Source: Rhodospirillaceae bacterium
Lineage (GTDB): Bacteria > Pseudomonadota > Alphaproteobacteria > UBA2966
Direction: 5' to 3'
Assembly (NCBI GenBank): GCA_002690215.1
Contig: NZDS01000102.1
Location: forward strand, 1-33,243
DNA: 33,243 nt
Shown here in pieces: positions 1 through 33,243 of the stretch. How positions within the stretch are numbered: position 1 is the stretch's first letter; every line of letters begins with the position of its first letter. The position numbers and the translations under genes were made by a program. A model generated the notes under the pieces. The model saw only the letters and a program-made list of their open reading frames with translations. It did not search any database and was not told the origin of the DNA.

Positions 1-1199
1 ACGATTTCGGGTTGCCGTTGCTTGCACCCGGTCATCAACCTCGACACGGTTTCGGCGACCTCAAGAATCCGCTGCTCCCGCTCCTGCCGCGTATTGGCCT
101 CTCTCTCTTCTGCCAGACGCTCCTCGATCTCCGCGAAATTGAAAGGCACCGGCACGCCGACGCCATCACCGTTGGGAAGGCCGTGCGACCTCATCTCGAA
201 CCAGGTCGCCTCGGCGTCCTTAACCGCGTAGTTCGACTTCGCGCTGTCGAGGCGGAACAGCCGGTTACCGAGATCCCACTCGATGTGGCTTTTCTTGGCC
301 GTCTCTTTCGACATCCTCGCCAATGTGAACGCCGCCCTGGTGCCATAAACCAGCGCGCTGGCACCGCGGCCGGCATCGGCGTCGCCGGCATGGCTCTCGG
401 CGTTGCCGCCCTGACCCTTCCTGGTGTGGTGGACCAGCAAATCGGCCGCGCCGGTCTCATTGGCAATACGGCGCAGGATCGAAAGCACCTGCTCGACGGC
501 GACGTTGTTGTTTTCTTCCACGCGATGAAGCGAAACGAATGGGTCGAGCACAAGCAGGCCGACTTTCCGCCCTCGCATTTCAGAGATCAAGCCATCCACC
601 GCGTCGGTGGGTTCGACGGTCCCATCCCTGCGTTGCTCAGCTAGGACCAGCGGCGATCCGTACCCCGCAAGGATGAAGACCCGCTGGTCCAGGTCTCCAA
701 ACGGAATTTCCCAGTGCTCGCAGATTCCCGCTACCCGCCTATCGATTTCCGAGCAGTCGTCCTCGTTGTTGACCAGCAGAACGTTGGTGCGCTCCCGGAT
801 GTCATATCCGAGGAGCCGCTGGCCCAATGCCACACTGATCCCCAGCGAGATCGAGAACACGGATTTGCCGACGCCACCAGGCGCGAGGATCGCGGTGACG
901 TGCCCGCGCAGAAGCAAAGGTGAGACAAGGAAAGGACGCTGCTCGATCTTAGCAGGGTCGAAATCCGCCGCGATGGTGTGGATAGCTAGCCCGGTGTCCT
1001 TGGTCTCGTCGTCGTCGCCCGGCAACCACTCCGGGGCCGCTTCGCAAATTTCGAGCAGCTTGGTGTGGTCAAGCGCCTGGTATTCACCCGACGTGACGGC
1101 GAGGCGTACAGCCCGAAGGCCATCACCCGACGCTTCGACAAGATCATCAGAAAGATCGACATCACCAGGATTACCTTTCATGGCCTGCGGCATACTCAT
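1..1199 (-). CDS. RepA-like AAA (AAA_25) ATPase, C-terminus cut by window edge
   Basis: Reading the minus strand from an ATG at 1199 gives an open frame of about 399 codons to the window edge. A strong Shine-Dalgarno GAGGAGG sits about 8 nt upstream, which decides the start. The protein has a Walker A motif GGVGKS at residues 108-113, a Walker B-like stretch ending in VLDP, and an HHTRKG sensor-type motif further on. These are typical of the RepA/DnaB-like hexameric helicase ATPases (AAA_25) carried by phages, plasmids and genomic islands, where they act in element replication. The first roughly 45 residues lie antisense to the conserved catalytic region of the integrase remnant on the other strand, so either this N-terminus is newly acquired or the conserved protein begins further in. 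The role in element replication is inferred from the family. Confidence 0.8.
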   Translation of the reverse strand, partial: MSMPQAMKGNPGDVDLSDDLVEASGDGLRAVRLAVTSGEYQALDHTKLLEICEAAPEWLPGDDDETKDTGLAIHTIAADFDPAKIEQRPFLVSPLLLRGHVTAILAPGGVGKSVFSISLGISVALGQRLLGYDIRERTNVLLVNNEDDCSEIDRRVAGICEHWEIPFGDLDQRVFILAGYGSPLVLAEQRRDGTVEPTDAVDGLISEMRGRKVGLLVLDPFVSLHRVEENNNVAVEQVLSILRRIANETGAADLLVHHTRKGQGGNAESHAGDADAGRGASALVYGTRAAFTLARMSKETAKKSHIEWDLGNRLFRLDSAKSNYAVKDAEATWFEMRSHGLPNGDGVGVPVPFNFAEIEERLAEEREANTRQEREQRILEVAETVSRLMTGCKQRQPEI

Positions 1200-1364
1200 C
1201 TCACCCACCTCCTCAGAGACAACGTAAACGTCAAAGTCGTGTCGGCCAGAGCCGGCCACTCCTCCGTAGCGATCACCTTGGATGTGTACGGCCATCTGAT
1301 CGAGGGCATGGAGGCCACGGCCGCCGATGCTGTCGAGGACTGGTTTGCCTCGAGGGAGCGGTGA
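1065..1364 (+). pseudogene. Tyrosine recombinase/phage integrase, C-terminal remnant
   Basis: About 99 residues match the C-terminal catalytic domain of tyrosine site-specific recombinases. They show the HGLRHTH box (catalytic Arg with downstream His), a GHSSVAITLDVYGHL segment holding the second catalytic His and the nucleophilic Tyr, and a typical short acidic tail. The N-terminal arm-binding and core-binding domains and the first catalytic Arg are absent. The frame closes at a TAG near 987-989, and no integrase-like sequence is visible before about 1070. The GTG at 1065 is only the first available start and has no good ribosome site. It lies about 140 bp upstream of tRNA-Sec, a known integration target, so it is probably what is left of the recombinase of an element inserted at selC. 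The fragment cannot recombine DNA on its own. Confidence 0.75.
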
Positions 1365-1387
1365 CAAAATCGGCCGCCGCAAAGTTT

Positions 1388-1408
1388 CGGTGCCAATCCG
1401 GTGCCAAT
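1388..1408 (+). repeat. Tandem CGGTGCCAAT repeat after the integrase remnant
   Basis: Two perfect copies of CGGTGCCAAT (1388-1397 and 1399-1408) lie 11 bp apart, just after the integrase stop and before tRNA-Sec. Short direct repeats in this position can be arm-type binding sites for the recombinase. That role is inference; the repeats themselves are seen directly. Confidence 0.4.
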
Positions 1409-1504
1409 TCCGGCATTTCGCCCCATTGCGCCCTTCGACGACATCAGCAATAATCATCCGTAATCCGCACAAAATAAGGGTCCGTGAGACCCAAATAGAC
1501 ATCT

Positions 1505-1600
1505 GGAAGGGGATCGCACCCCGGTGGGGCGCCCGGTCTTCAAAACCGGTGAGGGGCGCCAAGCGTGCCTGGTGGGTTCGACTCCCACCCTCTTCCGCCA
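1505..1600 (+). tRNA. selC: tRNA-Sec (anticodon TCA)
   Basis: The 96-nt sequence folds as a selenocysteine tRNA. It has an 8-bp acceptor stem (GGAAGGGG paired with CCTCTTCC, one G-U), an anticodon stem CCGGT/ACCGG with TCA at 1540-1542 in a CTTCAAA loop, a long variable arm (GGGGCGCC through GTGCCT), a TTCGACTC T-loop and an encoded GCCA 3' end at 1597-1600. The overall pattern is close to E. coli selC. It inserts selenocysteine at UGA codons together with SelA, SelB and SelD. selD follows 32 nt downstream and a UGA-containing selenoprotein gene comes next, so a Sec-decoding cassette is clustered here. selA and selB are not in the window. Confidence 0.96.
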
Positions 1601-1632
1601 ATTCCCCAACTTGGCCCTGCAGGGAGGTTGCC

Positions 1633-2679
1633 ATGGACGACCAGGTCGTGCGCCTGACGACGCTTTCACACGGTGGCGGATGCGGCTGCAAGATCGCACC
1701 CGGCGTGCTCGGCGAGTTGCTCGACGAGCTGCCGGCGAGCTTCCGCGACCCTGCCCTACTTGTCGGCACCGAAACCGGCGACGACGCAGCCGTTTACCAG
1801 ATCAACGACCACCAGACAGTGGTGGCGACCACCGACTTCTTCATGCCCATCGTCGACGATCCCTTCGACTTCGGCCGCATCGCCGCGACCAATGCGCTCA
1901 GCGACGTCTACGCCGTCGGCGCCAAGCCGATCCTGGCTCTGGCTCTGGTCGGCATGCCGATCGACAAGCTGCCCTTGGAGATCATCCGCAACATCCTGGC
2001 CGGTGGCGCGGTGGCCTGCGCCGAGGCCGGAGTGGCCATTGCCGGCGGCCATTCGATCGACGCGCCGGAGCCTATCTACGGCCTGGCCGCGGTGGGGCTG
2101 GGTGATCCCGCCACCATCAAGCGCAACATCGGCGCCCAGGCGGGCGACGTGTTGATCCTGGGCAAGCCTTTGGGCGTCGGCATCCTCAGTGCGGCGCTGC
2201 AAAAGGGCGCTCTCGACGCGACCGGCTATGGCGAGATGATCACCACCACGACGAAGCTAAACGCCATCGGCGCCGATCTGGCAAGCCGGCCCGGCATCCA
2301 CGCCATGACCGATGTCACCGGTTTCGGTTTGCTTGGGCACTTGCTCGAGGTCTGCCGCGGATCGGAACTCGGCGCCGTCGTCAAGGCCGACGACCTGCCG
2401 CTGCTGCCGACGGCTCGTGCCTTGGCGGAATCGGGCACCAATACCGGCGCCGCCGGCCGCAACTGGAATAGCTATGGCCATGAGGTGACGCTCGCGACCG
2501 GGCTGCAGATCTGGCGCAAGAACCTGCTTTGCGACCCTCAGACCAGCGGCGGTCTGCTGGTCAGCGTTGCCGCGGACGAGGCCGAAGCGACGCTCGCGCT
2601 GTTTCACGATCAGGGCTATGAAGGCGCCGCCGTCATCGGCCACATCGAAACCGGTCCGGCTCGAGTGCGAGTCGTCTGA
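1633..2679 (+). CDS. selD: Selenide, water dikinase (selenophosphate synthetase)
   Basis: SelD makes monoselenophosphate, the selenium donor for Sec-tRNA, from selenide and ATP in the cytoplasm. The 348-residue product has the usual family length. The N-terminal GGGCGCK motif places Cys17 and Lys20 at the positions known to be essential in E. coli SelD; this is the Cys form, not itself a selenoprotein. Asp-rich metal/ATP motifs (GDDAAVY, TTDFF), the NALSDVYA segment and the DPQTSGGLL motif near the C-terminus are all present. The ATG at 1633 follows AGGGAGG by 5 nt. The frame is open further upstream through the tRNA, but that extension is not coding. The gene follows tRNA-Sec and precedes the selenoprotein gene, and the three may share a transcript. 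Confidence 0.96.
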   Translation: MDDQVVRLTTLSHGGGCGCKIAPGVLGELLDELPASFRDPALLVGTETGDDAAVYQINDHQTVVATTDFFMPIVDDPFDFGRIAATNALSDVYAVGAKPILALALVGMPIDKLPLEIIRNILAGGAVACAEAGVAIAGGHSIDAPEPIYGLAAVGLGDPATIKRNIGAQAGDVLILGKPLGVGILSAALQKGALDATGYGEMITTTTKLNAIGADLASRPGIHAMTDVTGFGLLGHLLEVCRGSELGAVVKADDLPLLPTARALAESGTNTGAAGRNWNSYGHEVTLATGLQIWRKNLLCDPQTSGGLLVSVAADEAEATLALFHDQGYEGAAVIGHIETGPARVRVV

Positions 2680-2760
2680 AGTTCTTTCTCGTGCCACCGC
2701 CATCGGTGTAGGCTGGCGCTCAGGCGACTTTTTGACTCCAGCGAAATTCGGAAAAATCAA

Positions 2761-3978
2761 ATGGTTCGTTTAGCAGATATGCCGAGAAGTTCAGGCGATC
2801 ACTTGGCCGCCCTGGTCTGTCCGAGCTACGACACCGCGCCTTGGGTGACCGGCCCGCCGTTGAACCAGCGGCGCGTCGCCATCATCTCGACGGCCGGCCT
2901 GCAGGTGCGCGGTGACCGGCCGTTCGGGCTGGGCGCCGACGACTATCGGGTGATCCCGGGCAACACGCCCGGCGCCGATTTGATCATGAGCCACGTCTCG
3001 ACCAACTTCGATCGTTCGGGCTTTCAGCAGGACCTCAACATCGCCTTCCCCATCGACCGCTTGCGCGAGATGGCGGCCGACGGCGAAATCGGCTCGGTGG
3101 CCGATTTCCACTATTCCTTCATGGGCGCCACCGATCCGAACCTTTACGAGGGCCCGGCCCGGCGCCTGGCGGACTTGCTCAAGAAGGACAACGTCGACGC
3201 CGCTTTGCTGGTACCCATATGACCCTTCTGCACGCGCGCCGTGGGCGGGCTGGCACACTATCTCGAAGACGAAGGCGTGGCGACGACCCAGATCAGCCTG
3301 ATCCGCGAACACTCGGAAGCCATGAAACCACCGCGGGCGCTGTGGGTGCCGTTTGAGCTCGGCCGGCCGCTAGGTGCGCCGAGCGACGCGGCCTTCCAGC
3401 GCCGGGTGCTGACGGCAACGCTGGGGCTGCTGGAAGCCGATTCAGGTCCGGTCCTGGTCGATCATCCGGAAGAGGCGCCCAAGGTTCATGCCGATGAAAC
3501 CGAAGGCTGGGTCTGCCCCATCAACCTGCCGGCACCCGAGGCCGCCGACGCGGACGATCTCGGTGCCGCCATGCTGACCGAGGTGAACCAGATGACGCCC
3601 TGGTACGACCTCGGACTGCGCCAGAACGAACGCACCACGGTGGGCGCCAGCGGCCTGGAGATCGAGGACGCGGCGCGCTACGTGGCCTCATTCCTTGCTT
3701 CGGAACCCGACCCCAGCCCCAACTCCGAATTCGGCCCGGTCGACATGCTCAAGCTGGCCACCGAGGACATCAAGGCGTTCTATTTCGAGGCCGCGCAGGC
3801 GCAGCCGGGCAAAGCCACCAGCGCCGAGATGAACGATTGGTTCTGGGGCGAGACCGCTGCCGCCAAGGTCTACTACGCGTTGCGCCAGGAACTGGCCGAG
3901 AGCGAGGACAAGGGCCTCAAGATCTTCGCCAACATGCTGCTCATTCCGCGTTCGCAAGCGCACCGGATCGCGAGCTGA
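2761..3978 (+). CDS. GrdB/PrdB-family selenoprotein with in-frame UGA (Sec154)
   Basis: Two consecutive open stretches in the same frame, 2761-3219 and 3223-3978, are separated only by TGA at 3220-3222. Read as selenocysteine, they give one 405-residue protein with a UPFC motif (Sec154, Cys157) at the end of a beta-strand (ALLVPI) and just before a helix (TRAVGGLAHYLE). This is the layout of the redox site in the selenoprotein B family of glycine/sarcosine/betaine and D-proline reductases, which normally reads UxxC. tRNA-Sec and selD immediately upstream support UGA recoding. Substrate is unknown: classical GrdB/PrdB act in anaerobic Stickland fermentation with partner subunits not present here, so this is probably a distinct branch. 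The start ATG at 2761 has only a weak ribosome site; ATG 2779 is an alternative. A pipeline without Sec support would split this gene in two. Confidence 0.88.
3229..3255 (+). promoter_or_regulatory. Candidate bacterial SECIS hairpin after the UGA
   Basis: Beginning 6 nt after the UGA, a hairpin can form. An outer UGC/GCA stem (3229-3231 with 3253-3255) and an inner GCGCGCC/GGCGGGC stem (3234-3240 with 3244-3250, one G-G mismatch) close a GUG loop at 3241-3243. The loop starts 18 nt after the UGA and has G first and U second, which fits what is known of bacterial SECIS elements bound by SelB. The high local GC means such a stem could arise by chance; the fold was done by eye. Confidence 0.5.
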
Positions 3979-3982
3979 GAAG

Positions 3983-4339
3983 ATGCCCAAACCTCGCACC
4001 TGGGACGACATACCCGCGGAGACCGTGAACCCGGGGCACTCGCGCCAGGCCTTTCGCGGCGACAATGTCATGGTGGTGCGCAACGTCGCCGACCCCGGCG
4101 TCGGCGTCGAGATGCACAGCCACCCCAACGAACAGCTCGTTTACATCGTTCGCGGCCAGCTCGAGATGCACTGCCTGGGCGAGGTCCACATCCTAGGTCC
4201 GGGCAGCCTCTACCACATCCCCGGCGGCGTGGCTCACGGTGGCGCCCCGGTAGGCGACGAGTCTTGCGAGATCATCGATATCTTCTCGCCCGTGCGTGAG
4301 GATTTCAGCCACCTGGTGGAATACCAAGACGAAGACTGA
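3983..4339 (+). CDS. Small cupin-domain protein
   Basis: This 118-residue single-domain cupin has motif 1 with metal-ligand candidates His45, His47 and Glu50 (HSHPNEQ) and motif 2 with His85 (PGGVAHGG). Such mini-cupins are cytoplasmic metal-binding barrels that act as isomerases, dioxygenases, lyases or sensors. The gene begins 4 nt after the selenoprotein stop and is followed within 15 nt by a dehydrogenase, so it is almost certainly part of the same operon and may process the same metabolite. No exact function can be assigned from sequence. Confidence 0.85.
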   Translation: MPKPRTWDDIPAETVNPGHSRQAFRGDNVMVVRNVADPGVGVEMHSHPNEQLVYIVRGQLEMHCLGEVHILGPGSLYHIPGGVAHGGAPVGDESCEIIDIFSPVREDFSHLVEYQDED

Positions 4340-4354
4340 ACGGGACCAAGCGCC

Positions 4355-5236
4355 TTGAAAACCGGCTTCATCGGACTCGGCATAATGGGCGCACCCATGG
4401 CCGGACATCTTCTCGATGCCGGGCAGGAGCTTTGGCTCCACGACCTGGCGCCGCTGCCGACCGAGCTCCTCGACAAAGGCGCCACGGTCTGTGACAGCAA
4501 CCGCGAAGTGGCAACGGACAGCGACGTCATCATCGTCATGGTGCCGGACACACCGGACGTCGAGGCCGTGCTGTTCGGACCGGCGGGCCTGGCCGAAGGA
4601 CTGACGCCGGGCAAGACCGTGATCGACATGAGCACGATCTCGCCCACCGCCACGCGGCGCTTTGCCGAGCGTATCAACGAACTCGGCTGCGACTACCTCG
4701 ATGCGCCGGTATCAGGCGGCCCCGTCGGTGCCGTCAACGCCGCACTGACCATCATGGTCGGCGGGCCGGCCCGGGCCCTGGAGCGCGCCCGGCCGCTGTT
4801 CGAGATCATGGGCAAGACCATCACCCACATCGGTGAGAACAACGGCGCCGGCCAAGTTTGCAAGGCGGCCAATCAGATCATCGTCGGCATCACCGTCGAA
4901 GCCGTGGCCGAAGCCCTGGTCTTCGCTGCCAAGGCGGGCGCCGATCCGGCAACCGTGCGAGCGGCGCTGCTGGGCGGCGCGGCCGGCTCGCCGATTCTGG
5001 AATTGCATGGCCAGCGTATGTTGGAGCGCAACTTCGAGCCCGGATTTCGCACCGAATTGCAGCAAAAGGACCTGGAAATTGCGCTGCAGACGGCCCGCGA
5101 GCTGGGCATCAGCCTGCCCGCCACGGCCAATGCCCAGCAGGTCTTCAATGGCGGCTCCGCCGCCGACGCCAAGGCCGACCACTCGGCGGTGGTCAAAGTC
5201 ATCGAGCGCCTGGCCGATCACGACCTGACGAAATGA
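4355..5236 (+). CDS. NAD(P)-dependent beta-hydroxyacid dehydrogenase (HIBADH family), copy 1
   Basis: The 293-residue protein has the Rossmann motif GFIGLGIMG at residues 4-12, the substrate-binding motif DAPVSGG at 116-122 and the conserved catalytic Lys170 in GAGQVCKAANQ. Members oxidise or reduce 3-hydroxy acids such as 3-hydroxyisobutyrate, tartronate semialdehyde, L-threonate or 2-hydroxymethylglutarate. The start is a TTG at 4355, chosen because the nucleotide-binding motif needs to begin right there; CGGGA lies about 10 nt upstream. Its stop overlaps the start of the pdxA2-like gene by 4 nt (ATGA), implying translational coupling. Together with the PdxA2-like neighbour this recalls L-threonate/D-erythronate pathways, but no DUF1537 kinase or aldolase is present, so the substrate stays open. 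Confidence 0.9.
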   Translation: MKTGFIGLGIMGAPMAGHLLDAGQELWLHDLAPLPTELLDKGATVCDSNREVATDSDVIIVMVPDTPDVEAVLFGPAGLAEGLTPGKTVIDMSTISPTATRRFAERINELGCDYLDAPVSGGPVGAVNAALTIMVGGPARALERARPLFEIMGKTITHIGENNGAGQVCKAANQIIVGITVEAVAEALVFAAKAGADPATVRAALLGGAAGSPILELHGQRMLERNFEPGFRTELQQKDLEIALQTARELGISLPATANAQQVFNGGSAADAKADHSAVVKVIERLADHDLTK

Positions 5237-6189
5237 GCGAGCCGACGCTGGCGCTGCTGCACGGCGACCGCAACGGCATCGGGCCGGAGATCATGGCCCG
5301 GCTGCTGGCCGAAGGCTGCCAGGGCGCGCAGCTCGTTTGCCTGGGCGATCCCCAGGTCTTCGCCGAGGGCCAGGCGGTGGCGGGCTGCGCTGTCGACATT
5401 GCCTCGTTAGCGACACTCGAAGCGTTGCCCGCGGCGACGACCGAGCCCGGTCAGGCCACATCGGCCTCTGGCAGCGAGATGCTGGCAGCGCTCGAGCGCG
5501 CCGTCGAGCTGGCCCGGAGCGGCCGGATCGACGGCATCGTCTTCGCGCCGCTGAACAAGCAGGCCCTGCATCTCGGCGGCCTGGCCCATGAGGACGAAGG
5601 CCGGTTGCTGGCCCAGCTCTTCGGGGCCGAACGGGTGGGCGAGATCAATGTGCTCGAAGAACTATGGACAGCCCGGGTGACCTCGCACGTGGCATTGAAG
5701 GACGTCGCCGGGCTGATCGACACGGCCAGCATTCTCGACACCATCGTTTTCATCGATGAAGCGCTGAAAGCCGCCGGCGTCGCCCGGCCGCGCCTGGCGG
5801 TCGCCGCCCTTAATCCCCACGCTGGCGACGGCGGCAACTTCGGGCGCGAGGAGATCGAGGTCATTGCCCCGGCCGTCGAACGAGCCCGGGCCCGGGACAT
5901 CGAGGCCAGCGGCCCCTTGCCTGCCGACACCGTCTTCGTGCGCGCCCGGTCGGGCCAGTTCGATGCCGTGGTCACCATGTTCCATGATCAAGGCCAAATC
6001 GCCATGAAGTTAATAGGCTTCGAGCGTGGCGTCACCCTGATCGGCGGCCTGCCCGTGCCGGTCACGACACCGGCCCACGGTACGGCCTACGACATCGTCG
6101 GCCAGGGCAGGGCCAATCCGGCGGCGCTAATAGAGGCGTTCGATTTGTGCCGCCGCATGGCGACGGCCAGCAGGGAGAGCGAAGCGTGA
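5233..6189 (+). CDS. pdxA2: PdxA2-like 4-hydroxythreonine-4-phosphate dehydrogenase family protein
   Basis: This 318-residue enzyme belongs to the PdxA metal-dependent, NAD(P)-linked beta-decarboxylating dehydrogenases. Candidate metal ligands are His152 (TSHVALK), His196 (ALNPHAGDGG) and His251 (MFHDQGQIAMK). The APLNKQALH motif at 105-113 resembles the PdxA2 branch, which oxidises 4-phospho-D-threonate or 4-phospho-D-erythronate in acid-sugar catabolism instead of making pyridoxal phosphate. An in-frame upstream extension overlaps the preceding dehydrogenase and is rejected in favour of the ATG at 5233, which overlaps the previous stop. The usual DUF1537 kinase partner is not in the window, so either it is encoded elsewhere or the substrate differs. 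Confidence 0.88.
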   Translation: MSEPTLALLHGDRNGIGPEIMARLLAEGCQGAQLVCLGDPQVFAEGQAVAGCAVDIASLATLEALPAATTEPGQATSASGSEMLAALERAVELARSGRIDGIVFAPLNKQALHLGGLAHEDEGRLLAQLFGAERVGEINVLEELWTARVTSHVALKDVAGLIDTASILDTIVFIDEALKAAGVARPRLAVAALNPHAGDGGNFGREEIEVIAPAVERARARDIEASGPLPADTVFVRARSGQFDAVVTMFHDQGQIAMKLIGFERGVTLIGGLPVPVTTPAHGTAYDIVGQGRANPAALIEAFDLCRRMATASRESEA

Positions 6190-6965
6190 AACTCGCGAAC
6201 AAGGTGGCGGTGGTGACCGGCGGCGCCCGTGGCATCGGTCGTGGTATTGCAGAGCGATTCAATGCCGAGGGCTGCCGGGTGATGATCGGCGACATCGACG
6301 CTGACGGCGCGACAGCCACCGCCAAGGCGATCGGCGAAGGCTGTGCCGCGCTGACCACCGACGTCTCGACCCAGGCTGGCGCGCAGTCCCTGGTCGACGC
6401 CGCGGTCGAGCGCTTCGGCAGGCTCGACATCTGCGTCAACAACGCAGCTATCGTGCGCCTGGGCCTGTTGCTCGACCTCAGCGAAGCGGATTTCGACGCC
6501 GTGATGGCGGTCAACATCAAGGGTGCCTTCCTCACGGGCCAGGCCGCCGCGCGGCAGATGGTGGCGCAGGGCGGCGGCGGCGCCATCATCAACCTCTCGT
6601 CGGTCAACGCCATTGTGGCGATCCCCAACCAGACCGCCTACACGGTATCCAAGGGCGCCATCCACCAGCTCACTCGCTCGATGGCCGTGCAATTGGCCCG
6701 CCACGGAATCCGGGCCAACGCCATTGGCCCGGGCCTGATCGATACCGAGCTAAACCAAGACGTCTGGAGCGACGACCCCGACGGCTACGGCAGGCTGATG
6801 GCGCGTACACCGCTGGGCCGCGCCGGGGAGCCCGGCGAAATCGCCGCCGTCGCCGCCTTCCTGGCCAGCGACGACGCCAGCTATGTGACCGGCGAGACGA
6901 TCTACGCCGACGGCGGCCGGCTGGCCCTCAACCTCACCCTCGGACCCGAGGAGCGCGGCTCCTAG
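6186..6965 (+). CDS. SDR-family dehydrogenase, tandem copy 1
   Basis: A classical short-chain dehydrogenase/reductase of 259 residues. It has the cofactor motif TGGARGIG at 11-18, NNAA at 85-88, active-site Ser139, Tyr152 and Lys156 (YxxxK), and a family-typical C-terminal YVTGETIYADGG. It begins with GTG at 6186 overlapping the stop of the upstream gene (GTGA); the paralogue downstream starts with the same MKLANKVAVVTGGARGIG, which confirms this start. SDRs of this type oxidise secondary alcohols with NAD(P). It ends at 6965 and is separated from its paralogue by a 247-nt spacer carrying a C/G-rich inverted repeat. Confidence 0.93.
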   Translation: MKLANKVAVVTGGARGIGRGIAERFNAEGCRVMIGDIDADGATATAKAIGEGCAALTTDVSTQAGAQSLVDAAVERFGRLDICVNNAAIVRLGLLLDLSEADFDAVMAVNIKGAFLTGQAAARQMVAQGGGGAIINLSSVNAIVAIPNQTAYTVSKGAIHQLTRSMAVQLARHGIRANAIGPGLIDTELNQDVWSDDPDGYGRLMARTPLGRAGEPGEIAAVAAFLASDDASYVTGETIYADGGRLALNLTLGPEERGS

Positions 6966-7061
6966 CAGGCTGCCTAATTATGGTTTTGAAGCCTTCGCAA
7001 CTGCGTCTTTCTGCTGCCTGTCAGAGCCGTTCAAGATTGCGCCGCTGTGCTTTGGATCGGG

Positions 7062-7160
7062 CCACCCCCCTCCCTCACCCTCCCCTGCAAGCGAGGGAGG
7101 GAGCCGGAGACAGCCCGCATTCTTCCCCCTCCCCCTTTGAGGGGGAGGGAGGGGTGGGGG
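7062..7160. repeat. C/G-rich inverted repeat between the two SDR genes
   Basis: The 247-nt gap between the SDR genes has no convincing gene. It holds a strongly strand-biased palindromic element: C-rich blocks on the left (about 7062-7085) face G-rich blocks on the right (about 7141-7160). Inside is a perfect hairpin CCCTCCCCC-TTTGA-GGGGGAGGG (7127-7149) and a second one of CTCCCTC/GAGGGAG type (about 7069-7101). This resembles the dispersed REP-like elements common in alphaproteobacterial intergenic regions, whose spurious translations read like PSLAGEGEGGG. It may attenuate transcription into the second SDR or be a passive repeat. Confidence 0.7.
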
Positions 7161-7212
7161 TAGCGGCGACGGACCCGGCACGCTACAGAAAACGCCTTAT
7201 GGAGAGCACGAC

Positions 7213-7995
7213 ATGAAACTCGCGAACAAGGTGGCAGTGGTAACCGGCGGCGCCCGTGGCATCGGCCGCGGTATCGCCCAACGCTTCGTGGCCGAGGGTT
7301 GCCGCGTGATGATCGGCGACGTGCTGGAGGAGCGCCTGGCCGAAACGGTGGCGGAGCTGGGCGAGAATTGCGCCGGTATCGTCGCCGACATCTCGCAGCA
7401 AGCCGATGCCCAGCGCCTGATCGACGAGGCTGTGGCCCGCTTCGGCCAGCTCGACGTTTGCGTCAACAACGCCGCTATCTCGCGCCTGGCCTCGCTACTC
7501 GATCTATCCGAGGAAGATTTCGACGCCGTGATGGGCGTCAACATCAAGGGCGCGTTCTTGGTCAGTCAGGCAGCGGCGCGGAGGATGGTCGAACAGGGCC
7601 ATGGCGGCGCCATCGTCAATCTCTCATCGATCAACGCCATCGTCGCCATCCCCGGCCTGACCGCCTACACGATTTCCAAGGGCGCCATTCACCAGCTCAC
7701 GCGGTCAGGCGCCGTGCAACTGGCCCAGCACGGCATCCGGATCAACGCTATCGGTCCCGGCACCATCGACACCGAGATGGCGGCCGGCCTGCTGGCCGAT
7801 CCCGAGGCCAAGGAGAAGATCATGTCGCGCATCCCGCTGGGCCGGCTCGGCGGCACCGACGAGATCGCCGCCATCGCGCTATTCCTGGCCTGTGACGAAT
7901 CGAGCTACGTCACCGGCGAAACCATCTATGCCGACGGCGGCCGGCTGTCGCTCAACCTGACGCTGGGACCGGACGAAAGGGGGCCCGAAGCATGA
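7213..7995 (+). CDS. SDR-family dehydrogenase, tandem copy 2
   Basis: The 260-residue paralogue of the SDR just upstream shares its first 22 residues exactly and is clearly homologous throughout (roughly 60-65% identity by eye). It keeps the TGGARGIG cofactor site, NNAA, the YTISK active-site pair and the YVTGETIYADGG tail. The main differences are in the region around residues 190-210, the lid that often sets substrate specificity in SDRs. A GGAGAG ribosome site sits about 6 nt before the ATG. The stop overlaps the start of the next dehydrogenase (ATGA), so copy 2 is coupled to HIBADH copy 2 as copy 1 is to the PdxA2-like gene. Confidence 0.93.
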   Translation: MKLANKVAVVTGGARGIGRGIAQRFVAEGCRVMIGDVLEERLAETVAELGENCAGIVADISQQADAQRLIDEAVARFGQLDVCVNNAAISRLASLLDLSEEDFDAVMGVNIKGAFLVSQAAARRMVEQGHGGAIVNLSSINAIVAIPGLTAYTISKGAIHQLTRSGAVQLAQHGIRINAIGPGTIDTEMAAGLLADPEAKEKIMSRIPLGRLGGTDEIAAIALFLACDESSYVTGETIYADGGRLSLNLTLGPDERGPEA

Positions 7996-8876
7996 CTGCC
8001 AAACCTCGTATCGGCTTCATCGGTCTCGGCCTGATGGGCAACGCGGCGACGAAATTCCTGGTCACTGAGGGCTATGGCGTCACGGGCTACGACATCGTCG
8101 CGGACAAAGTGGCTGCGGCCGAGGCCAACGGCATCCGGGGCGCCGCCTCACCGGCCGAGGTGACTCAAGAGAGCGACATCGTGATCTGCTGCGTCACCTC
8201 CACCGCCGCGGTCGAGGAAGCGGTTCTTGGCCCGGGCGGCGTGATCGAAACCGGCACGCCGGACAAGGTGCTGGTCGATATTTCCACTACCGTGACGGAC
8301 AAGACCCGCGAGATGGCCGAACGCCTGGCCCGTGAATGCGGCATGAAGTGGGTCGATGCGCCGGTCTCCGGTGGACCTCCGGCGGCCGGCACGGGCACCT
8401 TGGCCATCATGGCCGGTGGCGACGACGCGGCCATCGCGCAGGTATCCGGTGTGATGAACGACCTCGCCGCCACCTTCACCCACATGGGACCGGTGGGCGC
8501 CGGCCAGATCACCAAGATGATCAACCAGGTGCTGGTGCTGACGAACTATTGCGTCCTGGCCGAAGCGCTCAGGTTGGCCGAAAAAGGCGGCATCGATGCG
8601 GCCAAGATCCCGGCCGCCCTGGCGCCGGGGCACGCCGGCTCGAACATGTTGCAATCGATCTACCCGCGCATGCTGGAGCGCGACTTCGCCCCGGCCGGCT
8701 ACGCCCGCCAAGTGCTCAAGGACCTGGACATGGTGCACGACCTGGCCAAAGACCTGAAGGCGCCGACGCCCATGGCCAGCCAGGCGGCGGCACTTTTTCG
8801 CTTGCTCGTCGCCCGCGGCCACGGGGAGCTGGACGGCATCGCCGTGCTCAAGCTTTACGACGACGAGCCGGTTTAG
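7992..8876 (+). CDS. NAD(P)-dependent beta-hydroxyacid dehydrogenase (HIBADH family), copy 2
   Basis: A 294-residue member of the same family as the protein at 4355, but clearly diverged from it. It has GFIGLGLMG at 8-16, DAPVSGG at 122-128 and the catalytic Lys175 in GAGQITKMINQ. It overlaps the SDR upstream by 4 nt and ends 4 nt before the stop of the convergent iron-sulfur protein gene, so it is the last gene of the selenoprotein-led block. No terminator is visible in the 4-nt gap. A second dehydrogenase of this family suggests two successive or parallel hydroxyacid oxidations. Confidence 0.9.
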   Translation: MTAKPRIGFIGLGLMGNAATKFLVTEGYGVTGYDIVADKVAAAEANGIRGAASPAEVTQESDIVICCVTSTAAVEEAVLGPGGVIETGTPDKVLVDISTTVTDKTREMAERLARECGMKWVDAPVSGGPPAAGTGTLAIMAGGDDAAIAQVSGVMNDLAATFTHMGPVGAGQITKMINQVLVLTNYCVLAEALRLAEKGGIDAAKIPAALAPGHAGSNMLQSIYPRMLERDFAPAGYARQVLKDLDMVHDLAKDLKAPTPMASQAAALFRLLVARGHGELDGIAVLKLYDDEPV

Positions 8877-8880
8877 CCCG

Positions 8881-10038
8881 CTACCCCCGGTCGCTGCCGC
8901 CCATGACCTCCATGTCTTCGTAGCGCTCGGGGTTTTCCGGCTCGTAAAGGGCCCGGGTCTCGTCGTCCAGCCCGCCCAGATAATGTTGCGCCTGTTGCGG
9001 CGCGACGGCCTCCACGCTGCCATCCGGGTGCTGAATGGCGACCCCGCTGCTCTGCAGCGTTTTCAGCCGGCGGGCACGTTCCTCCTCGTCGGGCGTACAG
9101 ACCAACATGCAACTGCCGCAGGTTAGCTGAACGTCCTTTCCCTTGGAGGCGTAGATCAGCGGTGCCTGCAGCGTGTGGCCGTCCAAATAGGGCCTTTCCG
9201 CCCAGGAGTCGTAGGCCCATGCCGTGGCCAGCTTGATATCCTCGTCCTTCTTGGGAATGGGAAAGCGGCCGGGTGACCAGGTCGACCAGCGGCCCGATGG
9301 GTGCAGACCGGTAAAGCCGGCGCAGACATAGGCGCAACGCTCGTAGCTGGTGCGCTGGCCATAGCTGAACGAATGGCCCCCCATGGTCACGGTTGCGCGC
9401 TGCCTCTTGGCCTCGCCCAAAAAGCCCGAAGGGCAGGCGGCGACGCATTCCATGGTGGTGCAGTCGCAGAAGTTCTCTTCCGGCGGCAGGGGCTCTGTTG
9501 CTGTCAGTTCGGCCACCGTTACCATGGTGCAGAGCGCCACGTTGGCCCCGTGGTCCACCGTCAGCACGTTGCCCGAAAGGCCGAACCATCCCACCCCGCC
9601 ACGCACGGCGAGAAAGCGGTGAGATATGTCGGGATGTTGTTCCCACGGCACCGATTCGTCATCGTTGCGATAGACTTGGTTGGCCTGAACGCCGACGGCA
9701 TCGAATCCGCATTGCTGGAAGAAAGAGGCCAACTGCGATGCCACCCCGGTGGCCATGGTGTTGGTGTCGTTGTAATTGACCTGGTGGCCGTCCCTGTCCT
9801 CCTTGGCCAGGTAGCTGCGGATCTTGTCCTGGTCGAGCGGCATAGCGAAGGTCACGGCCGACTTGGCACCGGGCAACACGTACTCGAGATTGGTCGACGG
9901 CGGTCCGCCTGCCAGGGTCTCGAGCGTCGTGATCCCGACCGCAGAGGCACCGCAATTCTCGACGAAAGTCTTGGCCTTACCGGTCAACATCTCGGCGGTG
10001 ATGGTGATCGTCGGCTTCAGGTGTTCCTGGCCCACCAT
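8881..10038 (-). CDS. QueG/reductive-dehalogenase-superfamily iron-sulfur protein
   Basis: The 385-residue protein has the GVGWFGLSGN segment and iron-sulfur cysteines arranged as in the epoxyqueuosine reductase/reductive dehalogenase superfamily, whose known members use cobalamin and [4Fe-4S] clusters for reductive chemistry. The clusters are unusual. The first set is CDCTTMECVAACP (Cys191, 193, 198, 202), the second CGSCMLVCTP (Cys307, 310, 314), and an extra CAYVC (235, 239) sits between them. There is no TAT signal, so it is probably cytoplasmic, unlike respiratory dehalogenases. I chose the ATG at 10038 because GGGAGGA lies about 9 nt before it; in-frame starts at 10089 (ATG) and 10110 (TTG) are alternatives. 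It is divergent from the ABC transporter genes. The substrate is unknown. Confidence 0.7.
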   Translation of the reverse strand: MVGQEHLKPTITITAEMLTGKAKTFVENCGASAVGITTLETLAGGPPSTNLEYVLPGAKSAVTFAMPLDQDKIRSYLAKEDRDGHQVNYNDTNTMATGVASQLASFFQQCGFDAVGVQANQVYRNDDESVPWEQHPDISHRFLAVRGGVGWFGLSGNVLTVDHGANVALCTMVTVAELTATEPLPPEENFCDCTTMECVAACPSGFLGEAKRQRATVTMGGHSFSYGQRTSYERCAYVCAGFTGLHPSGRWSTWSPGRFPIPKKDEDIKLATAWAYDSWAERPYLDGHTLQAPLIYASKGKDVQLTCGSCMLVCTPDEEERARRLKTLQSSGVAIQHPDGSVEAVAPQQAQHYLGGLDDETRALYEPENPERYEDMEVMGGSDRG

Positions 10039-10159
10039 GGCAGCGTTCCTCCCGTCGAAGTTCCTCTGAAAAATCGGGATTTGGGACATCTTAGCCGATT
10101 GAGCGATCAAGAGCCACGTCTCTCCAACCGCCTCGGCCTGCAGTACCGAGCAACCTGCG

Positions 10160-10189
10160 TTGAATCATGTAGATCGATACAATAGTATC
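10160..10189 (+). promoter_or_regulatory. Sigma70-like promoter with overlapping palindrome upstream of the ABC operon
   Basis: TTGAAT (10160-10165) and TAGTAT (10183-10188) are spaced by 17 nt, a good sigma70-type arrangement for the plus-strand transporter operon starting at 10272. A perfect inverted repeat GATAC-AATA-GTATC (10176-10189) overlaps the -10 box and could be an operator for a repressor. No regulator gene is visible in the window. Found by eye. Confidence 0.45.
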
Positions 10190-10271
10190 TTCACTATCGG
10201 GTTCTTCGGGGAACCCAAGCTCGGTTGTTGGTTTGTCTATTCCGCTGAGAGCTTTGAGAGGAGGGAGACCT

Positions 10272-11474
10272 ATGAAAAACTGCATGAATAGTTGCAAAAT
10301 CTTTGCCGTCGGCGTCATGGCGGCCGCCATCCCCTTGTTTGTTTTTGGCCACTCGGCCGCCGCCCAAACCGAGATCGTCATCGGCGCGACGATCGCCAAG
10401 TCGGGGCGTCTGATGGGCATCGTGCGCCCCTTCCCGAAGCTCGGGGAGGCCTGGGCCAAGAGCATCAATGCGCGCGGCGGCATCAAATTGAGCAAGCTCG
10501 GCAAGTCCTTGCCGGTGCGGTTCGTGCTCTACGATGATCAATCCAAGCCGCCCACCGCGCTCAAGTTCTACGAACGGCTTGCCACCGTCGACAAAGTGAA
10601 CGTCTTCATGGGACCGTTCTCGAGCTTTGTCACGAATGCTGCACTGCAGGCGACGGCCACCCACAAGATTCCTTTCTTCATGGTGGAATCGAACGATTCG
10701 GTGATGTTCGACAAGCCCAATGCGTGGCGCACCGCCGGTCTCGGGCCGGCAGCCTGGGAGCACCGGCGCATCATCGATCTCTACAAGGCCAAGGGCGGAG
10801 CCAAGAATTTCGCACTGGTGTCGCGCGACAACCTGCACGAAAACCAGGCCTTGCAGGGCTTTGCCGATGCCGTGAGAAAGGCGGGCATGAACGTCGTCTA
10901 CCAGAACAATATTCCCAAGGACACGAAGGATTTCTCGTCGACCATCCTGGCCATCAAGGGTACCAAGGCCGATGCCGTGTTTGTCGAGAACATCGCACCG
11001 CCCTGGACCATCGCGTTCCTAAAACAAGCTCGCGAGCAGGGCCTGAAGCCCAAGGAGTTCATCGTCGGCCACATGCCGATCCCGGTGATCAAGGCCATGG
11101 GCAAATGGTCGGAAAACGTCGTCAGCTCTTCCTACGTCTTCGACGGCAACTCGGCCGACCACAAGGAACTCGAAGCGCTTTGCAAGGCCGCCGGGTTCCA
11201 GTGCTGGCAGTACCCTGAGTCGGGCATCCGCTACAACACCTACAAACGCCTGGCGGATACCCTCGAACGCGCCGGTAGCCTCGATCGCGAGGCCATTCGC
11301 AAGGCGATGTGGGAGACCAACCTGCCGCTCTTCGATGGCGAGGTCGTGGTCAAGCACGATGAGCGGGGCTACGGCTCGCTGTATGCCTGGCCGATCCAAA
11401 TCCGCGGCGGCAAACCCGTCTCACTGTGGCCGTTGAGCTCTGGCGCCGCCAAGCATCAGCCGAAGAACCCGTAG
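10272..11474 (+). CDS. ABC transporter substrate-binding protein (Peripla_BP_6, Liv/HAAT type)
   Basis: The 400-residue protein starts with a Sec signal peptide (basic MKNCMNSCK, hydrophobic core, cleavage near SAAAQ) and continues with the type I periplasmic binding fold (TEIVIGATIAKSG near the mature N-terminus). It should capture an amino acid, amide, carboxylate or similar solute in the periplasm and deliver it to the permeases encoded just downstream. The ATG at 10272 has a GAGGAGG ribosome site; an upstream TTG at 10233 in frame is rejected. The ligand cannot be read from the sequence. Divergence from the QueG-like gene suggests the two may be co-regulated through the shared 233-nt intergenic region. 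Confidence 0.92.
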   Translation: MKNCMNSCKIFAVGVMAAAIPLFVFGHSAAAQTEIVIGATIAKSGRLMGIVRPFPKLGEAWAKSINARGGIKLSKLGKSLPVRFVLYDDQSKPPTALKFYERLATVDKVNVFMGPFSSFVTNAALQATATHKIPFFMVESNDSVMFDKPNAWRTAGLGPAAWEHRRIIDLYKAKGGAKNFALVSRDNLHENQALQGFADAVRKAGMNVVYQNNIPKDTKDFSSTILAIKGTKADAVFVENIAPPWTIAFLKQAREQGLKPKEFIVGHMPIPVIKAMGKWSENVVSSSYVFDGNSADHKELEALCKAAGFQCWQYPESGIRYNTYKRLADTLERAGSLDREAIRKAMWETNLPLFDGEVVVKHDERGYGSLYAWPIQIRGGKPVSLWPLSSGAAKHQPKNP

Positions 11475-11527
11475 TCGTCTAAAGCTTGGTCGGTAAGCGT
11501 CAGAGACCATAAGGCAGTGGATCGGAG

Positions 11528-12409
11528 ATGGACGCGGCCATACTGGCCCAGTTGATCATCAACGGGATTCTGCTGGGCGGGGTCTATACCCTGGCGGCCT
11601 TTGGTCTCTCCCTGATTTTCGGCGTGAGCGGGATACTCAATCTCGCTCACGGCGAATTTCTCATGGTCTCGGGTTTTGTCATCTTTTTGGCCTTCGACAC
11701 TTTCGGTATCGACCCTTTTCTGCTGGTGATCCTGATCGCACCGCTGTTCTTCTTCGTCGGCTATGCCTTCGAAAAGGTGCTGATCAAGCCGCTGGTGATG
11801 CGCAAGGAGCACGTACGACTGGCCTCGGCCACCTTGGTGACGCTGGGGGCGGCTCTGATGATCGAGGACGTATTCGCTTTTCTTTCCCAGGGCGATGTGT
11901 TCGAGAAAAGCATCGATCTCTACATACCGAGTATCGTCTGGGGGGAGCTCTATCTGCCGAGCCTCAAGCTTGTCGTCTTCGGCATCGTGGTGGTGCTGAT
12001 TATCGGGCTCGTCCTCTTTCTCAAGTACACCTATCTCGGATTGGCGGTTCAGGCGGTCTCTCAGAACCGGGGTGGCGCGCTGCTGAGCGGCATCAACACG
12101 ATGCGCATCAACGCCATCGCTTTTGGCATCGGCACCATGCTGGCTGCCACCGCCGGTGGCTTCGAAGTGATCCACTCCTTCATCGCACCAAACATCGGTC
12201 TGCCGCTGACCTTGAAGTATCTGGTCATCGTCGTCATGGGTGGTCTCGGCAGCTTCGTCGGCGTCGCCGTGGGTGGCGTCATCGTCGGCTTCGCCGAGTC
12301 GTTCGTGGGCTTCTTCAACCCGGCATGGGGGCAAACGATGGCTTATTTGCTCCTGGTCGCGGTGCTGGTAGTCCGGCCCAGCGGCTTGTTCGGAAAGACC
12401 GAGACATGA
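11528..12409 (+). CDS. livH: Branched-chain amino acid-type ABC permease LivH
   Basis: A 293-residue multi-spanning membrane protein with the family-typical N-terminus (LIINGILLGGVYTLAAFGLSLIFG), the NLAHGEF motif and the C-terminal VVMGGLGSFVGVAVGG loop that contacts the ATPase. It forms half of the inner-membrane channel with LivM. It begins 53 nt after the binding-protein gene and overlaps livM by 4 nt (ATGA). Confidence 0.93.
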   Translation: MDAAILAQLIINGILLGGVYTLAAFGLSLIFGVSGILNLAHGEFLMVSGFVIFLAFDTFGIDPFLLVILIAPLFFFVGYAFEKVLIKPLVMRKEHVRLASATLVTLGAALMIEDVFAFLSQGDVFEKSIDLYIPSIVWGELYLPSLKLVVFGIVVVLIIGLVLFLKYTYLGLAVQAVSQNRGGALLSGINTMRINAIAFGIGTMLAATAGGFEVIHSFIAPNIGLPLTLKYLVIVVMGGLGSFVGVAVGGVIVGFAESFVGFFNPAWGQTMAYLLLVAVLVVRPSGLFGKTET

Positions 12410-13347
12410 GGCGGTCTCACGTTCTTCTGGCCATCATTCTGCTGATCTTTCTGTTTCTGCCCGCGGTGTCGTTCGAAGCACGCAACTACTACCTGCAGAT
12501 CGTCATCTTCACCTTCATGAGCGTCGTCATCGCCACCAGCTACGACATCGTCGGTGGCCACATGGGCTACATCAATCTCGGCCACATCACCTTCTTCGCG
12601 GTCGGCGCCTATGCCTTCGGCGTGCTGTTCAACCAGGATCTGACGCTGGTTCCGGCATTGTTCGGCGCGACGCTCTGTGCCGTTACCTTCGCCGCCGTCA
12701 TGAGCTATCCCTTCTTCCGCCTGCGGGCGCACTATTTTGCCCTCGCCAGCTTCGGGCTGGTGAAGTTGATGGAGCACGTGACCATCAATCTCAGTTGGCT
12801 CACCGGCGGCTCCAACGGCCTCAAGATCGATGGTGGCGACCGCACCACGCCGGTCTACTACATCTGCCTGGCGACCGTCGTTCTGGTCATGCTCTGCCAT
12901 TGGGCGCTGGGGCGCTCGAAGCTCGGGTTGGCGATGAAGGCAATTCGGGAGGACGAAGAGGTGGCGCGGGACTTCGGCGTGCCCACCTTCCTTACCAAGG
13001 CCAAGGCGCTGGTCATCAGCAGCCTCTTTCCCGGCTTTCTCGGAGGCGTCTACACCTGGTACATCAACTACATCATCCCCGACGATATCTTCAGCCTGGA
13101 GCGCGCGCTGACGCCCATCGCCATGGCGTTGCTCGGTGGCACGGGGCTGTTGGTCGGGCCGGTGGTAGGCGCCGTCTTCCTGACCATGACCGAAGAGGTG
13201 ATCTGGACCACCTTCGAACACCTACATGGGGCGATGCTGGGGCTGGTGATCATCCTTGTCGGGCTCTTTATGCCGGGCGGGCTGGCTCGCCTGGGTCCGG
13301 TCGAGCGTTTCCTCGGCTTTCTCGGGTTGCGGGAGGAGGACAAATGA
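12406..13347 (+). CDS. livM: Branched-chain amino acid-type ABC permease LivM
   Basis: The 313-residue permease has a hydrophobic N-terminus, a GGHMGYINLGHITFFAVGAYA segment typical of LivM and the cytoplasmic coupling region (GLAMKAIREDEEVARDFGV). The ATG at 12406 is preferred to an in-frame start 81 nt upstream because the upstream part is out-of-frame livH sequence, and because ATGA overlaps the livH stop. It pairs with LivH and overlaps livG by 4 nt. Confidence 0.93.
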   Translation: MRRSHVLLAIILLIFLFLPAVSFEARNYYLQIVIFTFMSVVIATSYDIVGGHMGYINLGHITFFAVGAYAFGVLFNQDLTLVPALFGATLCAVTFAAVMSYPFFRLRAHYFALASFGLVKLMEHVTINLSWLTGGSNGLKIDGGDRTTPVYYICLATVVLVMLCHWALGRSKLGLAMKAIREDEEVARDFGVPTFLTKAKALVISSLFPGFLGGVYTWYINYIIPDDIFSLERALTPIAMALLGGTGLLVGPVVGAVFLTMTEEVIWTTFEHLHGAMLGLVIILVGLFMPGGLARLGPVERFLGFLGLREEDK

Positions 13348-14099
13348 GCCCGGCGATGCTGGAAGTGCGCGACGTGAGCATGAATTTCGGCGCCTTGCGG
13401 GCGCTCGACAACGTCGGCTTCGGGGTCACCGAAGGCACGATCACCGGTATCATCGGGCCCAACGGGGCGGGCAAGACGACGCTTTTCAATGTTCTGGCGG
13501 GAAAGTACCGGCCAAGCGCCGGCCAGGTGACTTTCTTTGGGAACGACATCACCGGATTCAGCCCCGACCGCATCTGCAAGATGGGGATCTCGCGTACCTA
13601 CCAAAGTGCGCGGCCCTTCCCCGGCCTTTCGGTGACCAACAATGTCAGGGTGGCGCTGCTTTACGGTCGTGCCGATGACGGGAACGGGGGCGAGAGCACG
13701 AGCGGGCAAAGTGCTGACGAGCAGATCGGCGAGATCCTCGACTTCGTCGAGCTCGGGAACCAGGCCGCCAAGCGGGGCGAGGATCTGATTCCCATCGAAC
13801 GCAAGCGACTCGAGCTCGCCCGGGCCCTGGCCACGGAGCCCCGGCTCCTGCTCCTCGACGAGCTCGTCGCGGGACTGACGCCCAGCGAGACCACCGAGAT
13901 GATGGCAACCATCCGCACCATCCGGGGCCGCGGCGTCACGGTGCTTCTCATCGAGCACGTCATGAAAGCGGTGATGGGGCTCTCGGAAAACATCATCGTG
14001 CTCCATCACGGCGAAATGATTGCCGAAGGCGACCCCGAGGCGGTATCGCGCGACGAAAGCGTGATCGCCGCCTATCTCGGGTTCCAGCAGGAGGATTGA
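13344..14099 (+). CDS. livG: ABC transporter ATPase LivG
   Basis: The 251-residue ATPase has a Walker A motif GPNGAGKT, the ISRTYQ Q-loop and a Walker B ending LLLLDE. The usual LSGGQ-type signature is degenerate here: the stretch before RLELARALA reads LIPIERK, a variation also found in some members of this subfamily. It energises import through LivHM together with LivF. The start ATG at 13344 overlaps the livM stop and is preceded by GGGAGGAGG. Confidence 0.92.
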   Translation: MSPAMLEVRDVSMNFGALRALDNVGFGVTEGTITGIIGPNGAGKTTLFNVLAGKYRPSAGQVTFFGNDITGFSPDRICKMGISRTYQSARPFPGLSVTNNVRVALLYGRADDGNGGESTSGQSADEQIGEILDFVELGNQAAKRGEDLIPIERKRLELARALATEPRLLLLDELVAGLTPSETTEMMATIRTIRGRGVTVLLIEHVMKAVMGLSENIIVLHHGEMIAEGDPEAVSRDESVIAAYLGFQQED

Positions 14100-14104
14100 G
14101 GCCT

Positions 14105-14809
14105 GTGCTCGAGCTTGATCGCATCTCCGTCTTTTACGGTGACGTCCAGGTTATTTTCGACCTGACCCTGGCCGTCGGTGAGGGCGAGATCGTGACGCTC
14201 ATCGGATCCAACGGCGCCGGCAAGACGACCACCGTCAACACGGTGAGCGGCATCGTCCGGCCGGCCTCGGGCGACATTCGCTTCGAGGGCGCCTCCATCG
14301 TCCAAACTCCGCCCTACAAGTTGGTCGAGATGGGACTGGTTCAGGTGCCGGAAGGAAGGCTCCTGTTTCCCACCCTTACGGTGCGGGAAAACTTGAAGCT
14401 CGGTGCCTATTCACGGGTCAGCCGCAAGGCCTTCGAGAGCAAGCTGGCATGGGTTTTCGAGCTTTTCCCGCGGCTTCAAGAGAGGTCATCGCAGCAGGCC
14501 CGCACCATGTCGGGCGGAGAACAGCAAATGCTCGCCATCGGTCGCGGGCTGATGTCGTCGCCCAGGCTGCTGATCCTGGACGAGCCCTCGATTGGCTTAG
14601 CCCCGCTCCTGGTCCAGGAAATGTTCCGGGTGATCAGTGAAATCAGCCGCAACGGGGTGTCGATCCTGCTCATCGAGCAAAATGCCTTCCAGGCGCTGCG
14701 CGCCTCTCATCGCGGCTACGTGCTCGAGCACGGGCACGTCACACACGAGGGCGCTGCCGAATCGCTTGTCGAGAACGACGAGATCAGGGCGGCCTACCTG
14801 GGAATTTGA
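14105..14809 (+). CDS. livF: ABC transporter ATPase LivF
   Basis: The 234-residue second ATPase of the importer has Walker A GSNGAGKT, the QVPEGR Q-loop region typical of LivF, a normal MSGGEQQMLAIGRGL signature and Walker B LLILDEPSIGL. I chose GTG at 14105 because AGGAGG lies about 10 nt before it; a TTG at 14096 sits directly on the ribosome site and is unlikely. It completes the importer operon. About 97 nt separate it from the first cytochrome gene, with no clear terminator. Confidence 0.93.
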   Translation: MLELDRISVFYGDVQVIFDLTLAVGEGEIVTLIGSNGAGKTTTVNTVSGIVRPASGDIRFEGASIVQTPPYKLVEMGLVQVPEGRLLFPTLTVRENLKLGAYSRVSRKAFESKLAWVFELFPRLQERSSQQARTMSGGEQQMLAIGRGLMSSPRLLILDEPSIGLAPLLVQEMFRVISEISRNGVSILLIEQNAFQALRASHRGYVLEHGHVTHEGAAESLVENDEIRAAYLGI

Positions 14810-14905
14810 GCCAGGACGGGGCGGACCGGCGGGAACCAAAGCATTGATTCCGAGGCGCTTTGCTGTCACGCTAAGTACTTGGAAACACAAACTTCCCGGG
14901 GGGAA

Positions 14906-15628
14906 ATGGCAGGGCGAGGAGATATCCAAAAATTTCGCTGGTCGTACGGGCGGCTGGGGTGGCTGGTGACCGTTTGGCAGAACTTGCTATCGACCATCAG
15001 CAATCATCCGCTGTCCGGAATTTTGGCCGCGTTCGTGGCAGGCATACTCTTTTGGGGCGCCTTCAATTGGAGTTTGGAAGCGACCAGCACCGAGACCTTT
15101 TGCATATCCTGTCATGTCATGGAGGAGAATGTTTACAGGGAGTACCGAACGTCGGCCCATTTCACCAATCGCACCGGTGTTCGGGCGTCGTGCCCCGACT
15201 GCCACGTGCCCAAGGAATGGATTCACAAAGTCATCCGCAAAATTGGCGCGACCAACGAATTGTTTCACTGGATGCTGGGATCGATCAGCACACCGGAGGA
15301 GTTCAACGCCAAGCAGTTGCAGTTGGCGGGATATGTTTGGGACAATATGGCAGCCACCGATTCGCGTGAGTGTCGGAACTGCCATGGCATCGAATACATG
15401 AACCGCAAGGTGCAGGATGTCCAGGCGCGAGTCATGCACGAGTTGGCGGTCAAGTGGGGCACCACTTGCATCGAATGCCACCAGGGCATCGTCCACACGC
15501 TGCCCCAGGGCTTCGACAAGGAGGCGGTGATGGACACACTGCATGACCGGATGGAAAAGGAAAAAGTGGATTGCCGATCCTGTCACAAAGACATGGTGGC
15601 ACCGTCCAAGGACGACGGTTGGGATTGA
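14906..15628 (+). CDS. NapC/NirT/TorC-family multiheme c-type cytochrome (pentaheme)
   Basis: The 240-residue protein has one N-terminal membrane anchor (residues about 36-54) followed by five CxxCH heme sites at 66-70, 96-100, 156-160, 188-192 and 223-227. The first four match the NapC/NirT tetraheme quinol dehydrogenase. The fifth, near the C-terminus, is an addition that recalls TorC/DorC, although the full TorC mono-heme domain is not present. It should take electrons from quinol and pass them to periplasmic partners, here probably the diheme cytochrome and the NapA-like enzyme just downstream. The ATG at 14906 follows GGGGGG closely; a TTG at 14879 in frame is possible. Confidence 0.9.
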   Translation: MAGRGDIQKFRWSYGRLGWLVTVWQNLLSTISNHPLSGILAAFVAGILFWGAFNWSLEATSTETFCISCHVMEENVYREYRTSAHFTNRTGVRASCPDCHVPKEWIHKVIRKIGATNELFHWMLGSISTPEEFNAKQLQLAGYVWDNMAATDSRECRNCHGIEYMNRKVQDVQARVMHELAVKWGTTCIECHQGIVHTLPQGFDKEAVMDTLHDRMEKEKVDCRSCHKDMVAPSKDDGWD

Positions 15629-15644
15629 CGCTAGGGAGGTAGCA

Positions 15645-16301
15645 ATGTTCGCATTGAGGTTATTGTCCGGCAGCCTAGCCGGCATGGCGTTGGCCGTGCT
15701 CAGCTACGCCAGCCAGGCGGAGACGGCGTCTCCATCGACGCTGAAATTGGGCAAGGAACTGTTCAACGAGAATTGCGAGGTCTGCCATCAGGCCGACGCC
15801 ATCGGATCGCCGGGTGTGGCGCCTTCGCTCACCAATCAGGAACTTCTGAGCATCACCACCGACAAGTTCTTTGAAGCCACGATCCGTGATGGGCGCGGCG
15901 ATACGGGCATGCCGCCATTTGCCCATTTGGGCCGCAAGAAAGTCCGCGCCATCGTCGCCTTTTTGCGCTTCCACGCAGAGCAACCGAACCGGGCGAATGA
16001 GGTGGACGCGCAACCCGACGCCCATGGCGATCCCCGTCTCGGAAAACAATGGTACGACTACATCTGCTCAACCTGCCACGGGGTAAGCGGGGACGGATAC
16101 GAGGCCGGTGGTACCGGTACGGCCATTGGGTTGCCGGGCTTTTTGAACAAGGTCTCTGACGGCTTCATCCGTGAAACCATCAAGAAGGGCCGATCCAATA
16201 CCCGCATGTTGCCGTTCCAAGGGCCCGCCGGATTGGCCAACCTTTCCGACCAGGAGATCGACGACATCATCGTCTATCTGCGCGGTCTGGGTAAGAAGTG
16301 A
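15645..16301 (+). CDS. Periplasmic diheme cytochrome c
   Basis: The 218-residue protein has a signal peptide (cleavage near residue 25) and two class I cytochrome c domains in tandem. Heme sites are CEVCH (44-48) and CSTCH (141-145), with axial Met candidates near residues 89 and 188. It takes the position that napB holds in standard nap operons but is not NapB-like in sequence, so it is probably the electron donor or acceptor of the NapA-like enzyme. It starts at ATG 15645 behind GGGAGG and lies 16 nt after the NapC-like gene. The cytochrome at 24673-25395 is of the same architecture. Confidence 0.92.
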   Translation: MFALRLLSGSLAGMALAVLSYASQAETASPSTLKLGKELFNENCEVCHQADAIGSPGVAPSLTNQELLSITTDKFFEATIRDGRGDTGMPPFAHLGRKKVRAIVAFLRFHAEQPNRANEVDAQPDAHGDPRLGKQWYDYICSTCHGVSGDGYEAGGTGTAIGLPGFLNKVSDGFIRETIKKGRSNTRMLPFQGPAGLANLSDQEIDDIIVYLRGLGKK

Positions 16302-16316
16302 AGAGGTGTCGGAAAA

Positions 16317-19028
16317 ATGAAACGCAACAAAAGATATTTGTCGCGCCGGGAATTGCTCAAGACCAGCGCCTTTGTCACCGCCTCCGCCTCCGCCGTGGGC
16401 GCCGGTTTCATGGTCGGTGCCAACCCGGAGCTTGAAATTGCTTCCGCCGAAGCCGCCGAATCCGAGGAAGATCGCAGCACTGCGATTGCCCAATGCCCTT
16501 ACTGCGGTGTCGGCTGCGGCACCATCATCCAGGTCGAAAAAGGCAAGATCGTCTCGATGCGGCCAGACAAGGACCATCCGACGAATTTCGGCCTGCAGTG
16601 CATCAAGGGTTTGACGGCGGCCGAGCCGATGTATGTCGACCGCATGGAAGGTGATTCCTATGTGCGCAAGGACGTCTGGGCCGAATGGAAAAAAAGCGGC
16701 CACGGCGACCTCGAGTTCGTTTCCCAGACCAAGGGCTCGTTCGACGAAGAGCACTTCGTTCGTGTGCCCTACCACGATGCCTCCGAAATGGTCGCGCACA
16801 AGATCGCGCACCTCGTCAAGACTCACGGCGGCAACTCCATCGCGCTCTATGGCTCGGGCCAACTCACCATGGAGGGGCAGTATCTCGAAAACCTGTTCCT
16901 GAAGGGGATCATGGGCTCGAACACCATCGAGGCCAACGCCCGCATGTGCATGACCTCGGCGGTGACCGGGTATTTCGCCACGCTGGGCTCGGATACGCCG
17001 CCGCTGGCGTATGAAGACATCGAGCTTTGCGACATGATCATGCACTTCGGGCACAACGCCCGCGAATCGCACCCCATCATTTTCTGGCGTGCCGCCGACT
17101 ATAAGCGGAAGACGAATATTCCTGCCGTCGTCGTCGACCCGCGTCGCACCGGAACCCTGACGGGCTACGAAGACATCAATCCCGACAACACCGTGCACGT
17201 TCCCATTCTGAACGGCGACATCAGCTTTCTCAACGCCATCGCCCACGTGCTGTTGAAGGACCACGAAGACGTCATCGACTGGGAGTTCCTCAAGAAGCAT
17301 GTCACGGGATGGCAGGAATACGTCGACGGCGTGCGCAACGATTACAGCCCCGAACAGGTGCAGGATCGCATGGGTGGGCCCAATCACGACGTCTCGCCCG
17401 CCCTCATTCGCCGCGTCGCCGGCATGTTTGCCGATGCCACCCGCAAGCGCCTGGCCCGTGCCAAGGGCAAGCAGAAAGGTGGCTATGGCGGCGTCATAAT
17501 CATGTGGGGCATCGGCTACAACCAGCACATCCACGGCCAGTACAACGTCATCTCCATCATCAACCTGCTGACCCTGACCGGCAATCTGGCCAAGTCGGGC
17601 TGCGGCCCCTTCTCGATGACCGGACAGCCCAACGCCATGGGTGAGCGCTTCACCGGTGGCCTGACGGGGCGCCTGCCGTTCAACAAGCCGCTGTCGGACA
17701 AGGCCCATCGTCTGCATATGGCCAAGCAATGGCGAGTGCCGGAGGCGAACCTGGTCAAGGCCATGAACTCCAAAAACCCGGGCTATGCCGTGGGCATGAT
17801 GGAGCGCGCGCTCAAGGACGAGGTCAAGGCCATGTTCCTGGTCTACGCCACGCACATCGATTTGCCCGACCAGTACAATCTGGTGCGCCCGGCGCTGGCC
17901 AAGACCTTCAACGTGGTGCAGGAAATCTATCGACACGCCCCCAACAATCTTTATGCCGACGTGATCTTTCCAGCGGCCACCTGGGGCGAGGTATCGGGCG
18001 TCTACATCAGCTCGGAACGCCGCATCAATCTCTGTGAGAAAGCCGCCGAACCGCCCAAGGGATGCCTGCCCGATTTGGATATGGTCATCGACAAGGCCAA
18101 AGAGATCGGCACGCTGCTCGGCCTCGATATGGCCAAGGTCCTGCCCTACAAGCGAACGAAGGACGGCTTTTACGATACCGAAGAGATCTTCCGCGACGTG
18201 ATCCGCGCCTCCGCCGGCACGGATACCGATCTCACCGGCATTCTGGAAGTCGAGAAACTGGACAAGATATCGCCCTATGAGCAACTCAAGGAGCTGCGAG
18301 GCATCCAGTGGCCGGCGCCAAGTTACGAAACCGCCCAACAAGGAGGAACGAAGCGCCGCTTCATGATGCAGGAAGGGGCATGGGAGAACCGGCCCTACGG
18401 CTACTTCCGCACCCAGGACGGCAAGGTGCACATGAAGCTCTGCCGCCAGGATTATTCCGATCGCCAGGCAGTGACCGAGAAATTGATGCAGTTCGGTGTC
18501 GAAGAAGAGCTCTACACCATCGACCACATCGATCTCATGAAGGAGGCTCGGGACAAGGGCCTCACACCGGACCTGCCCGACGAGGATTTTCGCGGCACGC
18601 GCTGGAACAAGGTGCCCAAGGACAAATATCCCTATTGGATGGGGCTCGGTGTGGTCTACGAGCACTTCCATACCGCCAAATCCAACCGCAGCCCCACCAC
18701 GCGCCGACTGGTGCCGGAAATGTACGTCGAGATGCACGAGGAAGACGCCAAGGACCTGGGTATCAAGGACGGCGACAAGGTCCGGGTCGTCACCCGCCGC
18801 GGATCGCTCGAGGCACGCGCCCAGGTCGGCACCAACAGTCTGGTAAAGCCGGCACGCAACAATGTGCCGCGCGGCTACATGTTCGGGCCCTGGAATTTGT
18901 CGGTGGCGGACAGCGCCGATCCGAAGAAGAACAAGTGGCTCGCCAACGGCATTACCAGCCGCGTTTGGGATCCCGTGTCCGGGCAGGTGGACTTCAAGAA
19001 GTGCGCCTGTCGAATCGAAAAGATCTGA
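16317..19028 (+). CDS. NapA-like periplasmic molybdopterin oxidoreductase, TAT-exported
   Basis: A 903-residue DMSO-reductase-superfamily catalytic subunit. The N-terminus has a twin-arginine signal (SRRELLK at 9-15). Next comes a [4Fe-4S] site, Cys60, Cys63, Cys67 and Cys95, followed by Lys98 (CIKG) that relays electrons to the cofactor. Cys211 in ARMCMTSAV sits where NapA and FdhA carry the molybdenum ligand, so the metal ligand is Cys. The C-terminal molydopterin-binding domain (GDKVRVVTRRG, near 820) is intact. It resembles NapA more than formate dehydrogenase, but napB and napD neighbours are missing and it may act on something other than nitrate. It starts 15 nt after the diheme cytochrome gene, in one operon with cytochromes and ferredoxins. 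Confidence 0.85.
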   Translation: MKRNKRYLSRRELLKTSAFVTASASAVGAGFMVGANPELEIASAEAAESEEDRSTAIAQCPYCGVGCGTIIQVEKGKIVSMRPDKDHPTNFGLQCIKGLTAAEPMYVDRMEGDSYVRKDVWAEWKKSGHGDLEFVSQTKGSFDEEHFVRVPYHDASEMVAHKIAHLVKTHGGNSIALYGSGQLTMEGQYLENLFLKGIMGSNTIEANARMCMTSAVTGYFATLGSDTPPLAYEDIELCDMIMHFGHNARESHPIIFWRAADYKRKTNIPAVVVDPRRTGTLTGYEDINPDNTVHVPILNGDISFLNAIAHVLLKDHEDVIDWEFLKKHVTGWQEYVDGVRNDYSPEQVQDRMGGPNHDVSPALIRRVAGMFADATRKRLARAKGKQKGGYGGVIIMWGIGYNQHIHGQYNVISIINLLTLTGNLAKSGCGPFSMTGQPNAMGERFTGGLTGRLPFNKPLSDKAHRLHMAKQWRVPEANLVKAMNSKNPGYAVGMMERALKDEVKAMFLVYATHIDLPDQYNLVRPALAKTFNVVQEIYRHAPNNLYADVIFPAATWGEVSGVYISSERRINLCEKAAEPPKGCLPDLDMVIDKAKEIGTLLGLDMAKVLPYKRTKDGFYDTEEIFRDVIRASAGTDTDLTGILEVEKLDKISPYEQLKELRGIQWPAPSYETAQQGGTKRRFMMQEGAWENRPYGYFRTQDGKVHMKLCRQDYSDRQAVTEKLMQFGVEEELYTIDHIDLMKEARDKGLTPDLPDEDFRGTRWNKVPKDKYPYWMGLGVVYEHFHTAKSNRSPTTRRLVPEMYVEMHEEDAKDLGIKDGDKVRVVTRRGSLEARAQVGTNSLVKPARNNVPRGYMFGPWNLSVADSADPKKNKWLANGITSRVWDPVSGQVDFKKCACRIEKI

Positions 19029-19101
19029 GGGGTGCGGCGAAGTTGATCAGCCGGCGGGGTGACCGCTTCGGTCAACCGCCTGAATTCTTGGCCGGCGAGT
19101 G

Positions 19102-19674
19102 ATGCGACGCAGAACTTTCATGAAGGTGGTGGGTGCGGGTGCCGTGGCGGCGCTGGCACCGGGCGACGCCGGGGCGGCGCAATACCGGCCTTCGCTCAGG
19201 TATCTGCGGCCGCCGGGTGCGTTATCCGAGAAGGAATTTCTGGCCCGTTGCATCCGTTGCGGCCAATGCGGCGAAACCTGCCCAAACCGTTGCATCAAGT
19301 ATTTCGGCTTCGAGAACGGCTGGACTTCGGCCGAGACCCCATACCTCATCCCGCGCGACAAAGCCTGCATCCTTTGCATGAAATGCGGCGAGGCGTGCCC
19401 GACCGGCGCGCTCAAGCCCATCGCGCGCGAAGCAACGGCCATCATGGCCGAGGTCGACATGGGCCAGGCCCGGGTCGACGAAAGCTTGTGCCTGTCCTTC
19501 CAAGGCAAGACCTGCGGTGTCTGTTACCGGGCCTGTCCGCTCCAGGATGTTGCCATCACCGTGGGCCACCTCGAGCAGCCTCACGTCACCGACAAATGCG
19601 TTGGCTGTGGGCTTTGCGAACGCTCCTGCATTCAAATGCCGCAGGCGATCCGCGTCATTCCCGATCATGGATGA
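19102..19674 (+). CDS. NapG-like TAT-exported polyferredoxin, copy 1
   Basis: The 190-residue protein has a twin-arginine-type leader (RRRTFMKVVG) and four [4Fe-4S] motifs: CIRCGQCGETCP, CILCMKCGEACP, a CGVCYRACP set with an upstream Cys, and CVGCGLCERSC. This is the layout of NapG, the periplasmic ferredoxin that works with NapH in quinol oxidation. GTG 19099 and ATG 19102 are both possible starts; neither has a strong ribosome site. Its end overlaps the napH-like start by 8 nt, so the two are translationally coupled. Confidence 0.87.
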   Translation: MRRRTFMKVVGAGAVAALAPGDAGAAQYRPSLRYLRPPGALSEKEFLARCIRCGQCGETCPNRCIKYFGFENGWTSAETPYLIPRDKACILCMKCGEACPTGALKPIAREATAIMAEVDMGQARVDESLCLSFQGKTCGVCYRACPLQDVAITVGHLEQPHVTDKCVGCGLCERSCIQMPQAIRVIPDHG

Positions 19675-20704
19675 GGCCCGAGGAGCGGCGCTTCCGAGCC
19701 TGCCGCGCCGCCAGTCCGCCGTCTTCTGGCGCCATCTGAACAAACTGCGCTGGGTCACGCTAAGCGTCGTTTTGGCGATGCTCGTGCTGCTGCCCTTCCT
19801 GCACCTCTATCAGACCTATGTCGCAGCCCATGCTTACGACCTGTTGTTGCCAGCGGAAAAGCGCCTCTACGATGCAATGGAGTTGCTGACCGCGCCCTTC
19901 GTCAACGATCCCGCCGAGGATCTCGATGCCATCAAGGGAACGACCTGGTCGGCGACTTTTTGGAACCTCAGACTGTCCGACCCCTTGGCTGCCGTCGGGC
20001 AGATGGCCGCCGGCCTCGGACTGCATTGGCCCTTCATTGTCACGGCGCTGATCCCCATCGCCGTGACTGCCGTCTTTGGGCGCATCTTTTGCGGCTGGAT
20101 ATGTCCGGCCACTCTTCTCTATGAACTGAACAGCAATTTTGCCGCCTGGCTGCGCTGGGCCGGCCTCGATCTCGGCAACCGCCGCTTCGACCTGCGGCTC
20201 AAGTATGCCGTGTTGGCATTGGGATTGGTGCTGTCGGCTGCCACCGGCATCGTGCTTGTCGCGACTATCTATCCGCCGGCCATCATCGGCCGTGAAATCT
20301 ACTATGTGATCGCTCTCAGTGGATTCGGCGCCGGTACAACGTTTTTCCTGGCTACCATGCTCTTTGACCTGCTGGTGGCACGCCGTGGATTTTGCCGCTA
20401 TCTCTGCCCGGGGGGAGCACTATATGCCTTGCTCGGGCGCTATCGCCTGGTCCGCATCCACCGCATCGTCGAGAGCTGCAATGATTGCGCGAAGTGCAAC
20501 GTCGTTTGCGAGTTTGGCCTTGATCCCATGGCCGATGGCTTCGGTCAGGAGTGCAACAACTGCACGGCATGCATCGCCATCTGCCCAACGGATGCTCTGA
20601 CCTTCACACTTCGGCCGACCGACATTGCCGCCCAGGGGCCAGGTCACCTGGGCCGCAAACACCGGCGCGAGCCGGAAGCGGAGCACGGCGGAACGGTCCC
20701 ATGA
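19667..20704 (+). CDS. NapH-like membrane iron-sulfur protein
   Basis: The 345-residue protein has several membrane segments, two CxxxCP motifs facing the membrane interface (FCGWICP and FCRYLCPGG) and a C-terminal double ferredoxin domain (CNDCAKCNVVC and CNNCTACIAICP). These are the features of the NapH/CcoG/NosR family that hands quinol electrons to periplasmic ferredoxins. A 50-residue in-frame extension lies over the upstream ferredoxin gene and is rejected in favour of the ATG at 19667. It is somewhat longer than typical NapH (about 290). It lies between two NapG-like genes, with an ATGA overlap to the second. Confidence 0.88.
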   Translation: MDEARGAALPSLPRRQSAVFWRHLNKLRWVTLSVVLAMLVLLPFLHLYQTYVAAHAYDLLLPAEKRLYDAMELLTAPFVNDPAEDLDAIKGTTWSATFWNLRLSDPLAAVGQMAAGLGLHWPFIVTALIPIAVTAVFGRIFCGWICPATLLYELNSNFAAWLRWAGLDLGNRRFDLRLKYAVLALGLVLSAATGIVLVATIYPPAIIGREIYYVIALSGFGAGTTFFLATMLFDLLVARRGFCRYLCPGGALYALLGRYRLVRIHRIVESCNDCAKCNVVCEFGLDPMADGFGQECNNCTACIAICPTDALTFTLRPTDIAAQGPGHLGRKHRREPEAEHGGTVP

Positions 20705-21309
20705 AGCGCCGCCGGCTTCTCAAGGATATCGTTGCCGGTGTCGCGATCGCCTCCGCCGGCGCCGTTCCTTACGCCGTGTCGCCCCTGCTGGCGCCCGGGC
20801 AGGCGGCAGCGAAACGCAACTACCTGCGGCCGCCGGGTGCGCTCGAGGACGACGCCGCGTTCGTTGCGGCCTGCATCGGTTGCGGCCTCTGCGGCGAGGT
20901 CTGCCCGCCGCGCTGCATACGATTTCACCGCCGCGACGGTGGCGCCAAGGTCAATACCCCCTTCATCGATGCTGCAGAGAAAGCTTGTACCTTGTGCGGC
21001 AAATGCATGGAGTTCTGTCCCACCACGGCGCTCGGTATCGTGCCGCGGGATCAGGTCGACATGGGCGTCGCCGAAATCGACCGTGATGCCTGCTATCCCT
21101 GGGTGGATCGGGGCGTCTGCGGCGCCTGCGTCAGTATCTGTCCGCTGGGGAAAAGCGCTATTGGTTACAAGATGTGGAATCAATACCAACCGATCGTCAG
21201 GCAGGGTTGCGTCGGCTGCGGCTTATGCGTCGAGGTCTGCCCGCATCCCAGCAAGCCGATTTGGATTGTCCAGCGCCGCGCGGCCAAGACCGCGCCTGAC
21301 CGGGGGTAA
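20701..21309 (+). CDS. NapG-like TAT-exported polyferredoxin, copy 2
   Basis: The 202-residue paralogue of copy 1 starts MKRRRLLKDIV, a twin-arginine-like leader, and shares the YLRPPGAL linker after it. It has four [4Fe-4S] motifs: CIGCGLCGEVCP, CTLCGKCMEFCP, CGACVSICP with an upstream Cys, and CVGCGLCVEVCP. The start overlaps the napH-like stop by 4 nt. It probably accepts electrons from the membrane protein in the periplasm. Two NapG-like genes around one napH-like gene is not the standard napGH order. Confidence 0.88.
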   Translation: MKRRRLLKDIVAGVAIASAGAVPYAVSPLLAPGQAAAKRNYLRPPGALEDDAAFVAACIGCGLCGEVCPPRCIRFHRRDGGAKVNTPFIDAAEKACTLCGKCMEFCPTTALGIVPRDQVDMGVAEIDRDACYPWVDRGVCGACVSICPLGKSAIGYKMWNQYQPIVRQGCVGCGLCVEVCPHPSKPIWIVQRRAAKTAPDRG

Positions 21310-21312
21310 GGG

Positions 21313-21918
21313 ATGCCGAGAGTCCGGATTATTGTACTGGTGATTTTGACCGGCTGGCTGTTGCCGGTGGAATTCGCCGCGGCGCATCACGTGCTGGGCC
21401 GGCCCAGCTACAGTCTCAGCGAAGATTCCAACACACCTCCCGCGGTCCAGGTGGAAGTAGAGGTCGGTGAATTCTCAGTCACCTACATGGTCTTCCCCGA
21501 CGTGCCGCGGCCCGGCCGTCCCGGCCGGCTCAATCTCTACCTGAGGCAGGGCGACGGCGGCTCGCCATTCGACGGCAAGGTTACCTTTAAGGTCCGCGAC
21601 GATTCGTGGTTGTCCTGGCTGGGTTATCGGTCACACGAGTCGGTTCTCGGCGTGCAATCACCGGACGACAACGTTTTTCGTCAGGGCGTCCATTTCGAAG
21701 CGGCCGGCGAATACATCGTCAGTGTCGAGTTCGAAGCCGGCGGCCGGCCGTACGCGATTGATTTCCCCCTGCGGGTCGGCGAGCCGTCTCGCATCGGGCC
21801 TATCAGCATCGCCGTTGCGGTCCTGGTCATTGCGCTTGCCGGCTTCACCGTTATCCAGCGCCGGCGTTCGCTGACCGGCAAGATCCGTGGCGCCCACAAC
21901 GAAAAGCAGCCGAAGTGA
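21313..21918 (+). CDS. Small periplasmic membrane-anchored protein, FixH/YtkA-like shape
   Basis: The 201-residue protein has a signal sequence (residues 1-24, AAA before HHVLG), a periplasmic beta-rich domain of about 130 residues and one C-terminal membrane segment (about 162-180) with a basic RRR cytoplasmic tail. The mature protein would begin with His-His, a possible metal-binding N-terminus. The shape recalls FixH/YtkA-like accessory proteins of cytochrome systems, but no named family can be assigned confidently. It lies 3 nt after the second NapG-like gene in the middle of the redox operon, so it is probably a component or assembly factor of that system. Confidence 0.75.
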   Translation: MPRVRIIVLVILTGWLLPVEFAAAHHVLGRPSYSLSEDSNTPPAVQVEVEVGEFSVTYMVFPDVPRPGRPGRLNLYLRQGDGGSPFDGKVTFKVRDDSWLSWLGYRSHESVLGVQSPDDNVFRQGVHFEAAGEYIVSVEFEAGGRPYAIDFPLRVGEPSRIGPISIAVAVLVIALAGFTVIQRRRSLTGKIRGAHNEKQPK

Positions 21919-21934
21919 GCGGGGTGGCCTCGCC

Positions 21935-22531
21935 ATGAAACGCCGCGAGGTATTGAAGCTAGGGGCGCGAAAGGCGGCCGAAATCGCCTTGGAGGTGGCC
22001 GGTCAGGCGGCAACGCTACGCGCCGACGCCTGGATCAGGCCCCCGTTTGCCATTGATGAGCCCCAATTCCTGGCGCACTGCACGCGTTGCGACAAATGCC
22101 TCGAAGCGTGCAGCTACGATGTTCTGTTCAAGCTGTCGCCCGACCACGGCATCGCGGCAGCCGGAACACCGGCCATGAACCTGCTGCATCGGGGTTGCCG
22201 TATGTGCCAGGACTGGCCCTGCGTGAGCGTGTGCGAGCCGGCGGCGCTGGTGCTCCCGGACGCAGCAGAAGGCACACCGGTCATCTCCCCAAAACTGGCC
22301 GTCGCGACCATCGATAGCCGGTCGTGCCTGCCCTACCTGGGACCCGAGTGCGGCGCTTGCGCCGATTCCTGCCCGATCGAGGGGGCGCTGGAATGGCAAG
22401 GCGGGCTTAAACCGGTCGTCAATCAGGACCTCTGCACCGGCTGTGCGCTGTGCCGTGAAGCCTGCATCGTCGATCCGAAGGCGGTCGGCATCGCGGTCTT
22501 CATCGCCGACGGGACGACGACGGAGGCCTGA
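21935..22531 (+). CDS. Third polyferredoxin (NapF/NapG-like)
   Basis: The 198-residue protein has four cysteine clusters: [33 protein letters not shown] with an upstream Cys, and [11 protein letters not shown]. The first two differ from copies 1 and 2 and lack the usual CP ending. The N-terminus has KRREVLKLG but no long hydrophobic stretch, so export by TAT is uncertain and it may be cytoplasmic like NapF. ATG 21935 is preferred over an upstream in-frame start that overlaps the previous gene. Its stop overlaps the ATG of the next gene by 1 nt (TGATG). Confidence 0.82.
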
Positions 22532-24666
22532 TGGCGGCGCCGTGTCGCCAGCGACACAACCCCTGGCTGGCCGTCCTTGCGACCCTCTTGATCGGCTGTG
22601 CAATGGCGGCCCGGGTTGAGGCCGGGCCGCTGGCGCATTCAACGAGTCCCTACCTGCTGCAGCACGCCGACGACGCCATCGACTGGCAACCCTGGTCCGA
22701 AGCGGCCTTGGCCCGGGCGAGGCGTGAAAACAAGCCGATCTTCCTCTCGATCGGCTACGCCGCCTGCCATTGGTGCCATGTGATGGCGCGAACGACGTTC
22801 GCAGACCGGCAGGTGATCGAATTGCTGAACCGCCACGTCGTCAGCATCCTCGTCGATCGCGAGGAACGTCCTGATCTCGATAGCCACTTTATGAAGATCC
22901 TGTCCGGCATGACCGGTCGCAGCGGCTGGCCGGCGAATTTCTTCCTTACGCCCGACATCGTGCCCTTGTTTGCCGCCGGCTATCTGGCGCCTGAGGCGCA
23001 ATATGGCCAGCCGGGCTTTTTGAGCGTTCTGCAAACCCTGGTCCGTGGATGGAACAACGATCGCCAGGCCATTTTGCGCGATGCCGAGATTACCCGCGAT
23101 CAACTCAGGGCCTTGGCCGAAACCGTTCCGAGTGGCGGCGCCGTTAGCAGCGAGGATCCCCGCGACAACGCCCGTCGAGCCTGGGCCAAAAGCTTCGACG
23201 TGAAGTATGGAGGTTTCGCCGGCGAGCCGAAATTTATCTTCCCGAACGTCTTGTCGTTCCTGCTTCACAATGGCGTGCGGCGCAACGACTCCGCTCTTTT
23301 GCAGCAGGTGTTCCTGACGCTCGATCAGATGGCGGCCGGCGGCGTGCGCGACCAACTCGGCGGCGCCTTTCACCGCTATGCGGTGGACCGTTTTTGGCAG
23401 GTTCCCCATTTCGAAATCCTGTTGGCCGACAATGCCTTGCTGGCGCGCCTCTATCTCGAGGCCTACCAAGCGTCCGGCCAAGCCCGCTTTGCCGTCGTGG
23501 CGCGGGGTATCCTGGATGATCTCATCAGCCGCTTCCGACTTCCCAGCGGCGGTTTCGCCTCGGCGCTCGACGCCGATTCCGAAGAAAAAGAGGGGCTCTA
23601 CTACACCTGGACCGCGGCCGAAGTACGATCCGTACTGGGTGTCGAAAAGGCAAAGCCGTTCATCGCAGCCTACGTCGATCAAAGCTATGGTCTGGTGCGG
23701 GGCCGGAGCGTGCTGCGCCTTCGGGAAGGCCCGGATTCCTTTGCCAGGACGCAAGAGCTACTGGCCGCTAGCCGATCACGGCTGCTGCGGGCTCGGGCCT
23801 TGCGGACGGCGCCGTTCCGCGACGAAAAGGTTCTCACGTCCTGGAACGCCCTCGCCGTCAGTGCCCTCGCCAAGGCAGCGCAGGTATGGCATGACGGCCG
23901 CTACCTGCGGCTTGCCCAGGAGGGCATGAATGACTTGCTCGCTCCGCTTCTCCGCACCGGAGAGCTTTCGCACAGCCGCTTGGGCCGCCAGGCAACCCAA
24001 GAGGTGTTTCTCGATGACTACGCCTTTCTCGTGCAGGCGCTGGTCGATCTCTATGAAACGGATTTTCAGGTCCGTCATCTCGAATCCGCTCGCAGTTTGA
24101 TGAAGTCCCTGATCGAGCGCTTCCAGGAGGCTCCGGGACGGCCCTTCCGCTTCTCACCGACCGACCGCTCCTCCGGCATTCCCGCTCGGACAATTCTCGA
24201 CGAGGACGGCGCGCCATCCGGCAATGCCGCCGCCTTGATCGCCCTTCATCGCTTGGTGTCGTTCGGCGCCGAGAGGGAATTCGCTGCCCAGGCCGAGACC
24301 ATTACCCAGGCTCTTGGACGCTATCTTGAACTTTCGGCGCCGGCAGCCACGGGTTTGCTCGCCGCCTTGGATTATCGGCCGATCGAGTCTCATGAGATCG
24401 TTGTCGTCGGTTCGCCACGCAGCGCCGACACCCGGCGCTTGTTGCAGGAAGTTTACAAAAGGCTCCTTCCCGGCACGGTTCTCGCGCTCATTGCGCCGAA
24501 CGCTTCGCTGGAGAACGAACACTGGCCGCTGCTCGCCGGGCGGCCCTTGCTGGCCAATACGGCCACCGCCTACGTCTGCAAGAACAGGCTGTGCAAACTA
24601 CCCGTCGATCAGCCGGCCGCGCTGGCGGTCCAACTCGACGAACTCATGGTGCCGTCAAGGCGCTAG
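22531..24666 (+). CDS. Exported DUF255 (YyaL-like) thioredoxin-fold protein
   Basis: The 711-residue protein has the N-terminal DUF255 thioredoxin-like domain ([21 protein letters not shown] at 79-83, [19 protein letters not shown]) followed by the alpha/alpha barrel characteristic of the YyaL/SPATA20 family, and the C-terminal [12 protein letters not shown]. Most family members are cytoplasmic; this one carries a hydrophobic leader with a lipobox-like LIGC at 20-23, so it may be an outer or periplasmic lipoprotein. CHWCH is the thioredoxin-type CxxC of the family, although it also fits the heme motif CxxCH. It is the last gene of the redox operon, so a thiol or redox maturation role in the periplasm is plausible but inferred. 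Confidence 0.87.
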
Positions 24667-24672
24667 CACGGA

Positions 24673-25395
24673 TCAAGGTTGCCAACTGCGGATCAAGGCA
24701 ACCAAATTGTCGATGTCGCCTGATGAAAGTTTCTCGCTGTAGCCCGGCATCGGCGTTCCGCGCCGTCCTCGCGAGATCGCCCAGCGGATTTGGGCGTCGG
24801 AGACGGCGGCGAGATATTCGGGGTTATTGAGGCTCACCGCGGTAACGCCCTGGCCCACCCGGCCATGGCATTCTGCGCACTGCGTAGCATAGAGGCCGCG
24901 GCCTTTGCCGGCATCGCCCGCCACCGAGGCGGGATCGAAGTCGACGCTTGCCTCGCGCTGCCAGCCGCGGATGAAGGCGACGATGGCTTTGATCTCCCCG
25001 CCGCCAAGCGGCCCGCCACGGGCTTTTGAAAAGGCTTCCATCCAGGTGCCGGGGCGGCCATTGGCGATACTTCTGGCCAGGAATTCATCGCTCACGGTGG
25101 TCAGGAAATCCTGGCCGCCCAGGGCCACGGCGTTATCGGAAACATACCCTTCACCGTGCGCGCCATGGCAAAATATGCAGTGCTCGCGGTAGATGCTCGC
25201 ACCCCGAGCCCGTTCGTCAGCCTTGGCGGGCGAAACAGCATCGGCCGCGACTGCGCTGCCATCTGGCTGAGCGAAAAACGCCAACAGAACGACAATGACG
25301 CCGCAAACGCGCAGCGTGCGGGGTAATCTCGAAAAGTCCGAGATTCCGGACCGCACAGGCCGCATAGAGCGCAGCAAAGGTTCAGGTGGCTTCAC
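24673..25395 (-). CDS. Second periplasmic diheme cytochrome c
   Basis: The 240-residue protein has a leader with a hydrophobic stretch at about residues 29-42 and two class I cytochrome domains with CIFCH (73-77) and CAECH (173-177). The domain plan, including the AIVAF.R segment between domains, matches the diheme cytochrome at 15645, so the two are paralogues at opposite ends of the respiratory module. The gene is convergent with the DUF255 gene, with a 6-nt gap. The start is uncertain: GTG 25395 and ATG 25365 are both possible; 25365 gives a more normal-length leader. It probably shuttles electrons between the module and a terminal oxidase or other partner. Confidence 0.88.
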   Translation of the reverse strand: MKPPEPLLRSMRPVRSGISDFSRLPRTLRVCGVIVVLLAFFAQPDGSAVAADAVSPAKADERARGASIYREHCIFCHGAHGEGYVSDNAVALGGQDFLTTVSDEFLARSIANGRPGTWMEAFSKARGGPLGGGEIKAIVAFIRGWQREASVDFDPASVAGDAGKGRGLYATQCAECHGRVGQGVTAVSLNNPEYLAAVSDAQIRWAISRGRRGTPMPGYSEKLSSGDIDNLVALIRSWQP

Positions 25396-25427
25396 GTTTG
25401 ACCATCAGCCATCCAAAAAACAAAGCA

Positions 25428-25435
25428 ATTCTATA
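25428..25435 (-). promoter_or_regulatory. AT-rich candidate -10 box for the second diheme cytochrome gene
   Basis: The 117-nt spacer upstream of this gene is markedly AT-richer than its surroundings and contains TATAGAAT on the minus strand, a good -10 match about 35 nt before the GTG. No clear -35 is visible. Low confidence. Confidence 0.3.
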
Positions 25436-25512
25436 ACAAAAGTGGAATTCCCGGTTGATGTATCTGGGTCGCAATATTTGGGTGGCGGGCACCGAGGTCA
25501 GGATCTCTTGGC

Positions 25513-26412
25513 TCACCGGCGATGCGCACCTTCACGGTCACTGACGGGAGGCGCATTGATCTTGAACCAGTCGGCGATCTGACTGCCGGTCATGAAGATG
25601 GTGTCCTCGCGCGCCAACAGATCGTCGATCATTCTTTCCAGATACCCGATGCGGTGCGGTACGCCAATCAGATGGGGATGGAGGCCCATCGCCATGACTC
25701 GCGGATTGCGCTCGAACTCCTTCTCGAAGGCGGCAACCGAATCGCTCATCCGTCGGTACATTTCCGGCGAAGCGTGCTTTTCGATGGCGTAGATGATGCT
25801 GTCGTTGATCTCGAGATTGTAAGGCATAGCAATAAGTGGCCCAGCTTTCGTCACCATCCAGGTCGGTAAGTCGTCGACCACCCAATCACAGACGTAGTCG
25901 ACGCCCGCCGCCTTGAGAATGTCCGGCGTGTCGACGCTTTCCTTGAGGCCCGGACTCAGCCAGCCGCGGGTCTTGCTTCCGGTAAAGGCCTCGAGTTTGT
26001 CGAGCACCGCCTGAATCAGTGACGCCTCGTCGTCCTCGGCTTGCATCGATTTCTGGTGCATGCCATGGCCGATGAACTCCCAACCCGCCTCGAGCATGGC
26101 TTCGGCGCACTGGGGATATGCGTCGACGACGCCGGCGTTGATGGAGGTGCTGGCAGGTACGCCACGATCCGCGAACAGCTCGAGGATTCGCGGCATGCCG
26201 CAGCGCATACCGTATTCCGCCCAGGAATAATTGGGGATGTCCGGCACCTGCTCGGCGCCGTGGAGTGCCGTTATGATCTTGCGCGGCATGGCGTTTTCAA
26301 ATCGCCAGTGCTCGACGTTGACCACGAGATGGACAATCAACGGCTTGCCGTCCGGGGGCTCGAGCCGCTTGCGGGCGCTCGACATCTCGTAGGGGATTCG
26401 AGGGTTGGTCAT
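25513..26412 (-). CDS. Polysaccharide deacetylase-family (PuuE-like) hydrolase
   Basis: The 299-residue protein resembles the PuuE-like branch of the NodB/polysaccharide deacetylase family, whose members include cofactor-poor allantoinases. It has the VVNVEHW strand with a Glu/His pair (34-35) in place of the usual catalytic Asp, the EFIGHGMH motif (H116, H119), a GWLSPG segment and GLHPHLIG near the C-terminus. It probably cleaves a C-N bond in a small amide or ureide in the cytoplasm. The ATG at 26412 follows AAGGGGGGA; a 20-residue upstream extension has no support. It is 129 nt from the amidohydrolase gene, so it may be a separate unit. Confidence 0.83.
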   Translation of the reverse strand: MTNPRIPYEMSSARKRLEPPDGKPLIVHLVVNVEHWRFENAMPRKIITALHGAEQVPDIPNYSWAEYGMRCGMPRILELFADRGVPASTSINAGVVDAYPQCAEAMLEAGWEFIGHGMHQKSMQAEDDEASLIQAVLDKLEAFTGSKTRGWLSPGLKESVDTPDILKAAGVDYVCDWVVDDLPTWMVTKAGPLIAMPYNLEINDSIIYAIEKHASPEMYRRMSDSVAAFEKEFERNPRVMAMGLHPHLIGVPHRIGYLERMIDDLLAREDTIFMTGSQIADWFKINAPPVSDREGAHRR

Positions 26413-26541
26413 GGCATTCCCCCCTTTGGATTTCCAAAGTCTGCCGTGGCCATCAATCGGCGAGGCGAACATCGCCGACGATCGTGACTCGAACTATCCT
26501 ACCACACTATGCCCAATGCCGAGGTAGGGGGGCGACGGCAT

Positions 26542-27405
26542 TCACAGGCTGATGCGGTAGATCTCCATAGCGTTGTCGCGGAAGAGGCGGCGGCGTTCGA
26601 CCTCGCCGAAATCGGCGACGATTTCGGCGAAACCATCAAAGACGGTGTCTAGGCTGTCGGCGGCCAGGCTGTCGACCGGCCAATTGGAAGCGAACATCGT
26701 GCGCCCCGTCCCGAACACCTCGATGGCTTCGCGCACCACACGGCGATTGGCCGCCACCGTCCAGGGTTGGCCGGATTGGCCCAGGCCGGAGATTTTGATG
26801 GCGGTGTTGCGCTCTGCCGCAAATTCCTCCAGCGCCGCCCGCCAGGCCGCCAGTGCCGCCTTGTCGCGGTCGACCGGCAGGCCGGTGTGGTTGAGGATGA
26901 TCAGTGTGTCGGGGAAGTCCCGGGCCAGCGCCGCCGCCTCGCCAAGCTGCCCCCAGGGCGCTTGCAAATCGTAGTGAAAGCCGTGCTGGGCCAACAGGGC
27001 GTAGCCCTGGCGCCACTCGGGATCGGCCATTGAAATGGGCTTCTGGCGGATGCTGCGCAGCAGCGGGTACTGGGCATGGCCGGCTAGCACCTCGGCGATA
27101 TCGGGGCGGGCGAAATCGGCCCAACCCACTACCGCATTGGGTAAGCCGTGGCGCTCGGCGATTTCCTGCAGCCAGGCGCTCTCGGCCACCGGGTCATGGC
27201 GCGCCCACTCGGCCTCCATGTGCACCGTGGCGATGACGTTCTGCTTGGCGGCATCGCGGCGGTAGTCGTCGGGCAGGTAGTTGCGCTTGATGGCCTCGTA
27301 GTCGTCGCCGTAACGGAATCCCTGCAGCGGCTGGTCTTGCAGCCAGGGATAGGGGTTGCGCCCGAGGTCCCAGAAATGCTGGTGGGCGTCGACGATCTCA
27401 GGCAT
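26542..27405 (-). CDS. Amidohydrolase/lactonase (COG3618, L-fuconolactonase-like)
   Basis: The 287-residue protein begins with the metal-binding DAHQHFWD motif (His8, His10), has NPYPWLQ typical of the COG3618 lactonases, a conserved NHTG strand and FASNWPVD near the end. Members hydrolyse sugar lactones (fuconolactone, galactonolactone) or 2-pyrone-4,6-dicarboxylate. An in-frame upstream stretch is antisense/out-of-frame CoA-transferase sequence and is rejected; the ATG at 27405 overlaps the CaiB stop by 8 nt. With KDG kinase and KDPG aldolase nearby, a sugar-acid lactonase role is the best guess. Confidence 0.88.
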   Translation of the reverse strand: MPEIVDAHQHFWDLGRNPYPWLQDQPLQGFRYGDDYEAIKRNYLPDDYRRDAAKQNVIATVHMEAEWARHDPVAESAWLQEIAERHGLPNAVVGWADFARPDIAEVLAGHAQYPLLRSIRQKPISMADPEWRQGYALLAQHGFHYDLQAPWGQLGEAAALARDFPDTLIILNHTGLPVDRDKAALAAWRAALEEFAAERNTAIKISGLGQSGQPWTVAANRRVVREAIEVFGTGRTMFASNWPVDSLAADSLDTVFDGFAEIVADFGEVERRRLFRDNAMEIYRISL

Positions 27406-28606
27406 CGCCCAGCACGATGGCGCCGGATGCCGCCAGTTCCTCGATCTCGGCCGCCGCGAATCCGTATTCCAGCAGCACCTCGCGGGTGTGCTGGCCGAAG
27501 CCGGGCGCCGGCCGGTGGACGCCGCCAGGTGTGGCGCCGAACTTGACCGGCGGCCCCAGTGTCTGCACCCGGCCGGCCACCGGATGATCGAGCTCCTGCA
27601 CCATGTCACGGGCCAGGACCTGTTCGTTTTCGTGCATCTCCTGGACGTCGAGGATGGGGCCGGCCGGCACCCGGGCGGTTTCGAGGATTTCCAGCCATTC
27701 GGCGCTGGTGCGGGTGGTGAAAACGGTTTCCAACTCGGCGATCAGTTCGGATCGATTAGCCATGCGGCCCTCGTTGTCGGCAAAGCGCGGATCCACGGCC
27801 AATTCGGGGCGGCCGATGGCTTCGACCATGAGCTGCCAGGTGCGCGGATTGGCGGCACCCAGATTGAAATATCCGTCCTGGCTGCGGATGGCCTGGTAGG
27901 GCGCATTCAGCGGATGGGCCGACCCCATAGCGCGGGGCGGCTCGCCGGTGGCGAAGCTGATGGCGGATTGCCAGTAGGTATGGACGATGCCGGCCTCCAG
28001 TAACGACGTATCGACCATCTGCCCCTCGCCGGTTTTCAGCCGCCTGACGTAAGCCGCCAGGATGCCCATGGCCAGCAGAATGCCGGCGGTGATGTCGGCC
28101 ACCGGCGCGCCGACCTTGACCGGCGGCCGCTCAGGCCCTTCGCCGGTGATCGACATCAGCCCCGAATAGCCCTGGGCGACGAGATCGAAGCCGCCGCGCA
28201 AGGCATAGGGTCCCGTGCGCCCAAAGCCCGAGATGGCGCCGTAGATCAGGCCGGGATTGCTCTTGCGCAGGTCCTCGTAATCGAGACCGAGCTTTTGCAT
28301 GGTGTCGGGGCGGTAGTTCTCGGTCACCACGTCGGCGGTTTCCAGGAGCTTTCGCAGCACCCGTTTGCCGTCCTCGGTCTTGAGATCGACGACCACACCG
28401 CGTTTGTTGCGGTTCATCATCAAGAACGCCGCCGATTCGCCATTGATGTCGGGGGGCAACGTGTGCCGGGTATCATCGCCGTCGAGCTTCTCGACCTTGA
28501 TCACGTCGGCGCCCATGTCGGCCAGCATCAGGCCGCAGGTCGGCCCGGCCATGACGTGGCAGAGTTCGATCACCACAACGCCATCCAAGGGGCCCAAAGG
28601 TGACAT
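27398..28606 (-). CDS. CaiB/BaiF family III CoA-transferase
   Basis: The 402-residue protein has the family hallmarks: LDGVVVIELCHVMAGPTCGLMLADMGADVIKVE at its start, NRNKRGVVVDLK, the NYRPDTM motif, SGFGRTGPY and GQMVDTSLLEAG. These enzymes transfer CoA between carboxylic acids by a ping-pong or sequential route. It lies 2 nt after the crotonase-family gene and overlaps the lactonase start, so it is translationally coupled to both. The acid substrate cannot be told from the sequence. Confidence 0.92.
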   Translation of the reverse strand: MSPLGPLDGVVVIELCHVMAGPTCGLMLADMGADVIKVEKLDGDDTRHTLPPDINGESAAFLMMNRNKRGVVVDLKTEDGKRVLRKLLETADVVTENYRPDTMQKLGLDYEDLRKSNPGLIYGAISGFGRTGPYALRGGFDLVAQGYSGLMSITGEGPERPPVKVGAPVADITAGILLAMGILAAYVRRLKTGEGQMVDTSLLEAGIVHTYWQSAISFATGEPPRAMGSAHPLNAPYQAIRSQDGYFNLGAANPRTWQLMVEAIGRPELAVDPRFADNEGRMANRSELIAELETVFTTRTSAEWLEILETARVPAGPILDVQEMHENEQVLARDMVQELDHPVAGRVQTLGPPVKFGATPGGVHRPAPGFGQHTREVLLEYGFAAAEIEELAASGAIVLGDA

Positions 28607-28608
28607 GC

Positions 28609-29388
28609 TCAGCGCCCCTCGAATTCAGGGTTTTTCTTAGCCAAGAACGCTTTGAATCCGATCTGGAAATCCTCGGTGGCGAAGCAATCGTAGCTTTCGT
28701 CGCGCTCGTCCTCGCTCAATGGCGCCGGATCCATCAGGCGGTTGACGAACTTCTTGTGCCAACGTGCGGTCAACGGCGCCCCCTCGGCGATGCGCCGCGC
28801 GCTGGCGTAAGTCGCTGGCTCGAGGTCGAAATCGGGCACGACGCGGTTAATCAAGCGCTTCTCCAGGGCCTCGTCCGCGCCAAAAACACGGCCTTCGAGC
28901 AATATCTCGAGTGCCGCCGCCTTGCCCACGATCTCGATCAACGGCTGCATCTCGTCGATCGCCACGACCAAGCCGAGGCGCTTGACGGGAATGCCGAAGC
29001 GGCCCGATTCGCCCGAGATGCGAATGTCGCAACAAGCTGCCAGCTCGAGCCCGCCACCGACGCAGACACCGCTGATCATGGCGATCACCGGATGGCGCAG
29101 CCCCTGCAGGGCGCGTAGCGTGCCGTGGGTCTTGGCGGCGTAGGCCCGGGCCTGTTCGGCCGAGCTGCGCTCGGTTTCGAATTCCGAGATATCGGCCCCG
29201 GCGGCAAAAGCCTCGTCGCCGTCACCGCGCAACACCACGCAGCGCACTGAGCCATCGGATTCCAACTCGAACAGCACCTCGCCGAGCTTTTGCCACATGA
29301 AAACATTCAGCGCATTGCGCCGCTCGGGCGCACTCAAGGTCACCGTCGCGATGGCCCCGTCGCGGGTCAGAAGAACGTCACCGGACAT
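28609..29388 (-). CDS. Crotonase-superfamily (enoyl-CoA hydratase-like) protein
   Basis: The 259-residue protein has the crotonase core: AGADISEF oxyanion-hole strand, SGVCVGGGLELAACCDIRI and the C-terminal FLAKKNPEFEGR. Glu115 in GGGLE matches the first catalytic Glu of enoyl-CoA hydratase (Glu144). The position of the second (Glu164, normally in a PE pair) is Val135 (GIPV), so it may not be a hydratase but another member such as an isomerase or decarboxylase-type enzyme. It acts on acyl-CoA in the cytoplasm and is coupled to the CoA-transferase. Confidence 0.9.
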   Translation of the reverse strand: MSGDVLLTRDGAIATVTLSAPERRNALNVFMWQKLGEVLFELESDGSVRCVVLRGDGDEAFAAGADISEFETERSSAEQARAYAAKTHGTLRALQGLRHPVIAMISGVCVGGGLELAACCDIRISGESGRFGIPVKRLGLVVAIDEMQPLIEIVGKAAALEILLEGRVFGADEALEKRLINRVVPDFDLEPATYASARRIAEGAPLTARWHKKFVNRLMDPAPLSEDERDESYDCFATEDFQIGFKAFLAKKNPEFEGR

Positions 29389-29453
29389 CGGAATCTCCGC
29401 CTAGCAGCGCGATCGTGCACCAAGAGGAAATCTGCGGGCCGGACCCAAGCTTG

Positions 29454-30095
29454 TCAACGCCGGGCGGCCAACGCCGCTGCTGCCCGGGCGCGCTCTTCGA
29501 TGGCCTGCCAGTTGCCGCTGGCCAGCAAATCCGCTGGCGCCGGCCAGGAGCCGCCGACACAGACAACGTTATCCAGCGCCAGATAGTCGGCGGCATTGGA
29601 CTGATCGATGCCGCCGGTGGGGCAGAAACGCAAATCGGGAAAAGGGCCGGCGAAAGCCTTCAGCGCCGCTATGCCGCCGGCCGGCTCGGCCGGGAAGAAT
29701 TTCAGCGTGCCAAGACCCAGCCGTTGGGCGCGCTGGACTTCCGATGCCGTGGCGACGCCCGGCAGGTATGGCAGGCCGGCTCGAGTCGCCGCTGCCACCA
29801 GGTCCGGATCGAATCCCGGGCTGACGGCGTAGCGCGCTCCAGCCGACAGCGCAGCGACGATTTCCTCAGGCCTGGTCAGCGTGCCGACGCCGACCACTGC
29901 CTCGGGCAGTGCCCCGGCCATGGTCTCGACGGCGGCCAGCGCCGCCGCGGTGCGTAGCGTCACCTCCAGCACGTTGAGGCCGCCGGCCACCAGGGCACGG
30001 GCCAGCGGCACTGCATCGGAAATGTCCTCGATAGTCAGAACCGGAATCACGGCGACCGGCGCCAGAAGATCCTCGATGGTCGGCCGATCAGTCAT
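29454..30095 (-). CDS. eda: 2-dehydro-3-deoxy-6-phosphogluconate (KDPG) aldolase
   Basis: The 213-residue class I aldolase has the catalytic Lys132 in LGTLKFFPAE, Glu44 in VLEVTLRT, PTGGID and VGGSW. It splits KDPG (or the galactonate analogue) into pyruvate and glyceraldehyde-3-phosphate. The ATG at 30095 overlaps the kinase stop by 8 nt; a long in-frame upstream stretch is out-of-frame kinase sequence. A 65-nt gap separates it from the crotonase gene. Confidence 0.95.
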   Translation of the reverse strand: MTDRPTIEDLLAPVAVIPVLTIEDISDAVPLARALVAGGLNVLEVTLRTAAALAAVETMAGALPEAVVGVGTLTRPEEIVAALSAGARYAVSPGFDPDLVAAATRAGLPYLPGVATASEVQRAQRLGLGTLKFFPAEPAGGIAALKAFAGPFPDLRFCPTGGIDQSNAADYLALDNVVCVGGSWPAPADLLASGNWQAIEERARAAAALAARR

Positions 30096-30999
30096 CCATG
30101 TCCTCCTTGGGAATAATCGCACCGTGCCGGGCGATGACCCGAGCGGCCAGGCGGTGGCCGGCCTCGGCCGCAGATGCCGGGGCCTGGCCGGCCAGGCGAG
30201 CCGCCAGGTAGGCGGCGTTGAAGCTGTCGCCGGCACCGGTGGTATCGACCGGCGCCACCGCCGCCGGCACCGGCACCAGCACCTCACCCCCCTCCCCCGC
30301 CACCAGGCAGCCTGCGGCGCCCATCTTGACAACCACTTCGCCTACCCCGGCAGCGCGGAGGCGCGCGGCGCAAGCTGTGGCGTTCGCATCGCCATGGAGC
30401 GCCTGTTCGTCGTCCAACGTCGGTAGGGCGATATCGACTAGCGGCAGTAGGCGTTCGAATTGCCGACGCGCCGCCGACGCGTCGGGCCAGCCGGGCCGCC
30501 GGTAGTTGCTGTCGAAGGCGATACGCAGACCGCCGAGCTTGAGCGCGCCCAGGCGCTCGATCAAGGCTTGGCAGCCGGAACCGATTACCGAGAGCGTAAT
30601 ACCGGAAAGGTAGATCCAATGGTACGCCGCCAGGGATCGCAGAACCTTGTCCCCCTCGGCGCCATGGAAGAGTTCGCGGGCCGGCGCCTGGTCGCGCCAG
30701 TAATAGAAACTGCGCTCGCCGCCCTCACCAGTACGAATGAGATAAAGCCCGGGCAGTCGCCCGGACCGGCGCACAACTTCTCCAATACCGACGCCCTCGG
30801 CCTGCCAGGCAGCCAGCATCTCGTCGCTGAATGGATCGTCGCCCAGAGCGGTCAGGTAGTCGACGCTTACAGCCGCCCGGGCGCCGGCCCTGGCGAGATA
30901 AACGGCAGTATTCAGGGTATCGCCGCCAAAGCCGATGCGTGCCCCCTCACCCGGGCCCGAGATTTCGATCATGCACTCGCCGATGGCTGCGACTTTCAC
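30088..30999 (-). CDS. kdgK: 2-keto-3-deoxygluconate kinase (PfkB family)
   Basis: The 303-residue sugar kinase has the N-terminal GGDTLNTAVYLAR motif and the C-terminal DTTGAGDSFNAAYLA anion-hole motif of the PfkB/ribokinase family. With the aldolase directly downstream, it most likely phosphorylates 2-keto-3-deoxygluconate to KDPG. It starts with GTG at 30999, 18 nt after the monooxygenase stop. Confidence 0.93.
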   Translation of the reverse strand: MKVAAIGECMIEISGPGEGARIGFGGDTLNTAVYLARAGARAAVSVDYLTALGDDPFSDEMLAAWQAEGVGIGEVVRRSGRLPGLYLIRTGEGGERSFYYWRDQAPARELFHGAEGDKVLRSLAAYHWIYLSGITLSVIGSGCQALIERLGALKLGGLRIAFDSNYRRPGWPDASAARRQFERLLPLVDIALPTLDDEQALHGDANATACAARLRAAGVGEVVVKMGAAGCLVAGEGGEVLVPVPAAVAPVDTTGAGDSFNAAYLAARLAGQAPASAAEAGHRLAARVIARHGAIIPKEDMDD

Positions 31000-31017
31000 G
31001 GCGGTCTCTGCCAGCCC

Positions 31018-32481
31018 TCAGGCCAGCAACTCGAAGTCGTCGAGATCGGGGCGCTGCATCTCCTCGGCAAAGCGCTCGAAGGGCCAGGGCCAGAGTGCCG
31101 GGTTGCCGCTCTGGTCGAGGTACCAGCTCTTGCAACCGGAGACCCAGACGGTGCCCTTCATGGCGCTCTTGATGGCGTCGTTGAAACGCCGCGTGGGTTC
31201 CATTTTGGGCGCGATCTCGCGGCAACGGCCTTGGTGGACGAGGTCGACCAATTGCATGACGTAGGAAAGCTGGAGTTCCGAGATCATGATCACCGAGAAA
31301 TTGCCGATCGGGCTGTTGGGGCCGACCAGCATGAAGAAGTTGGGAAAGCCCGGCACGGCTACCGAGCGATAGGCCTCCGTGGCCTCACTCCAGGCCTGAT
31401 CGATGCTGAGACCGTCGCGGCCCACCACCTGCATGGGGCGCATGAAGCTGTGGGCGTCGAAGCCGGTAGCCAGCACCAGCACGTCGAGCTCATGCAAACG
31501 GCCATCGCGGGTGCGCACGCCGGCCGCCTCGATGCACTCGATACCGGCCGTGACCAGCTCGGCATTGGGTTTCTGTATGGCGGGGTAGAAATCGTCCGAC
31601 ATGACCAGGCGTTTGCAGGCCACGCGGTAGTCGGGCGTGAGGCGGCCACGCAGCCTGGCATCTTTGACGTTTTCCCGAAGGTTTTGGCGGCACATCGTTT
31701 CCAGCTTGGCCATCTGTTCGCGATCGCCAACTACCGCCCGGGCGAAGGTATTGCGAAAACGCTGGTCGAGCTGGTCGTAGGTTTCCTGCATGAGGTCGGG
31801 CGTGCTGCGAAAGGCCTCTTTCTCCGCGTCGCTATAGGCCGGGTTGGGCAGCGGCAGGACCCACTGGGCGGTGCGTTGGAACAGAGAAACCTGGGCTACC
31901 CGATCGACAATCGCCGGAACGATCTGGATGGCGGTCGAGCCGGTGCCGACGATGCCGATGCGAACCCCTTCCAGCGCTACGTCATGGTTCCAACGCGCGC
32001 TGTGGAAGCTGGCACCGGCAAAGTCCTCGAGACCGGCGATGTCGGGCATAACGGGGCGGTGCAACACGCCGGTGGCACAGATCACGATATCGACAACGTC
32101 GCCTTCGCCATCCCCGGTGTCGAGATGCCAGCGACCGTTCTTGAATTCGGCCCGAGTGATCTCGGTTTGGAATCGGATGTCGGATTCGATGTCGTATTTT
32201 TTCGCCACGCCCTCGAAATAGGCCTGGATCTCGGCGCCCGATGAAAACCAGCGGCTCCACTCGGCGTTGGGTTCGAAGGAATAGCGGTAGAGGTGGGACG
32301 GCACGTCGCAGGAAAGCCCGGGATAGGTGTTGTCGCGCCAGGTGCCGCCCAGACGATCCGCCTTCTCGTAGATCGTGAAGTCGTGGTGGCCGGCCTCCCG
32401 CAACTTGATGGCCGCGAGGATGCCGGACATGCCGGCGCCGATGATGGCGAAGCGTAAGGGTCGTGATTTCCGGCCTGCCAT
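31018..32481 (-). CDS. Flavin-containing monooxygenase, Baeyer-Villiger type
   Basis: The 487-residue FAD/NADPH enzyme has GAGMSG (15-20) for FAD, the Baeyer-Villiger fingerprint FxGxxxHxxxW as FAGASFHSARW at 154-164, and a second dinucleotide motif GTGSTA at 179-184 for NADPH. Such enzymes convert ketones to esters or lactones, or oxygenate heteroatoms. It lies between the DUF35 gene (4-nt gap) and the kinase. A lactone product could feed the COG3618 lactonase downstream, but this is inference. Confidence 0.9.
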   Translation of the reverse strand: MAGRKSRPLRFAIIGAGMSGILAAIKLREAGHHDFTIYEKADRLGGTWRDNTYPGLSCDVPSHLYRYSFEPNAEWSRWFSSGAEIQAYFEGVAKKYDIESDIRFQTEITRAEFKNGRWHLDTGDGEGDVVDIVICATGVLHRPVMPDIAGLEDFAGASFHSARWNHDVALEGVRIGIVGTGSTAIQIVPAIVDRVAQVSLFQRTAQWVLPLPNPAYSDAEKEAFRSTPDLMQETYDQLDQRFRNTFARAVVGDREQMAKLETMCRQNLRENVKDARLRGRLTPDYRVACKRLVMSDDFYPAIQKPNAELVTAGIECIEAAGVRTRDGRLHELDVLVLATGFDAHSFMRPMQVVGRDGLSIDQAWSEATEAYRSVAVPGFPNFFMLVGPNSPIGNFSVIMISELQLSYVMQLVDLVHQGRCREIAPKMEPTRRFNDAIKSAMKGTVWVSGCKSWYLDQSGNPALWPWPFERFAEEMQRPDLDDFELLA

Positions 32482-32485
32482 GGCT

Positions 32486-32893
32486 TTAGGACTGGGATGG
32501 CCGGAACAGCGGCAGGGTCATGCCGTCTGAATCTTTGAATACCACTTCGACCGGCATGTCGGCGGTAATCTCCGACGGCTCGCAGCCAACGATGTTGGTG
32601 GGCAGGCGAACCCCTTCCTCGAGTTCGACCAGGGCCACGGCATAGGGCACCTCGCCGGCGTAGATTTCCTTGGGCACGGGATGGGTGACGACGATCCAGC
32701 TATAGATCCGGCCGCGGCCCGAGGCCTCTACGTGTTCGACTTCGGCGCTGCCGCAATGGGGGCAGAGGCCGACCGGCGGGAAGCGCAGGCGGGTGCATTC
32801 AGCGCAGCGCTGGATGACCAGCTCATGGCGGGCACAGGCCCCCCAGAAATTTTCCGAATCGGCGTCGAGGCTCGGTTGCGGTTTTTGCGCCAT
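32486..32893 (-). CDS. DUF35/OB-fold protein with rubredoxin-like zinc ribbon
   Basis: The 135-residue protein has a zinc ribbon, Cys30-x2-Cys33 and Cys44-x2-Cys47, followed by an OB-fold (GRIYSWIVVTHPV, PYAVALVELEEGVRL). Such proteins are partners of thiolase-like or Ltp-type enzymes and bind acyl-CoA. The gene begins 2 nt after the thiolase-like stop, the typical pair arrangement. An in-frame upstream extension across the thiolase gene is rejected. Confidence 0.92.
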   Translation of the reverse strand: MAQKPQPSLDADSENFWGACARHELVIQRCAECTRLRFPPVGLCPHCGSAEVEHVEASGRGRIYSWIVVTHPVPKEIYAGEVPYAVALVELEEGVRLPTNIVGCEPSEITADMPVEVVFKDSDGMTLPLFRPSQS

Positions 32894-32895
32894 GG

Positions 32896-33243
32896 TCAGT
32901 TCCCCAGCACTAAGGCACTGCCGCAGGTCATGGCACCGGCCGTGGTCAACGCGATCTCGGCGCCATCGACCTGGCGCGGCCCGGCCTTGCCGCGCAACTG
33001 TTCGACCGCCTCGACGACGTGGTTGAGGCCGTGAATGTAGGCCTCGGACAAGAGCCCGCCGTGTGTATTGATGGGCAAACTGCCATCGGCGGCGATGTGG
33101 CCGTCGGTGACGAAATCGCCGCCCTCGCCGTCGGCGCAAAACCCGAATCCCTCGAGCTGCATGAGCACGCTGTAGGTAAAGCAGTCGTAGATCTCGGCCA
33201 CGTCGACGTCGGCTGGCCCCACACCTGCGCTCCGCCACAGGTC
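32896..33243 (-). CDS. Thiolase-like (SCP-x type) protein, N-terminus cut by window edge
   Basis: The last 115 residues of a thiolase-superfamily protein run in from the right edge. They include EIYDCFTYSVLMQLE, GFCADGEGG, the NTHGGLLSEAYIHG segment with the conserved His and the VEAVEQLRG helix, typical of SCP-x-type thiolases or lipid-transfer-type aldolases. The first catalytic Cys lies outside the window. It pairs with the DUF35 protein. Its direction of chemistry (cleavage or condensation) cannot be told. Confidence 0.9.
   Translation of the reverse strand, partial: DLWRSAGVGPADVDVAEIYDCFTYSVLMQLEGFGFCADGEGGDFVTDGHIAADGSLPINTHGGLLSEAYIHGLNHVVEAVEQLRGKAGPRQVDGAEIALTTAGAMTCGSALVLGN

Follow-up and report, generated by a model that had tools for sequence, protein, structure and literature searches.

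A two-domain, stand-alone PrdB-like selenoprotein encoded next to tRNA-Sec and selD in an alphaproteobacterium

The gene at positions 2761–3978 (+) of the window, i.e. the whole 33,243-nt stretch of DNA analysed here, belongs, judging by its homologues, to a real and widespread selenoprotein family that is two-domain, stand-alone and PrdB-like and is not a classical proline or glycine reductase. It may represent a class of stand-alone selenoenzymes in which a PrdB-type Sec domain is joined to a structurally new helical domain that takes the place of the pyruvoyl partner, and which would carry out an undescribed reductive reaction in Alpha- and Betaproteobacteria, Desulfobacterota, Chloroflexota, Nitrospinota and others, many of these carriers not being amino-acid fermenters. 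To this reading as a whole we assign a probability of roughly 0.45.

The in-frame TGA and its SECIS hairpin

A TGA at 3220–3222 (+) interrupts one continuous frame that ends at a TGA stop codon at 3976–3978. Decoded as Sec, as the codons of the homologues indicate, it turns the frame 2761–3978 into a single protein of 405 aa with a UPFC (UxxC) motif at residues 154–157. Both this interruption and the Sec site had been proposed in a preliminary description, together with membership in the GrdB/PrdB family of selenoproteins, and all of this is borne out by re-reading of the sequence, by the homologues with their conserved TGA, by the SECIS element and by homology to PrdB.

A class-wide search of 289 genomes returned full-length relatives in 23, the genome of origin counted, and a scan of named genomes contributed a further 80 loci, the best 80 of 466 relatives. 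The latter come from Alphaproteobacteria, Desulfobacterota/Geobacter, Chloroflexota (Dehalococcoidia, SAR202), Betaproteobacteria, Nitrospinota and one Gemmatimonadota MAG. Full-length homologues are 42–61% identical. Across the 104 loci read, which include these best 80 of 466 and two pairs that each represent one and the same contig, site 154 is TGA in 102, mostly within UPxCT, and Cys (TGC/TGT) in two. Mean pairwise identity is 0.62 after the TGA (residues 155–230) vs 0.50 before it (residues 1–153). Three loci (L042, L093 and L127) carry one additional stop each, possibly errors. The preliminary description had advised looking for full-length homologues with Cys at position 154, which the two Cys forms are, and had named two ways in which the selenoprotein might dissolve, namely homologues that all end at the TGA and a frameshift or sequencing error at 3220; instead, 102 of the 104 loci read through and the downstream frame is conserved in homologues.

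In the two Cys-form genomes (G137 and G143), tRNA-Sec scores only 38.9 and 46.9 bits, vs 66–78 bits in nearly all Sec-form genomes, and SelB above the cut-off was not found. One genome (G264) has a Sec-form gene, on a 6-kb contig, but searches of it returned no SelB and no strong tRNA-Sec, a mismatch that is perhaps a binning error.

The SECIS element is a 17-nt hairpin at 3234–3250 (+), with a stem formed by positions 15–20 and 26–31 counted from the T of the UGA and a loop around GUG. Over 30 diverse sequences, 95% of the stem cells pair, 11 cells are changed on both sides, and the pair 16–30 occurs as CG, UA, AU and GC; none of 500 shuffles was as good, and slid registers reached only 26–57%. 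In 22 GC-poor genes, moreover, the stem codons end in G or C in 88% of cases vs a mean of 52% expected (sd 7.6), a bias that none of 360 other windows matched and that leaves the loop codon untouched. Folding of the region from this gene as a single sequence gave an unremarkable energy (z −0.28); it is the comparative evidence that supports the hairpin, not single-sequence folding. Comparison of the homologues shows that the gene 2761–3978 encodes a SECIS-directed selenoprotein.

Relation to PrdB and GrdB, and the C-terminal domain

The best NCBIfam match is the PrdB model TIGR04483, whose cut-off of 300 bits is not reached (96.2 bits), and the selenoprotein B models TIGR01917, NF040794, NF040795 and TIGR01918 all stay below theirs (29–45 bits vs cut-offs of 65–800; for TIGR01917, 29 vs 602). 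Pfam GRDB (PF07355) is just over its gathering cut-off of 22 with 25.8 bits, and is matched by 57 of 57 aligned members (E up to 1). An hhalign comparison with Terrisporobacter PrdB gave an E-value of 3e-31 over ~209 columns. Together with AlphaFold, these matches delimit a PrdB/GrdB-homologous alpha/beta domain at residues 33–232 (2857–3456, +). The AlphaFold2 model of the whole selenoprotein (pLDDT 92) has two domains, the PrdB-like one mostly above 90, and places Sec154 and Cys157 where, in the PrdB-type domain, a strand is predicted to end and a helix to begin; R63, S80, D84, H117, C157, T158 and E169, among others, are invariant near the active site in the family alignment. In a midpoint-rooted FastTree phylogeny of the shared domain, the subfamily forms one clade (support 0.94) apart from two PrdB proteins, four paralogues from the same genome and two annotated Cys relatives, the last of which make up a clade of their own. 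A search of a plasmid collection returned partial PrdB-like matches only.

With PrdB (TIGR04483), the protein shares ~200 homologous residues and a UxxC at the equivalent place, but PrdB has 241 aa, a UGTCHR motif and a PrdA partner, whereas the present protein has ~405 aa, UPxCT, a helical C-terminal domain and no PrdA; nor does it answer to the definition of the D-proline reductase subunit as a ~26-kDa single domain with UxxCH. Its resemblance to the selenoprotein B group GrdB/GrdF/GrdH (PF07355, TIGR01917/01918) lies in the C-terminal end of the profile around UxxC, while the N-terminal ~270 positions of GrdB are missing, GrdE was not found and the scores are far under the NCBIfam cut-offs. 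Proteins named ‘Glycine/sarcosine/betaine reductase selenoprotein B family protein’ by PGAP (WP_207415257, WP_035710215) are likewise stand-alone, PrdB-like and alphaproteobacterial; unlike the present protein, these Cys forms have ~300 aa, a CPxCH motif and no C-terminal domain, and fall outside the subfamily clade.

The all-helical C-terminal domain spans residues 258–405 (3532–3975, +; ~148 aa) and is predicted by AlphaFold2 to consist of seven helices (pLDDT 94). In the window protein it matches no Pfam family; three of 57 members have stray sub-threshold matches. Foldseek searches of the PDB found nothing at E ≤ 0.001 for either the domain (best E 3.5) or the whole model, and the viral library was likewise empty; for a predicted structure, this silence does not establish that the fold is new. 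By sequence, no solved structure was found for the selenoprotein family and no convincing one for a PrdB; one PDB sequence match to the C-terminal domain (E 8.5e-05, 31 residues) was discarded as chance, no stretch passing alone. Among the 289 class genomes, the domain occurs in exactly the 23 with the selenoprotein and always C-terminal of it; a lone detached match (G281) sits at a contig edge and was interpreted as the remaining part of a gene that is split there. At the level of sequence searches, this distribution shows the domain to be unique to this selenoprotein family.

The same genome holds four more PrdB-like genes of 300–337 aa with one in-frame TGA each (L052, 12127–13089, +; L053, 11311–12321, −; L054, 3726–4625, −; L055, 11205–12137, −), making five in total; their motif is UPxCHQ, with UPLDHQ in L052. 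It also contains four UGSC-family loci, again with one in-frame TGA each (L154–L157; contigs C164 twice, C82 and C136), and because of these it appears selenoprotein-rich for an alphaproteobacterium.

Selenium genes, partners and neighbours

The tRNA-Sec gene selC (1505–1600, +; ARAGORN, and Rfam RF01852 with 73.5 bits) and the selenophosphate synthetase gene selD (1633–2679, +; AIRS/AIRS_C) lie upstream of the selenoprotein gene, as had been described. With selB (429 bits) and selA (560 bits) on another contig, the genome (245 contigs, 92% complete, 7% contamination) encodes tRNA-Sec, SelD, SelA and SelB. By eye, positions 1–1366 of the window hold a RepA-like helicase fragment (−) and a tyrosine recombinase represented by its C-terminal end (+), directly before tRNA-Sec, and may be the remnant of a mobile element.

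Linkage to selenium genes recurs in the family. selA, selB or selD is close by in 21 of the 104 loci read, selD being 2–141 bp away in most of those, and in the class sample ten of the 22 loci with the Sec form are linked (chance ~1e-14 by a rough estimate that takes no account of kinship); counted by families, the figure is six of about fourteen (chance ~1e-9). Across families, the sel genes (selA/selB/selD/tRNA-Sec) are the only recurrent neighbours among the 104 loci. Neither this family-wide tie to the Sec machinery nor the existence of a distinct subfamily with a C-terminal domain of its own had been anticipated in the preliminary description. Such linkage is compatible with a role in selenium handling, and joint inheritance of the Sec trait accounts for it equally well; clusters of sel genes with formate dehydrogenase have been reported (PMC5029168).

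Neither this genome nor any of the 22 others searched has the pyruvoyl partner family PF09338 (PrdA/GrdE), while the same search matched two Clostridia plasmid records as a positive control. The absence of reductase partners claimed earlier is thus confirmed for PrdA/GrdE; the GrdA family PF04723 gave no match in the 23 genomes, in a search that had no positive control. On the Peptoclostridium acidaminophilum plasmid (L150, 4645–5685), prdB has an unannotated upstream gap with a PF09338 match at record 258999–260039, and therefore a prdA appears to have been omitted from the distributed annotation.

Downstream follow a cupin gene (3983–4339, +), starting 4 nt after the selenoprotein gene, and genes for NAD-dependent dehydrogenases, one tartronate-semialdehyde-reductase-like (4355–5236, +; TIGR01505 above cut-off) and one PdxA-like (5233–6189, +; TIGR00557 with 267 bits, cut-off 290). 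The preliminary description was right about their position, but they are not a conserved context: homologues of the cupin or the PdxA-like gene were found beside none of the other 103 family members, and dehydrogenases of the window kind occur near other members at kilobase distances only. Being unconserved as neighbours, these genes are uninformative on the reaction, and the operon was dropped as a functional clue.

The scan for neighbour families covered adjacent genes, and the same-strand neighbours proved diverse: beta clamp, MurJ, MFS, transglycosylase, TetR, CoA-transferase, 2OG oxygenases and GST. In one alphaproteobacterial clade, the selenoprotein gene stands between those for a CoA-transferase III and a D-2-hydroxyacid dehydrogenase (L030, L078, L079, L089 and L104; partially in the clade mates L039, L081, L084 and L119). 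A TauD/TfdA-type 2-oxoglutarate dioxygenase gene lies 9 bp downstream of one Cys form (L051, in G143), and 2OG oxygenases are also near the Sec forms L031, L074 and L093. Both the clade arrangement and the 2OG-Fe oxygenases were too scattered to be taken as operon partners. Elsewhere in the window, a periplasmic respiratory cluster at 14879–22528 (+), comprising a NapC/NirT cytochrome, a c-type cytochrome, a 903-aa molybdopterin oxidoreductase and Fe-S proteins, suggests anaerobic or alternative respiration.

Proposed function and significance

Since neither a PrdA/GrdE partner nor a constant operon partner is found, the selenoprotein is most likely an enzyme that works as a single chain or as a homo-oligomer, as far as genome content can tell. 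With no pyruvoyl partner and an added domain, a self-contained PrdB-like selenoenzyme is the simplest reading, to which we would give about an even chance. Both domains would form the substrate site, the C-terminal one in the role of clostridial PrdA/GrdE. The selenolate of Sec154 would attack a small oxidised or activated substrate, reductively breaking a C–X, X–X or O–O bond, and Cys157 would resolve the Se-adduct or selenenic form into a selenenylsulfide that cellular dithiols of the thioredoxin type could re-reduce. Glycine and proline are less likely substrates than a compound that is not an amino acid. The catalytic step is proposed by analogy with GrdB/PrdB, in which the pyruvoyl partner holds the substrate as a Schiff base for attack by Sec. 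The glycine and proline reductase complexes are summarised elsewhere (PMC13188914).

Without such a partner, the protein could well carry out another kind of chemistry, e.g. peroxide or disulfide reduction. A thiol/peroxide-type oxidoreductase that uses UxxC on peroxides, disulfides or electrophiles, with no C–X cleavage, would agree with the many carriers that are non-clostridial environmental bacteria, with varied neighbours (GST, TauD, pyridine-nucleotide oxidoreductases) in place of a constant pathway, and with UxxC being the motif of thiol-redox selenoproteins (PMC1088965 Table 3). However, the domain is PrdB-like rather than thioredoxin-like, and the polar invariants R63, D84, H117 and E169 suggest a specific substrate, so that we see this as a serious but clearly weaker candidate, with perhaps one chance in a few. 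Somewhat less probable still is a role in selenium metabolism rather than carbon metabolism, e.g. in reducing or carrying selenium for SelD. It draws on the sel linkage described above and on the four PrdB-like paralogues of the genome, which have no sel gene in the stretches read. Against it, Cys forms exist in genomes without Sec decoding, most loci, including those of Desulfobacterota and Chloroflexota, are unlinked within the stretches read, and linkage of a selenoprotein gene to sel genes is also expected from joint transfer. Moreover, Sec-decoding genomes such as that of Escherichia coli do without this protein.

An ordinary component of D-proline or glycine reductase would explain the PrdB homology, yet this is very improbable given the distance from the TIGR04483 and TIGR01917 cut-offs, the lack of the PrdA/GrdE family in 23 genomes, UxxCT instead of UxxCH and the additional domain. 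Most improbable of all is that the TGA is an ordinary stop and that the frame behind it is a gene in its own right or what is left of a decayed one: a split at this point is what gene callers are expected to produce, but the downstream frame is in phase and conserved in the 102 Sec-form loci, the two Cys forms continue straight past the site, the SECIS stem covaries and the C-terminal domain never occurs separately. The self-contained selenoenzyme is our preferred reading.

PrdB-like UxxC selenoproteins have been met before. They were the third most abundant known selenoprotein family in the Sargasso Sea, with 42 genes (PMC1088965), and numbered 235 in the GOS data (PMC2398784); Anaeromyxobacter and Geobacter, too, have been credited with ‘proline reductase’ selenoproteins (PMC1794560). 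The earlier suggestion of an undescribed reaction is plausible from sequence; ‘undescribed’ goes too far for the proteins themselves, marine forms outside the classical setting having been known since 2005/2008 (PMC1088965, PMC2398784). Those marine proteins, which are abundant in the sea, share the UxxC and the PrdB-likeness; the surveys, however, file all of them as proline reductase, and in their accessible parts the two-domain subfamily is not separated and the missing partners are not noted. No description of the subfamily or its extra domain was found in the accessible portion of the open-access literature.

PrdB-like selenoproteins are among the commonest in ocean metagenomes, yet they are named proline reductase. 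With no pyruvoyl partner and a private domain whose fold has no PDB match, at least one large PrdB-like subfamily can hardly be proline reductase as known. Since no curated NCBIfam model is reached at its cut-off, gene callers probably truncate these proteins at the UGA and lose the C-terminal domain. The family offers a defined target for a new selenium-dependent reaction: one gene, no partners, and Cys forms in organisms that do not decode Sec.
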